58,247 bases of DNA. Source: an uncultured Chlorobiaceae bacterium. GTDB lineage: Bacteria; Bacteroidota; Chlorobiia; Chlorobiales; Chlorobiaceae. The translations under genes were made by a program, and so were the position numbers. Positions 1-58,247 of this stretch are shown piece by piece; position 1 is the first letter of the stretch; each line of letters opens with the position of its first letter. The stretch is taken from assembly GCA_903836465.1 (NCBI GenBank), contig CAILRB010000054.1:1-58247 (forward strand), given 5' to 3'. The notes under the pieces were generated by a model that did not search any database, was not told the DNA's origin, and saw nothing but the letters and a program-made list of their open reading frames with translations.

Positions 1-138
1 CTACAGCAAATCCTGAAATGTTTGTGCACTGGAAAGTGGGATATCTTCCAATGGCTGGATGATGGGAGCTGTGTGAGCGGGGACGTTCACGCACAGTTCT
101 GCGAGGGTCTGGAGGTGAAATTCCTCCGGTCTACTCAC
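1..138 (+). mobile_element. 3' end of a group II intron (domains V and VI), truncated by the window edge
   Basis: Positions 66-99 form a canonical 34-nt domain V: the outer arm GAGCTGT pairs with ACAGTTC, a GC dinucleotide bulge follows, and an inner stem is closed by the GNRA-type tetraloop GGGA. The catalytic AGC lies at 67-69. Positions 104-136 fold into a domain VI-like hairpin (GGAGG/CCTCC) with an unpaired A near 133, and the intron should end with AC at about 138. The maturase stop codon is three bases before domain V, the expected arrangement for an ORF in domain IV. The body of the intron lies to the left of the window. The exact 3' splice site is inferred. Confidence 0.85.
3..62 (+). 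CDS. group II intron reverse transcriptase/maturase, C-terminal end only
   Basis: The frame starting at position 3 is open from the window edge and ends at TGA 60-62. The visible tail contains FVHWKVGYLPMAG, which resembles the C-terminal PELFxHW segment of group II intron-encoded proteins. Catalytic domains are outside the window, so activity cannot be judged. The assignment rests as much on the adjacent domain V as on this short peptide. Confidence 0.7.
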   Translation, partial: TANPEMFVHWKVGYLPMAG

Positions 139-369
139 CTTTGACTTTTGATACATTGTTTCCCTCTGTCAAGCTAAAGCGATCAAAATGGTGTCGCACC
201 ATCTTCGGAATACTCAGTCAACACCAGAATCCAAAAGGATGGAATAACGCTCCAATGTGCCGTTTTTATTTCTCGGGCGGATTCGTCCCTGTTACTGATT
301 TACAAATTTGCTCTGTTGGAGGACAACAGGGAAAAGAAAACGCTGCATATCAATAGTTTTTCCTTATTA

Positions 370-395
370 TGTATATACAAATCGTGTAGATTACA
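370..395. promoter_or_regulatory. paired TGTA/TACA palindromes upstream of brnT (candidate BrnA operator)
   Basis: TGTATATACA at 370-379 is a perfect 10-bp palindrome. TGTA-GAT-TACA at 385-395 repeats the same half-sites 15 bp further on. Both end just before the brnT start at 400. BrnA antitoxins are known to repress their own operon through palindromes in this position. That these are the BrnA sites is inference. Confidence 0.45.
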
Positions 396-399
396 GGGA

Positions 400-666
400 A
401 TGTTTGAATGGGACGAAGACAAGCGGTTACTGAACCTTGAAAAGCACAAGCTGGATTTTATTGATTCGCGGCTGCTTTTCGACGGGCGGAAAACCATCAC
501 CGCTCAATCGGTTTACCCTGTTGAAGCACGGTATGTCACGACTGCCATCATTGAGGGGAAGTTTTATACCGTCGTTTGGACATGGCGAGAAGAGACTCGG
601 AGAATAATATCATTCAGGAGGGCACGACATGGCGAGGAAAGAGCGTATCGTCAAGCACATGGATAA
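400..666 (+). CDS. brnT: BrnT family ribonuclease toxin
   Basis: An 88-residue protein of the DUF497/BrnT family, a RelE-fold endoribonuclease that stops translation when its antitoxin is lost. The N-terminus MFEWDEDKRLLNLEKHKLDF is the family hallmark (FEWDexK...N..KHgvdF), and the C-terminal half shows the TWREETRRIISFRRAR strand with the conserved arginines. I chose ATG 400 because homologues start at the FEWD motif; a longer frame from 316 adds 28 unrelated residues. The stop at 664-666 overlaps brnA by 38 nt, so the pair is translationally coupled. Length is normal and nothing suggests decay. Confidence 0.9.
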   Translation: MFEWDEDKRLLNLEKHKLDFIDSRLLFDGRKTITAQSVYPVEARYVTTAIIEGKFYTVVWTWREETRRIISFRRARHGEERAYRQAHG

Positions 667-961
667 AGAATTGCGCGCAATACAGGGGCGCGGCGAGAGC
701 AAAAGCAACTGGGCGCAAGCTGCCGCTATGACGGATGCGGAGATTGACGCAGCTATTGCTGGCGACGCCGACGAAGCGGGCATGGTGGTTGATTGGTCGA
801 AAGCCTCGGTAGAATTACCGCAGCCCAAGGCAGTCCTCAATATGCGCGTTGATTATGAGGTACTTGAATTTTTTCGCAGTCAGGGAAAGGGCTATCAGAC
901 AAAAATTAATGCCGTATTGCGCTCTTATGTCGATCAACGAATGCTCCATGGCAGGGGCTAA
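629..961 (+). CDS. brnA: BrnA family antitoxin
   Basis: A 110-residue BrnA-type (DUF4415/COG3514) antitoxin. The N-terminal part binds and neutralises BrnT; the C-terminal segment LNMRVDYEVLEFFRSQGKGY and onward is the ribbon-helix-helix DNA-binding motif characteristic of the family (xxRlDxdVlewfkxqGxGYqtriN). A strong AGGAGG ribosome binding site lies 8 nt before ATG 629, inside the toxin gene. Together with the palindromes at 370-395 this gives the standard autoregulated toxin-antitoxin arrangement. Both genes look intact. Confidence 0.9.
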   Translation: MARKERIVKHMDKELRAIQGRGESKSNWAQAAAMTDAEIDAAIAGDADEAGMVVDWSKASVELPQPKAVLNMRVDYEVLEFFRSQGKGYQTKINAVLRSYVDQRMLHGRG

Positions 962-1100
962 AAATAGATAGCTCGAAAGCACGATTTATTTGATGTAAAG
1001 GAGTTTGCCTCAATAGGATCTTCATATTGAGCTTGAGTGTTTCATGATTTTTCTTTCCATGCTTTCAGTTCTCTGATAAGGCGCTCTGCACGATCTGGAA

Positions 1101-1353
1101 CCGGAGCGAGTCGCTCTTCATGGAGCTGCGTGCACCGAAGCGAAGCTGCTGGCTACCATGCCCAGAAGCAAGGCGGCGCGGGCCTGCTGTGGCGCTCTTG
1201 TACTCAAGGGCGCCATGCTGGTTGGTGAAGATGGACGTACACAAGCGAAGGCAGCACTCCGCTTTCGCGGAAATATTTATCAAAAAGCCGTACCTTATTG
1301 AGAAAGAAACTGTCTGCTTTTTCCGAATTAAAGAGATCAGTCTAAACAATGTT
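1101..1353 (+). repeat. dispersed imperfect repeat, copy A (partner at 7801-7981)
   Basis: The 422 bases between brnA and the next gene hold no convincing gene. They share blocks with 7801-7981: CCGGAGCGAG at 1101-1110; a 28-nt block at 1142-1169 matching 7838-7865 at 24 positions; and a 53-nt block at 1301-1353 matching 7929-7981 at about 47 positions, ending AGATCAGTCTAAACAATGTT in both. Copy A is longer between blocks. Each copy lies shortly upstream of a plus-strand small gene. I do not recognise the element. Confidence 0.6.
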
Positions 1354-1383
1354 GGTCTGTCATTTTAACAATGAGAAGACAAG

Positions 1384-1779
1384 ATGAAAAACTATCTCTT
1401 AACAATCACGGTCTGTATCATCATTCTCATCGCTCCTTGTTTGGCGTTATCAGAGCCAGCATCGGAGACGAGGATTGCCGACCTTGAGCGCACCGTTCTA
1501 AACTTGCTGCAGAGGGTTGCTGCGTTGGAAGCACGGCTCCCTATTGCCGATGAACGGGCTCGGACTACCTCGATCAAGCCTGGAAACTCCCTCGATATAC
1601 AGAATTGGCGGCAGCTACGAACGGGAATGTCTGAACATGACGTGGAGCGCTTACTGGGCAGTCCTAAAAAGATAATAGTCTATGGTGAGTACTCCTTTAA
1701 ATGGTTTTACAACTACCCAAGCTGCGTAGTCAGGTTCAACGGACAATCACGAAAGGTTAATGGATGGCAGGAGCCATGA
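1384..1779 (+). CDS. secreted hypothetical protein with coiled coil and SmpA/OmlA-like C-terminus
   Basis: A 131-residue protein. Residues 1-23 are a typical signal peptide (KNYLLTITVCIIILIAPCLA); the cysteine is preceded by proline, so a lipobox is unlikely. Residues 25-50 form a heptad-like coiled coil (ADLERTVLNLLQRVAALEARL, 20-residue core). The C-terminal part, WRQLRTGMSEHDVERLLGSP then GEYSFKWFYNYPSCVVRF, resembles the BamE/SmpA-OmlA fold, where the LrxGMsxxeVxxllGxP motif is diagnostic. A periplasmic or envelope-associated role is inferred; no specific function is known. It lies just downstream of repeat copy A and is convergent with hsdM. Confidence 0.7.
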   Translation: MKNYLLTITVCIIILIAPCLALSEPASETRIADLERTVLNLLQRVAALEARLPIADERARTTSIKPGNSLDIQNWRQLRTGMSEHDVERLLGSPKKIIVYGEYSFKWFYNYPSCVVRFNGQSRKVNGWQEP

Positions 1780-1837
1780 TGCCCATCAATATTTGCGGTT
1801 AGTCAGAAGTAATCCCTTTTTGCATGACGTCGGTGCG

Positions 1838-3484
1838 TTAACCATTATGGCCATCAGTATCTGCGTCCTCATTGCCAAGGGGCAAAAAAGGCAACCCAAG
1901 CTCTTTGAGAAATTCGTTGTGTTTGTTGGTGGCGTTTACAATGCGCTCTTCGATGTTGATTAAATCAGTGTGTACTGCAGTGAGGTCGATTTCTTCCTCT
2001 GCTGTAGCGGTACTGATATAGCGTGAGATATTCAGATTGTAGCCGTTGGTTTCAATCTCTTCCATGGTTACCCGTCGAGAGTAACGCAACTCTTCACAGC
2101 GGAATTGATAGGTGTCAACAATCTTCTCGATATCATCTTCCCGCAACCGGTTCTGCCGTTTCCCTTTCTCAAAGTGCTCGCTGGCATTGATGAAAAGCAC
2201 ATCGTCGGGCTTCTTGCATTTTTTCAGCACCAGAATGCAGACCGGAATACCGGTAGAGAAAAAGAGATTGGCAGGCAGGCCGATAACGGTGTCGATATGG
2301 CCATCCTTGAGGAGTTTGGTGCGGATGCGCTCCTCTATACCACCACGGAACAGGACACCGTGGGGAAGGATGATGGCCATGGTGCCCTCTTTGGCGAGAA
2401 ATTGGAAACCGTGGAGCAGAAAAGCAAAGTCGGCGGCGGATTTTGGGGCCAGACCATAGTTCTTAAATCGCACGTCGTCGCCTAATGCGTCAGTGAGTTC
2501 CCATCGGTAACTGAAGGGTGGATTGGCCACAACAGCATCAAACTGTTTCTTTTTGGCCGGGTTGGCTTCGCGCAGCATCTCCCAGTCGTTGAGCAGGGTG
2601 TCGCCGTGGAAAATCTCGAACTCCGAATCTTTCACCCCGTGCAGCAGCATGTTCATGCGCGCCAGGTTGTAGGTGGTGATGTTTTTTTCCTGCCCGTAGA
2701 TTTTGCCGATGCCGTGGGAGCCCATCCGATGGCGCACATTGAGCAGCAGTGAGCCGGAGCCGCAGGCAAAGTCGAGCACGTTGTCGAGATATCTCTTTTT
2801 ACCGGTGGCAGATTCCTGACTGTCGAGTGTCACAATGGCAGAGAGAATGCAGGAGATCTGCTGCTGGGTGTAGAACTCTCCCGCCTTCTTGCCAGAACCG
2901 GCAGCAAACTGGCCGATCAGGTATTCGTAGGCATCTCCCAGGGTGTCGCTGTCTGTTGAAAACTCCTTCAGCCCCTCGGCAATTTTGGTGATGATGGTGC
3001 AGAGCTTGGCATTGCGATCGGTATACTGCTTGCCAAGCTTTTCCGAGTTCAGGTTGATTTCCGAAAAGAGGCCCTGAAAAGTAATGGCAAAGGATTCGTT
3101 CTCAATGTAATCAAAGGCTTTTTGCAGGGTATGCAGTAACTCACCATTCTGCGTGCGGGCCATCTCCGCAATGCTGCCCCAGAGATATGGTGGCTTGATG
3201 ACATAATGCACCTTGAGGCGCATCTGCTTTTCAAATTCAGCACTATCGTCGGGATTATTATCATACCAAAGTTGCAGCGGCGTGGTGCCGAACTGCTCCT
3301 GCTTGTCCGGGAAATCCCTGCCCAGCTCTTTTTTTGCGGCGGCTTCGTAATTGTCGGAGAGGTAGCGCAGGAAGAGGAACGAGAGCATGTAGTCGCGGAA
3401 ATCATCCGCATTCATGGCTCCGCGCAGTTGGTCGGCAATGCCCCAGAGGGTAGTGCCCATTTGTTTCTGGTTTTGTTCGGTCAT
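1838..3484 (-). CDS. hsdM: type I restriction-modification system, DNA methyltransferase subunit HsdM
   Basis: A 548-residue HsdM, the N6-adenine methyltransferase subunit of a type I system. An N-terminal helical HsdM_N domain (LWGIADQLRGAMNADDFRDY) precedes the Rossmann-like methyltransferase domain with the SAM motif DFACGSGSLLL near residue 240 and the catalytic NPPF near 320. Length is normal and both motifs are intact. The start overlaps the stop of a short remnant frame (ATGA), as in coupled operons. The catalytic subunit needs an S subunit for target recognition, and no complete hsdS exists in this window, so methylation may be lost or may rely on an S subunit elsewhere. Confidence 0.95.
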   Translation of the reverse strand: MTEQNQKQMGTTLWGIADQLRGAMNADDFRDYMLSFLFLRYLSDNYEAAAKKELGRDFPDKQEQFGTTPLQLWYDNNPDDSAEFEKQMRLKVHYVIKPPYLWGSIAEMARTQNGELLHTLQKAFDYIENESFAITFQGLFSEINLNSEKLGKQYTDRNAKLCTIITKIAEGLKEFSTDSDTLGDAYEYLIGQFAAGSGKKAGEFYTQQQISCILSAIVTLDSQESATGKKRYLDNVLDFACGSGSLLLNVRHRMGSHGIGKIYGQEKNITTYNLARMNMLLHGVKDSEFEIFHGDTLLNDWEMLREANPAKKKQFDAVVANPPFSYRWELTDALGDDVRFKNYGLAPKSAADFAFLLHGFQFLAKEGTMAIILPHGVLFRGGIEERIRTKLLKDGHIDTVIGLPANLFFSTGIPVCILVLKKCKKPDDVLFINASEHFEKGKRQNRLREDDIEKIVDTYQFRCEELRYSRRVTMEEIETNGYNLNISRYISTATAEEEIDLTAVHTDLINIEERIVNATNKHNEFLKELGLPFLPLGNEDADTDGHNG

Positions 3485-3633
3485 GACTGATTTTTATTGA
3501 GCGCCACCGCTTTTCTGCTGATCTCTTCGACGCTCTCCTCTTGCTCCATGCTCTCTCGCCACTGGGATTTAAAAAAGGGCAGCACAAGCGTACGTATCAC
3601 TGATCTATCCAAGTGAAGGAGCACAAACCCTGA
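3481..3633 (-). pseudogene. short open remnant immediately upstream of hsdM
   Basis: Directly after the stop of the nuclease gene, in the same frame, 50 sense codons run to a TGA that overlaps the hsdM start by 4 nt. The peptide includes VIRTLVLPFFKSQWRESMEQ and ends RKAVALNKNQS. The tight overlap with hsdM suggests the 3' end of a gene that once preceded hsdM and lost its 5' part when the nuclease gene arrived. I do not recognise the family. A very small intact gene from an internal GTG is possible. Confidence 0.4.
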
Positions 3634-4512
3634 CTACAACCCATCCACAAGAGTAATCGGCAGACCAGTACAACGTGAAATCGTTTCGATATCAAGACCA
3701 GCATCTTTAAGGCTTTTTGCAACTTCCATTGCCTTTTGCTGACTTCCCTCAACAATACCCTCTGCCTTGCCTTCAACCTTGCCCTCATCATAAGCTGTAT
3801 CGATAACATTCTTCAGGTCACGATAGACCTTGAGGCTCTCTTCATAAGCGGCCGCTTCCACACTCGAATACTTTGCAATTTCTGCCAGTTCAAATACCTT
3901 GAGAAAAACCCTTTCCTGAAGAGAGGCCGGTCGGTCAGTCAGCTCAGGGAGATGGCGAAGAAGGAAGCACCATTTGTCGAAGTCAGTAACAAGCTCATCA
4001 ATCGTTTTCGTGAACTTGGGAAGTTCGAGGTAAATAAAGGTGAGCTTGTCGGAGAAAACTGCGCCCGTGGAACGATCAACCAGTTTTACTTCATGGTGAA
4101 CGACCTCATTATCAGCTTTATGTTCATCAAACACGAAATCAAGAATACCGACCATGTAGACCGCCTTCAGACAGAAATTCCACGAGCCACTCTGTGCCTG
4201 CTGTTGAACCGGAAAGGTGGCATAAAAAATCGACCGATCTTTGAAGTAGTTCTGTTTTGCCCGCTGCATCTCCACAATAAATTTTTCGCCCTTTTCATTT
4301 TCACAATAAAGGTCAAAAATTGCCCTGCGGTCGTACTCACTCCGCCCAACCTGTTCATTGGGCAAAAATGAAAGATCGGAAACTGTTCCCGCTTCGGCAG
4401 GCAAGAGCGTATTCAAAAACGCTATCAGCAGGTCTTTGTTGACCTCAGAGCCAAAGATTTTCTTGAAACCAAAGTCGGTAAAGGGGTTTATGTAACGATC
4501 TTTTAAAAGCAT
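3634..4512 (-). CDS. Rpn family recombination-promoting nuclease / PD-(D/E)XK transposase-like protein
   Basis: A 292-residue protein of the Rpn/PDDEXK_2 family (PF12784), widespread mobile-type DNA nucleases of the restriction-endonuclease fold. It begins MLLKDRYINPFTDFGFKKIF, the typical N-terminus. The nuclease core has D in RRAIFDLYC and the ExQ pair in GEKFIVEMQRAKQ. The C-terminal region has the charged repeat KVEGKAEGIVEG and the helix DIETISRCTGLPI seen in many members. I chose ATG 4512 over an upstream GTG because homologues begin here and AAGG lies upstream. It is inserted between hsdR and hsdM and has no known role in restriction. Confidence 0.88.
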   Translation of the reverse strand: MLLKDRYINPFTDFGFKKIFGSEVNKDLLIAFLNTLLPAEAGTVSDLSFLPNEQVGRSEYDRRAIFDLYCENEKGEKFIVEMQRAKQNYFKDRSIFYATFPVQQQAQSGSWNFCLKAVYMVGILDFVFDEHKADNEVVHHEVKLVDRSTGAVFSDKLTFIYLELPKFTKTIDELVTDFDKWCFLLRHLPELTDRPASLQERVFLKVFELAEIAKYSSVEAAAYEESLKVYRDLKNVIDTAYDEGKVEGKAEGIVEGSQQKAMEVAKSLKDAGLDIETISRCTGLPITLVDGL

Positions 4513-4594
4513 AGTGCAGTACCTTTTCGAACTGAATTTCAATGAGACCACTGTTTTCTGTTAATATAGGCACTCAGGGGTATCCTGCAATGAA

Positions 4595-4837
4595 TCACAA
4601 TACCTGGCCGGAAGGATGGGGATTTATAGATTCTTTTGCCTCTGATGCTTGGCGGCGCAGCTCTTCGGCTGAAATCCACACCAATTTTCCATTTTTCTCA
4701 ATCACGATATTGGTATTCGTCTGAATAGCGGTTTCACGGGCCAATGCGGAGGCTCGTTGCAGAGCAGCTAATGAAGCTCGCTGGTCAGGGTTTTTAGCCT
4801 TGGTAATATCTGTTGCGTTCACAGGTTTTCTCCCCAT
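4595..4837 (-). CDS. small partner protein of the zeta-like kinase (putative antitoxin)
   Basis: An 80-residue charged, mostly helical protein with no signal peptide. It starts inside the end of the zeta-like gene (19-nt overlap), so the two are translationally coupled. Small proteins of this size commonly accompany COG4185-type zeta-like kinases and are presumed antitoxins; that role is inferred from position only. The segment TAIQTNTNIVIEKNGKLVWI looks like a beta hairpin that could contact the kinase. The reading frame is intact while its partner is frameshifted. Confidence 0.6.
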   Translation of the reverse strand: MGRKPVNATDITKAKNPDQRASLAALQRASALARETAIQTNTNIVIEKNGKLVWISAEELRRQASEAKESINPHPSGQVL

Positions 4838-5336
4838 TCTAATAAAACCGGTGTCTCTCCGGCGTTGTTGAATTTAGTCCAATCATCTACCTCGGCTTTG
4901 TAGTGTTGCTCAAAGTTACGCAATCCCGCTATAAAACGGCGACGGATAACTGGTTCGGGAATGTTATGCCCTCCTTGGCGAACGCGCTCCGCTACACGGG
5001 CGATGGCCATTTCTACATTGGGTAACGCCAGAAAATAGAGGCTAACCAAAAAGCCTTGAGTGCGCCATTGCTGGATATGCGTCAGATAACCAAGGCCGGA
5101 TAGCGTGGTTTCAAATGCGAAGCTTTCTTTACGTCGCACGCAATCGGCAATCTCTTCCAACATGACGCGTCCTGCTTTGATGGCAGCCACCTCAGGGGCA
5201 AAGGGTGAGAGACCGGCGGCATGAGATCGGCATTGATAAAGCGCAGGCATTGAGCTTCTATTGGCAGAAACGTGCGGGCAAAAGAGGTTTTTCCTGCGCC
5301 ATTGGGTCCGGCGATAATGATGATTTTTTTGTCCAT
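4819..5336 (-). pseudogene. zeta-toxin-like P-loop kinase, frameshifted
   Basis: The first frame starts at ATG 5336, overlapping the hsdR stop by 1 nt, and encodes [20 protein letters not shown] with an intact Walker A, continuing to RFINADL. The homologous sequence then continues in another frame: [20 protein letters not shown], then [11 protein letters not shown], then a long helical C-terminus ending ETPVLLEWGENL. Restoring one base near 5220-5221 (INADL[11 protein letters not shown]) gives a normal protein of about 172 residues like COG4185/zeta family kinases. As written the product is truncated after about 40 family residues plus a nonsense tail, so it is probably inactive. A sequencing error cannot be excluded. 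Confidence 0.8.
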
Positions 5337-7582
5337 CAGCTTGATACCTCCTCAAGTGCCGGGAAAAGCTGCTGCATCAATGCTTTTTTATGGGTTTTGA
5401 GCGTGTCGAGCTTTTGGGTTTGGACGGTGATCAGTTCGTCGATGACCACCGGGGCGGAATCGACCAGCCAGATTTCGCGGGCGCGGTCGGCTTGCTCACC
5501 GGAAAAGAGGGCGATAGCATCGTTGACCGCGCTTTGCTGCTGACGAAAGTCGAGAATGCTGCCGTAGGGCTTGGTATCGTTCAGTACACGGTTGGTGCGT
5601 GAGAAGGCCTGAATCAGCCCGTGGTATTTCAGGTTTTTATCGACGTAGATGGTGTTCAGAAATTTGGAGTCAAACCCGGTGAGCAGCATATCCACCACAA
5701 TCACGATGTCGATCTTTTGCGCGTGCGGCAAGTCCTGATTGGGGTATTGCTGATCTTTGATGCGCTTTTGTACGTCCGAATAGTAGAGGTCGAATTCGTC
5801 GATGCGGTGGTTGGTACCGTAGTTGGTGTTGTAGTCGCCAATGATGGCTTTAAGGGCCGCCTTTTTTTCGTCCGGCGCCTGCTCGTTGTCGGCTTTTTCC
5901 TGCGGCAAATCTTCCTGTATCTGCTGCACATCCTTGTTACCGTTGGCAGGCGGCGAAAAGACACCAGCGATGTTCAGCGGCTGAAAGTTGCTCTCTTTGG
6001 CCTGTTTTTCGGCCTGAATGCTCTTGAACAGCTCATGATAGGCAATGGCATCGTTGATGGAGGCCGTGGCCAGAATGGCGTTGAACTTGCGCCCGTAGGT
6101 GGCTGTGTCGTGTTTTTCGAGGATGGCCTCAACAATGGCTCTTTTGGTAAGCTCCTCACCCGGCTTTGGCCTGTTCTTGCCTTCGGGCCTGAAATAGTCG
6201 ACGTGGAAGCGCAGGACATTGCGATCTTCGATGGCGTGCGTGATGGTGTAGGCGTGTAGTTGCTGCTGAAAAATCTCTGCCGGGGTGATAAAAGAGCCCT
6301 GCTGCCCCTCAATCTGCTGATAGCTGGCATTTTCTGAAAAGATTGGCGTGCCGGTGAAACCGAAGAGCTGGGCGTTGGGAAAAAATTCCTTGATGGCCTT
6401 GTGGTTGTCGCCGAATTGCGAGCGGTGGCATTCGTCAAAGATGAAGACCATGCGCTTCTTGCGCAGTGGTTGAAGCCGCTCTTTGAAGTTGCGCTGACTG
6501 GCACCATCGAGGGCAAGGCCGAGCTTCTGGATGGTGGTAACGATCACCTTATTGGCATAATCATCCGAGAGCAGCCGCTGCACCAGGGCTTCTGTGTTGG
6601 TGTTCTCTTCGACGCAGTTCTTCTGAAAGCGGTTGAACTCCTCCCGCGTCTGCCGGTCGAGGTCTTTGCGGTCAACGACAAAGAGGCATTTATCGATATC
6701 CGGGTTATCCTTGAGCAGGGTTGATGTCTTGAAGGAGGTGAGCGTTTTGCCGCTGCCGGTGGTGTGCCAGACGTAGCCGTTGCCTGAGTTCTGGTGAATG
6801 CACTCCACGATGGCCTTGACGGCATAGATTTGGTATGGGCGCATCATCATCAACTTCTGCTCGCTGGCCACCAGCACCATGTAGCGGCTGATCATTTCGC
6901 CCAGCGTGCATTTCGCCAAAAACTTGTCGGCAAAGCTATCGAGATGGGTGATTTTTTTGTTGTCTTCTCCGGCGAACTGGTAGAGCGGCAGAAAACGCTC
7001 GTCGGCATTGAAGCTGAAGTGGCGGCTGTTGTTATTGGCGAAGTACCAGGTGTCGGTGCGGTTGCTGACGATAAAGAGTTGCAAAAAGCAGAGCAGGGTT
7101 TTGGTGTAGCCGTTGCCGGGGTCATTTTTGTAGTCGACGATCTGCTGCATGGCCGTGCGCGGGCTGATGGCCAGGGCTTTCAGTTCGATTTGTACCACCG
7201 GCACACCGTTGATGAGGAGCCGCACGTCGTATCGGTGATGGCTGTTATCAGTGTTGATGCGGAGCTGGTTCACCACTTCAAAGCTGTTTTTGCACCACTC
7301 CCTGATGTTGACCAGGGTGTAGAAGAGTAGCGTTCCGTCGTCGCGCTCGAAACTGTTGCGTTCGCGCAGATGGCGGGCCGCAGCGTAAACGTCCGATGTG
7401 ACGATTTGATCAAGCAGGCGGGCAAACTCTGCATCGGTCAGATGCACTCCATTGAGCACTTCAAACTTTTCGCGAAAGTTCTTCTCCAGAGAGGCACGGT
7501 CGCGAATATCTTCCCGATACTTGTATTTGAGATCCGTCAATTTATCGATCAGACCCAGCTCGATCTTGTTTTCAGTAGTCAT
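5336..7582 (-). CDS. hsdR: type I restriction enzyme HsdR, 3'-truncated and fused to the C-terminal tail of an HsdS subunit
   Basis: A 748-residue protein; HsdR is normally about 950-1,050. The N-terminal nuclease domain has [19 protein letters not shown] (D and ExK of the PD-(D/E)XK site). The SF2 motor has Walker A TTGSGKT near residue 275, DECHRSQFG near 380, FTGTP, and the late helicase motifs [10 protein letters not shown] and [10 protein letters not shown]. After SAPVVID near residue 714 the family's helical C-terminus, which docks HsdR to the methyltransferase, is missing. Instead the protein ends with a 34-residue segment typical of HsdS C-termini, including [20 protein letters not shown]. 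Nuclease and motor motifs remain, but assembly with HsdM/HsdS is doubtful. Confidence 0.9.
5339..5440 (-). other. HsdS-derived tail fused to hsdR (deletion scar)
   Basis: Residues 715-748 of the fused protein match the conserved helix found in the linker and at the C-terminus of many type I specificity subunits (LItaQTQKLdaLKTHKKGLMQQLFP). The join falls close to [10 protein letters not shown] and keeps the frame. The simplest reading is a deletion that removed the 3' end of hsdR and almost all of a downstream hsdS. Family recognition is from memory; the exact breakpoint needs an alignment. Confidence 0.75.
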
Positions 7583-7800
7583 CAGTATGCCCTATGAATA
7601 CTTTGCCATCAATCTTTTCTGCAATACTTGAGTTCATCTCCCTTTACTATGCTTCGAGCTTGACTTTTTATATGGAAACATCATAAGGGATAACTGAGTA
7701 TCAACATAATCAAGTGCTATAATGTACAGCGGTTTAGCAGATGATATTTCAATAATCACGCTCCCCTGCCGGGCTTTGCTTTTGCACTGAACCGTCAATG

Positions 7801-7981
7801 CCGGAGCGAGGGGCGGCGGTCAGCCTGTTAACGAAAAGAAGATGCTGGCTGCCATGCCACGAAGCTGTGCGGCTGACGCTGGTTTGCTCATAAATGCGTA
7901 GTAATGATATATTCAACAACTGTAATACAGAAAGAAACAATCTGCTTTTTCCGTATTAGGCAGATCAGTCTAAACAATGTT
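7801..7981 (+). repeat. dispersed imperfect repeat, copy B (partner at 1101-1353)
   Basis: The 448 bases between hsdR and the DsrE-like gene hold no gene I can support. They contain the second copy of the element at 1101-1353 in the same orientation, with the three conserved blocks at 7801-7810, 7838-7865 and 7929-7981. It ends 49 bases before the GTG start of the next gene. The two copies flank the whole restriction-modification locus. Confidence 0.6.
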
Positions 7982-8030
7982 AGAAATCGATGTTTTCACC
8001 GAACGCATTTAAATTACTTAGGAGATTAAA

Positions 8031-8384
8031 GTGCATTACGTAATTCCCACAACTTGGGGCCCAACCGATATTACGCGTGGGGCGTTGCCATTTGTTTTCG
8101 CAAACTCTGCCCTTCAGGCTGGCGATACGGTAATGATAATGTTATTCCATGATGCGGTGACTATCGCGCTCGACGGAGCCCACCCCAAAATGATTCCGTT
8201 CGGCCCGCCTTCTCGATTTGAGGAGATTTTCTCTAACCCCAGGGCCCAAGTCATCGTGTGCAAGCCCTGCGCCGAGATTCGGGGTATTGAGGAACACATG
8301 CTGGTAAAGAATGCCTCTTTCGGAGGCATGAACGATCTTCATGCGCATGCATCGCGCCCTGACGCGAAGCTGATCAATTTCTAA
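8031..8384 (+). CDS. DsrE/DsrF-like family protein
   Basis: A 117-residue protein of the DsrE/F-like sulfur-relay fold. Features include the buried strands GDTVMIMLFHDAVTIALDG and the cysteine segment VIVCKPCAEIRGI followed by GGMNDLHAHA, the layout of small DsrE family members in which conserved Cys residues may handle persulfide. Start is GTG 8031 with AGGAG 9 nt upstream; translation begins MHYVIPTTWGPTDITRG. It stands alone with no dsr genes nearby, so the physiological partner is unknown. Confidence 0.75.
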   Translation: MHYVIPTTWGPTDITRGALPFVFANSALQAGDTVMIMLFHDAVTIALDGAHPKMIPFGPPSRFEEIFSNPRAQVIVCKPCAEIRGIEEHMLVKNASFGGMNDLHAHASRPDAKLINF

Positions 8385-8470
8385 TCCGGAACTTTGCTTG
8401 ACTCATGCGTAATGATGGTTATTCCTTATTTCCGCACGCTCAAAAGCAAGCCGAAAGAGCTGCAAACTGA

Positions 8471-9382
8471 CTACGGGACGAAGACAAGACGGAAGCCAAC
8501 AGAGTCGTCACGGTTCCCGGGGGCGTCGCCGCTGCGACCAGCCGACCGACAGTCTTCGGCGCCGCTGCTCCAGCTCCCGCCACGAATCACGCGGTCTGAA
8601 CCAGTTGCTGGACCCGAAGGATTAGTCACTGGACCATTCGCTTTACAATCGTCATAATAGGTTCCACCGAACCAGTCACTGCACCACTCAGAGACGTTGC
8701 CGTGCATGTTGTAGAGCCCCCACGCATTCGGAGCAAAACTGTTTACCGGAACCGTATTTTCTCTGTAGACCCCTTTCGGGTTGTTGTTGTAGGGAGAGTT
8801 GCCATCATAGTTTGCCTTTTCAGTCGTCAGGTTCTCTCCGCTATTGAACGGCGTTCCGCTTCCTGCACGGCAGGCATATTCACGCTCAGCTTCTGTTGGC
8901 AAACGGAAATGTTTCCCCGTTTTTGACGATATCCACATGCAGTAGGCTACAGCGTCATTCCAGCTCACATTCACAACCGGATGATTCTCTTCTCTCTGAG
9001 GTCGTTCACTACCCGACACGCCGTAATGCCAGTTTACTTCACGTAATTCTTCAGCTTTACCATCGGTGGAGACAATTACGCTGAAGCCATCTTTTTCAGC
9101 ATCTGTCCGGTACCCGGATGATTCGACGAATCTCCTGAACTCTGCAACCGTCACCGCATATCTGCTCATCGAAAAGTTACTCACCCGCACCTGATGCTGA
9201 GTCTCATTGCTTCGGCGATCAACCTCGCTCTCAGGACTGCCCATCGTAAACTCACCGCCTTTAATCAGCACAAAGTTTGCTGACTTAAAGAGTGCTGCCG
9301 TCGCAGGCACTGTTTCGCTGAAAAGCATCAACACCGCAAGAATAATAATGGGGGTGATGTCTCTAATGCTTTTTATTTTCAT
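8471..9382 (-). CDS. secreted SUMF1/formylglycine-generating-enzyme-fold protein, candidate diversified protein
   Basis: A 303-residue protein with an N-terminal signal peptide (about residues 10-30) and an FGE-sulfatase domain (PF03781). It shows FVLIKGGEFTMGSPESEVDR, the VNVSWNDAVAYCMW and FRLPTEAEREYACRAG motifs, WGLYNMHGNVSEWCSDWF and the C-terminal GGSW...GFRL motif. The paired active-site cysteines of true formylglycine-generating enzymes are not evident, so sulfatase activation is unlikely. The last 36 residues look like a C-type-lectin-fold variable region of a diversity-generating retroelement (separate entry). A ligand-binding periplasmic or surface role is inferred. Confidence 0.88.
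   Translation of the reverse strand: MKIKSIRDITPIIILAVLMLFSETVPATAALFKSANFVLIKGGEFTMGSPESEVDRRSNETQHQVRVSNFSMSRYAVTVAEFRRFVESSGYRTDAEKDGFSVIVSTDGKAEELREVNWHYGVSGSERPQREENHPVVNVSWNDAVAYCMWISSKTGKHFRLPTEAEREYACRAGSGTPFNSGENLTTEKANYDGNSPYNNNPKGVYRENTVPVNSFAPNAWGLYNMHGNVSEWCSDWFGGTYYDDCKANGPVTNPSGPATGSDRVIRGGSWSSGAEDCRSAGRSGDAPGNRDDSVGFRLVFVP
8474..8581 (-). other. candidate diversity-generating-retroelement variable region at the 3' end of the SUMF1 gene
   Basis: The coding end reads GGSW-SSG-AED-CRSAGR-SGD-APGNR-DDS-VGFRL. In known retroelement-diversified FGE-type proteins the same positions are AAC/AAT (Asn) codons in the template. Here they are AGC, GGC and GAC (Ser, Gly, Asp), exactly the products expected when template adenines are replaced. 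Variation is confined to these clusters between invariant anchors. No template repeat or retroelement reverse transcriptase was found by eye in the window, so this would be a remote target or a relic. Confidence 0.5.
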
Positions 9383-9409
9383 CTTTCGCCGAGGTTAGAC
9401 TGCATATTG

Positions 9410-10027
9410 TTACACAGGACTGGAGGTGAGATCGCTGATGAGTACGTCAATGCAGCGCTTGCTTTTTCCCCAGTCATAGAGTTGTCCACCAATGGAGGTC
9501 GCCACTTCGACACGACAGCCCAAATCGATTTTTCGAATTGATATGTAGAGAGTGCCCTCCCAGGAGAGAAGGTCAGATGGTAGTTCTGCTTCGAATAAAC
9601 ATCCGTCATTGAATTGATGAACCTGCTTGATGGTTTGGCCGTGGCGAGCCAAAGAGCAAAGCACTGCGACGATGGCGGTACCTGCCGGGAGTGAAAGATT
9701 CTCAATTATTTGCTTGCCGGTCTTTACTCCCAGGTGCGCGGAGATAGATGCCACTACAGGCCCCAACTTCGCAAAAGGAATATTTAAGGGAATAACCTGG
9801 TCGAATAACTCAAGAAACTGCTCACCGGACATTTGTTTTTTTGCCAGGGATGCATGTTTACTGATAAGCTCGCGAACCTCCGGTATTCCGATAATATTCG
9901 AATATAGGTGTTCGGCAGACCAATCAACCGGCTTTCCGGTTGATTCCCCGGCAGCAAACTCAGCCGGTTTTCCGCAATTCGAACAATACTTGCCGGTGAG
10001 TTGATGTCCGCAATTTGAGCAGTACAT
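9410..10027 (-). CDS. zinc-ribbon hypothetical protein
   Basis: A 205-residue protein starting MYCSNCGHQLTGKYCSNCGK, a zinc ribbon with two CxxC pairs (four Cys ligands). The start is set by GGAGG five bases before ATG 10027; the frame is open further upstream but without a good site. The rest is soluble: a helical middle (EVRELISKHASLAKKQMSGE) and a C-terminal beta-rich part (LYISIRKIDLGCRVEVATSI) that recalls domains in proteins predicted to act at membranes or in stress response. I do not recognise the family. Confidence 0.6.
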   Translation of the reverse strand: MYCSNCGHQLTGKYCSNCGKPAEFAAGESTGKPVDWSAEHLYSNIIGIPEVRELISKHASLAKKQMSGEQFLELFDQVIPLNIPFAKLGPVVASISAHLGVKTGKQIIENLSLPAGTAIVAVLCSLARHGQTIKQVHQFNDGCLFEAELPSDLLSWEGTLYISIRKIDLGCRVEVATSIGGQLYDWGKSKRCIDVLISDLTSSPV

Positions 10028-10203
10028 ATATGCCTCCATGCAGCCTGAAAATAATTTTAAATGATTTACAGAATAATTTACGCAAGAGTTTTGACTGCTG
10101 GAAGTAATTTGTTGAAACGAAGGCGGCACTTCGCTTTCGGGTGATTAATAGAGGAAAAATGTGTACTTCTTGTTTTAATGCGTAACTTCCACTGTTGCTC
10201 GAC

Positions 10204-10228
10204 TTACCTGTCATGCCTTCTCAGGTAA
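10204..10228. promoter_or_regulatory. inverted repeat upstream of the 10271 gene
   Basis: TTACCTG at 10204-10210 and CAGGTAA at 10222-10228 form a 7-bp inverted repeat with an 11-base spacer, in the 243-bp gap between two divergent genes. It may be an operator or a leader hairpin; nothing in the sequence distinguishes these. Confidence 0.3.
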
Positions 10229-10270
10229 ATCTGACTCATAAAACCAGAAGGCTCAAAGGAGAAATGTCAA

Positions 10271-10618
10271 ATGGCAAATAAAACGGTAACGGAACGAGGA
10301 ATCAATGTTGATATTTCAAAATTACCCTCGGTTGTAACGGTTGAACTTTTTGGCCACGTTACACTTGTCGAGGGCTATGCACTGACGAACTTTTCCGGTT
10401 GCCACGCTCTTATTGCTTTGCGTGATCAGCCGGGAAAGACGGTAGCTGTACTGACGACGCAACACCGATTGCAAACTCTTTTGGAGACGGCACTTTCAAC
10501 TGGCAATCTCATTGCGTTCTGGGGGCAGAAGCTCACGAATCCCCCAACACCCAGAGGAGGGACGTGGAGTGTAGATGTCTACAACACTGATGGCGTCATT
10601 CTTTATTCGATGAAGTAG
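10271..10618 (+). CDS. small hypothetical protein
   Basis: A 115-residue soluble protein that I do not recognise. It is preceded by AAGGAG 10 nt before ATG 10271, a good ribosome binding site. There is no signal peptide or membrane segment. The pattern VVTVELFGHVTLVEGYALTN and TWSVDVYNTDGVILYSM suggests a beta-rich fold. It is bounded by an inverted repeat upstream and a strong hairpin (10656-10688) downstream, so it is probably a single-gene unit. Confidence 0.55.
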   Translation: MANKTVTERGINVDISKLPSVVTVELFGHVTLVEGYALTNFSGCHALIALRDQPGKTVAVLTTQHRLQTLLETALSTGNLIAFWGQKLTNPPTPRGGTWSVDVYNTDGVILYSMK

Positions 10619-10655
10619 ATTTTTCCAAACATATTTAACTGAACCTTCCTGCCGA

Positions 10656-10688
10656 CGCTTCTGCCTTTGCTTTGCAACGGCAGAAGCG
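10656..10688 (+). other. stable hairpin between the 10271 and 10727 genes
   Basis: CGCTTCTGCC at 10656-10665 is perfectly complementary to GGCAGAAGCG at 10679-10688 with a 13-base loop. There is no T-run after it, so it is not a classical intrinsic terminator. A recombination site of gene-cassette type was considered, but the flanking core sites do not fit the consensus. Confidence 0.5.
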
Positions 10689-10726
10689 CGGTTGATGATT
10701 AGCGTTTGGCTACAAGAAGCACTTTT

Positions 10727-11395
10727 ATGAAAATATTCATCGTTTATTGGCATCCTGAACCACAGAGTTTTAATGGTGCGATGTTTCGCACGGCTTGTAC
10801 GGTACTGGCCAATGAGGGCCATGAGGTGAGAACTTCCGATTTGCATGAAATGCGCTTCGACCCAGTTTCAAGCCGGAAGAACTTTACTACAGTCAAAAAT
10901 CAGGATTTCTTCAAACAACAAATCGAAGAAATGCACGCCACCGAAACAAGTGGTTTTTCGGAAGAGATTGAAGCCGAGATGGAGAAGATTGAGTGGTGCG
11001 ACCTGATGATCTGGCAATTTCCCCTATGGTGGTTTGGCTTGCCTGCCGCTATAAAGGGATGGGTTGACCGCGTTTTTGCAATGGGCCGCGTTTACGGCAA
11101 TGGCCATTACTATGAAACTGGCGTTTTTCGCGGCAAGAAGGCGTTGCTAAGCCTGACGACAGGTGGACCGGCCGAAGCTTTCCGGCAAGACGGGTTCAAC
11201 GGAGACATTTTCGGCCTTCTGCGGCCGATACAGCGAGGTATCCTGGAGTTTGTCGGCTTCGACATCCTGTCGCCACAGGTTGTCTACGGGCCTGCCCGCA
11301 TGACAAATAATGAACGCGAACAACATTTAGCAGCCTACTCTGCGCGACTGCGGCACATCGCCCATGAGTCTCCCGTTGATGTTGGTACTTATTGA
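10727..11395 (+). CDS. NAD(P)H dehydrogenase (quinone)-like flavodoxin-fold oxidoreductase
   Basis: A 222-residue protein of the flavodoxin-like fold family that includes MdaB, KefF and NQO-type quinone reductases; these bind FMN or FAD and reduce quinones by two electrons. Evidence: MKIFIVYWHPEPQSFNGAMF (FMN phosphate-binding loop with the HPEPxSFN motif), DLMIWQFPLWWFGLPAAIKG and WVDRVFAMGRVYG, and LLSLTTGGPAEAF, all diagnostic. ATG 10727 gives the canonical start; an upstream TTG adds seven unrelated residues. No operon partner is evident. A role in quinone or electrophile detoxification is inferred. Confidence 0.85.
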   Translation: MKIFIVYWHPEPQSFNGAMFRTACTVLANEGHEVRTSDLHEMRFDPVSSRKNFTTVKNQDFFKQQIEEMHATETSGFSEEIEAEMEKIEWCDLMIWQFPLWWFGLPAAIKGWVDRVFAMGRVYGNGHYYETGVFRGKKALLSLTTGGPAEAFRQDGFNGDIFGLLRPIQRGILEFVGFDILSPQVVYGPARMTNNEREQHLAAYSARLRHIAHESPVDVGTY

Positions 11396-11504
11396 GGGGA
11401 GATTGGCTGACATTTCGAGTTTGCGGCCTTCTCCACCTTACCGTTGGAAGATGAGTTGATGAAAAGCTGGTTATGCAACAAGAGATCTTACCTTTCTTTC
11501 GATT

Positions 11505-12200
11505 ATGAAAAATGATTCCTGGGAAAAAGCCGAAATACTCTCCAAAATCCTTGGGGCTCTTGCTTTACCACTCTTGCTCTGGTGGCTCAGTACTTCATAT
11601 AGTAATCACCAAAAAGCAATCGAGGATAAACGTATTGCCGCCGAAAGCAGCGCCAATCGTTTGACCACGCTTCTGAAATCTCTTTCGAGCGACAATGTAC
11701 GCGAGCGACAGATTGCGGTGAAGACTGCGGAGTATTTTGCGAAGAAAGACCTTCTGCCAGCCGATCTCATCCCGGTGCTTCTGGAACTTTCCATAAACGA
11801 TCCTAATAAAAGTGTCTCAAGCGATGCAATAAATTCTTTGGCCGCTGTCGGACAAGCAAATAAATCACTTCAACCCGAAATACAGCAAGCGCTTGCTGGC
11901 TTACCGGATCGCGTATACATTCATATCAGGGAAGAGTCTCAGAGAGAAGATGCAAGAAAGATATCACAGCTTCTTGTAGAAAACGGGTTTTCCGTACCGG
12001 GCATCGAAAGGCTGAGCGTTGGCCCAACTAATACAGAGGTACGATATTTTTTCCCTGACAAGCAGGCTAACGCTGCCAAAAAAATTGCGGAAATCGTGAG
12101 CAAACAAACCGGCATTGCTGTTAGCCCGATACTGCTCAAAGGATTTGAAAACAAGACCAACCCAAAGCAATATGAACTTTGGATAGTCCCGGGAGAATGA
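11505..12200 (+). CDS. membrane-anchored hypothetical protein with HEAT-like middle and LytR_C-like C-terminus
   Basis: A 231-residue protein with one N-terminal transmembrane segment (KILGALALPLLLWWLST) and a charged helix. A HEAT-like helical region of about 80 residues follows (NVRERQIAVKTAEYF, then LLPADLIPVLLELS). The C-terminal domain of about 90 residues, YIHIREESQREDARKISQLL followed by ENGFSVPGIERL, resembles LytR C-terminal-type domains that fold around such short motifs. It is probably anchored in the inner membrane; function unknown. The next gene follows after 1 base, so the two are likely cotranscribed. Confidence 0.6.
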   Translation: MKNDSWEKAEILSKILGALALPLLLWWLSTSYSNHQKAIEDKRIAAESSANRLTTLLKSLSSDNVRERQIAVKTAEYFAKKDLLPADLIPVLLELSINDPNKSVSSDAINSLAAVGQANKSLQPEIQQALAGLPDRVYIHIREESQREDARKISQLLVENGFSVPGIERLSVGPTNTEVRYFFPDKQANAAKKIAEIVSKQTGIAVSPILLKGFENKTNPKQYELWIVPGE

Positions 12201-12201
12201 T

Positions 12202-12426
12202 ATGTCCGATTGCCCAAAAATTGTGAAATGCATTTTTTTTAACAATCAAATGACCAATCCACCAGCAACTTCTGACACGATGAAGATGGAATATTGTCAG
12301 GGTAATTTTGTTGACTGCGCTCGATATTTGGTGTGTGAAAAACTTGGCGGAACATTGGTACCATCTGATCTGTTCCCCGATATGGTTGACCGCGCTATAG
12401 CTCAGATTGCTGCCGTTGGGAAATAA
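12202..12426 (+). CDS. small four-cysteine protein
   Basis: A 74-residue cytosolic protein with cysteines in CPKIVKCIFFNN and YCQGNFVDCARYLVCEKLGG. The layout (two N-terminal Cys, MxNxP, then YCxGxFxxCARY, then a helix ending near Lpx-lfP) matches a common small bacterial protein family that I know only as uncharacterised; the Cys set suggests metal or Fe-S binding. A GGGAGA site within the preceding gene supports ATG 12202. Confidence 0.6.
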   Translation: MSDCPKIVKCIFFNNQMTNPPATSDTMKMEYCQGNFVDCARYLVCEKLGGTLVPSDLFPDMVDRAIAQIAAVGK

Positions 12427-12535
12427 AATCCCATAAATGCTTCTAAATCAACTCGTTTAATGGGAGCGCTTAACTTGTTCGAAAGGAAAGGATTAAATAA
12501 CTTTGTAACATGATTTGGCTTTACTTCTTTTAACT

Positions 12536-12997
12536 ATGTATTTTATGAAGGCCTCCATTGAAATTCGCGCTGACTTACTCAAGGTGCTGATGACCGAAGA
12601 CCGAAACGAAATCCGAGGCATTCGTGCATCAATCTACAATGTGATTTCGCTTCTCGCCACAGCCTCTTTTGCGATTACGGCATTCCTGCTCGGCCAGATG
12701 TTCGTTTACGACGCATCAGTCATATCTTTGTTGACCGACGGACTACTTATCCTGATTCTCTGGGTTTTCTTTCTGCGACTCAAACACGATCTCTACTGCT
12801 GTCGGCAGTGCCTCGTCGCGAGACAGAACTTAATCAAGGCTTTGGGCACAGCAAAGGAGCCCGAGGATTTCAACCCATTTCCAGACTCACAGGCCGAAAA
12901 ACCCGATGTAACCGATTCGGAACTTTGGTGGCTCCCGATACTTACGACTGCGGCAGTCGCAGTTAAAGCACTTGTCGTGTGGATAAAATTCTCTTAG
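12536..12997 (+). CDS. small membrane protein, unknown
   Basis: About 153 residues with two adjacent hydrophobic segments (VISLLATASFAITAFLLGQM and LLTDGLLILILWVFFLRL), a cytosolic loop with DLYCCRQC, and a possible third segment near the C-terminus (ILTTAAVAVKALVVWIKF). I do not recognise the family. The start is uncertain: ATG 12536 or 12545, neither with a good ribosome binding site; a TTG at 12515 is also in frame. It is convergent with the phosphoketolase gene. Confidence 0.5.
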   Translation: MYFMKASIEIRADLLKVLMTEDRNEIRGIRASIYNVISLLATASFAITAFLLGQMFVYDASVISLLTDGLLILILWVFFLRLKHDLYCCRQCLVARQNLIKALGTAKEPEDFNPFPDSQAEKPDVTDSELWWLPILTTAAVAVKALVVWIKFS

Positions 12998-13050
12998 CCA
13001 TCATCACTTAAGCGCATTTTCCATCTATTTTGATACCCTGTTTGTGGTAT

Positions 13051-15447
13051 CTATTTCCAATGCCAGTTCCGGATTTCCGGCATATCCTCGCCCCAGGTAC
13101 GGATATACTCCTTATGGGCTATCAGCCGGTCTTGTACATACTGTTTCACGTACGCTGCCCTCTGTCTGAGCTGTGGAACACGATCTATCACATCAGCAAC
13201 AAGATGAAAGCGATCAAGGTCGTTCATAACCACCATATCAAAGGGAGTGGTGGTTGTTCCTTCTTCTTTGTATCCGCGAACATGCAGATTGTTATGGTTG
13301 GTGCGGCGGTAGGTCAGTCGATGTATAAGCCAGGGATAGCCGTGGTAGGCAAAAATGATCGGCTTGTCAGTCGTGAAGATATCATCGAAATCCTGATCTT
13401 TCAGGCCATGAGGATGTTCTTCCGGGGGCTGAAGAGTCATGAGATCAACAACATTGACAACACGAATTTTAAGGTCTGGAATTTTGTCTCGTAAAATAGA
13501 GACCGCCGCAAGGATTTCAAGCGTTGGAACATCTCCTGCGCAAGCCATAACGACATCAGGATCACCTTTGCCCATGTCATTTGATGCCCACTCCCATATC
13601 CCTATTCCAAGGGTACAATGCTTTACGGCTGCATCCATATCGAGCCATTGCCACTCCGGCTGTTTGCCTGCGACAATAACATTGATATAGTTACGCGAAC
13701 GCAGGCAGTGATCGGTTACGGCAAGCAGCGTGTTGGCATCGGGTGGTAAATAAACGCGGATAACACCGGCTTTCTTGTTGACGACATGATCGATAAATCC
13801 GGGATCCTGATGGGAAAACCCGTTATGATCCTGTCGCCAGACATGCGAGGTCAATAAATAGTTCAGTGAGGCAATCGGACGGCGCCACGGAATTTCATCA
13901 CGAGTTATCTTCAGCCATTTTGCATGCTGATTAAACATTGAATCAATAATATGGATAAATGCCTCATAGCAGGAGAAAAATCCATGTCTTCCGGTGAGCA
14001 GATAGCCTTCAAGCCAGCCCTGGCAGGTATGTTCGGAGAGAATTTCCATGACCCGGCCATCAGGGGATAAATGATCGTCATAGAGCATAACCTTATCCAT
14101 CCAGACACGGTCAGTGACTTCAAAGAGTGCTCCAAACCTGTTGGATGCCGTCTCGTCAGGCCCGAATATTCGAAAATTGGATGCCTGTTCGTTCATTTTC
14201 ATGACATCTCGTAAAAAAATGCCCATAACAGTTGTCGGTTCGGCCATAACCGCTCCCGGAGAAGGGATGGAAACAGCATACTGCCGATAATCAGGCATAA
14301 GCAACGGTTTCAGAAGAACTCCTCCGTTGGCATGAGGGCTGCTTCCCATTCGTTTCTGAGCTGCAGGAGCCAGAGCCTTCAGTTCCGGTTTTAGTGCACC
14401 TGATTGTGTAAAGAGCTCTTCCGGTCTGTAACTTTGCATCCACTCTTCAAGCAGTTTCAGATGAGCCGGGTTTTCTCGTACCTCGGCAAAAGGCACCTGG
14501 TGTGATCGCCAGAAATCTTCGGTTTTTTTGCCGTCAACCTCTTTTGGTCCAGTCCAGCCTTTCGGGGAGCGCAAAACAATCATGGGCCAGCTCGGTCTTT
14601 TCTGGTGGCCGTGCTCCCGAGCTTCACGCTGAATTTGAGCAATCTTTTCAAAACAGGCATCAAGCGCAGCAGCCATATTCTGATGCATGGTTTCAGGATC
14701 GGAACCTTCAACGAAACAGGGCGTGTATCCGTACCCTTGCATCAGACTCTCCAGTTCATCGTGCGGCAAGCGGGCAAGAAAAGCTGGATTGGCAATTTTA
14801 TATCCATTCAGGTGCAAAATCGGAAGCACAGCTCCGTCTCGGGCGGGATTGAGAAATTTGTTCGAATGCCACGATGTTGCCAGTGGGCCTGTTTCAGCTT
14901 CACCATCACCGACAACACATGCCGCGACAAGATCAGGATTATCAAATACAGCTCCGAATGCATGTGAAATCGAATAACCAAGTTCGCCCCCTTCATGGAT
15001 GGAGCCCGGGGTCTCGGGGGCAACATGACTTGGAATTCCTCCGGGAAATGAAAACTGCCTGAACAGATTTTTCATACCGGCTTCATCTTCCGAAACCGTG
15101 GGATAATATTCGCTGTAGGTACCTTCAAGCCAGACATTGGCCACCAGGGCAGGACCGCCATGACCGGGACCCGCAATGTAGAGTACATCAAGGTTCCGTT
15201 GCCGGATTATACGATTAAGATGCACATAGATGAAATTCAGTCCGGGAGTGGTGCCCCAATGTCCCAGAAGACGGGGCTTGACATGCTCAGGTTTCAGCGG
15301 CTCTTTGAGTAGCGGATTGTCCATCAGGTATATCTGTCCGACAGAAAGATAGTTTGCCGCACGCCAGTAGGCATTGATCGAGTGAAGTTCCTCTTGAGAA
15401 AGCGGTGTCAGTGGCACTTTTTCCGGTGCTATGGGGCTCTTTTTCAT
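13051..15447 (-). CDS. xfp: phosphoketolase (xylulose 5-phosphate/fructose 6-phosphate)
   Basis: A 798-residue thiamine-diphosphate enzyme that splits xylulose-5-P (and often fructose-6-P) with phosphate to acetyl phosphate plus glyceraldehyde-3-P or erythrose-4-P. Signatures are [40 protein letters not shown] and the ThDP/Mg site [20 protein letters not shown]; the C-terminal XFP_C domain is complete. Length is normal. It is 31 nt downstream of ackA on the same strand, so acetyl phosphate would pass directly to acetate kinase, giving one ATP and acetate and bypassing pyruvate decarboxylation. Confidence 0.97.
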
Positions 15448-15478
15448 CGTACTCTTTATGGATAGATGTTCATTTCAG

Positions 15479-16666
15479 TTACTTTTTCAGCATGCTCATG
15501 GTGTGGCGGGCAATCATCAGCTCTTCGTTGGTTCTCATAATCCGAATCTCCACGTGACTGTTCTCGGGTGAAATGAGCGATGAATTTCTCCTGTTTTTTT
15601 CCTCATCAATCCTTACACCAAGAAATTCCAGGTCAGTACAGATTCGACTCCTGATTTCAGGGGAGTGTTCACCAATACCTCCGGTAAAGACCAGAGTATC
15701 AAGGCCGCCAAGGACGGTGGAAAGAGCCCCGATATATTTACGTGCCTGATAACAAAACAATGCAACAGCTTCCCGTGCACGATCGTCACTCTTTTCAGCG
15801 TCAAGCAACTCGCGCATATCGTCAGTGATGCCTGAAACGCCGAGCAGTCCTGAGCGACGATTGACCATCTCTTTGATTGCGGCAGGGGTCATCTTGTCCT
15901 GCTGCAGCAGAAACAAAATCACTCCGGGATCAAGATCGCCTGTACGAGTACTCATCATCAAGCCTCCCGCCGGAGAAAAACCCATTGTCGTTTCAATACT
16001 TTTTCCGTTTTTCAGGGCTGCCATGCTGGCACCATGACCAAGATGAGCAAAAATCATCTTCTTTTGTAATACCTGCAAACCCTGCTGTCGCCTGAGTTCA
16101 AGAAGAATATACTCATAGGAAAGGCCATGAAACCCGTAACGCTGGACGCCTTCGCGGCGAATGGATTCGGGCAGCGCGTAGAGCCTGGCGAGTGGAGGCA
16201 TGGTAGAGTGAAACGAGGTATCGAAGCAGGTTACCTGAAGAGTTTCCGGAAACAGCTTCGCGATATATTTGACAGCATTTATTGCCTGTGGCAGATGTTC
16301 TGGAGCATAAGGAGTCATTGTCTCAAGTGAGGCAATAAGTTCAGGTGTCACGCACTGAGGGAGGGAATAGAGTGGACCACCATGGACAATGCGATGACCC
16401 ACCGCATCAGGTTTGAAGACCTCACCCTGCGACGCAATCCACGAAAAGAGATATTGGGATGCCGCATCATGATGCTGTGCGGTAACGCTCTCACTGACGA
16501 GAGTTTTTCCCTGAGCATCCCGGACGAAAAACATGCTGCCAGAGCTGCCGATGCGGCTCAGGGAACCAGTAAAAACAAGGCGCTCTGCTTCACCGATCTC
16601 ATACAACGAGAACTTGATACTTGATGAACCGGTGTTAAGGGCTAAAATTTTGTTTATCAACGCCAT
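15479..16666 (-). CDS. ackA: acetate kinase
   Basis: A 395-residue acetate kinase of the ASKHA fold, converting acetyl phosphate and ADP to acetate and ATP, reversibly. Motifs: ILALNTGSSSIKFSLYEIGE at the N-terminus, VGHRIVHGG, FDTSFH, IFAHLGHGASMAALKNGKSI, GFSPAGGLMMSTRTGDLDPG and FTGGIGEHSPEIR. I chose ATG 16666 because family members begin MxxxILALNTGSSS; the frame extends 34 residues further upstream without homology. It is the first gene of a two-gene operon with xfp. Palindromes at 16800-16835 lie in the upstream region. Confidence 0.97.
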   Translation of the reverse strand: MALINKILALNTGSSSIKFSLYEIGEAERLVFTGSLSRIGSSGSMFFVRDAQGKTLVSESVTAQHHDAASQYLFSWIASQGEVFKPDAVGHRIVHGGPLYSLPQCVTPELIASLETMTPYAPEHLPQAINAVKYIAKLFPETLQVTCFDTSFHSTMPPLARLYALPESIRREGVQRYGFHGLSYEYILLELRRQQGLQVLQKKMIFAHLGHGASMAALKNGKSIETTMGFSPAGGLMMSTRTGDLDPGVILFLLQQDKMTPAAIKEMVNRRSGLLGVSGITDDMRELLDAEKSDDRAREAVALFCYQARKYIGALSTVLGGLDTLVFTGGIGEHSPEIRSRICTDLEFLGVRIDEEKNRRNSSLISPENSHVEIRIMRTNEELMIARHTMSMLKK

Positions 16667-16799
16667 AGACTGCAAAAATATTTGGTTACCCTGTGAGTGC
16701 AATGATCGCCTGGCTCCCCTCCCCCCAAGTATACAAAAAGGAAGTGAGTGTAAGCCGGTACCATCCATTGATTCCTGGGAATGTTAAATACAAAATATT

Positions 16800-16835
16800 A
16801 ACTTTAATAGTTAAAGTTACTTTAAAAAATAAAGT
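16800..16835. promoter_or_regulatory. tandem AT-rich palindromes between ackA and the divergent small gene
   Basis: AACTTTAA-TAG-TTAAAGTT (16800-16818) is a perfect 8-bp inverted repeat, followed directly by ACTTTA-AAAAA-TAAAGT (16819-16835), a 6-bp inverted repeat with the same half-site. The pair lies in the 300-bp divergent gap, which otherwise holds no gene. Two adjacent copies of one half-site suggest an operator for ackA-xfp, the small gene, or both. The regulator is unknown. Confidence 0.4.
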
Positions 16836-16966
16836 ATATTGATGTGAAGGAAAAATGGTAACAGTCAGCATAACAGAAAGGATTTTCCCGTTTTCTGAAA
16901 TAATACCATTAGTAACGTTTGATCTTCTTACGTTACAACATGCGAACAAATAAGGCGGGGTGGATT

Positions 16967-17209
16967 ATGTCACTTGATCATGCAAAAAAGTCTATTACCG
17001 AAAAGCTGAAATCTGACGAGGATTTTCGAACTCGTGTAGCAAACTACATCCTGTACCATGGCTTTTCTGACAATTTGAAGGATAGCAAGAAAGACAATCT
17101 GATGCAACGCTATGATGAAAATGGATATTTCTCTTCTTTATCCACGCATAATGGTGACAAAAGTAAAGTTTCAGAGAGCCTGCAGGGATATGAGTTTTGG
17201 GCTGGCTAA
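16967..17209 (+). CDS. short Nif11-like peptide
   Basis: An 80-residue protein starting MSLDHAKKSITEKLKSDEDF, then RTRVANYILYHGF. This recalls the Nif11/NHLP-leader N-terminus (SxexakxFlekLksDxelrxkl), found in nitrogen-fixation-associated proteins and in leader peptides of modified natural products. The C-terminal 45 residues are polar and not family-like, and no modification enzyme or transporter of such a pathway lies nearby. ATG 16967 is chosen because the motif begins there; upstream residues in frame are not conserved-looking. The assignment is tentative. Confidence 0.45.
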   Translation: MSLDHAKKSITEKLKSDEDFRTRVANYILYHGFSDNLKDSKKDNLMQRYDENGYFSSLSTHNGDKSKVSESLQGYEFWAG

Positions 17210-17346
17210 CAGTTTATTAAGTAAGGCGACAAAGCCTGAAGCTGAAGTTGCAACTGATAACAATCTCAGTCTGAACAGTGCTATTGGACTCCGTTATTAT
17301 TTTCACTAACCAAATCTCTACTGCGGAGATGCTTTATTTTGAGAAC

Positions 17347-17571
17347 ATGATGAATAAAAAAATCTGGTTGACTTTAGGTATTTCAGGGATGCTTCTCGGT
17401 AGTCCCTCTGTGGATGCCCAGGCGAAAGTCGATGTTCGTGTCGGCATTACTCTGGGGAATAGCAGGACGCACCATTATCAACGCAAACATTGGAATAAGA
17501 GGAATCGGCACAGTGACGCAAGAAAGCGGCCACATGATATCAAGCATCGGAAATCTGCGTCGAGACGTTAG
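17347..17571 (+). CDS. small secreted basic protein
   Basis: A 74-residue protein with a signal peptide (MMNKKIWLTLGISGMLLGSP, cleavage probably after SVDAQA) and a mature part of about 45 residues very rich in His, Lys and Arg (THHYQRKHWNKRNRHSDARK). Such peptides may bind metals or nucleic acid or be periplasmic chaperone-like; none can be assigned here. Start is ATG 17347 or the adjacent ATG 17350. Confidence 0.5.
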   Translation: MMNKKIWLTLGISGMLLGSPSVDAQAKVDVRVGITLGNSRTHHYQRKHWNKRNRHSDARKRPHDIKHRKSASRR

Positions 17572-17678
17572 TTAAAGGACAAACAACAAAACCCGCTGAC
17601 CAGAAATCTTTCGTAGCTTCAGGAATCATTTCTGCGCCCCGGAAGATTTTCTGATGTAAACCTAATCAACAGAGTACC

Positions 17679-20603
17679 ATGATCAAAAAGAAGCTTCAAA
17701 GTAACTCCCTTTTGCTGGGAGTTGAGCCCTCTTTCCCGATCGTTGGTATCGGTGCTTCAGCGGGAGGGCTTGAAGCACTTGAAATTTTGTTGAGAAATAT
17801 TCCGGATAAATGTGGTGTCGCCTTTGTGATTGTTCAGCATCTTGACCCGACACACAAAGATATGATGGTTGAATTGCTTCAGCGGGTTACCGCTATGCCG
17901 GTCGTTCAGGTCAGCGATCGCCTGAAAATTAAGCCTGATCATGTTTATGTGATTCCTCCGAACAAGAATATGTCTCTGCTGCACGGAATATTGCATCTGC
18001 TTGATCCTGGAGAGCCTCGAGGTCTTCGTCTGCCCATTGATTTCTTTTTCCACTCGCTTGCTGATGATCTGCATCAGCAAAGCATTGGTCTCATTCTTTC
18101 AGGCATGGGTTCCGACGGAAGTCTTGGATTGCGTGCTATAAAAGAGAAAGGTGGTGGCAGTTTTGTGCAGGATCCTTCATCAGCCAAGTTTGACGGCATG
18201 CCTCGAAGCGCCATTGCTGCCTGTACGCCTGACATCATCGCCCCAGTTGAGGAACTGCCGGGCAAACTCCTCGCCTATCTCGGGCATGTTCACTTTGTTG
18301 TAAAAAAGGATTTTCCGCTGGCAGAAAAAGTACTGAGCGGTCTGGAAAAAGTGGTGATTCTTTTACGAATCCAGACAGGTCATGATTTTTCGCTCTATAA
18401 AAAAAGCACCATCTACCGACGTATTGAACGACGCATGGGTATTCATCAAATTGAAAAAATTGCTGATTATGTCCATTTTCTGCAGGAAAACCCCCATGAA
18501 ACTGATCTGCTGTTCAAGGAACTGCTGATAGGGGTCACCTGTTTTTTTCGCGATCCCGCAGTGTGGGAATCGTTGAAACTCAAGGCAATCCCGTCACTTC
18601 TTGCCGCCCGGCCAGCCGGAGTTGTCATACGGGCCTGGGTGGTCGGCTGTTCTACGGGTGAGGAAGCCTTTTCCCTGGCAATCATATTCAAGGAGACAAT
18701 TGAAACACTCACCCCTTCCGGAAATTATAAACTCCAGATATTTGCTACAGACCTTGATAAAGATGCTATCGACAAGGCCCGTTCAGGATGCTTTCCCCTG
18801 AAAATTGCAACTGAAGTTTCTGACGAAAGGCTGCGACGATTCTTTGAACTGGATGATCATGGCTACAGGATATCGCGCGAGATACGTGAAATGGTAGTCT
18901 TTGCTCATCAGAATGTTATCATGGATCCCCCTTTCTCCAAGCTTGACATTCTGGTTTGCCGGAATCTGCTGATCTATCTGGAACCGGAGCTGCAGAAAAA
19001 ACTTTTTCCTCTTTTTCATTACAGTTTGAATCCAGGAGGTATTCTTTTGTTAGGAAATGCCGAAAGTCTGGGTTCATTTACTCATCTGTTTAAGCCGCTT
19101 GACAGTAAAACACGACTTTTCAGTCGCCTTCAAGGGGTTCGTACGGAGTCCGCTGGTTTATCCTTTTCGTTTGCTCACACGCAACCCGCACTTTCGGATG
19201 TTACCGTCGATCAACCCACAGCAAAAACTTCCGCACTCAATTTGAAGACTTTGACCGATCAGCTCCTTCTTGAGTATTATACTCCAGCAGCGGTGCTGAC
19301 CAATGATAAAGGCGATATCATCTATATCAGTGGTCATACGGGAAAATATCTTGAGCCCGCAGCAGGAAAGGCCAACTGGAACATTTTTGCCATGGCGCGC
19401 GAAGGGCTTCGCTTTGAATTGAGTATCATTTTCGGGAGTGTGCTCCGTCATAAAGGAACTGTTACCAAAAGAGGTCTGAATGTCATTTCAAGCGGAGTAA
19501 CGCAGACGTTTAATCTGTCGATTACGCAGCTTGAAAAGCCTGGGGCTTTGCAGGGTCTCGTTTTGATTGTTTTTATTGATGTCGAAAGCTTTGGCGCAGC
19601 GACATTACAGTATCCGGCTTCTTCTGCGGAGATTGGAAAAACCAGGCAGACAGTGCTTGAGCAGGAACTGAGTCAGGCAAGGGATGAGATTCTTTGTATC
19701 CGGGAAGAGATGCAGACTTCCCAGGAAGAGCTTAAATCCAACAATGAAGAGGTACAGTCAACGAACGAAGAACTACAGAGCGCTAACGAGGAGCTGACCA
19801 CCTCCAAAGAGGAGATGCAGTCCATGAATGAGGAGCTGCAGACGGTGAACCACGAACTCCAGTTGAAGGTGAGTGACTTGTCGCAGGCGAACAATGATTT
19901 GAAAAACCTGCTGAACAGTACTGATATTGCAACACTGTTTCTTGATGATAAACTCAACATCCGCCGTTTCACGACAAGGACGGCATCCATTATAAAACTG
20001 ATTGCCAGTGATGTAGGACGCCCTATAACCGATATTGTCACCGATTTACAGTATCCTGATTTAGCTGAAAATGCCAGTGAGGTTCTTCGTCGCCTGGTGT
20101 TTAGTGAAAAAGAGGTTCCGGCAAGTGACGGCCGCTGGTTTACGGTAAAAATTATGCCATACCGTACCCATGAAAACCAGATTGACGGGCTGGTGATCAC
20201 CTTCAGCGATATTAGCGTCGCCAAAAAACTTGAAGAGAGTCTTCGGGAAACAGAAAACCGTTTCCGGGCTGCAATTGAAAGTTCAGGTATCATCGTTGCG
20301 GCTGTTGACAAGGAGTTCCGCTATATCTGGCTTGACGATCCTCAGCATGAGTTTCATGCACCGGATTCGATTGGAAGACGCGATGATGAGCTTCCTGATA
20401 TGCAGAACGCGGCTGAACTTATGGAGGTCAAGCGAAAAGTGCTGGCGACCGGGAATACGGTACACAGGGATTTGACCGTAACAGTGTCAAACGGTTCACT
20501 CCGCTACTATGAACTCATTGCCAGGCCGCAGCGAAATGCAGGAGGTGAAATAATTGGCGTGATCACTGTTGCGGCCAGACAACACAGCCCGCAAAGAGGC
20601 TGA
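17679..20603 (+). CDS. CheB-CheR-PAS fusion protein (methylesterase/methyltransferase sensor)
   Basis: A 974-residue cytosolic protein. Residues 20-205 are a CheB methylesterase domain with the catalytic triad in context: IGASAGG, VQHLDPTHKDMM and GMGSDGSLG. Residues about 215-480 are a CheR methyltransferase (YRRIERRMGIHQI, VVGCSTGEEAFSLAI, DLDKDAIDKARSG, VCRNLLIYLEPELQKKLF). A PAS-like region, a long coiled coil of repeated NEELQSxNEEL heptads (about 645-735) and two PAS domains follow. There is no histidine kinase or receiver domain, unlike many relatives, so output may be through partner proteins. A PAS-winged-helix gene follows 124 nt downstream. Confidence 0.93.
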   Translation: MIKKKLQSNSLLLGVEPSFPIVGIGASAGGLEALEILLRNIPDKCGVAFVIVQHLDPTHKDMMVELLQRVTAMPVVQVSDRLKIKPDHVYVIPPNKNMSLLHGILHLLDPGEPRGLRLPIDFFFHSLADDLHQQSIGLILSGMGSDGSLGLRAIKEKGGGSFVQDPSSAKFDGMPRSAIAACTPDIIAPVEELPGKLLAYLGHVHFVVKKDFPLAEKVLSGLEKVVILLRIQTGHDFSLYKKSTIYRRIERRMGIHQIEKIADYVHFLQENPHETDLLFKELLIGVTCFFRDPAVWESLKLKAIPSLLAARPAGVVIRAWVVGCSTGEEAFSLAIIFKETIETLTPSGNYKLQIFATDLDKDAIDKARSGCFPLKIATEVSDERLRRFFELDDHGYRISREIREMVVFAHQNVIMDPPFSKLDILVCRNLLIYLEPELQKKLFPLFHYSLNPGGILLLGNAESLGSFTHLFKPLDSKTRLFSRLQGVRTESAGLSFSFAHTQPALSDVTVDQPTAKTSALNLKTLTDQLLLEYYTPAAVLTNDKGDIIYISGHTGKYLEPAAGKANWNIFAMAREGLRFELSIIFGSVLRHKGTVTKRGLNVISSGVTQTFNLSITQLEKPGALQGLVLIVFIDVESFGAATLQYPASSAEIGKTRQTVLEQELSQARDEILCIREEMQTSQEELKSNNEEVQSTNEELQSANEELTTSKEEMQSMNEELQTVNHELQLKVSDLSQANNDLKNLLNSTDIATLFLDDKLNIRRFTTRTASIIKLIASDVGRPITDIVTDLQYPDLAENASEVLRRLVFSEKEVPASDGRWFTVKIMPYRTHENQIDGLVITFSDISVAKKLEESLRETENRFRAAIESSGIIVAAVDKEFRYIWLDDPQHEFHAPDSIGRRDDELPDMQNAAELMEVKRKVLATGNTVHRDLTVTVSNGSLRYYELIARPQRNAGGEIIGVITVAARQHSPQRG

Positions 20604-20727
20604 AAGTGCATTGTCCCTTGATGCTCATGGAAAAATTAGTAAGGGAAATTGGCAAACGGAAAGTATTTTTTGTTTTTTATACGGACGTCTGAGTGTTATA
20701 AATCTGCAGAAATAAGAAAAGCGTTTC

Positions 20728-21708
20728 ATGACAAAGAACAGAGCCCTTTTGGAGGATTTAACCGCATTGCGCCATCAGGCAGAGACGCACCTCAACACAG
20801 AGCAGAAGAAAAAAGATATTGATTTCTCCAGTTCGCCTGAGGAGATGCAGCGGGTTATTCATGAACTTGCGGTTCACCAGATTGAGCTTGAGATGCAGCA
20901 GGATGAACTGCTTCAGACAAGGGCTGAGCTGGAAGAAAGTCTGGAATGCTACACTGATCTTTATGACTTCGCGCCGCTCGGCTATCTGACGCTTACCAGG
21001 GAGGGGACGATACGGCAAGTCAATTTGACAGCGACAAAACTGCTTGGTATAGAAAGATCCCTACTGATAGGAGATCGTTTCGGCAGGTTTGTTTCTCCTG
21101 AAGGTCTTCCCGCTTTTAACGACCTGCTGGCGAGGGTGTTCAGCCAGAGAGAGCACCCATTCTGTGAGGTTATGCTCCTGATTGAAGGAAAGCCATCCTC
21201 TTCTGATGCTTCGGTACCCCCTGATACCGTTGTTAAACTCAACCATACGGTTCGCATTGATGCCGTCCTCAGCACTGACGCTCAGGAATGTCGTATAGTT
21301 GTATCGGACATAACTATGCAAAAAAAATTCGAACAGGAGAATACAATCCTTAAGGCCCGATTAGCTCAAATAGGCATATCAGAGCCAATCGACAAGCCAG
21401 TCGGCAGCGCTACTGCCGATTTTAACCACCAACTGCTTAATAAGGTTATTCATGCAAGGATACGGTTTGCAGCACTTTCATTTCTTTATTTTGTCAATAA
21501 GGCAAGTTTTTTGGAGATCAAAAAGCAGGTCAGGACAACGGACGGTAATTTAAGTGTTCACATGCGAATGCTTGAGTCTGCCGAGTATATAAGTTGTGAC
21601 AGGGAAATTCAGGATCGCAAGCCTCAAACTATTTACAGCATAACGCCGAAAGGCCATGATGCCTTTTTCAGGTACAAGGCTTCTCTCAGAGCTTTTCTCG
21701 GGGCATAA
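20728..21708 (+). CDS. PAS domain-winged helix DNA-binding regulator
   Basis: A 326-residue protein. Residues 30-75 are a coiled coil (MQRVIHELAVHQIELEMQQD). Residues 75-200 are a PAS domain with YDFAPLGYLTLTREGTIRQV and VVSDITMQKKFE. The C-terminal 85 residues are an ArsR/MarR-like winged helix (wHTH of the PF13601 kind): IRFAALSFLYFVNKASFLEI, TTDGNLSVHMRMLESAEYI, SITPKGHDAF. The N-terminal helix plus PAS resembles regulators normally ending in a kinase, so this is a one-component version. It may read out the same stimulus as the adjacent CheB-CheR-PAS protein; that is inference. Confidence 0.8.
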   Translation: MTKNRALLEDLTALRHQAETHLNTEQKKKDIDFSSSPEEMQRVIHELAVHQIELEMQQDELLQTRAELEESLECYTDLYDFAPLGYLTLTREGTIRQVNLTATKLLGIERSLLIGDRFGRFVSPEGLPAFNDLLARVFSQREHPFCEVMLLIEGKPSSSDASVPPDTVVKLNHTVRIDAVLSTDAQECRIVVSDITMQKKFEQENTILKARLAQIGISEPIDKPVGSATADFNHQLLNKVIHARIRFAALSFLYFVNKASFLEIKKQVRTTDGNLSVHMRMLESAEYISCDREIQDRKPQTIYSITPKGHDAFFRYKASLRAFLGA

Positions 21709-21798
21709 TCCGCTTTTATCAGAACGACTGGAAAACGTCTCTGCAAAACCTTTTTATCTTTAAACATTCCAACACATACGAATAAGGAGAACGTTTCT

Positions 21799-22260
21799 AT
21801 GCCTGGTCAGGGATTCTTCAAAGAGATGAAAAAGACGTTTCTGTTTCATGCCGTCGCAGCACATTTCAGTAACGGGCTGATCCCGGTTGCCGTGCTGTAC
21901 CTGATCTTGACACTTTCAACCGCCAACAACTATTTCGAGCATACCGTTGAACATCTTCTTCTCATAGTCGTATTAGCTATTCCTGCCTCTTTTTTTTCCG
22001 GTATCCACGATTGGAAAACAAAATATCGTGGTGCCAAAGCGCCTGTCTTTATTAAAAAAATCAGACTCTCCTGCCTGCTTTTTGCACTTTGCGCCTCTGC
22101 TGTTTTTATCAGAATCAGCTCTCCCGATGTCATGAGCCGTCAGGGTATCGAGTACTGGCTCTATCTTGCACTACTTTTTTCCATGCTGCCGGTTGTGACA
22201 CTTCTCGGTCATTACGGGGGTAAGCTTTCCGCCCAAAAACCACCCGCCAAATCGGTCTAA
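21799..22260 (+). CDS. small multi-pass membrane protein (DUF2231-like)
   Basis: A 153-residue integral membrane protein with four predicted spans: around residues 15-38 (FHAVAAHFSNGLIPVAVLYL), 50-66, 88-105 and 118-140. The first span carries HxxxxHFxxxLIP, like DUF2231-type proteins that may bind heme; the loop HDWKTKYRGAKAPVFIKKI is conserved-looking. AAGGAG lies 10 nt before ATG 21799. No partner gene is adjacent, and it is convergent with etfA. Function unknown. Confidence 0.55.
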   Translation: MPGQGFFKEMKKTFLFHAVAAHFSNGLIPVAVLYLILTLSTANNYFEHTVEHLLLIVVLAIPASFFSGIHDWKTKYRGAKAPVFIKKIRLSCLLFALCASAVFIRISSPDVMSRQGIEYWLYLALLFSMLPVVTLLGHYGGKLSAQKPPAKSV

Positions 22261-22376
22261 CTCATACCCTGACGGCATATACATCATGAACAGTTCTTGT
22301 CTGCAGCGAGCAGCAAATACAACTTTATACTCGCCTGCAGAGGAGATATTGACATGGAGTTCAAACGATGCCTTTC

Positions 22377-23285
22377 TCAGGAGAGCTTCGCCGTCAGTGC
22401 CGGAACAAACTGCAGCAGATCGGCTACTACAAGAACATCGGCAACTTCGCCTATAGGCGCATCCTTGTCTTTGTTGATGGCCAGAATAAATCCTGACTTC
22501 TTCATTCCGGCAAGGTGCTGGATGGAACCTGAGATACCGCAAGCCACATAGAGCTTTGGGGTAACGGTCTGGCCGGTAGAACCTACCTGATGACCATGAT
22601 CGATCCATCCGGCATCGACCACGGGACGGCTTGCGCCAAGCTCGCCACCAAAAGCTTTTGCAAGACTGCGAATCACCTCGATATTTTCTTTTTTCCCGAT
22701 CCCGCGTCCGGCACTAACAACAATCTCGGCTTTTGCCAGGTTTACATCCCTGGCTTCGGCGGGCTCATAGCCAACAAATTCAGTGGTCGAAGCCACATCG
22801 GTCGACAGAACCTTCACCACAGGAGTTCCTCCCTCCTGAAGGGCTGGAAAGGCTCCTGCCTGAATGGTGATGACCGCTTTCGACGTCAAAGGAGTGACGT
22901 TACGGTGCATCTTTGCATTACAGCACCCCACCTCATAAGCGTTACCGGCAAAACCGATCACTTCGGAGACCTGTGCAACCTTGAGGCTTGCGGCAAGGCG
23001 GGGGGCAAGATCCCAGCCGTAGGAGGAGTGGACAAAGACGACAAGATCCGGGTTCTCCTCCTGGACGGCCTTCAACAACAGTTGTTTATGTACTTCAGGG
23101 TTGTATTCGCCGTAGACCTTCGCATCGACCAGGTAGAGCGTGCCGTTGAATGCCGGAACCTCTTCAGCGCTCCCGACAAGAAACAGGGAGGCCTCTCCAC
23201 CGATTGCTGCCGCAAAACCCATGAGTTCTGCTGTGATATCGAGAAGTCGGCCTTCCCTGTATTCGCCAACAAGTAAGAGCTTCAT
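22377..23285 (-). CDS. etfA: electron transfer flavoprotein alpha subunit
   Basis: A 302-residue EtfA/FixB, the FAD-binding subunit of ETF. The C-terminal FAD domain shows GASRPVVDAGWIDHGHQVGS, TGQTVTPKLYVACGISGSIQ and HLAGMKKSGFILAINKD. It starts 12 nt after etfB. With EtfB it would accept electrons from the acyl-CoA dehydrogenase at 26213-27352 and deliver them to the membrane Fe-S oxidoreductase at 24201-26195. Length is normal. Whether this ETF can bifurcate cannot be told by eye. Confidence 0.95.
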   Translation of the reverse strand: MKLLLVGEYREGRLLDITAELMGFAAAIGGEASLFLVGSAEEVPAFNGTLYLVDAKVYGEYNPEVHKQLLLKAVQEENPDLVVFVHSSYGWDLAPRLAASLKVAQVSEVIGFAGNAYEVGCCNAKMHRNVTPLTSKAVITIQAGAFPALQEGGTPVVKVLSTDVASTTEFVGYEPAEARDVNLAKAEIVVSAGRGIGKKENIEVIRSLAKAFGGELGASRPVVDAGWIDHGHQVGSTGQTVTPKLYVACGISGSIQHLAGMKKSGFILAINKDKDAPIGEVADVLVVADLLQFVPALTAKLS

Positions 23286-23297
23286 TTATGTGTCTCC

Positions 23298-24074
23298 TCA
23301 GCGCAGAACCGCTGTTTTATCTTTTAGAATGACAAGTACCTTTTCGACCAGTTCATCGACACTCCCTTCGAGAACGACTCCGCTGCCCTTCTTTTCAGGA
23401 TGACGAAAGGCTGCTGAACCAGTAAGCGGCTTCTCGGAGGAGAGCTCTCCAGCCTGAAGCGTGGTGATCTCTTTTTTTCTGGCCTTCATGATGTTCGGAA
23501 GAGTAGGATAGCGCGGAGAGTTGAGTCCGAGCTGGCAGGTCACGAGCGCAGGGGTCCTGAGCCTGACCTTGCCCTTTACTCCCCCTTCAAGCTCGCGCGT
23601 TGCCGTCACCACGCCGTCGGCCCAGGCAAATCCAACCAGCGTCGTGGTCGACGGGATACCCAACAGCTCGGCAACAAGAACTCCGACTTGTGCGGAACCA
23701 CGATCCTGCGACTGCATACCGGTGAAGAGAAGATCAAACTGCTTGTCGCGGGCATAAGCCGCAATAATTGAGGCAATCTGCCAGGGCTCTCTGGATGCGA
23801 CCTCCGGTTCAAGGATGTGAACAGCACGGTCGCAACCTATGGCGAGCGCCTTTTTGATGGCCTCGATGACCCGGTCGGGTCCGATTGAAAGTACCGTGAT
23901 TTCGGGCTCTCCACCAAGCTGCTCCTTCAGCCTGACCGCCTCCTCCACCGCATATTCATCGTATTCATTCATCCGGAACGCAAGGTCCGACTCATCGAAC
24001 CAGGTGGCGGATCCATTGGGCCTGAAAGGTGACTCCATGTCAGGAACCTGCTTAATGCAGACAAGTATCTTCAT
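23298..24074 (-). CDS. etfB: electron transfer flavoprotein beta subunit
   Basis: A 258-residue EtfB/FixA starting MKILVCIKQVPDMES. The signature region is present: MNEYDEYAVEEAVRLKEQLG, LAIGCDRAVHILEP, and DLLFTGMQSQDRGSAQVGVL for the AMP/adenine-binding loop. It is the first gene of the etfBA unit and is separated from the end of the upstream oxidoreductase gene by 126 bp containing its own promoter and a motif shared with the icmF promoter. The start has no good Shine-Dalgarno because the motif occupies that position, which may itself be regulatory. Confidence 0.95.
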   Translation of the reverse strand: MKILVCIKQVPDMESPFRPNGSATWFDESDLAFRMNEYDEYAVEEAVRLKEQLGGEPEITVLSIGPDRVIEAIKKALAIGCDRAVHILEPEVASREPWQIASIIAAYARDKQFDLLFTGMQSQDRGSAQVGVLVAELLGIPSTTTLVGFAWADGVVTATRELEGGVKGKVRLRTPALVTCQLGLNSPRYPTLPNIMKARKKEITTLQAGELSSEKPLTGSAAFRHPEKKGSGVVLEGSVDELVEKVLVILKDKTAVLR

Positions 24075-24079
24075 GATTA

Positions 24080-24142
24080 TTTACGTTTACGTGCATGTCA
24101 ATCAATACCACAAATTTTACGAAATTGAATTGTCGTATGCAA
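24080..24142 (-). promoter_or_regulatory. etfB promoter with regulon motif
   Basis: On the minus strand TTGCAT (24142-24137), a 17-base spacer and TAAAAT (24119-24114) form a good sigma-70 promoter. Downstream, 24101-24080 reads TTGAC-ATGC-ACGTAAACG-TAAA, matching the icmF promoter motif at 14 of 18 aligned positions. It would cover roughly +6 to +27 and the ribosome binding region of etfB, suggesting repression. The promoter call is by eye. Confidence 0.6.
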
Positions 24143-24200
24143 TACCTTTCCTTAAAATATATCGCCAACTCTTCAGAAAAGCTGCTGGTTGAGCAGCCTG

Positions 24201-26195
24201 TTATTTTTCTATCCGCTCGGCAACAATCTCTGCCAGGTCACGAACCTTCAGCTTGCCCTCAAACCCGCCGGTCTTGATGCCATCTTCGAACATCGTCAGG
24301 CAGAAGGGGCAGTTTGAGGCGAGAATCGGCATACCGGTTTCGCTGGCCATGGCGACTCTCTTCACGTTGATGCGGCTGCCCAGCTTCTCCTCGGCAAAGA
24401 TCCTGCCGCCTCCGGCACTGCAGCAGAAGCTGTCGTACCCTGAGCGGCTCATCTCGGTGAGCTTGCCGCCAGCCGACTTCAGAACAGCGCGAGGCTCTTC
24501 GAAAATGTCCTTGTACCGGCCGAGATAGCAGGAGTCGTGATAGGTGAACTCGAACGGCTCCGGCTTAAGCTTCAGCCGCTTCTCCACGATCAGCCTGTTG
24601 ATGAAGGTGCTGTAGTGCTCGACCGGCACATCAAACTTGAGATCCCGGTAATCACGGCTGAGGGTGTTGAAGCAGTGGGGGCAGGTGGTCACGATGCGCT
24701 TGACCTTGTAACCCTTGATTGTCTCAATGTTTTCAGCAGCCACCATCTGGTAGAGGTACTCATTGCCGAGCTTCCTCACCGGCTCGCCGCAGCACTTCTC
24801 CTCCTTGCCAAGGATACCAACCTTCACACCGGCAGCCGCGCAGATACGAAGGAATTTTGCGGCAACCTCCCTGTTGCGTCTGTCGAACGACGCATAGCAG
24901 CCAGCGAAATAGAGAATATCGACATCACTGTTCTCCTGCATGATGCTGACCGGAAGCCCCTTCGCCCAATCTCCCCTCGAAGCGTAGGCCATACCAAACG
25001 GATTGCCGTTCACCTCGATATTGCTCGTCGCGGTGCGAACCTCGTCACCCGGGAATTCGCCCTCCATGAGGGTCAGGTTACGGCGCATTTCGAGAATCTT
25101 GTTGACGTGCTCGATATTGGCCGGGCAAATGTCCTGGCAGGCACCGCAGGTCGTGCAGGACCAGAGTGCATCAGCCGTCACCGCCTCGACGAGACCCTTT
25201 TTCGGTGACGTCTCGGCAACGCTGCCTATCGCCTTGATCACTTTCATCGGAGAGAGGGGCTTGTCGGTGCTGTATGCCGGGCAGCGATCCTGGCATCGCT
25301 TGCACGAGGTACAGGCGTCGCTGTCAAACAGATCTTTCCAGGTCAGGTCGGTGATTTTCGAAGCACCGAACTGTTCAATGCTCTCATCCTCAAGATTGAT
25401 CGTGCCGATCGTGCCTTTCGGCTCGAAGGGGGCAAGGAAACTGTTCCCGCTCGTCGTGAGGATGTGGCGCAGCTTCGTCCGGGGAATAACTGAAATAAAG
25501 CCAAGCCCAAGCAGAAGATGGAACCACCAGAGCACCTTGTGCAGGCCAGGCAGGGCGCCGTCGCCAAGAGAGGAGAGCGCCTGGGCAAATACATAGCCAA
25601 CAGGAGACCACAAGGCGAGATCAGGGTTCTGCTTCAGTTCGGTGACGGCCATCCGACTCCCCTCGATGAGAAAGCCGGTGATCAAAATGGTGAAAAGCAG
25701 GGCGTGAATACGATAGTCGTCGGCGACCGTTTCGAGCCCCTTCGGCTTGATGAGGAATCGGCGCACGAAGAGGCCGCCGAGCATCACGATGGCGACCAGA
25801 CCGGCAAGGTCGAGCACAAGGGAGAAGTATCTGTAGAAGTTCCCTTTCAGAATAGTAACCCTGAAAAGCGGCAGGAGGAAATCAGCCTGCACCATGATGA
25901 GCATCGTGCCTGCAAGCAGGGTGAGAAAACCCCAGAAAAAGAGCGAATGGAACACCCCTCCATCCTTGACCCTGAAGACGCGGGTCTGGCCGAAGACAGT
26001 CGCAAGCATACGCTGTGCGCGGTCGCCGCGCCGATCGAAACGATCAAGAGGCTTTCCCTGGCGCCAAATCTCCAGCCTCTCTTTGAAGCCGAAGGCCGCG
26101 CCGCTCACTGCCGCGATGGTGAGCAGGTACATGACGGCGACGACCCCGTGCCCGACGTTCCAGTATATTTCACGAGTTGCATCCATTGGTGGCAT
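24201..26195 (-). CDS. membrane-bound ETF:(mena)quinone-type Fe-S oxidoreductase
   Basis: A 664-residue protein. The N-terminal 270 residues are a NarI-like membrane domain with five or six spans and likely b-heme histidines (HSLFFWGFLTLLAGTMLIMV, LHKVLWWFHLLLGLGFISVI). A two-cluster ferredoxin region follows (CTSCKRCQDRCPAYS near 295 and CTTCGACQDICPANIEH near 347). The C-terminus has two CCG domains (FAGCYASFDRRNREV, KEEKCCGEP near 430; YHDSCYLGRYKDIF, FCCSAGGG near 550) as in HdrD. This architecture is that of EMO/EtfX-type enzymes that pass electrons from ETF to the quinone pool during acyl-CoA oxidation. It ends the icmF operon. Confidence 0.9.
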   Translation of the reverse strand: MPPMDATREIYWNVGHGVVAVMYLLTIAAVSGAAFGFKERLEIWRQGKPLDRFDRRGDRAQRMLATVFGQTRVFRVKDGGVFHSLFFWGFLTLLAGTMLIMVQADFLLPLFRVTILKGNFYRYFSLVLDLAGLVAIVMLGGLFVRRFLIKPKGLETVADDYRIHALLFTILITGFLIEGSRMAVTELKQNPDLALWSPVGYVFAQALSSLGDGALPGLHKVLWWFHLLLGLGFISVIPRTKLRHILTTSGNSFLAPFEPKGTIGTINLEDESIEQFGASKITDLTWKDLFDSDACTSCKRCQDRCPAYSTDKPLSPMKVIKAIGSVAETSPKKGLVEAVTADALWSCTTCGACQDICPANIEHVNKILEMRRNLTLMEGEFPGDEVRTATSNIEVNGNPFGMAYASRGDWAKGLPVSIMQENSDVDILYFAGCYASFDRRNREVAAKFLRICAAAGVKVGILGKEEKCCGEPVRKLGNEYLYQMVAAENIETIKGYKVKRIVTTCPHCFNTLSRDYRDLKFDVPVEHYSTFINRLIVEKRLKLKPEPFEFTYHDSCYLGRYKDIFEEPRAVLKSAGGKLTEMSRSGYDSFCCSAGGGRIFAEEKLGSRINVKRVAMASETGMPILASNCPFCLTMFEDGIKTGGFEGKLKVRDLAEIVAERIEK

Positions 26196-26212
26196 CGACT
26201 TCAGTAATCAGG

Positions 26213-27352
26213 TTAAGAAAGCAGTTGTTTTGCAATGACGATGCGCTGAATCTCGCTCGTCCCTTCGTAGATCTCGGTGATTTTGGCGTCGCGGTACATG
26301 CGTTCGATTTCGTAGTCAGCAATGTAGCCATAACCACCATGAATCTGCATGGCTTCTTTGGTTACAAAGGAAGCGGTCTCTGATGCATGAAGCTTGCAGA
26401 GGGCAGACTCGAGGGAAAATTTCTTCTTGTGGTCCTTGAGCCAGGCGGCCTTGTAGATCAGAAGCTTGCTTGTTTCGATGCGGGCGTACATATCGGCCAG
26501 CTTGAACTGGATGGCCTGGAAAGAGCTGATTGCCTGACCAAACTGCTTGCGCTCCTTCGCGTAGGCGACGGAACGTTCGAAAGCTCCTTCAGCAATGCCG
26601 AGTGCCTGCGAGGCGATACCGATACGGCCACCATCCAGGGTATCCATGGCGACGTTGAACCCCTTGCCCTCCTGTCCGAGCAGATTCTTGAGCGGTACAC
26701 GCACGTTGTCGAGCGCAAAGGCGGTGGTGTAGCTTCCGCGAATGCCCATCTTGTTTTCGTTCTTCAGGATAATGACGCCCGGAGACTGCAGGTCGACGAT
26801 GAAAGCTGTTATCCCTTTATGCTTCAAACTGCGATCGAACGAAGCGAGCACGATGCCTGTACCGAGGTATCCTCCGTTGGTAATGAAGTTCTTGGCACCG
26901 TTGATGACGACCTCGTCGCCTTCGATGCGGTAGGTCGTGGTCGTTCCGCCTGCATCGCTGCCGGCGTCAGGTTCGGTGAGGAGAAAGCAGCCAATCTTCT
27001 TGCCGGCGAGGAGGTCGGGCAGCCACTCCTTCTTCTGCTCTTCGGTACCAAAGGCGTAGATGGGATTGCAACAGAGGGAGGTATGGGCCGAAACAAGAAC
27101 GCCGGTCGATGCACAGGCTTTGGAAATCTCTTCGACCAGAATGGCGTAGGACATCATGTCGAGGCCAGCTCCGCCGTACTCTTCGGGAAAGTAGCTGCCG
27201 AGAAACCCCATCTCTGAGATATGGGCGACAAGCTCATCGGGAATCCTGTGTTCTTCGTCGATTTTGGCGGCGATTGGTTTGATCTCGTTTTCAACGAAGT
27301 CGCGCACTGCGGATTGCAGCACTTTCTGGTCGTGGGTCAGTTCAAAATTCAT
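26213..27352 (-). CDS. acyl-CoA dehydrogenase, short-chain (butyryl/isobutyryl-type)
   Basis: A 379-residue FAD-dependent acyl-CoA dehydrogenase of normal length. It shows CFLLTEPDAGSDAGGTTTTY, the FAD segment FITNGGYLGTGIV, GMDTLDGGRIGIASQALG-like residues, QAISSFQAIQFKLADM, IHGGYGYIADYEIERMYRDA and the C-terminal catalytic base Glu near residue 363 in ITEIYEGTSEIQRIVIAKQL, the position used by short-chain enzymes. It oxidises acyl-CoA to enoyl-CoA and reduces ETF. Operon context with icmF suggests butyryl-CoA and/or isobutyryl-CoA as substrate; specificity cannot be read directly. Confidence 0.94.
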   Translation of the reverse strand: MNFELTHDQKVLQSAVRDFVENEIKPIAAKIDEEHRIPDELVAHISEMGFLGSYFPEEYGGAGLDMMSYAILVEEISKACASTGVLVSAHTSLCCNPIYAFGTEEQKKEWLPDLLAGKKIGCFLLTEPDAGSDAGGTTTTYRIEGDEVVINGAKNFITNGGYLGTGIVLASFDRSLKHKGITAFIVDLQSPGVIILKNENKMGIRGSYTTAFALDNVRVPLKNLLGQEGKGFNVAMDTLDGGRIGIASQALGIAEGAFERSVAYAKERKQFGQAISSFQAIQFKLADMYARIETSKLLIYKAAWLKDHKKKFSLESALCKLHASETASFVTKEAMQIHGGYGYIADYEIERMYRDAKITEIYEGTSEIQRIVIAKQLLS

Positions 27353-27366
27353 ACATTCACTCCGGT

Positions 27367-28149
27367 TTATTTTCCTTTGAATTCAGCCTTGCGCTTCTCG
27401 GTAAACGCCCCCATCCCCTCTTTCTGGTCTTCGCTCGAAAAGAGCAGGCCGAAAAGCGAGGCTTCGTAACGGAAGCCATCCTCTTTGCTCATGTTCAGGC
27501 CATTGACAATGGCATCCTTGCTGTAGCTAACGGCAAGGGTACCGACCGACGCAATGGCCCTGGCGCTCTCCAGCGCTTTTGGAATCAGCTCGCCAGCCTC
27601 AAAGACATCGTTGACAATTCCCCACTCGCATGCTTTTGCCGCAGTGATCATCCTGCCGGTGAAGATCATCTCGCTTGCCCGTCCCCGGCCGATAAGGCGA
27701 GGAAGGTTCTGGGTGCCACCGAAGCCGGGAATGATGCCAAGGGTCACTTCGGGAAACCCCACCTTCGCATTTTGTGAGGCGTAGATAAAATCGCAACCGA
27801 GAGCAAGTTCCAGACCGCCGCCGAGCGCATAGCCGTTGACGGCAGCAATGACCGGCGTGGTCATCTTTTCAAGCTGCAGCATCACCCGCTGTCCAGCCTT
27901 TCCGAAGCGGTGGCCTTCAAGCGAACTCATCGATGACATCTCCGTAATGTCGGCTCCGGCCACAAAGGCCTTTTCACCGGCGCCAGTCAGGACGATGGCT
28001 TTAACCGAACTGTCCGCCTCAAGCTCCGTAAAGGCGCCAAGCAGTTCGGCAAGCACTTCGCTGCTTAGTGCGTTCATCGTCCTGGGGCTGTTAACCGTCA
28101 CAAGCGCCACGCCGTCCTTCGTTTCAATCAGCAGTTTACTGTATTCCAT
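27367..28149 (-). CDS. enoyl-CoA hydratase (crotonase)
   Basis: A 260-residue crotonase-fold hydratase converting crotonyl-CoA to 3-hydroxybutyryl-CoA. The oxyanion-hole segments GEKAFVAGADITEM and NGYALGGGLELALGCD are present. Both catalytic glutamates are found, in GGGLELALGCD and VGFPEVTLGIIPGFGGTQNL. It is 14 nt upstream of the acyl-CoA dehydrogenase gene in the operon. Length is normal. Confidence 0.94.
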   Translation of the reverse strand: MEYSKLLIETKDGVALVTVNSPRTMNALSSEVLAELLGAFTELEADSSVKAIVLTGAGEKAFVAGADITEMSSMSSLEGHRFGKAGQRVMLQLEKMTTPVIAAVNGYALGGGLELALGCDFIYASQNAKVGFPEVTLGIIPGFGGTQNLPRLIGRGRASEMIFTGRMITAAKACEWGIVNDVFEAGELIPKALESARAIASVGTLAVSYSKDAIVNGLNMSKEDGFRYEASLFGLLFSSEDQKEGMGAFTEKRKAEFKGK

Positions 28150-28196
28150 ATCGTTTTTCTGTCAGATTGGTTGTCGTTCACCTGAAAAATTTTCCT

Positions 28197-29042
28197 TTAA
28201 TAAATATAGAAGCCGCGTCCCGATTTTTTACCCAGGTACCCCGCATTGACCATCTTGACGAGAAGCGGGCACGGGCGGTATTTCGGATCCTTGAACCCCT
28301 CATAGAGCACATTGGCAATGGCGAGAACCGTGTCGAGACCGATGAAATCAGCGAGCGCCAACGGGCCCATCGGCTGGTTCGTTCCGAGCTTCATGCCGTT
28401 GTCGATATCCTCGGCTGTTGCGACGCTTTCATAGAGGGCAAAAATTGCCTCGTTGATCATGGGGATCAGGATGCGGTTGACAATAAAGCCGGGATAATCC
28501 TGCGACACGGCCATCTGCTTTTCGAGCAGGCCAACAAGCCGGGCGGTCTCCTCGAAGGTTTCATCACTGGTGGCATGACCGCGAATGATCTCGACCAGCT
28601 TCATCATCGGCACCGGGTTCATGAAGTGCATACCGATCACCTTGTCAGGACGGGTAGTCGCAGAGGCAATTTTAGTGATCGGGATTGACGAGGTGTTGGA
28701 GGCAAGGATTGAGCCTGCCTTGACGATGTTGTCGAGCTTTCGGAAAATCTCAAGCTTGAGCGGCTCATGTTCGGTCACTGCCTCAATAGCGAAATCGACA
28801 TTGGAGAGATCCGTCATCTCCGTCGTGGTGGTGATGCGGTCAACACTTTCGGCGACAAGCGACTCGGGAATCACCCCTTTCTTTGCCTGGCGCTCAAGGT
28901 TCCGGCGTATGGTGGTCACCGCTTTTTCAAGCTGCGTCTCCGAGATGTCGAACAGCACAACATCGTATCCCTGCTGTGCAAAAACATGGGCGATACCGTT
29001 GCCCATCTGTCCGGCGCCGAGGACGCCTATGGATGTGATCAT
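28197..29042 (-). CDS. 3-hydroxybutyryl-CoA dehydrogenase
   Basis: A 281-residue single-domain dehydrogenase (Hbd type). N-terminal Rossmann motif GVLGAGQMGNGIAHVFAQQG, NAD-binding FDIS, catalytic region ASNTSSIPITKIA and GMHFMNPVPMMKLVEIIRG with the catalytic His, then PGFIVNRILIPMINEAIFAL and MKLGTNQPMGPLALADFIGL. It interconverts acetoacetyl-CoA and 3-hydroxybutyryl-CoA. Gaps of 26 and 47 nt to its neighbours support cotranscription. Confidence 0.95.
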   Translation of the reverse strand: MITSIGVLGAGQMGNGIAHVFAQQGYDVVLFDISETQLEKAVTTIRRNLERQAKKGVIPESLVAESVDRITTTTEMTDLSNVDFAIEAVTEHEPLKLEIFRKLDNIVKAGSILASNTSSIPITKIASATTRPDKVIGMHFMNPVPMMKLVEIIRGHATSDETFEETARLVGLLEKQMAVSQDYPGFIVNRILIPMINEAIFALYESVATAEDIDNGMKLGTNQPMGPLALADFIGLDTVLAIANVLYEGFKDPKYRPCPLLVKMVNAGYLGKKSGRGFYIY

Positions 29043-29068
29043 GGTGTAGCTCCGCTTTGGATTTTGGT

Positions 29069-30247
29069 TCAGATTCGTTCAAAGATAACCGCAACGGCTT
29101 CGCCTCCGCCGATGCAAAGGGTCGCAAGGCCGTATCGTTTGCCGCTGCGATGCAGCTCGTTAATCAGCGTCATGGCAAGACGTGCACCGCTGGCGCCGAT
29201 CGGATGACCAATAGCACAGGCTCCGCCGTTGACGTTGACCTTTTCGAGAGGAAGGCCAAGCGCATTGATTGCCAACAAGGGTACGGTGGAGAATGCCTCG
29301 TTGATTTCAAAGAGGTCAATATCGGAGAGAGACAGGCCAGCACGGCTGCAAGCTTTTTGGATCGATCCGATCGGGGCCTCCGGAAAATTGTCGGGATGCC
29401 GACTTTCGGTCGCCGAAGCCAGAATGCGCGCTCTCGGCGCAAGACCGTTTCCCTTGACCGCAGCTTCACCGGCAAGCACCAGCATGGCGGAGCCATCACT
29501 GATGGTTGAGGCGTTGCCTGCGGTGATGGTTCCATCCTTTTGAAATGCCGGTCTTAGTTGAGAAAACTTTGAGGTGTCTCCCCGGAATGGCTCCTCATCG
29601 GTATCGAAGATTTCATCACCCTTGCGTCCCTTCTTGACGACCGGCACAATTTCGTCGACAAAGACTCCTCCACTGATTGCCGCCCGGGCGAGCTCATAAG
29701 AGCGAGTCGCAAACGCATCCTGTGCTTCGCGGGTGATATTTCCTGCGGCGGCGCTCTCCTCGCCAATCTCGCCCATGTGACGACCGGTAGAGGGATCCTG
29801 CAAGCCGTCATAGATCATCATGTCAAACAACTGGCTGTGCCCCATGCGGTAACCGCTGCGGGCCTTCCTGAGAAAATAGGGGGCCATTGACATGTTCTCC
29901 ATGCCTCCTGCGACAACCACGTTCGATTCGCCAAGTCTGATGCTGTCGGCACCGAGCATGATAGCCTTCAGCCCGCTTCCGCACACCTTGTTGATGGTCA
30001 GTGCATGGGCGCTGTCCGGTATGCCTGCTGCCCGCATCGCCTGGCGGGCAGGCGCCTGACCGCATCCGCCTGAGAGTACCTGCCCTACAATGACCTCATC
30101 CACGATTGTCCCGTCGATACCGGCGGCAGCGAGCGCACCTCTCATTGCCGCCGCACCGAGCTGCGTCGCCTCAATTTCGGCAAACATGCCGTTCAGTGAT
30201 CCGAAAGGAGTCCTTTTGGCCCCCACAACAAAAACTTGTTCACTCAT
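29069..30247 (-). CDS. acetyl-CoA C-acetyltransferase (thiolase)
   Basis: A 392-residue thiolase condensing two acetyl-CoA or cleaving acetoacetyl-CoA. The active site is complete: nucleophilic Cys near residue 89 in INKVCGSGLKAIMLG, His near 347 in GGACAIGHPIGASGARLAMT and Cys near 377 in LCIGGGEAVAVIF. The biosynthetic-type signature NVNGGACAIGHPIGASGAR fits AtoB. It follows icmF by 25 nt. Direction of flux in vivo cannot be deduced. Confidence 0.95.
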   Translation of the reverse strand: MSEQVFVVGAKRTPFGSLNGMFAEIEATQLGAAAMRGALAAAGIDGTIVDEVIVGQVLSGGCGQAPARQAMRAAGIPDSAHALTINKVCGSGLKAIMLGADSIRLGESNVVVAGGMENMSMAPYFLRKARSGYRMGHSQLFDMMIYDGLQDPSTGRHMGEIGEESAAAGNITREAQDAFATRSYELARAAISGGVFVDEIVPVVKKGRKGDEIFDTDEEPFRGDTSKFSQLRPAFQKDGTITAGNASTISDGSAMLVLAGEAAVKGNGLAPRARILASATESRHPDNFPEAPIGSIQKACSRAGLSLSDIDLFEINEAFSTVPLLAINALGLPLEKVNVNGGACAIGHPIGASGARLAMTLINELHRSGKRYGLATLCIGGGEAVAVIFERI

Positions 30248-30272
30248 TGTTCAACTCCCTGGATTGTTTCTC

Positions 30273-33200
30273 TTACATGTTTCTTCTGTACTTTCCGCCA
30301 ACCTGGTAGAGCGCATGGGTGATCTGACCGAGGGAGGCGACCCGAACGGTATCCATCAGCTCGGCAAAGATGTTGCCGCCCGATACCGCAACATCCTTGA
30401 GTCTTTTGAGCGCCACCCCGGCAGCTTCACGGTTTGCCTCCTGGAACGCCCGCAGGTTCTCGATCTGTTGCTGCTTCTCCTCCTTCGTTGCTCTGGCAAG
30501 CTCACCCGGCATTTGACAGCCATCCTCATCCGCACGAGGTTTGAGGAAGGTGTTCACCCCGATAATCGGCAGTTCGCCACTGTGCTTTTTGTGCTCGTAA
30601 AGCATGGACTCGTCCTGAATCTTCGCTCGCTGGTACTGTGTCTCCATCGCCCCAAGCACGCCACCGCGCTGGTCGATGCGCTCAAACTCGGCAAGCACAG
30701 CCTCTTCGACAAGGTTGGTGAGCTCCTCAATGATAAACGAGCCCTGCTGCGGGTTCTCGTTCCTGGCAAGCCCGAACTCCCTGTTGATGATCATCTGGAT
30801 CGCCATGGCCCGGCGCACCGACTCCTCGGAAGGGGTTGTCACCGCCTCGTCGTAGGCGTTCGTATGGAGCGAGTTGCAGTTATCATAGATAGCCATCAGC
30901 GCCTGAAGGGTGGTACGGATATCGTTGAAATCCATCTCCTGGGCGTGCAACGAGCGGCCCGAGGTCTGGATATGATATTTCAGCTTCTGGCTTCTTTCGT
31001 TGGCACCGTACTTGTCGCGCATGGTAACCGCCCAGATACGACGGGCGACGCGCCCGATCACCGAGTATTCGGGATCAAGACCGTTGCTGAAGAAGAAGGA
31101 GAGGTTCGGTGCGAAATCGTCGATGTTCATGCCACGCGACAGGTAGTACTCAACGTAGGTAAAGCCGTTGGAAAGGGTGAACGCCAGTTGACTGACAGGG
31201 TTTGCCCCGGCCTCGGCGATATGGTAGCCGCTGATTGAGACCGAATAGTAGTTGCGCACCAATTTGTCGATGAAGTACTGCTGAATGTCGCCCATCATTC
31301 TCAGGGCAAACTCAATCGAGAAGATGCAGGTATTCTGGCCCTGGTCCTCTTTTAAAATGTCGGCCTGAACCGTGCCTCGCACCGTTTGCAGGGTGCAGTC
31401 ACGAATCTTCAGATACTCCTCGGTCGAAGGCTCACGGCCGTTCGCTTCCCGGAAGATGGCGGTCTGCTGATCGATGGCCGCATTGAAAAAGAAGGCAAGC
31501 ATCATCGGCGCAGGGCCATTGATGGTGATGGAGACGCTGGTGTTTGGTGCACAGAGGTCGAAACCGGCATAGAGCTTCTTCATGTCGTCAACCGTGCAGA
31601 TCGACACACCGCTCTCCCCCACCTTGCCATAGATGTCGGGCGGAAAGTCGGGATCCTCGCCATAGAGCGTGACGCTGTCGAAGGCAGTGGAGAGGCGTTT
31701 GGCATCATCGTCCTGGCTGAGGTAGTGGAACCTGCGGTTGGTCCGTTCGGGCGAACCCTCTCCAGCAAACTGGCGCTTGGGATCCTCTTCGGTACGCTTG
31801 AACGGGAAAACACCCGCTGTAAACGGAAAGTAACCCGGAGCGTTCTCAAGCATGCTCCATCTCAGAATTTCGCCAAAATCGGCAAAGCCGGGCAGGCAAA
31901 CTTTCGGAATTCGGGTACCGGAGAGAGAGGTCGTAGAGAGGTCGCTCCGGATTTCGCGCCCTCTGACCACCGTCACGAGCTGGTCGCGCTTGTAGGCATC
32001 TTTCATCGCCGGCCACTCATTGAGAATCGACTTCGACTCCAGCGTCAGCTTTGAGCCGAACGCCGCTACCTGCCAGTCGATCTCCACCAGGGTCGCTTCG
32101 TTCACAAGCACCTCCCTTGCCCCTTCGAGCTGGAAGAGACGGCGTGCGACGCTGGACTGCTCCTTGACCTTTACATGGTAGTTTCTTACGGTATGGACGA
32201 TCTCGCCAAGATAATGGACTCGGTCGGCGGAGATGACCGAGCGCTTCAGGCTGTTGCTCTCGTCAACAACAAATGATGAACTCCAGCCAGCGCCCTTTTT
32301 CCTGTTGATCGTCTCGATCAGTGCCTTGTACAGGGTATTGGTTCCGGGATCATTGAACTGTGAGGCGATGGTGCCGAAGACCGGAAGCGCCTCGTCAGCC
32401 CCCTCGAAGAGGTTGCGGTTGCGTCGATACTGCTTGCGAACATTGCGCAGCGCATCTTCAGCCCCTTTCCGTTCGAACTTGTTGATGACCACCAGATCGG
32501 CAAAATCGAGCATATCGATCTTTTCGAGCTGTGTCGGCGCACCAAACTCACTCGTCATCACATAGATCGCAACATCACAGATATTCACGACACCGGCATT
32601 TCCCTGCCCTATACCGCTGGTTTCAACGACAACAAGATCATAGCCTGCAGCCCGCACAACGTCAAGAGCATCCTGTATGGCCGCCGACAACTCTGTCTGC
32701 GAATCCCGTGTGGCAAGTGAACGCATGTAGACCTTTTTCGAATTGATGGCGTTCATCCTGATGCGATCCCCAAGCAGGGCGCCTCCGGTCCGCTGGCGGG
32801 AAGGGTCAACGGCAAGGATGGCAACGGACTTGTCGGGGAAGTCGATGGTGAAGCGGCGCACCAGTTCATCGGTCAGCGAGCTCTTGCCAGCGCCACCGGT
32901 GCCGGTGATGCCGATAACCGGCACATCCCTGCCAAGCTCCTGAATTCTCTGACGAAGCGATCCGTAGCCCTGGGTGTGATCACGTACATCCTGCTCCGCA
33001 AGTGAGATCAGCGTATTGACTGCCCTGACATCCTGTCCGGCCAGTTGGGCAATTTGTTCTTCCGGGTTGCGCTCAATGCAAAAATCGCACTCCTCAAGCA
33101 GCAGGTTGATCATCCCCTGCAACCCCAACCGGCGTCCATCCTCCGGAGAAAAAATCTTCCGTACTCCGTATGCTTCAATCCCGGCGATCTCATCGGGCAC

Positions 33201-33518
33201 AATCACGCCGCCGCCACCGCCAAAGACCTTGATATGCCCTTCGCCCCTCTCTTTTAGAAGGTCAATGATGTATTTGAAGAATTCGACATGGCCTCCCTGG
33301 TAGCAGCTTACGGCAATCCCCTGGGCGTCCTCCTGGATAGCCGCCGTCACAATCTCTTCGACCGAACGATTGTGGCCTAAATGAATCACCTCTGCCCCGG
33401 AAGCCAGCAAAATCCGACGAATGACGTTGATGGTAGCGTCATGGCCATCGAAAAGACTGGTGGCAGTCACAAAACGAACCTTTTTCCTGGTTTTATATGA
33501 CGCAATTACTGCAGACAT
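30273..33518 (-). CDS. icmF: fused isobutyryl-CoA mutase IcmF (B12-dependent)
   Basis: A 1,081-residue fusion interconverting isobutyryl-CoA and n-butyryl-CoA with adenosylcobalamin. Residues 10-135 are the cobalamin-binding domain ([17 protein letters not shown], with the axial-ligand His in DGHDA at 24-28, and [11 protein letters not shown]). Residues about 200-420 are the MeaI-type G-protein chaperone ([33 protein letters not shown]). The C-terminal 550 residues are the mutase barrel ([71 protein letters not shown]). The domain order B12-G-mutase is unique to IcmF and differs from methylmalonyl-CoA mutase. ATG 33518 is preceded by AAGGAG; an upstream extension of 20 residues is unlikely. 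Confidence 0.95.
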
Positions 33519-33657
33519 CAGTATCTCCTTGAATGATCGTTTCAATTTTTTATTGGTATGGTGAACCCCCTTACGCACCAGAGCTCTGCCTGCCTATTCC
33601 GCACTTGACCTATCCGGATCCTCTCTGAGGATCAGAGTAAACCCTGTTCCGGAAACA

Positions 33658-33687
33658 AATATAATATATCGTTTACGTAAAAGTCAA
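33658..33687 (-). promoter_or_regulatory. icmF operon promoter with a palindrome in the spacer
   Basis: On the minus strand TTGACT (33687-33682), an 18-base spacer and TATATT (33663-33658) form a strong sigma-70 promoter. The spacer begins with the perfect palindrome TTTACGTAAA (33672-33681), the position used by MerR-family regulators. The sequence TTGAC-N4-ACGTAAACG recurs upstream of etfB. The adjacent divergent MerR-like gene is the likely regulator. The leader to the icmF start is about 135 nt. Confidence 0.65.
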
Positions 33688-33752
33688 TACAAGAAGATAA
33701 TTATTTTTTTATATTTTGCCGCAAGAGCAGGATGTGCTTTACATCTTTCTCC

Positions 33753-33818
33753 GGGAACGCCGAGCTCCAGCTCGGCAGAAAAGAGGAATAATATGCCGAG
33801 CTGGAGCTCGGCGTTCCC
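33753..33818. repeat. dispersed palindromic (REP-like) repeat, complete copy
   Basis: GGGAACGCCGAGCTCCAGCTCGGCA (33753-33777, written as 25 bases here only as two halves: GGGAACGCCGAG and CTCCAGCTCGGCA) is perfectly repeated in inverse at 33794-33818, with a 16-base AT-rich loop. Each arm is itself a near palindrome (GCCGAGCT/AGCTCGGC). A second copy lies at 36251-36316. Such elements are typical of REP/MITE-like dispersed repeats. This one ends 3 bases before the first possible start of the MerR gene. Confidence 0.85.
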
Positions 33819-33839
33819 AGAATGCTTCAAACGAAAGAG

Positions 33840-34265
33840 ATGAAAAATAAAGAGCAGACCAAAGAGGAGATTGTACCGATAAGCCAGCTATCGAAACAGC
33901 TTGGCATCACCACAAGGACACTTCGCTACTGGGAAGAGATGGGCATCATTGAATCAGTGGAAAGGGCCGAAGGCGCAAACCGTGGCTACACGCCCTATAT
34001 CATTCGACGCATCAAGTTCATCATCAAGCTCAAGGAACTGGGCTTGAGCATCCAGCAATTTCAGGAGCTCTACAAGGTTTACGGAGATGCCAGGAGGACA
34101 GATATCATGGTGCCGAAGCTTATCGCAATTCTGGACAATCATATCAACCAGATTGACAGCAAGATCGCGAGGCTGGCCTCTCTTCGAAATGAAATCGTTG
34201 AATACCGCGAGAAGATGACGGCAAAGCTTGACGCTGTTGCCTCAACCGACGATCAGAGCCTCTAA
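33840..34265 (+). CDS. MerR family transcriptional regulator (LiuR-like by context)
   Basis: A 141-residue MerR-type regulator. N-terminal winged helix: VPISQLSKQLGITTRTLRYW then EEMGIIESVERAEGANRGYT; then IRRIKFIIKLKELGLSIQQF and a C-terminal dimerisation coiled coil (LDNHINQIDSKIARLASLRN). There is no Cys metal-binding tail, so it probably senses an organic ligand. It is divergent from the icmF operon and best explains the palindrome in that promoter; in proteobacteria the MerR protein LiuR controls branched-chain acyl-CoA genes, which is the analogy used. Start is uncertain: ATG 33840 or ATG 33822, the latter only 3 bases from the palindromic repeat. Confidence 0.88.
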   Translation: MKNKEQTKEEIVPISQLSKQLGITTRTLRYWEEMGIIESVERAEGANRGYTPYIIRRIKFIIKLKELGLSIQQFQELYKVYGDARRTDIMVPKLIAILDNHINQIDSKIARLASLRNEIVEYREKMTAKLDAVASTDDQSL

Positions 34266-34373
34266 CCAATGTTAAGCCTGAGTCCGATAATCGACACCTC
34301 TGCAATGAGGTTTTTGCAACCTAACCCTTCGTAATCGTTATCTAAAATCCTTTGGCAGGTCTGGAAAAAATTT

Positions 34374-34402
34374 AAGCCGGCATGCCCGTCATTGGGCTTT
34401 TT
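34374..34402 (+). terminator. possible intrinsic terminator in the gap after the MerR gene
   Basis: GCCC-GTCATT-GGGC followed by TTTTT (34384-34402) could end the MerR transcript, about 120 bases after its stop. The stem is only 4 bp, so confidence is low. The rest of the 338-base gap (34266-34603) is AT-rich; I see no gene in it, only room for the promoter of the next gene. Confidence 0.35.
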
Positions 34403-34603
34403 CGTTTAGTATTTTCCTTATATTCTGCTTTAGATTTATAATAAAAAACTGTTTTTTCCGGTTTCGACAACGATTTTAACACAAAGATTGTTGTGTCAGT
34501 CAAGGTTGGTTTTCGGGCTGTTTACAAGGATTGGTGACTATAAGGAAGCAGAACTCATTTATAAATAACAAACTCTCATAAACATTGAGGAGTCGCAACA
34601 ATT

Positions 34604-35329
34604 ATGCATGCAAAAATCGTGTTTACAAGTGACTTTGAAGATGAATCTCTGATTGTAATTTTTAAAAGCAATCAATGGTGGCCGATGTATGACCAGGCAT
34701 CCAGTGATGCAGAAAAAATTGTTACCGAGATGAAAGATGCTGTTAAAGAAAGTGACGTCGCTCTTTTTCTGGAAAGTAAAAAATATATCCTGTTAAGTGC
34801 CATAACCGATACTCACGGAACGCTGTCGTTTGAAAATAAATCCTGGGTTCTCAGACTTCTTAATCCCAACATTTCTCTCCTGCAGCTTGATTGTCAGGTT
34901 TTTGTCCATAAGTGCATAAAATATGCCAATCAAAATGACTACACGATTCTCTTTCACGATAACCCCGTTCAGCTTGTTGAACGACATCGTAAAGAGCCGA
35001 TCATTGAAGGCAAGATACTGGCATCAAAAAAAGACCGTCTTTTATATGCAAAAAAACAGAAAAAATTAGAGTATTCTATTAGCGTTACTGGACTGATAGT
35101 CTTTATTACCCTTCTGTTTTTGACCTTTCCATGGCCATTCAGAGATCACAGTAACGAGGCTCAACAGTGGTTATTTACCATATTTGAAAAACTTGTAGGC
35201 TCTGTGGTTATCACCTCGTTGATTTCTTATGCGCAATTTCACTCTTTTTATGCTTCACTTCATCAAGATTCAATTAAATGGACAATAGCAGGTGAACCGG
35301 TAAAGAAAGCCATTAAGACAATTGTTTAG
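34604..35329 (+). CDS. hypothetical protein with two C-terminal membrane segments
   Basis: A 241-residue protein that I do not recognise. The first 150 residues are soluble, mixed alpha/beta (KIVFTSDFEDESLIVIFKSN, SWVLRLLNPNISLLQLDCQ). Two membrane spans follow at about residues 160-177 (SISVTGLIVFITLLFLTFP) and 195-212 (LVGSVVITSLISYAQF), leaving a short tail. This arrangement puts the N-terminal domain on the cytosolic side if the hairpin inserts normally. GAGGAG lies upstream of ATG 34604. No neighbour suggests a role. Confidence 0.6.
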   Translation: MHAKIVFTSDFEDESLIVIFKSNQWWPMYDQASSDAEKIVTEMKDAVKESDVALFLESKKYILLSAITDTHGTLSFENKSWVLRLLNPNISLLQLDCQVFVHKCIKYANQNDYTILFHDNPVQLVERHRKEPIIEGKILASKKDRLLYAKKQKKLEYSISVTGLIVFITLLFLTFPWPFRDHSNEAQQWLFTIFEKLVGSVVITSLISYAQFHSFYASLHQDSIKWTIAGEPVKKAIKTIV

Positions 35330-35381
35330 GAGCGACTTTTAAGCGCTGAGGGGTCTCCGAAGTTTTGGTTTGGCTTGCCCG

Positions 35382-36209
35382 CTATAATGCCCGATGAATC
35401 AGCGCTGGACCGTGCTGGACCGTACGGTAATACTGAACAGCAGGTTTGCCAAATGCCATGACATAGCCGATCAAATGGTCATCCGGAATTCCAAGCAGAT
35501 GGCGGGTGGCTGGCACAAGGTCGTTGATAGCCCATTTTGCCAGACCATTCCAAACGGTTCCTATCCCGTTGGCTTGGGCGAACAGCTCGAAGTATGAAAG
35601 TGCAATCAGGCAGTCCGGCATCGGTGATGCTACTCTCATTGGTGCAGAGGCGATCAGCAGATGAGGAGCGCCACGGAAAATGATATCAGTTTGATGTTCC
35701 TCCCATATCCGGGCAAAGTTGGCAAAGAACTCCATCCCTTGAGGCAAAGCATTTTCTTTAACCAGTTTTACCAGTCCGGCCATCACTTCCTCACGCAATT
35801 GTGCAACCTTATCCTTGCTATCCAGCACGGTGAAACAAACCTGACGTGAGTTCACTCCGGTAGGAGCGTGCCAAGCAACCTCTAAAAGCCTTTGTAAAAG
35901 TGCTGGATCAAGATTTTCATTTTTGTAGCGCCGTACAGACCGCCGACCTTTCATCAGGATCTCAAGTTTGTCAGGATCAGGGAGTCCACCGACAAGAGAG
36001 CGACTGTCTGCGGGATCTAAACTAAATATAGAGACCGATTCAGTTGGACAGATAGCCAGGCAATGCTGGCACTTGACACACCGGGCTTCTTTGTCAAGGG
36101 CAATGAAGGGATAGCCATCATCCTCCATAGAAATTATACTCGCGGGGCAATCAGCAACACACTGGCCGCAATGAATGCAGTTCTGTTCGTTAATCTTAAA
36201 ATCAAGCAT
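35382..36209 (-). CDS. ferredoxin-nitroreductase fusion protein
   Basis: A 275-residue protein. Residues 1-65 carry two [4Fe-4S] motifs (CIHCGQCVADCPASI and CVKCQHCLAICPTESV). Residues about 85-270 are an FMN-dependent nitroreductase fold (RRSVRRYKNENLDPALLQRL, EVAWHAPTGVNSRQVCFTVL, LIGYVMAFGKPAVQYYRT). The built-in ferredoxin suggests low-potential electron donation rather than NAD(P)H alone; the natural substrate is unknown. I chose ATG 36209, where the ferredoxin begins; an upstream start would add 26 residues encoded partly by a palindromic repeat. Monocistronic by position. Confidence 0.88.
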   Translation of the reverse strand: MLDFKINEQNCIHCGQCVADCPASIISMEDDGYPFIALDKEARCVKCQHCLAICPTESVSIFSLDPADSRSLVGGLPDPDKLEILMKGRRSVRRYKNENLDPALLQRLLEVAWHAPTGVNSRQVCFTVLDSKDKVAQLREEVMAGLVKLVKENALPQGMEFFANFARIWEEHQTDIIFRGAPHLLIASAPMRVASPMPDCLIALSYFELFAQANGIGTVWNGLAKWAINDLVPATRHLLGIPDDHLIGYVMAFGKPAVQYYRTVQHGPALIHRAL

Positions 36210-36250
36210 TTTTGTTACTTGTAAATTTCTGTATTTATTTTCTGAAAGAT

Positions 36251-36316
36251 GAGAATGTCGAGCCCCGGCTCGGGAGAAAAAGAGCACAAGATGCCGAGCT
36301 GGAGCTCGGCGTTCCC
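36251..36316. repeat. dispersed palindromic (REP-like) repeat, second copy with one degenerate arm
   Basis: The right arm at 36292-36316 is identical to 33794-33818. The left arm at 36251-36275 (core GTCGAGCCCCGGCTCGGGA) has diverged at several positions, yet the 66-base overall length and loop spacing are unchanged. It lies between bacterioferritin and the nitroreductase gene. Confidence 0.8.
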
Positions 36317-36372
36317 TGGTACAGGTAGAGGTTGTAAAGCTCCTGTCGCGCGATGAGAGCTATAGCAGAACA

Positions 36373-36840
36373 TTATACAAGCTTATCGACAAGATAGTTC
36401 TGGATACCCATCTGGCTAATCTGCTCAAGCTGTGCCTCAAGCCAATCAAGATGGGCCTCTTCTTCTTTGAGGATCGCGCCAAGTAGTTCCCGAGTACCAT
36501 TATCACCACACTCAACAGCAATCTTTATAGCTTCATTGTATGAGGCAACGGCATCAAGTTCAGAATTCAAATCGTTTTGGTGCTGAGCCGCAACTTCTGA
36601 ACCAATCGTAATCTTTTTAAGATTACTGACAATCGGAATTCCTTCAAAAAAAAGAATTCGGCCAATAAGCTTTTCTGCATGCCTCATTTCATCAATCGCA
36701 CGCTTTTCAGCAGCCTTGTGAATTTTTTCGTAGCCCCAGTTACTGCACATTTCAGAGTGAACCATATACTGGTTAATCGCAGTAAGCTCATCAGTAAGCA
36801 GGCTGTTAAGTTTTTCAATCATTTTAGGATTCCCCTTCAT
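36373..36840 (-). CDS. bfr: bacterioferritin
   Basis: A 155-residue ferritin-fold iron-storage protein that assembles into a 24-mer shell. The di-iron ferroxidase ligands are present: E in LLTDELTAINQYMVHSEM, E and H in KRAIDEMRHAEKLIGRILFF, E in LDAVASYNEAI and ExxH in LKEEEAHLDWLEAQL. The Met in DEMRHA corresponds to the heme-ligating Met52. AAGGAG lies 8 nt before ATG 36840. Size and motifs are normal; it oxidises Fe(II) and stores iron. Confidence 0.95.
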   Translation of the reverse strand: MKGNPKMIEKLNSLLTDELTAINQYMVHSEMCSNWGYEKIHKAAEKRAIDEMRHAEKLIGRILFFEGIPIVSNLKKITIGSEVAAQHQNDLNSELDAVASYNEAIKIAVECGDNGTRELLGAILKEEEAHLDWLEAQLEQISQMGIQNYLVDKLV

Positions 36841-36990
36841 CGTGATCTCCTTGATGTTTTGATTATTTTTATAGAAAACACAAAGCTCAACTTACATGAG
36901 TAATGTACAAAAGGAAGTTATGTGGGTGAACCCTTTTGATTAAAAATAAGCGAATTATTGGCCAGATAAGCCTATATGTGGCCAATGCTG

Positions 36991-39843
36991 TTAATGCTGG
37001 TGAGACAACAATGCATTAATTGCTAACGCCACCTCTGTCAGTTTCACCGGCTTTTTCAGGAATTGGTTGATTCCATAACAACTGGAAAGCAGTAATGGAT
37101 CAAGATCCTTGCCATAGCCAGTCATAAGGATAACCGGCATCTGAGGATTGATCTTATGCAGTTCTTCGGCAAGCTCGATTCCGGTCATTTCCGGCATAAT
37201 CAGGTCGGTAATGAGAAGATCAAATTTTTCAGGATTCTGCCTGAACAGTTCTACTGCCTCCAGCGGCAAGCTTAGCCCTTGAACGGTGAACCCGATTTTG
37301 GTGATCATTTTCGTCACCACCCGGAGTAAGGCCAGGTCGTCATCAACCAGAAGTATGCGACCATGTCCATGTCCGGGAGTTTCTTTACTTGCGGGTTTTA
37401 CAAGCTGATCATTAACGACCGGAAGATATACCCGGAATGTGGTTCCTTTGCCCTGCCTGGTCTCAACAATAATCTTCCCCTTAAAGCTTGTAATTATGCC
37501 GTGAACAACGGAAAGTCCAAGCCCGGTCCCTTTATTGACCGATTTTGTCGTAAAAAAAGGCTCAAAGATACGTTCCAGGGTAGCATCATCCATCCCAGTT
37601 CCGGTATCGGAAATGCTGAGCTGTACATACGTTTCTGCTGGAAGATCAAGATGCTGTGCCTGGAGGTCCGTTCCCGTAGTAATCTCTTTAAGCTCAATGG
37701 TCAGCGTTCCTCCGGAATCTTCCATTGCCTGGAATGCATTGGTGCAAAGATTGACAATCACCTGATGGATTTGTGCTGAATCGGCAAGAATGTTCCTGCA
37801 ACTCTTGTCAATATGCTGTTCAATGGTGATCGTGACAGGTATTGAGGGACGAAGAAGCTTCAGCGCTTCTGCAAGAACAGCTTGAACACTGACGATAGTC
37901 GGAGTACTTTCCTGCGCCCTGCTGAAGAGAAGGATTTGTGAGACAAGGCTCTGGGCACGCATGACTGCCTGACTGATTTCATTGAAATAGTCATGCAGCG
38001 ACTCCTTTTCTGTCAGCTCTAACATCCCAAGTTCAGCATAGCCGAGGATAGGAGTGAGAATGTTGTTAAGATCATGTGCAATACCGCCGGCAAGTGTTCC
38101 AATGGTTTCAAGACGCTGGGATTTGCGAAGATGCGATTCCAATTGCTGTTTTTTCTCTTCCGCCCTCTTTCGCTCAGTGATATCAAGAACTATTCCCGAA
38201 TAGCGGGATATAATCTTGCTTTCGGAATCTTTAACCGGATTTCCTTTGGACATCAGCCAGCGAACTTTTCCATCAGCATCACGAATTCGCCATATACTGT
38301 TGAACTCACCACCTGATTTTAATGCTTCCATGACAGCTTGTTCAACCTTCTCCCTGTCTTCCGGAATAATGGTTTTGAGCCAGTTTTCCAGTGAAGGCTC
38401 ACAACTTTGTGGTTTGAGTCCAAAGAGCTTCCATAATTCATCTGACCAAATATCGATATTTGAGCTCAATTCACTCTCCCAAATACCTGCATTGGTCGCA
38501 GCCATGACAAGACGCATCCGTTCATTGCTGGCAAGAAGTGCCTCCTGGAACTCCTTGCGTTCGGTAACATCATTAATGATGGAATAAAGCAGAGATCTGC
38601 CGGCAATGAAAATAGGAGCGCTGAAAACTTCAACATCGCGAACTAATCCGTCAGCACGGCAATGGCGAAAAGTAAAAAAATTACGCTTTTCCTGGCGGGC
38701 CAGCTCCATTTCTGATTGTACCTCTTGCTCTGTCAACATATTGATTTGACTGATTTTCATCTGGCAGAGCTCAGCCTGCTCCCATCCATAGAATGTTTCT
38801 GCTGCCGGATTGGCATCAACAATCCTGCCATCCTTTGGGTCAATGATCAGCATCACCGTTTGCTTGTTCTGAAACAGGCTTCTGTAGCGGGCCTCACTTT
38901 GACGCAGCTCCTCTTCAGCCAGTTCCCGTGCCTTACGGTTTCGCAACATCGTAATTCCATACGCCAAATTGTCAGCCAGAGCCGTAAGCAGTTTCGTCTC
39001 CTCAGCATTAAAAGCCTCCAGGAACGGAGAATAAATAGTTAATGCTCCAAACACGTTATCATCAGCTTTCAGCGGCACACTCTGAGCGGAAGTATAACCT
39101 CGCTTTATTGCCTCCTGGCGCCATATCGCAAATTCCGGGTCTACTAACATATTCTTGATAGAACATGGCTTGCCAGTACGAATTGCTCTTCCTGTTGGGC
39201 CTCGCCCACGCTCAACATCTGCCCAGGAGAGCAGAAGCGTTTCGAGATAACCATCCTCAAAACCGGCCTGAGCAACAGGTCGTACACTTTTTTCCTTATC
39301 ATTTTCTGCATATCCGACCCAAGCCATACGATATCCACCGGCCTCAACGACAATGCGACAGATATCACGCAATAATTCCACTTCATTATCAGCATGAAGA
39401 AGCGCCTGATTGCAATTGCTGATTGTCAAAAGGGTACGGTTCAACTTGTGAAGTTCATCCTCAGCCTCTTTTCGCTCAGTGATATCAACAACGGTACCAA
39501 CCATTCGTACAACGTTTCCATCGTTATCATGTTCAACGATGCTTCCTCTGCTTTCTATCCAGCGAATCGTGCCACTCTTCGATATCATCCTGCAGGTGAT
39601 GATCGACATCTCTTTTTTTTCCTGAAAAGAATCTTGTGTCGTAAAGAAAAATTTATGATGATCATCGGGGTGAATAATCATTTTCATAAATGCGGTGTCA
39701 AATTCCGCAGTATCGGAAGAGTAGCCGGTAAATTCCAAAAACCGTGGGCTCAGGTAAACCCGATCTGCAGGCAGATTCCAGTCCCAATACCCTTCATTTG
39801 CAGTACTCAGGATCAGTTTCAGCCTCTCCGTATCTGTATTCAT
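36991..39843 (-). CDS. PAS/GAF multi-sensor hybrid histidine kinase
   Basis: A 950-residue cytosolic sensor kinase without membrane spans. Order: PAS (about 5-125, with VVDITERKEAEDE), GAF (about 140-300, GPTGRAIRTGKPCSIKNM), PAS (about 310-430), PAS/PAC (435-565, GIVLDITERKRAEEKK), HisKA with phospho-acceptor His near 589 in GTLAGGIAHDLNNILTPILG, HATPase_c (GTGLGLSVVHGIITSFKGKI) and a C-terminal receiver with Asp near 879 in LLITDLIMPEMTG. The start at ATG 39843 has AGGA upstream. No response regulator gene adjoins, so the output partner is unknown. Confidence 0.94.
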   Translation of the reverse strand: MNTDTERLKLILSTANEGYWDWNLPADRVYLSPRFLEFTGYSSDTAEFDTAFMKMIIHPDDHHKFFFTTQDSFQEKKEMSIITCRMISKSGTIRWIESRGSIVEHDNDGNVVRMVGTVVDITERKEAEDELHKLNRTLLTISNCNQALLHADNEVELLRDICRIVVEAGGYRMAWVGYAENDKEKSVRPVAQAGFEDGYLETLLLSWADVERGRGPTGRAIRTGKPCSIKNMLVDPEFAIWRQEAIKRGYTSAQSVPLKADDNVFGALTIYSPFLEAFNAEETKLLTALADNLAYGITMLRNRKARELAEEELRQSEARYRSLFQNKQTVMLIIDPKDGRIVDANPAAETFYGWEQAELCQMKISQINMLTEQEVQSEMELARQEKRNFFTFRHCRADGLVRDVEVFSAPIFIAGRSLLYSIINDVTERKEFQEALLASNERMRLVMAATNAGIWESELSSNIDIWSDELWKLFGLKPQSCEPSLENWLKTIIPEDREKVEQAVMEALKSGGEFNSIWRIRDADGKVRWLMSKGNPVKDSESKIISRYSGIVLDITERKRAEEKKQQLESHLRKSQRLETIGTLAGGIAHDLNNILTPILGYAELGMLELTEKESLHDYFNEISQAVMRAQSLVSQILLFSRAQESTPTIVSVQAVLAEALKLLRPSIPVTITIEQHIDKSCRNILADSAQIHQVIVNLCTNAFQAMEDSGGTLTIELKEITTGTDLQAQHLDLPAETYVQLSISDTGTGMDDATLERIFEPFFTTKSVNKGTGLGLSVVHGIITSFKGKIIVETRQGKGTTFRVYLPVVNDQLVKPASKETPGHGHGRILLVDDDLALLRVVTKMITKIGFTVQGLSLPLEAVELFRQNPEKFDLLITDLIMPEMTGIELAEELHKINPQMPVILMTGYGKDLDPLLLSSCYGINQFLKKPVKLTEVALAINALLSHQH

Positions 39844-39923
39844 AGTATATCCTGACACACCTTGGTATTTCTATATCAAGTGGTTATGATTCTGCAAAGA
39901 ACAGCAACGGCAGTGAAGAAAAC

Positions 39924-42299
39924 CTACTCTATAACAAGATCAATGGTACGTCGCTGCATATCCACACTGTTCACCTTGACTTTGACCCGCTGACCTATCT
40001 GCAATCGTTTTTTGCGACGTTTTCCTACAAGGGAATAGGTCGCCTCATCGTACTCATAGTAATCATCGGTGAGGTTCCGCATATGCACCATGCCTTCAAT
40101 AGCAAAGTCAACCATTCTTACATAGATACCGTAATCGGTTGCCCCTGAAATAACTCCGGGATAAACCTTGCCGACATGGCTTGCCATATACTCAACCTGC
40201 TTGAGTTTGATCGACTCACGCTCAGCCTCAACAGCGCTCTTTTCGCGCTCGTTGGATATCTGGCAGACTGTCTGGATTTTATCGGTCAGCTCAGCAAGCC
40301 TTGCCGGAGTAATCTTGCGGCGCTTCTTGCGGAGGTTCTCATATTCAAAGAGCATACGATGAACAATCAGATCAGGATAACGCCTGATCGGAGAGGTAAA
40401 GTGCGTGTAATGTTCAAAACCAAGCCCGTAATGGCCGACATTGTCTCCGGTATAGACCGCTTTCGACATGGAGCGCAACACCAGCTCACTGACCAGAAAC
40501 TCAACATTACTACCCTTCACCTGCTGCAAGAGCTGACGAAGCACCTGTGCGGAAACAATTGGCCCCTCTTTGCCCCGGTTCAGCTTGAGGTCAAAGCCGA
40601 GCCTCTTGACAAAATTTGCAAGAATAAGCACCTTTTCCTGCTGTGGAGCGCCATGTATCCTGTAAATAACCGGCTGGGGCTCCTTCTTGTTCTCCCTGAA
40701 GGTCCTGGTCAGATATTTTGCCACCTTGCGATTGGCAAGCAGCATAAACTCCTCAATGAGACGATGACTGCCAAGACGCTCTTTTTTTATCACTTCCAGC
40801 GGTTCGCCCTTTTGGCCAAGCTTGAAACGCACCTCCTCAGTGTCAAAATCAAGCCCTCCATGTTTGAACCGTTTTTCACGCAGAATAATGCTGAGACGGT
40901 CAAGTGACTGCAGTTCAGTCACGTAGTCACCTTCACCCCGTTTCAGTATCTCCTCTACATCTTCATAGGAAAAGCGACGTTTGGAATGAATAACCGTTTT
41001 ATGGAACTCGTGCTTGCGAACTTCTCCATCCGGTGTTATCAACAAGAAAACTGAAAACGCCATCCGGTCAACGCCGGGATTGAGACTGCAGATCTGTTCA
41101 GAGAGTCTGGCCGGCAGCATGGGAATCACCCGATCGACAAGATAGACTGAGGTCGCCCGTTTCAAAGCCTCACGGTCAAGGGGAGAATTTTCAGGCACAT
41201 AGTGTGAAACATCGGCGATATGAACGCCGATTCTGTAAAGCCCGTCATCAAGAAGCTCGACTGACAAGGCGTCATCAAAATCCTTGGCATCGACAGGATC
41301 AATGGTAAAGACAACTTTGTCACGAAGATCAAGCCTGCCTTTCACCTCTTCTTCGGTAATGCCCTCACGGACAGATGCCGCAAAATCAAGCAGCGCTGTA
41401 TCAAAGGTTTCGTCAATCCCCTTGCTGCGGGCAATGGCGCTCACCTCGACGGCTGAATCGCCTGCCTTCCCAAGAATCTCCAGTACCTTTCCCTGAATCA
41501 CTCCCTCTTTGCTGAAATCAAGAGCTCCGACAAGCACTTTCTGGCCGTCGCCAGCCTTGGCAGAATTTTTTATGGAAACAATAATTTCAGGCAGCAGTTT
41601 CCGGTCATCAGGTTTAAGAACAAACCTGCGGTTTGCTTTGGTCAACGTACCGACAATCGTTGTAACACGACGGGTAATCACGTTCTGCACCGCACCTTCA
41701 CACCGCTGATGGGGAGTAGATTTCGAGGCGTAAGTCTCTGGCACCTTGGAAACCAGAACTTCGACTTCATCGCCATGAATAGAAAAGCCCATATCTCCAG
41801 CCTTGATGAAAATATCATCATCGAACCCCTCAACATCAACAAAACCATAACCATTAGGATGAGTGGAGATATGGCCAGTATAGCTTTTGGCGACGGTATA
41901 CTGCTTTTTGCCGGGAAGAGGAAAGGGCTTGGCAAGCTCAAGATGGTCTTCATAAGTGGAGGCATCTGTGCCTGACATCCCGTAACAGCGGTTGGAATCC
42001 TTATCCAGAGTCCCCTCTTCCTGCAGTTTATGCAAGACATACCAGAAACCCGGGAGCTGTTTTGATTCAGTATATCCGAGAGCTTTTGCCAGCTCTACAG
42101 ACTTGAAGCGCTCACCCTCATGATCGGCAAAAAAGGTAACAATTTCAGCCGCAAGTGAACTTTCACCCCGCCTGAAGAGAAACTCATTGATCAGAATATG
42201 ATCATTCGGTCTCACCCTCTCCCCGGTAAACTGGGACGGCTGCCGATTACTCTTATTGCCGGGGGTTTTGGATTTTCGGTTATAACGCTGTCTCGCCAC
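39924..42299 (-). CDS. rnr: ribonuclease R
   Basis: A 791-residue RNase II superfamily 3'-5' exoribonuclease that degrades structured RNA. It has an N-terminal helix-turn-helix ([20 protein letters not shown]), cold-shock domains with [20 protein letters not shown], the RNB catalytic core with Mg ligands in [20 protein letters not shown] and [40 protein letters not shown] and a C-terminal S1 domain ([20 protein letters not shown]). The basic N-terminal extension ([15 protein letters not shown]) is typical. Length is normal; conserved housekeeping gene. Confidence 0.95.
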
Positions 42300-42552
42300 T
42301 ACGGTATTTCATTTATATTAGAACTCTTAAAACACTACACGGTAACACGCAGAGCAAAAGACCCTGCGGCTTGAATCACGAAGACTTCAGAGGTGATTGT
42401 GCTGAAAAAGAGCATCATCACAAAACCCTTCTCTATATTATTAACATAATGAAAAGAAGCTATAAACACCTTGCACAGAAAAAAGAAAAAAAAGAAACAA
42501 CCATGATGACGACAAGAAGCAACACGGGTAACTATGGTGTTTTAAACCGTGT
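42300..42552. other. intergenic gap between RNase R and the type I secretion cluster
   Basis: I see no gene here. The part next to the rnr start must hold its promoter. AAACC-N8-GGTTT followed by AAAA at about 42543-42562 is a weak hairpin and not a convincing terminator for the secretion operon. Confidence 0.3.
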
Positions 42553-43926
42553 TTATGGTTTTGCGACGACGAGCCAACCATTCACCTCGTCGATGTCGGT
42601 TGCTGAAAGGATTCCTGCGGTTTGCTTGAGCATAAGACGATTGAGAATGTACTGATAGCGTGATTTTGCAAGATTTCTCCGGCTTGCAAAGAGCTTCTGC
42701 TGGGCATCAAGAACGTCAACATTACTGCGCAATCCTGCCTCATACCCCTTTTGGGTACCTGTCAAGGCAATTTCATGAGAGTGAACAGCCTGTTCATAAG
42801 CTTTGACCTGTTCAATGCTGCTTATAACACCATTATAATACTTTCTGGTCTCCGATTCAACCCCGTGTTCCTGCCAGTTGAGCTGTTCTCCCGCTTTCAG
42901 CCACTTTGCGTGAGCCTGACGTACCGAAGCACTGATATAGCCGCCGGTATAAACAGGCACACTCATCTGCAGGCTGATCGAGTAGGTATCGTAGATTGAA
43001 CCAATTGAATAATTGTTTTCACTCTCGGAATAGTTTCTCCCTGCAACCAGATCAATCGTTGGATATCGGGCAGCTTTCTGCTTTTCGATCTCCCTTTTTG
43101 CAATAACAATTTCCTGGCGTGCGCCAACCACTTCCGGATTGGCAGAATGAGCAAGTTCAATCCACGATTCAACATTGTTGGGCTGCGGTCGCTGAAGCAG
43201 CAGCTTCTCCGACACCACTCTGCAAAGCTGATCAGGATAGACCCCTGTAAGATTTTCGAGCTCCTGGCGACTGAACTCAACGCTGTTCGAAATGTCCACC
43301 CCCTCTGCCTGGGCATTATCGTAGCCTGCCTGGGCCTCCTCCACTTCGGTGATCGTACCAAACCCCTTGGCAAATCGTTGTTTAGCCTGCTCAAGCTGCT
43401 CCAGTGTGGCCTTTATCAGTGCTTTGCTGAAAGCAAGATTATCCTCGGCATACAAGGCGTTACAGTAGGCTTCTGTTATTCGGACAATCAGACTCGCCTC
43501 TTCTTTTCCCAGATCAACATCGCTTTTTTCTGATACGACTTTAGCCTGTTTGTAGCTGGCAAGAGTAGAAAAATTAAGCAGCGGCTGACGAACCGACACA
43601 CCATAATTGACGGTATTATAGTAATCAGGAACATGAACAAGGCCTTTAGAGGTCCACTGCGTCGCGCTGCGGCCCCGAGAGGCGTTCATACGCACATTTG
43701 GCCGAAACTGTGACTTCGCCTTGCCGATCTCCTCTTTATAGATCAGATTATCAGCTTTTGCCGAGCGAAGCCGGGCATCATATTCCACTGCCTTCTGATA
43801 CGCTGTCGTTAAATCGAGCGGAGCCGCATGAAGAGGCGACGCAGCAGCTATCACCACCAAAACTGTCATAAGCACCAAGAGCTTCATGATCGACCTGCTC
43901 ATAATGTTTAGTTCTTTGATCAACAC
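42553..43926 (-). CDS. TolC-family outer membrane protein of a type I secretion system
   Basis: About 450-457 residues with a signal peptide (SIMKLLVLMTVLVVIAAASP) and the duplicated OEP repeat of TolC proteins: LTTAYQKAVEYDARLRSAKA in the first half and IELAHSANPEVVGARQEI in the second; long coiled-coil helices form the periplasmic tunnel. It would be the outer-membrane channel for the ABC/HlyD genes upstream. The GTG at 43926 overlaps the hlyD stop by one base and follows GAGGAG; an in-frame ATG at 43902 is also possible. Confidence 0.92.
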   Translation of the reverse strand: MLIKELNIMSRSIMKLLVLMTVLVVIAAASPLHAAPLDLTTAYQKAVEYDARLRSAKADNLIYKEEIGKAKSQFRPNVRMNASRGRSATQWTSKGLVHVPDYYNTVNYGVSVRQPLLNFSTLASYKQAKVVSEKSDVDLGKEEASLIVRITEAYCNALYAEDNLAFSKALIKATLEQLEQAKQRFAKGFGTITEVEEAQAGYDNAQAEGVDISNSVEFSRQELENLTGVYPDQLCRVVSEKLLLQRPQPNNVESWIELAHSANPEVVGARQEIVIAKREIEKQKAARYPTIDLVAGRNYSESENNYSIGSIYDTYSISLQMSVPVYTGGYISASVRQAHAKWLKAGEQLNWQEHGVESETRKYYNGVISSIEQVKAYEQAVHSHEIALTGTQKGYEAGLRSNVDVLDAQQKLFASRRNLAKSRYQYILNRLMLKQTAGILSATDIDEVNGWLVVAKP

Positions 43927-45107
43927 TACTCCTCTTTCATTGAAACCGTAATTCTTTTGATCAGCGGGTCGACAAGATAGGTCAACAATGAACGTTCCCC
44001 TGTCTTGACAACAACCGTCACCGGCATTCCCGGCTGCATTTCACGTTTTCCCAGTGACTTCATCCCTTCCGGAGTCACTGAAATTCGCGCAAGATAATAT
44101 GATGCGCCAGGCTGTGCCGGATTCACCTGGGGATCAGTCACAATGTCTTTCGAAAGCGACTCAACCACTCCCTGCACAACAAGCTGGGGAGAGTGGGCGA
44201 ACGAAGAAAAGCTCACATCGACCGGCAACCCCTTATGGATGCTGTCGATAAGATGGGGCGCAACCTTGGCGTCAATAAGAAGACCTTCATGGAGTGGCAC
44301 AATATCCATCATCTTCTGGCCCGGCTGAACCACCGCTCCCACTGTCTGCACCTGCAAACCCACCACCTGCCCTGAGGCCGGAGAGCGCACCTCGGTATCG
44401 GCAAGCTCTGCGGCAAGCGCTCTGCTCTTTTCAGCATCAGCCTCCACTTCAAGCTGTACCTGCGCCAGTTGGGATGCTGTACCGCTCTTGAACTCCGCAA
44501 TCTTGAGTTCAAGCTCATGCTGCTGACTTAACGGGGCATATCCCTCCTTTACCAAAGATGAAATGCCCGCCAACTGCTCACTCAATATTTTCAGCATCGT
44601 CCGTCGTGAGTTAAAGAGCTGCCTCTGATTCTGCATATTCAGTTCCGCCATTTTGCGTTCAGGATCTTGCAACAGATCTTTATGAAAGGAGATCGAAGAG
44701 GCGCCGCTCATCTCTGCCTGCAAACGGTCTGCCGTAGCCCGCATACCGATATAGTGCTGATGAATTTCGTCATAACGCGCTCTGGCCGTCTGACTGTCGA
44801 GAGTGATGAGCACATCCCCAACATGAACGATCTGCCCCTCCCTGACTTTAACCGTCTCAATTCGGCCACCATGAAGGTTCTCCACCACTTTGCGTTTGGT
44901 CGCAATACTCACCAGCCCCTGGCATGGCACACCTTCATCAAGGGGAGCAAAACCTGCCCAGAGCAGAAATCCCCCGAATCCAACAAGCAATATCCAGATA
45001 CCAAGCCGGACAGGACTGCGGGTATCACGATACGCTTCGCCCTTCTCATCCCCTCCCTTATTGGCTGCTCCCGGCATCATCTTTGCCATGACATCACGAA
45101 TACTCAT
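43926..45107 (-). CDS. HlyD-family membrane fusion protein of a type I secretion system
   Basis: A 393-residue periplasmic adaptor (PrtE/HlyD type). A cytosolic N-terminus of about 30 residues, one transmembrane span (LGIWILLVGFGGFLLWAGF), a lipoyl/barrel-sandwich half (GGRIETVKVREGQIVHVGDV), a long coiled-coil hairpin and the second half (SPASGQVVGLQVQTVGAVVQ, PGQKMMDIVP) followed by the C-terminal beta-barrel with GMPVTVVVKTGERSLLTYLV. It links the ABC proteins to the TolC-like channel. It is 48 nt downstream of the preceding ABC gene and overlaps the next. Confidence 0.94.
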   Translation of the reverse strand: MSIRDVMAKMMPGAANKGGDEKGEAYRDTRSPVRLGIWILLVGFGGFLLWAGFAPLDEGVPCQGLVSIATKRKVVENLHGGRIETVKVREGQIVHVGDVLITLDSQTARARYDEIHQHYIGMRATADRLQAEMSGASSISFHKDLLQDPERKMAELNMQNQRQLFNSRRTMLKILSEQLAGISSLVKEGYAPLSQQHELELKIAEFKSGTASQLAQVQLEVEADAEKSRALAAELADTEVRSPASGQVVGLQVQTVGAVVQPGQKMMDIVPLHEGLLIDAKVAPHLIDSIHKGLPVDVSFSSFAHSPQLVVQGVVESLSKDIVTDPQVNPAQPGASYYLARISVTPEGMKSLGKREMQPGMPVTVVVKTGERSLLTYLVDPLIKRITVSMKEE

Positions 45108-45155
45108 TACTCTGTTTTAAACAATTGTCAAAATAAGACACTGAATCCCGGACAC

Positions 45156-46853
45156 CTACGCCGGACGGGCACTCTCGACTCGCAGAACCGCCAACACCTC
45201 ATCACGCGGACCGCAATGCACCATCCTTCCGCCCTGCAACACCACCAAAAGATCAGCCACGGAAAGAACACTTGGTCGATGCGTCACAAGAATGACGGTT
45301 TTTCCGGCACCCCTTAAATCTTTGACGGCATCAAGCAACGAGCGCTCGCCAGCATCATCAAGGTTTGCGTTCGGCTCATCAAGCACAAGAATCGCCGGAT
45401 TGCCGTACATTGCACGGGCAAGTCCAAGCCGCTGCCGCTGGCCACCCGAAAGCATTCCTCCAGCCTCACCAATCTGCGTATCATAGCCTTTCGGAAAGCG
45501 CAAAATCATCTCATGAATACCCGTTCGCTTTGCAGCCTCAATCACTTTCAACGAATCAACCTCAGCAAACCGGGCAATATTTTCTGCGATGGTGCCATCA
45601 AACAACTCAAGATCCTGTGGCAGATAACCAAGGTGCGGCCCGAGCTCTCCCCTGTCCCAGCTTTCAACCGGCTCGCCGTCAATCAGTACCCTGCCTTCCC
45701 GTTTCGGCCACACCCCGACGATACATCGGGCAAGCGTTGATTTGCCCGATCCGGAGGGGCCAAGCACAACGGTGACCTTGCCTGCGGGAAACATGGCGGT
45801 AAGATTATCAAGAATTGGAGTCTCACGCCCTTCCGCAGTCGCAGTGAGTCCCTCAAGCCGTATCTCGCCAAACGGATCCTGATGTTTGGCTCCAGCCTCC
45901 CGCTCCGGAAACTCCTCAAGCAGTTTCTCAAGACGCTGAAATGCCGTACGTGCCTGAACAAAGGGCTTCCAGGTGGCGACAACAAGATCAAGAGGCTGAA
46001 GCGCCTTCGACATCAAAACGTTTGCCGCAATCATCGACCCGGCCGACATTTTCCCCTCAATAACCATGAGTGCGCCAGCTCCCAGTGTCAACGACTGCAT
46101 GCTGTAACGCACAAACTTTGCAAACGCCTGCTGACGATGCTGCCTCTCAAGAGAAGAATCTGCTTTGGCCAGCGAAGCTTCATGAAGCCTGAACCACTGT
46201 CGACGAAGGTTTCCAGCCATACCCATTGCATGCACCGGCTCAATATTACGGAGCTTGCTCTGAACATAACGATAACTGTCATTACCGGACTCAGCGGCGC
46301 TCTCTATCTCCCTGACCGAAAGACGATGAGTCTGCCAGGTCACCAGAAGCTGAAGAACCGCAAACAAGATGGAAAGCCAGCCGAGAAAGGGGCTGAGCAT
46401 AAAAATAACAGCAATATAGACCGGCGTCCATGGTGTGTCAAAAAACGCAATCATACCGTTCGCCGTCAGAAACTGGCGGATATTGGTCAAATCAGAGAAT
46501 GCCTCAAGCACATTTTGCCGCGCCCGGTTCAGATACGCTTCAAAACTCGCCTTGAACACCAGGGAATTGAGCGCTTCATCAAGCCGCACACCTGACCTTA
46601 CCAGTATACGCGAGCGGAGCCACTCAGCTAACGCCATCACAACATAGAACAAGATCAGAAACAACGTGACCATAAGAAGGGTCAGCTCACTGCCGCTCTT
46701 CATGACGCGGCCATAGAGCTGCAGCATGTAGATCGTCGGCGTCAACATCAGCACATTGGCAATCAGGCTGAAAATACCAACCCACAGAAATTCCCTTCGA
46801 AAGAGCCAGAGTTGTCGGGAAAGGACACTGCGATCAAAAAAGCCAGGTTTCAT
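45156..46853 (-). CDS. type I secretion ABC transporter (PrtD family), second of a tandem pair
   Basis: A 565-residue half-transporter: six-helix ABC membrane domain (residues about 20-300, VLMLTPTIYMLQLYGRVMKS) and ATPase domain with Walker A GPSGSGKSTLARCIVG, Q-loop GYLPQDLELFDGTIAENIA, signature LSGGQRQRLGLARAMYG, Walker B ILVLDEPNANLDDAGE and H-loop VTHRPS. All catalytic motifs are intact. PrtD-type exporters lack the peptidase-like N-terminal domain, and none is seen. It lies 24 nt after its paralogue, so the two may form a heterodimer. Confidence 0.94.
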   Translation of the reverse strand: MKPGFFDRSVLSRQLWLFRREFLWVGIFSLIANVLMLTPTIYMLQLYGRVMKSGSELTLLMVTLFLILFYVVMALAEWLRSRILVRSGVRLDEALNSLVFKASFEAYLNRARQNVLEAFSDLTNIRQFLTANGMIAFFDTPWTPVYIAVIFMLSPFLGWLSILFAVLQLLVTWQTHRLSVREIESAAESGNDSYRYVQSKLRNIEPVHAMGMAGNLRRQWFRLHEASLAKADSSLERQHRQQAFAKFVRYSMQSLTLGAGALMVIEGKMSAGSMIAANVLMSKALQPLDLVVATWKPFVQARTAFQRLEKLLEEFPEREAGAKHQDPFGEIRLEGLTATAEGRETPILDNLTAMFPAGKVTVVLGPSGSGKSTLARCIVGVWPKREGRVLIDGEPVESWDRGELGPHLGYLPQDLELFDGTIAENIARFAEVDSLKVIEAAKRTGIHEMILRFPKGYDTQIGEAGGMLSGGQRQRLGLARAMYGNPAILVLDEPNANLDDAGERSLLDAVKDLRGAGKTVILVTHRPSVLSVADLLVVLQGGRMVHCGPRDEVLAVLRVESARPA

Positions 46854-46877
46854 GAAAAATCTTTTTGCTGATACTTG

Positions 46878-48596
46878 TTAGGCCTGAGACTTCGGGTTTG
46901 GAGGCTGCTGACCTGCGGGCGGCGTCTGAAGAGCCTCCATGACCTCCTTACAGGTGCCGAAGCGCTGCACCTGCCCGTCAACCAGAACAAGCATGTGCTC
47001 TATTGCACCCAGAATATTCAGCCGATGCGTGATGACTATCACGGTTGCACCCTTTGTTCTCAAAAGCATGATTGTATTGAGCAGCGCCGCATCACCAGCT
47101 TCATCAAGACTGGCGTTGGGTTCATCAAGCACCACAAACTTCGGCATATCGTAGACTGCGCGGGCAAGAGCCACCCGCTGCCGCTCTCCACCCGAAAGAA
47201 AAGAGCCATCATCACCAATCTGGGACTCATAGCCCTTTGGAAGCTGCTCCAGAAAACCATCAAGACCCACCATCCGGCACGCTTCTTTCACCTTTTCAAG
47301 GTCAGGCTCACCAAAACGAGCTACATTTTCGGCAATAGTACCCTCAAAAAGCTCCACATTCTGTGGCAGATAGCCGATATATTTCCCAAGCTCCTCCTTG
47401 TCCCACTGATAGACATCATTGCCGTCAAGCCTAACCTTGCCCTGCATTGCAGGCCATATTCCCATAAGCAATCGTGCAAGAGTCGTTTTACCAGAAGCCG
47501 ATGGACCAACAATCGCCAGCGAACCGCCAGGAGCCAGCCTGAAACTTATACCCTTAAGAATCTGTACCGGACTTCTTGGAGCTCCGGCAATAACCCCTTC
47601 AACCGAAAGCATGCCTGCGGGCGCAGGAAGTGCCATACCCTTCACTGGAATCGGAAGCTCCCTCAACATGCTCTCAAGACGATTGTACGATTCCAGTGCA
47701 CCCTCTACCTGCCGCCAGTTTCCGATAATCTGAACAAGAGGAGCAAGCACTTTGCCGCCAAGAATTGAGGCAACAATCATCCCTGAACCATGTATCTCCC
47801 CCTTCAGGGTCAGCCAGCAACCCATGCCAAGCAGGAGAGAACTCAAAAGGCTCTGCACCAGCTTGGAAAGAGCTGAATTGGTTCCGGCATGATCAGATGC
47901 TTCGGCTTGCTGGACAAGAAACTCCTGCTGGCGCCCCATCCAGCGCTTATGGATATGATCAAGCATCCCCATAGACTCAATAACCTGCGCATTACGTATC
48001 ACTCCGTCAGCATAACTCTGTGCCCCAGCAGCACTCCGGTTTGCCGCCAGAAGAGGCTCACGGATGCGACGTTCATTGAAAAAACCAATCCCGAACTGCA
48101 CCAGAGCGCCGGCAACAGCAAACCAGCCAAGAGAAGGGGCCATCAGAAAAAGCAGTATCAGCACCAGCAGAGCAAGAGGAGTATCAACAACAGCCAGCAG
48201 TGCCTGCGAAGGAAGAAACTCACGAATGACCTTGAGATCACGCAACGCCTGAGCACCCGCAGCCGGAATATTCTGAACACGGGCGGTAAAAATCGCACTG
48301 AAGACATGCTCTCGAAGCGACCTGTCGAGCTGCATCCCGGCATCATGCATCACCTGCCGGCGCACCCATTCAAGCGCCTCAAGAAGCACATAGATACCAA
48401 CCACAAGAAGAGTAAGCATCAAGAGGGTCGAATGACTGCGGCTGTTGACTACCCGATCGTACACCTCCATCATGTAAGCGCTCGGCGCAAGCACCAGAAC
48501 GTTGACGACAATGCTGAAATAAAACGTATGCTTGAGAAAGGGAAAAAGCGACACAAGCGCCTCGCGTAATGGCGATTTTACTTTAACTCCTTTCAC
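46878..48596 (-). CDS. type I secretion ABC transporter (PrtD family), first of a tandem pair
   Basis: A 572-residue PrtD-like half-transporter. The membrane domain contains the family segment VLVLAPSAYMMEVYDRVVNS. The ATPase has Walker A GPSASGKTTLARLLMG, GYLPQNVELFEGTIAENVA, signature LSGGERQRVALARAVYD, Walker B FVVLDEPNASLDEAGD and ITHRLN. It is the first gene of the four-gene export operon, with the giant surface protein gene upstream on the same strand separated by a terminator. That protein is the most likely substrate. Confidence 0.94.
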   Translation of the reverse strand: MKGVKVKSPLREALVSLFPFLKHTFYFSIVVNVLVLAPSAYMMEVYDRVVNSRSHSTLLMLTLLVVGIYVLLEALEWVRRQVMHDAGMQLDRSLREHVFSAIFTARVQNIPAAGAQALRDLKVIREFLPSQALLAVVDTPLALLVLILLFLMAPSLGWFAVAGALVQFGIGFFNERRIREPLLAANRSAAGAQSYADGVIRNAQVIESMGMLDHIHKRWMGRQQEFLVQQAEASDHAGTNSALSKLVQSLLSSLLLGMGCWLTLKGEIHGSGMIVASILGGKVLAPLVQIIGNWRQVEGALESYNRLESMLRELPIPVKGMALPAPAGMLSVEGVIAGAPRSPVQILKGISFRLAPGGSLAIVGPSASGKTTLARLLMGIWPAMQGKVRLDGNDVYQWDKEELGKYIGYLPQNVELFEGTIAENVARFGEPDLEKVKEACRMVGLDGFLEQLPKGYESQIGDDGSFLSGGERQRVALARAVYDMPKFVVLDEPNASLDEAGDAALLNTIMLLRTKGATVIVITHRLNILGAIEHMLVLVDGQVQRFGTCKEVMEALQTPPAGQQPPNPKSQA

Positions 48597-48644
48597 AAAA
48601 AGAAAATCTAAAATTATACATCCCTGAACTCATCAATTTGCCAT

Positions 48645-48668
48645 AAAAAAAGCCCCCGTATCTGGAGG
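48645..48668 (-). terminator. intrinsic terminator after the giant surface protein gene
   Basis: On the minus strand CCTCC (48668-48664), loop AGATAC and GGGGG (48657-48653) pair with one G-U, followed by C and seven T (48651-48645). It lies about 200 bases after the giant gene's stop and 50 bases before the export operon start, so the two are probably separate transcripts. Confidence 0.55.
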
Positions 48669-48763
48669 TTAAGTGTTGGAACTCAACACAAGCCAATAAC
48701 TACGGAAACTTAAGTTTGGAAGATACAAAAAAAAATTACAAAAAAAATAGCAAACATATCCAA

Positions 48764-48780
48764 TCGGTTGAGTCAACCGA
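48764..48780. promoter_or_regulatory. 17-bp perfect palindrome upstream of the secretion operon
   Basis: TCGGTTGA-G-TCAACCGA is perfectly symmetric about one central base. It lies in the 270-bp gap between the giant gene's stop and the export operon, beyond the terminator. Another hairpin, GTGTTG-GAACT-CAACAC, is at 48673-48689. Either could be an operator or a transcript-end structure. Confidence 0.4.
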
Positions 48781-48866
48781 TAACTGCATTAGGGAGTGTA
48801 TTCGACTGGCATTGTTTTCCGCATGTCTACAGAATGTTCCGTGCCATGCGGCAAAACAATTCTCCT

Positions 48867-51800
48867 CTACTTTTTTGAAATAACCACATTCCATTTCCTA
48901 TCACCAACACTCACTTGTACCGTAAGCGGTAGAGCTCCCGCAGGCGGTTGATTGAGTGTGAAGCTTTTTGACTCGGCATTATACTGTATCCATTTCGGCA
49001 AATCATCACCATTTTCAAGAGAAGCCAGCACGGCACCCTTGTTCGCAGTCATCCTACCCTTGACTTGTGCTGGAAGAGGAATGGTAAATGATGATCCTGA
49101 ATTTAGCAGTTCACCCGGAACTGCAACAGTAATAACGCCAGTTTTCTGCCGTGTTGAAGGCACAACCATTTTGACAGTGACGCCCGCCGAACCACCTTTG
49201 CCTGTACCGCCTCCTGATCCGGTATTTGTACCACCTGAGACACTACCTCCGCCTGTTCCGGTATCGGTGCCAACGGTGCCCGTGCCTCCACTTGTTCCAG
49301 TATCTGTCCCACCTGTGCTTGTTCCGCCGCCTGAGCCGGTATCGGTGCTGCCTGTACCTGTACCACCGCCTGATCCGGTATCGGTGCCAACTGTGCTTGT
49401 TCCGCCGCCTGAGCCGGTATCTGTTCCACCCGTGCTTGTGCCGCCGCCTGAGCCGGTATCTGTTCCACCCGTGCTTGTGCCGCCGCTTGAGCCGGTATCG
49501 GTGCCACCCGTGCCTGTTCCGCCGCTTGAGCCGGTATCGGTGCCACCCGTGCTTGTGCCGCCGCTTGAGCCGGTATCGGTGCTGCCTGTACCTGTACCAC
49601 CGCTTGAGCCGGTATCGGTGCCACCCGTGCTTGTGCCGCCGCTTGAGCCGGTATCGGTGCTGCCTGTACCTGTACCACCGCCTGAGCCGGTATCGGTGCC
49701 GCCTATGCCTGTTCCGGCGCCTGATCCGGTATCGGTGCCACCCGTGCTTGTGCCGCCGCTTGAGCCGGTATCTGTTCCACCCGTGCTTGTGCCGCCGCTT
49801 GAGCCGGTATCTGTTCCACCCGTGCTTGTGCCGCCACCTGATCCGGTATCTGTTCCGCCCGTGCTTGTGCCGCCACCTGAAATGAGGGTCTGCCCATTCG
49901 AACCATTACCGACACTACCGGAATTCTGATTACCACCATTATAATTTGAAGAAGGAACACTCGGAGGAGGCAATACCGGGCTGGAAGGAAAAGGCTGAAT
50001 AGTCAGTATCCCGTCTACATAAGTGATCGCATAGTTATCTCCCGTCAGGCCAGACGGGGTAATAATATATTGACCGGAATTGACTGCTCCCTGACTTGAA
50101 CCAGCATAAGTCAACATACCATCAAGAACAGCTACTGTCTCGCCATTAACAAAACCAACAGAGGTAACTCCATTGCCACCGCTGTAAGGGTTCCCAGAGT
50201 AATCTACAATGCTATCATTTGCGACGATATCCAGACTGGCAGGTATGATACGGGCTGCGGCAGTCTGACCTGTGCCAAGAGAATAGTTGCTGCCAAGACC
50301 GTTCACTCCATCAGCAAGTGTAACACTGTTCACCGTCACCAGGTTTGCTGTCAACACATCCTTGCTGTTGAAGGTCGCTGTGCCGGTTGCTGTCACCGTC
50401 TCGCCGCTTACCAGTCCGCTGGTTATCGTCAGCATTGGAACTGCATTTCTTGTGCCATCATACACCTTGTTCTGAGCTGAGACGTTTGCCGTCAGGCTCT
50501 TTGCCGTGATGAATGCCGCTACCGTCTGGCCATTGGAGAGGCTGTAGTTGCTGGCAAATCCATTCGTGCCATCAGCAAGCACAACACTGTTCACTGTCAC
50601 CAGTTTAGCATCCTTTACGTCCTTGCTGTTGAACGTCGCCGTCCCGGTTGCTGTCACCGTCTCGCCGCTCACCAGACCGTTCGTTATCGTCAGCGTTGGC
50701 GCGGCAGTTGTTGTGCCATCATACACTTTATTCGGAGCTGCGACGCTTGCCGTCAGGCTCTTTGCCGAAATGAATGCTGCTACCGTCTGGCCATTGGAGA
50801 GACTGTAGTTGGTGGCAAGGCCATTCGTACCATCGGCAAGCGTGACGCTGTTCACGGTGACCAGTTTAGCATTTGTGACGTCCTTGCTGTTGAAGGTCGC
50901 TGTGCCGGTTGCTGTCACCGTCTCACCGCTCACCAGGCCGCTGGTTATCGTCAATGTTGGTGCGGCAGTTGTTGTGCCGTCGTACACTTTGTTCGGAGCT
51001 GCGACGCTTGCCGTCAGGCTCTTTGCCGAGATGGATGCCGCTACCGTCTGGCCATTGGAGAGGCTGTAGTTTCCTGCAAGGCCATTCGCACCATCGACAA
51101 GCGTGACGCTGTTCACGGTGACCAGATTGGCGCTTGCGACATTCTTGCTGTTGAAGGTCGCTGTCCCGGTTGCTGTCACCGTCTCGCCGCTCACCAGGCC
51201 GCCGGTTATCGTCAGCGTTGGTGCTGCGGATGTTGTGCCATCGTACACTTTATTCGGAGCTGCGACGCTTGCCGTCAGGCTTTTTGCCGAGATGGATGCC
51301 GCTACCGTCTGGCCATTGGAGAGGCTGTAGTTGCCAGCAAAACCATTCGTACCATTGGCAAGCGTGACGCTGTTCACGGTGACCAGATTAGCATTTGCAA
51401 CATCCTTGCTGTTGAACGTCGCCGTCCCGGTTGCAGTCACCGTCTCGCCGCTTACCAGTCCGCCGGTTATCGTCAGCGTTGGTGCTGCTGTTGTTGTGCC
51501 ATCGTACACTTTGTTCGGAGCTGCGACGCTTGCCGTCAGGCTCTTTGCCGAGATGGATGCCGCTACCGTCTGGCCATTGGAGAGGCTGTAGTTGCCGGCA
51601 AGACCATTCGTACCATTGGCAAGCGTGACGCTGTTCACGGTGACCAGATTAGCATTTGCAACATCCTTGCTGTTGAAGGTCGCCGTCCCGGTTGCTGTCA
51701 CCGTCTCGCCGCTTACCAGTCCGCCGGTTATCGTCAGTGTTGGTGCTGCTGTTGTTGTGCCATCGTACACTTTGTTCGGAGCTGCGACGCTTGCCGTCAG

Positions 51801-54800
51801 ACTTTTTGCCGAGATGGATGCCGCTACCGTCTGGCCACTGGAGAGGCTGTAGTTGCCGGCAAGCCCATTCGTGCCATTGGCAAGCGTGACGCTGTGCACG
51901 GTGACCAGATTAGCATTTGCGACGTCCTTGCTGTTGTAGGTCGCTGTCCCTGTTGCGGTCACCGTCTCACCGCTCACCAGGCCGTTGGTTATCGTCAATG
52001 TTGGTACGGCAGTTGTTGTGCCATCGTACACTTTGTTCGGAGCGGCGACGCTTGCCGTCAGGCTTTTTGCCGAGATGGATGCCGCTACCGTCTGGCCATT
52101 GGAGAGGCTGTAGTTGCTGGAAAGGCCATTTGTGCCATCAGCAAGCGTGACGCTGTTCACGGTGACCAGATTGGCGCTTGCGACATTCTTGCTGTTGAAG
52201 GTCGCAGTGCCGGTAGCGGTCACCGTCTCACCGCTCACCAAACCGTTCGTTATCGTCAGCGTTGGTGCGGCAGTTATTGTGCCATCGTATACTTTGTTGG
52301 GAGCTTTTACAGTTGCCGTCAGCTTTCTGGCAGTTATATAGGCGTCTGCCGTCTGGCCAGTAGCAAGAAAATAGTTGCTGGCAAGGCCGCCATTTATACC
52401 ATTTGCAAGCGTTGCGCTGTTCACTGTTACAAACTTGGCATCCAGAACGTCCTTGCTGTTGAAGATCGCTGTGCCGGTTGCGGTCACCGTTTCTCCGCTC
52501 ACCAAGCCGCTCTTTATCGTCAGTGTTGGCGCAGCAGTTGTTGTGCCATCATACACTTTGCTCAGAGCGGTGACGCTTGCCGTCAACACTTTTGGCGTGA
52601 TGTCAGCATAAGCGCTTGTTGCTGTGTCATAGGTATAATTACCAACATCAGCACCAGCAAGAGTAATAGTGACTTCCACATATTTCGACAATGCAGCATT
52701 CTTGTCACGGAAATTGGCTGTATAAGAATAGGTAAGAAGGTCGTTTGTAATACGATCATCAGAAAGATTAACTGTAGCTGTCTTCTCTCCATCGTAGGGC
52801 TTATTAATGCCTGTTGCTGAAATAATCAATGTTTTTTGCGAGATATTTGCCTTCAGACCAGTAACAGGATTCATGGAGTAGTTCGCCATATCAACCCCGG
52901 ATAACTGAATATCAGTTGCAGTCACCGGCTTTGCTGTGCCAACAATTTTATCAGCAAAGGTGCCTGTTGCTTTTTCGAGAGTAATATGATCTCCAGTAAT
53001 AAAACCTTCGCTAACAGATGCTGCAGCCGTACTCAAAAAGGCTGTGGCAGTTCCGTCATACACTTTGTCGAGAGCGACAAGACCAATCACGGTTAATGGA
53101 GCTTTGGTAATAACACCAATATTGCCCGAAAGCGATGTTGTGCTGAGCGTATAACCATAAACCGGAATGATTCCATCAGCCACAGAAACTATCGAAAGTC
53201 CCGATACCGATACTAATTTCGCGGCACCCACATTTTTATCATCGTAAGCGCCTGAAGCCGGGTTATTCAGGGTGACTACATCACCATCAATAGCGCCAGC
53301 GGTAGCATCGTAGTTAGCTGCCGAAAGTGTTGCAACCGTTGTCTGGTTATAAACCTTTTGAACTGTACCGTTCAGGGCAGGCGTAATAACTGGAGCGATG
53401 GTATAAAGGAAACCATCTTTTCCGCTGGTCACAACTGGCAATACCGTGCTGATTGAAGCATTGTAATATTTGAATTCCGGCACCAGACGATTACGGAAGT
53501 CATTACGAGGATCTGTTGAATAAACCAGCCAGCGACCACTTCCTGTTGCAAGTGCACCAGCACCCACATTGTTGGTGAAGTTTCCGGCAGCCACCAGAAC
53601 AATATCACCTGCACCATCAACATTTACGCCGCCATCAAGCACCACATTACCTGTTGCTGTACGAACATCAATGCTGCCCCCCGTGCTGCTGATGCCCGTT
53701 GAACCGACAGTAATCGTTGCCGCGTTACGAAGCGACAAACCACCACTGCCCACCTGCGCATCGATAACGCCGATAGCATTGCCACTATTATTGAAGGTCG
53801 CTCCTGCCGCAGAGGTAATTGAAACTGATGGCAGACTCACGGCACCTGTCGCTGCCACTGAACCTGTTCCAGCCGCAATGGTCATGCCCCAGGTTAGTGC
53901 CGGTGAACTGGAAAGCGTATTCTTAAACAACACATTTCCACCAGTTGTTGCCAACGAAGTAGTAGTTCCAAGAGCAACAGCGCCATCGTATGTTTGCGAA
54001 CCATTGCTGCTGATTGAGCTGGTATTTATAGCTGTCGTCCCCGTCACTTCAAGCGTTGTCAAGCCGGTGACTGTGTCCGTTGGCCCGTTGCCAAACACGG
54101 CATTGCCGTCAACGGTCAAGCTGTGGTTGCCTCCCGCCAGCATGCCGTTCGTCGCCACCGTGCTGCCCTTCAGCACCGTATCTGCTCCCAGAGTCACATC
54201 GTCATTGTACGTCTGACCACCCGTCGTGGTAACAGCGCCGCCGTTGATTGCCGTTGTGCCGCCAACATCTGTTGTCAGGCTTGCTGCCGTTACTCCGCCG
54301 CTGAACGTCGTTGTGCCTGTGCTGTTCACTGCAAGATCACCAAGCGCCCCACCTGCCTTACCACCAACAGCTTGAGCAAAGGTAACGTTTCCGGTGCCGC
54401 CATTTACAGTCAAGTTGTTGGTGGCTCCTGATGCAGAATCGGAATCTACCGTCATGTCAAAGCTCATCCCTTCACCACTTAACATCGCATCACTGCCAAG
54501 CGTCACTGCGCCGGCATAGGTTTGTAAACCCGAACTGGTAATGGTGTCCGTATTGATTGTTATTGCGCCTTTGACCTCCAGCGTCGTCAGACCAGTGACG
54601 GTATCCGTTGGTCCGTTGCCAAACACCGCATTGCCGTCAACGGTCAGGCTGTGGCTGCCGCCTGCCAGTGTGCCGTTCGTCGTCACCGTACTGCCTTTCA
54701 GAACCGTATCTGCTCCCAGGGTAACATCGTCGTTGTACGTCTGCATTCCCGTCGTGGTAACTGTGCCGCCGTTGATTTCGGTCATGCCGCCAACATCTGT

Positions 54801-57800
54801 TGTCAGGCTGGCTGCCGCAACTCCGCCACCGAATGTCGTGGTGCCTGTGCTGTTTATGGTAAGATCACCAAGAGCATGTGTACCACCGACAGGTTCATTG
54901 AATGTTACGGCACCACTTCCAGCATTGATTGTCAACGCATTGGTTTCTCCTGTTGCTGAGTTGACGCTGCTGCTGAACAAGACCGGGTTATTATCTGCTG
55001 TCAGCGTCGTGCCGGTACCTATTGTCACTGCTCCGGTCCAGGTTTGTGAACCCGAGGTGGTAAGAGTATCGGTATTGATAGTCGATGTGCCTTTGACCTC
55101 CAGCGTCGTCAGACCAGTGACGGTATCCGCTGGCTCGTTGCCAAACACCGCATCGCCGTCAACGGTCAAGCTGTTGTTGCCGCCAGTCAGTTTGCCGTTC
55201 GTCGTCACCGTGACGCCCTTCAGCACTGTACCTGCTCCCAGTGTCACATCGTCATTGTACTGCTGATCACCCGTCGTAGTAACAGTGCCGCCGTTGATTG
55301 CCGTCGTACCACCTGAGTCCGTCATCACGCTGGCTGCCGTTACTCCGCGAGTGAAGGTCGTTGTTCCTGTGCTGTTTATCACCAAAGCACCAAGGGCGTC
55401 CGTACCACCAACAGCTTGACTGAATGTTACAGCACCACTTCCAGCATTGATTGTCAACGCATTGGTTTCTCCTGTAGCTGAGTTTAGGCTGCTGCTAAAC
55501 AAGATCGGGTCATTATCTGCTGTCAGCGTCGTACCCGTACCCAAGGTCACTATTCCGGTCCAGGTTTGTGAGCCCGAGGTGGCAAGAGTATCGGTATTGA
55601 TGGTCGTTGCGCCTTTGACCTCCAGCGTCGTCAGACCAGTAACGGTATCCGTTGAATCGTTGCCAAAAACCGCATCACCGTCAACGGTCAAGCTGTTGTT
55701 GCCGCCAGCCAGTTTGCCGTTCGTCGTCACCGTGCTGCCCTTCAGCACTGTGCCTGCTCCCAGTGTCACATCGTCGTTGTACGTCTGATCACCCGTTGTA
55801 GTAACTTTGCCGCCGTTGATTGCCGTTGTGCCGCCGGCATCTGTCGTCAGTGATACAAGAGTAACCGTTCCACCAACCGGTGCGCCAAAGCTTACAGTAC
55901 CATTGCTCTTCACAAACAGCTCCGCCGGGCCATCGACAGCTCCAGTAAAGCTCATATTTCCGGCAGTCGCAGCAAGAGTAACATCGCCTGTACCAAGCGT
56001 AATTATACCAGAGAAAGTGTTATTGCCACCTGTATTGACCAGTGCACCGGCACCACTTTGACCTGTGCCTGACAGCGTCAGAGGTTCAGCTATAGCAAGG
56101 CCATTTCCATCAACAACCAAAGTGGCGCCTGAAGCAACAGTCGTTCCGGCTCCGGTGCCGCCAAGGGCGTTGTTACTCTTGATGGTCAGAGTGCCACCAT
56201 TCACCGAGGTGGTACCCGTGTAGGAATTATTCCCTGACAGGGTGAGACTGCCACCATTTAGCACGAGGGTGCCTCCAGTACCGGAAATGATACCGGATAT
56301 TTCACCATCAGCCGCAGTCAGCGTCAACGACTCTACACCAAGAGTTACACTTCCTGAACCTGTCAGAGTCGTTGTTGTAACACCATGGGATGATGAAATA
56401 TCAAGTGTACCCGAGTTGCGTACGGCACTGGTTGATGGTAAAGCGCCATCCGAAACAATCTTCAGTGTTGCACCAGATCCAATGATAGTATTCCCTGTAT
56501 AGGTGTTTGGAAGAGAACCATCAAGCGTCAAAACGCCTGCACCTATTGTTTCAAGATTACCACTACCTGAGATGAGTCCACTGATATTGCTTGCTGTTGG
56601 AGCATCGATAGTATAAGTTTGATCCTGAGCAATAGTAACGCCAGACAGCACATTTACATTTTCCCCGGAAATAAATACAGTATTGTAAGGCGTTGTCATA
56701 TCGACAGTAATAGCGCCGGCTGTTGCATTACCATACGTAACCAACGCAAATCCAGGCTTAATATGGGCAAACTCTGCAACATCAATGTTCAAAATGCCTG
56801 TGCCCCCGGCAATACCAATGGTAGTCCCGGATGTTAGCGGGGCAATAACGAGATTGCCTGAACCTGAAATATCTCCACCAATAGCAATGGCATCAGTATA
56901 GACAGACAGATTCTTGTTACCTGCAACAACAGTGTCTCCTGTAATTAAAGAACCAGCCATTAACATCGTATTGGCTCCTAACGTTACAGTGCTATCGTAA
57001 GTTTGTACACCTGTTGTGATTACTGAACCACCATTGATGGCACTTGTACCACTGACCTGTAAACTCTTTAGCTTTCCTTTCGTGGTATTGCCTTCCTGAT
57101 CTGCACCTACCGCCCCACCAAACACAGCATTACCACTAATATCAAGTGAATTCTCTTGATCAATAACGCTGTCAACCGTCGTTATGAAGGATATTGTGCC
57201 CCCTGTAAGCTGAACACCTGTATTGCTTACCTGATCATTATGACCTATGCGAACAGCACTGCTATACGTTTGCGTGTTAGTGCCGCTATCAATTCTTGAT
57301 GACTTGATTGTTGTTGCGCCTGTAACTGCAAACGTGCCAAGATTGTCAAGGTTATCAGCTCCGGAGCCATCTCCGAGGTTTACTGTAGCGGCTACAATGG
57401 TGAGGGTGTTGCTGTTGCCGGTTACGCCGCTGTTCAACGAAACTACTCCACCTGTACTCTTCAGCGTCGCATTATCCGTCAGCGTCGTCGTGCCAAGATC
57501 CAGCGCCGTGTTCGTCGTCGATACCGTTCCCGCTATAGGATAATGCGCAACGCCTTTCTCGCCTGGGTCCATGATTCCGTTGCGGTTGTCATCCTGGAAT
57601 ACATAACCCTCAAGGGTAGTCCACCAACCTGTAGTGGAGAGCAGACCCAGGTTTACCGCCTCGCCGTTGTGAACTGAAAGATTCTTGGTCTGAATAATAT
57701 AGTTCTGTGGTTCGTCCCAGTAGGTCAATGTGTAATCGCCATCCGGAACATTCGGGATGGTGAACGAGCCATCGGCGTTGCCATGGACAACGTAGAGTGT

Positions 57801-58247
57801 TGTGTCGCCTTGCTGCAGATCGCTCAATGCAAGCCAGGGCTTGACAATTGGCTTAAATGGGCGCGCGCCAAGAATGCCAGGATCGACCAGGAGACCGCCG
57901 CTTGGCGGGACATAAAGCTTATAGGCCTCGACGATGCCGGAGATCGAACCAGTTGTAGGGGCAGCGGTAAGACCGGGGTTCTTCCATACATTGCCAATAA
58001 CCGGAGCTGGCACAAACCCGAAGATGATCGCAGGATATGGTTCGCCGGCGACAACAAACTCAGTATCGTAACCGGTCGCGCCTTCCATCACCCAGGCATC
58101 CCAGTCATGGTTGCCTTCGAGCGTGGTCGTTTGAATCCAATGCGAGCCATCCGGCGCTGTGGCCGATAATCCATAGCGGTTTGGGCCAACATGTGGGATC
58201 ACCAGGTCGCCATTTACGTCGCTCAAGCATTTTCCACCCATCACTGC
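48867..58247 (-). CDS. giant repetitive surface/adhesin-like protein, 3' part (5' end beyond the window)
   Basis: More than 3,125 residues with the frame open at the right edge, so no true start is visible. Order from the edge: SdrD/B-like prealbumin-type domains (GSFTIPNVPDGDYTLTYWDE and EGYVFQDDNRNGIMDPGEKG, a calcium-binding loop type); autotransporter-like beta-helix sequence (TGAGVLTLDGSLPNTYTG-like motifs); 174-residue repeats; YDG/MBG domains (KVYDGTTTAAPTLTI) in nine 87-residue copies; a Gly/Ser/Thr linker of 13-residue repeats; and a C-terminal domain ending QVSVGDRKWNVVISKK. No RTX nonapeptides are seen. The neighbouring type I system is the probable exporter; adhesion is inferred. 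Confidence 0.88.
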   Translation of the reverse strand, partial: AVMGGKCLSDVNGDLVIPHVGPNRYGLSATAPDGSHWIQTTTLEGNHDWDAWVMEGATGYDTEFVVAGEPYPAIIFGFVPAPVIGNVWKNPGLTAAPTTGSISGIVEAYKLYVPPSGGLLVDPGILGARPFKPIVKPWLALSDLQQGDTTLYVVHGNADGSFTIPNVPDGDYTLTYWDEPQNYIIQTKNLSVHNGEAVNLGLLSTTGWWTTLEGYVFQDDNRNGIMDPGEKGVAHYPIAGTVSTTNTALDLGTTTLTDNATLKSTGGVVSLNSGVTGNSNTLTIVAATVNLGDGSGADNLDNLGTFAVTGATTIKSSRIDSGTNTQTYSSAVRIGHNDQVSNTGVQLTGGTISFITTVDSVIDQENSLDISGNAVFGGAVGADQEGNTTKGKLKSLQVSGTSAINGGSVITTGVQTYDSTVTLGANTMLMAGSLITGDTVVAGNKNLSVYTDAIAIGGDISGSGNLVIAPLTSGTTIGIAGGTGILNIDVAEFAHIKPGFALVTYGNATAGAITVDMTTPYNTVFISGENVNVLSGVTIAQDQTYTIDAPTASNISGLISGSGNLETIGAGVLTLDGSLPNTYTGNTIIGSGATLKIVSDGALPSTSAVRNSGTLDISSSHGVTTTTLTGSGSVTLGVESLTLTAADGEISGIISGTGGTLVLNGGSLTLSGNNSYTGTTSVNGGTLTIKSNNALGGTGAGTTVASGATLVVDGNGLAIAEPLTLSGTGQSGAGALVNTGGNNTFSGIITLGTGDVTLAATAGNMSFTGAVDGPAELFVKSNGTVSFGAPVGGTVTLVSLTTDAGGTTAINGGKVTTTGDQTYNDDVTLGAGTVLKGSTVTTNGKLAGGNNSLTVDGDAVFGNDSTDTVTGLTTLEVKGATTINTDTLATSGSQTWTGIVTLGTGTTLTADNDPILFSSSLNSATGETNALTINAGSGAVTFSQAVGGTDALGALVINSTGTTTFTRGVTAASVMTDSGGTTAINGGTVTTTGDQQYNDDVTLGAGTVLKGVTVTTNGKLTGGNNSLTVDGDAVFGNEPADTVTGLTTLEVKGTSTINTDTLTTSGSQTWTGAVTIGTGTTLTADNNPVLFSSSVNSATGETNALTINAGSGAVTFNEPVGGTHALGDLTINSTGTTTFGGGVAAASLTTDVGGMTEINGGTVTTTGMQTYNDDVTLGADTVLKGSTVTTNGTLAGGSHSLTVDGNAVFGNGPTDTVTGLTTLEVKGAITINTDTITSSGLQTYAGAVTLGSDAMLSGEGMSFDMTVDSDSASGATNNLTVNGGTGNVTFAQAVGGKAGGALGDLAVNSTGTTTFSGGVTAASLTTDVGGTTAINGGAVTTTGGQTYNDDVTLGADTVLKGSTVATNGMLAGGNHSLTVDGNAVFGNGPTDTVTGLTTLEVTGTTAINTSSISSNGSQTYDGAVALGTTTSLATTGGNVLFKNTLSSSPALTWGMTIAAGTGSVAATGAVSLPSVSITSAAGATFNNSGNAIGVIDAQVGSGGLSLRNAATITVGSTGISSTGGSIDVRTATGNVVLDGGVNVDGAGDIVLVAAGNFTNNVGAGALATGSGRWLVYSTDPRNDFRNRLVPEFKYYNASISTVLPVVTSGKDGFLYTIAPVITPALNGTVQKVYNQTTVATLSAANYDATAGAIDGDVVTLNNPASGAYDDKNVGAAKLVSVSGLSIVSVADGIIPVYGYTLSTTSLSGNIGVITKAPLTVIGLVALDKVYDGTATAFLSTAAASVSEGFITGDHITLEKATGTFADKIVGTAKPVTATDIQLSGVDMANYSMNPVTGLKANISQKTLIISATGINKPYDGEKTATVNLSDDRITNDLLTYSYTANFRDKNAALSKYVEVTITLAGADVGNYTYDTATSAYADITPKVLTASVTALSKVYDGTTTAAPTLTIKSGLVSGETVTATGTAIFNSKDVLDAKFVTVNSATLANGINGGLASNYFLATGQTADAYITARKLTATVKAPNKVYDGTITAAPTLTITNGLVSGETVTATGTATFNSKNVASANLVTVNSVTLADGTNGLSSNYSLSNGQTVAASISAKSLTASVAAPNKVYDGTTTAVPTLTITNGLVSGETVTATGTATYNSKDVANANLVTVHSVTLANGTNGLAGNYSLSSGQTVAASISAKSLTASVAAPNKVYDGTTTAAPTLTITGGLVSGETVTATGTATFNSKDVANANLVTVNSVTLANGTNGLAGNYSLSNGQTVAASISAKSLTASVAAPNKVYDGTTTAAPTLTITGGLVSGETVTATGTATFNSKDVANANLVTVNSVTLANGTNGFAGNYSLSNGQTVAASISAKSLTASVAAPNKVYDGTTSAAPTLTITGGLVSGETVTATGTATFNSKNVASANLVTVNSVTLVDGANGLAGNYSLSNGQTVAASISAKSLTASVAAPNKVYDGTTTAAPTLTITSGLVSGETVTATGTATFNSKDVTNAKLVTVNSVTLADGTNGLATNYSLSNGQTVAAFISAKSLTASVAAPNKVYDGTTTAAPTLTITNGLVSGETVTATGTATFNSKDVKDAKLVTVNSVVLADGTNGFASNYSLSNGQTVAAFITAKSLTANVSAQNKVYDGTRNAVPMLTITSGLVSGETVTATGTATFNSKDVLTANLVTVNSVTLADGVNGLGSNYSLGTGQTAAARIIPASLDIVANDSIVDYSGNPYSGGNGVTSVGFVNGETVAVLDGMLTYAGSSQGAVNSGQYIITPSGLTGDNYAITYVDGILTIQPFPSSPVLPPPSVPSSNYNGGNQNSGSVGNGSNGQTLISGGGTSTGGTDTGSGGGTSTGGTDTGSSGGTSTGGTDTGSSGGTSTGGTDTGSGAGTGIGGTDTGSGGGTGTGSTDTGSSGGTSTGGTDTGSSGGTGTGSTDTGSSGGTSTGGTDTGSSGGTGTGGTDTGSSGGTSTGGTDTGSGGGTSTGGTDTGSGGGTSTVGTDTGSGGGTGTGSTDTGSGGGTSTGGTDTGTSGGTGTVGTDTGTGGGSVSGGTNTGSGGGTGKGGSAGVTVKMVVPSTRQKTGVITVAVPGELLNSGSSFTIPLPAQVKGRMTANKGAVLASLENGDDLPKWIQYNAESKSFTLNQPPAGALPLTVQVSVGDRKWNVVISKK
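49214..49880 (-). repeat. 39-bp tandem repeats (about 17 copies) encoding a Gly/Ser/Thr linker
   Basis: The unit encodes 13 residues of the form GTSTGGTDTGSSG, with variants such as GTGTGSTDTGSSG. About 17 near-identical copies run without interruption and keep the frame because 39 is a multiple of three. Length variation by slippage is expected. The opposite strand is open over this stretch only as a consequence of the repeat composition. Confidence 0.9.
50220..52570 (-). repeat. 261-bp tandem repeats (about nine copies) encoding YDG/MBG domains
   Basis: Each unit encodes 87 residues containing KVYDGTTTAAPTLTITxGLV, SGETVTATGTATFNSKDV and NYSLSNGQTVAASI. The first bases of successive units are spaced at exactly 261 bp (for example 50548, 50809, 51331 and 51592 on the plus-strand numbering). 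Central copies are nearly identical in DNA; outer copies diverge, which suggests recent homogenisation or expansion in the middle. Confidence 0.92.
53990..55870 (-). repeat. 522-bp tandem repeats (about 3.5 copies) in the giant gene
   Basis: A conserved anchor (plus-strand GCGTCGTCAGACCAGTGACG) recurs at 54581, 55103 and 55625, spacing exactly 522 bp, with a diverged copy at 54053. Each unit encodes 174 residues of beta-helix type sequence with TTAINGGTVTTTGDQTYNDD and VDGDAVFGN. Confidence 0.88.

Follow-up and report, generated by a model that had tools for sequence, protein, structure and literature searches.

The end of an FGE-sulfatase-fold gene in the 58,247-nt stretch of DNA analyzed here (the window, contig C54 of an uncultured Chlorobiaceae genome) is probably a former target of a diversity-generating retroelement (DGR), which was addressed in trans and is now orphaned, with its reading frame still intact. 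The homology of its variable repeat (VR) to template repeats (TRs) of the same genome, together with a bias of the changes toward template adenines, demonstrates at the level of sequence that the repeat is of DGR origin.

The target gene and its variable repeat

The product of the target gene (Table 1) matches Pfam PF03781 (FGE-sulfatase; 1.2e-62) and, among PDB entries, both FGE and the TvpA protein of Treponema denticola (2y3c). Its N-terminus is hydrophobic and signal-peptide-like, as judged by eye, its C-terminus reads RVIRGGSWSSGAEDCRSAGRSGDAPGNRDDSVGFRLVFVP before the stop, and its nearest named relatives come from the Chlorobiaceae. Given that the first of the two catalytic cysteines is replaced (SSGAEDC, aligned to the SYMCHRSYC region of 6muj and 2q17), the sequence makes it unlikely that this protein is a formylglycine-generating enzyme (SUMF1).

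Table 1. Coordinates of the target gene, its repeat and flank in the window, and of the template repeats in the same genome (G000)
Feature	Location	Strand	Basis
Target gene (303-aa FGE-sulfatase-fold protein)	8471..9382	minus	ORF list, Pfam PF03781, PDB matches
VR, 132 nt, stop codon included	8471..8602	minus	alignment to TR_C94 and TR_C71
Variable codons AGC AGC GGC (template AAC AAC AAC)	8561..8569	minus	
Variable codons GAC GAC TCT (template AAC AAC AAC)	8501..8509	minus	
VR 3' element TGCAGCTCTTTCGGCTTGCTTTTGAGC, degenerate copy of the conserved element whose inverted complement follows the TRs	8438..8464	minus	
Region of the hairpin of TR-matched VRs; no such hairpin in window	8221..8437	minus	energy and stem scores
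TR_C94	G000 C94:1077-1208		directly after RT
TR_C71	G000 C71:2757-2888		directly after RT
TR spacers (L117, L118)	G000 C94:933-1076; C71:2628-2756		

The 3' end of the VR, TTCGTCCCGTAG, is the same as in the TRs and resembles an IMH. Against TR_C94, changes are found at 16 of the 29 A positions and at 13 of the 103 non-A positions (Fisher p=6e-6), and 11 of these 13 are silent; against TR_C71, they fall at 15/27 A and 15/105 non-A positions (p=3e-5). The best TR of the genus, from genome G038, gives 20/34 changed A positions against 8/98 others (p=7e-9), with all eight non-A changes synonymous, and 15 of 19 A-derived changes go to G, which lies inside the range of TR-matched VRs. A chance resemblance to a TR is ruled out by this A-specific excess, which also bears out the DGR substitution signature that an earlier note had read from this FGE-fold gene end. 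The anchors and the AGC, GGC and GAC codon clusters it described sit where it placed them, and its range of 8474-8581 falls inside a repeat that proved slightly larger (8471-8602). The VR thus has the excess of changes at A that marks DGR targets, and it lacks near-identity to its templates at the non-A positions, where it agrees with TRs at 86-92%.

DGR loci and remote targets in the genome

The genome (2.77 Mb, 107 contigs, 99% complete) holds seven reverse transcriptase (RT) places in an RVT_1 profile search, none of them on C54; neither a TR nor an RT was found in the window, as had been noted earlier. Two HRDC-type DGRs are located on C94 and C71, each with the RT followed by the TR, and in both of them an HRDC-domain protein overlaps an RT that bears the DGR-like motifs IGNLTSQ and YMDD. 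The closest PDB entry to this RT is 8ub7 (3.6e-39), which we take to be the BPP-1 DGR RT. The TRs encode GGSWNNNAENCRSA..., a short repeat reading GSNRVLRGGSWNNNAENCRSA...VGFRLVFVP, with Asn codons. A genome lacking both TR and RT, which the earlier note had named as fatal to its reading, was looked for and is not what was found, given that DGR-type RTs stand adjacent to TRs on these two contigs. In addition, bAvd-type DGR loci with A-biased repeat pairs of their own occur on C30, C90 and C12 (L124, L125, L128), some with targets of the FGE or NTPase type and the one on C12 with a truncated RT, so that at least five DGR loci are present in this single 2.8-Mb genome.

Six FGE-fold genes of the same genome, most of them on contigs other than those of the TRs, lie within 0-2 non-A changes of TR_C94 or TR_C71. 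Four of the gene ends match TR_C94, namely those on C73 (no change at 103 non-A positions), C94 (1), C50 (1) and C59 (2); the other two, both on C77, match TR_C71 with 0 and 1 non-A changes, the second with a codon gap. As the matched gene ends are spread in this way, a single TR serves genes on several contigs, and remote DGR targeting can be regarded, from these matches, as established in this genome.

The window VR has no perfect non-A match to any TR of its genome, and its 11-15 non-A differences rule out present service by TR_C94 or TR_C71. The proposal that this is a remote FGE-fold target addressed in trans therefore holds as history, given the TRs, the RTs and the other remote targets, and is not supported for the present, given these differences, the lack of a clean TR in the genus and the lack of a downstream hairpin.

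Drift from the templates and the missing hairpin

A survey of 65 genomes of the genus yielded 40 TRs and 87 VR-like copies, with non-A changes counted over a 123-base core minus its first six bases. For most of these VRs there is a TR that differs at no more than two non-A positions; for the window VR, no clean TR was found among the 65 genomes, the best having 6 non-A changes and the best in its own genome 11. Downstream of the TR-matched VRs stands a long hairpin; its loop contains GGGACG(A), which is CGTCCC, the end of the VR, in reverse complement. By stem count, this hairpin is present in 52 of 57 TR-matched VRs but in just 3 of the 16 that have drifted (p=4e-8, a value that overstates the independence of the VR copies, since these are related). 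The hairpins were scored by energy and stem scores, as a narrow loop motif had missed real ones. By these scores no hairpin follows the window VR, whose stem score is among the lowest. In BPP-1, the inverted repeat after the VR is required for efficient homing (PMC3240598), and partial activity persists without it (PMC12875486); by analogy, a VR without a hairpin may keep some activity.

It could be argued that the gene is still an active remote target, its cognate TR and RT lying in sequence that the assembly misses. At 4.5 and 5.6 kb, the contigs that bear the TRs are tiny, and two others, C53 and C31 (L301, L300), end in exactly the same 141-bp type-C TR spacer, which suggests that the assembly has collapsed a further DGR copy; both are signs of unresolved DGR copies and, given the 107 contigs, a third TR may be unassembled, although none was found intact in the assembly. 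This reading is nonetheless rather improbable, in view of the missing hairpin, the lack of any TR within 5 non-A changes among the 65 genomes, the scattered and mostly silent non-A changes, and an assembly that is 99% complete. The genome also contains a TR 3' spacer without a TR (C59:291-369), which, together with the contig-break overlap made of another spacer, indicates that the cognate template was probably lost, or is possibly unassembled.

The ortholog and the paralogues

A syntenic ortholog (L222/L037) in another Chlorobiaceae species adjoins the same NAD(P)H-dehydrogenase-like gene, has drifted too, with 7 non-A changes, and shares with the window VR the truncated 3' junction GGAAATAAGGA after the VR element. 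The two genes are 41% identical at A positions and 82% in the body, which means either that diversification went on after the split or that the starting alleles were different, although the junction without a hairpin is common to both. That the VR was instead gained by gene copying, or by transfer out of a relative whose TR is a different one, and never diversified in its present genome, would fit the fact that the best TRs belong to other species (G038, G048, G060) and that the non-A changes are silent except for one, but this is very unlikely, as the position of the ortholog argues for vertical descent.

At non-A sites, the window VR is 85-87% alike to the paralogues on C86, C59, C77, C50 and C73, whose gene bodies are 64-71% alike to that of the window gene, while at A sites the likeness falls to 28-55%. 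With non-A sites more alike than the body and A sites far less, homing is indicated, and not shared descent alone. FGE-fold proteins often end in Asn/Asp/Ser-rich stretches near GFR, and this gene might thus be an ordinary FGE-family paralogue under diversifying selection whose likeness to TR codons is a habit of the family, but such a reading is hardly credible given a non-A match to TRs of 86-92% where the paralogue bodies are 63-71% alike, the A-specific excess, and the TTCGTCCCGTAG end and flanking 3' element common to the window VR and the TR-matched VRs. As far as the origin of the sequence is concerned, the TRs identified contradict a plain sequence habit.

According to the favored reading of an orphaned target, an HRDC-type DGR encoded elsewhere (RT, HRDC protein and a TR with Asn codons) would have produced cDNA with random bases at template A, which would have replaced the end of the window gene in trans, a step that follows the example of the DGR family, with A-specific replacement read from the sequence. 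The deletion of the downstream hairpin would date from before the divergence from the ortholog or from about that time, the cognate TR would have been lost or replaced, and silent changes would have built up at non-A positions under selection for an intact reading frame. We infer this order of events, and the lack of present activity at the window VR, from the comparisons above.

The inverted flank of templates and targets

The TRs are followed by CTCAAAAGCAAAGTCGGATGACTGCC or a variant of it, the inverted complement of which stands a few bases past the stop of the VRs. The type of this flank agrees with that of the TR matching the VR body in 37/37 cases for type A, 7/7 for type B, and 2/3 with one tie for type C, and real pairs score 14-20, as against at most 12.5 for shuffles. 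On the other hand, a few VRs with type-C bodies have an A/C-like flank (G041 L203, G058 L232), so the match of flank and TR type is not absolute. The TR spacer itself is a conserved structured RNA of ~145 nt in which 7 pairs show changes in both partners, and for which an Rfam search returned no matching family. The same flank core is present in a second genus of Chlorobiaceae; it was not seen in the sampled DGRs outside this family, and no description of it was found in a limited selection of the literature. A wobble test, weak because of its few columns, gave 34 wobble-compatible changes and none of the A-C kind, but also 15 T-U mismatches.

The inverted flank is possibly an RNA-guided target address. 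It is a tentative and rather doubtful proposal that, in the HRDC-type DGRs of Chlorobiaceae, the 3' spacer of the TR RNA would base-pair with the coding strand just after the cognate VRs, with types A, B and C each addressing their own targets, that the hairpin would be required for homing, and that targets such as the one in the window would be retired once this address module is damaged or deleted. Alternatively, the flank may be a site for a protein, placed in inverted orientation, or may reflect joint inheritance.

Relation to known systems

Remote targets, HRDC proteins and leftover targets have already been described for DGRs (PMC4891356, PMC10907252, PMC3521204). The DiGReF survey (PMC3521204) described DGRs of Pelodictyon and Chlorobium with A-specific changes and two to four VRs per DGR; the present case shares with these the green sulfur bacterial host and the A-specific changes, and differs from them in a window VR that has neither a template match nor a hairpin, and from the survey, in which VRs were sought near the RT, in targets located on other contigs. 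In the TvpA DGR of T. denticola, which belongs to a different phylum, the HRDC accessory gene overlaps the RT gene, and there are remote targets as well as leftover targets of a replaced DGR (PMC4891356); the HRDC/RT overlap, the remote and leftover targets and the FGE-like fold of the variable protein (2y3c) all resemble the situation described here. A term search of that paper gave no mention of a downstream hairpin or an inverted flank. Thiohalocapsa PB-PSB1 likewise has several DGRs per genome, and a full non-A match to a distant TR is taken there as trans activity (PMC10907252), a match that the window VR does not have. The likeness to the BPP-1 DGR (PMC3240598, PMC12875486) lies in the RT homology and in the inverted repeat that follows TR-matched VRs, although BPP-1 uses Avd and an 8-bp stem, where the Chlorobiaceae systems have HRDC and a long stem with a GGGACG(A) loop.

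On how DGRs find, gain and lose their targets, this genus offers a natural experiment, with dozens of remote targets, matched or drifted, in which the absence of the hairpin tracks the loss of the template match. An orphaned DGR target can be recognized by silent drift at non-A sites.

Other features

In three species (L223 on C40 of G048, L150 in G056, and L218 in G045), the VR element ...TTTTGAG is immediately followed by the stretch CCTCCCGTAGCCTACCGG..., as if an insertion sequence targeted the site right after this element. In G048, the VR copy is seemingly frameshifted and is followed, behind CCTCCCGTAGCCTACCGG..., by an IS110-like transposase gene (IS110 being named by eye). A dispersed motif of ~60 bp (AGAAAGAAAC..TCTGCTTTTTC.G.ATTAGGCAGATCAGTCTAAACAATGTT), possibly a shared regulatory site, occurs in the window at 7926-7984 and 1301-1353 and in many genomes of the genus. 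At the edge of the window, positions 64-139 match a group II intron (Rfam RF00029).
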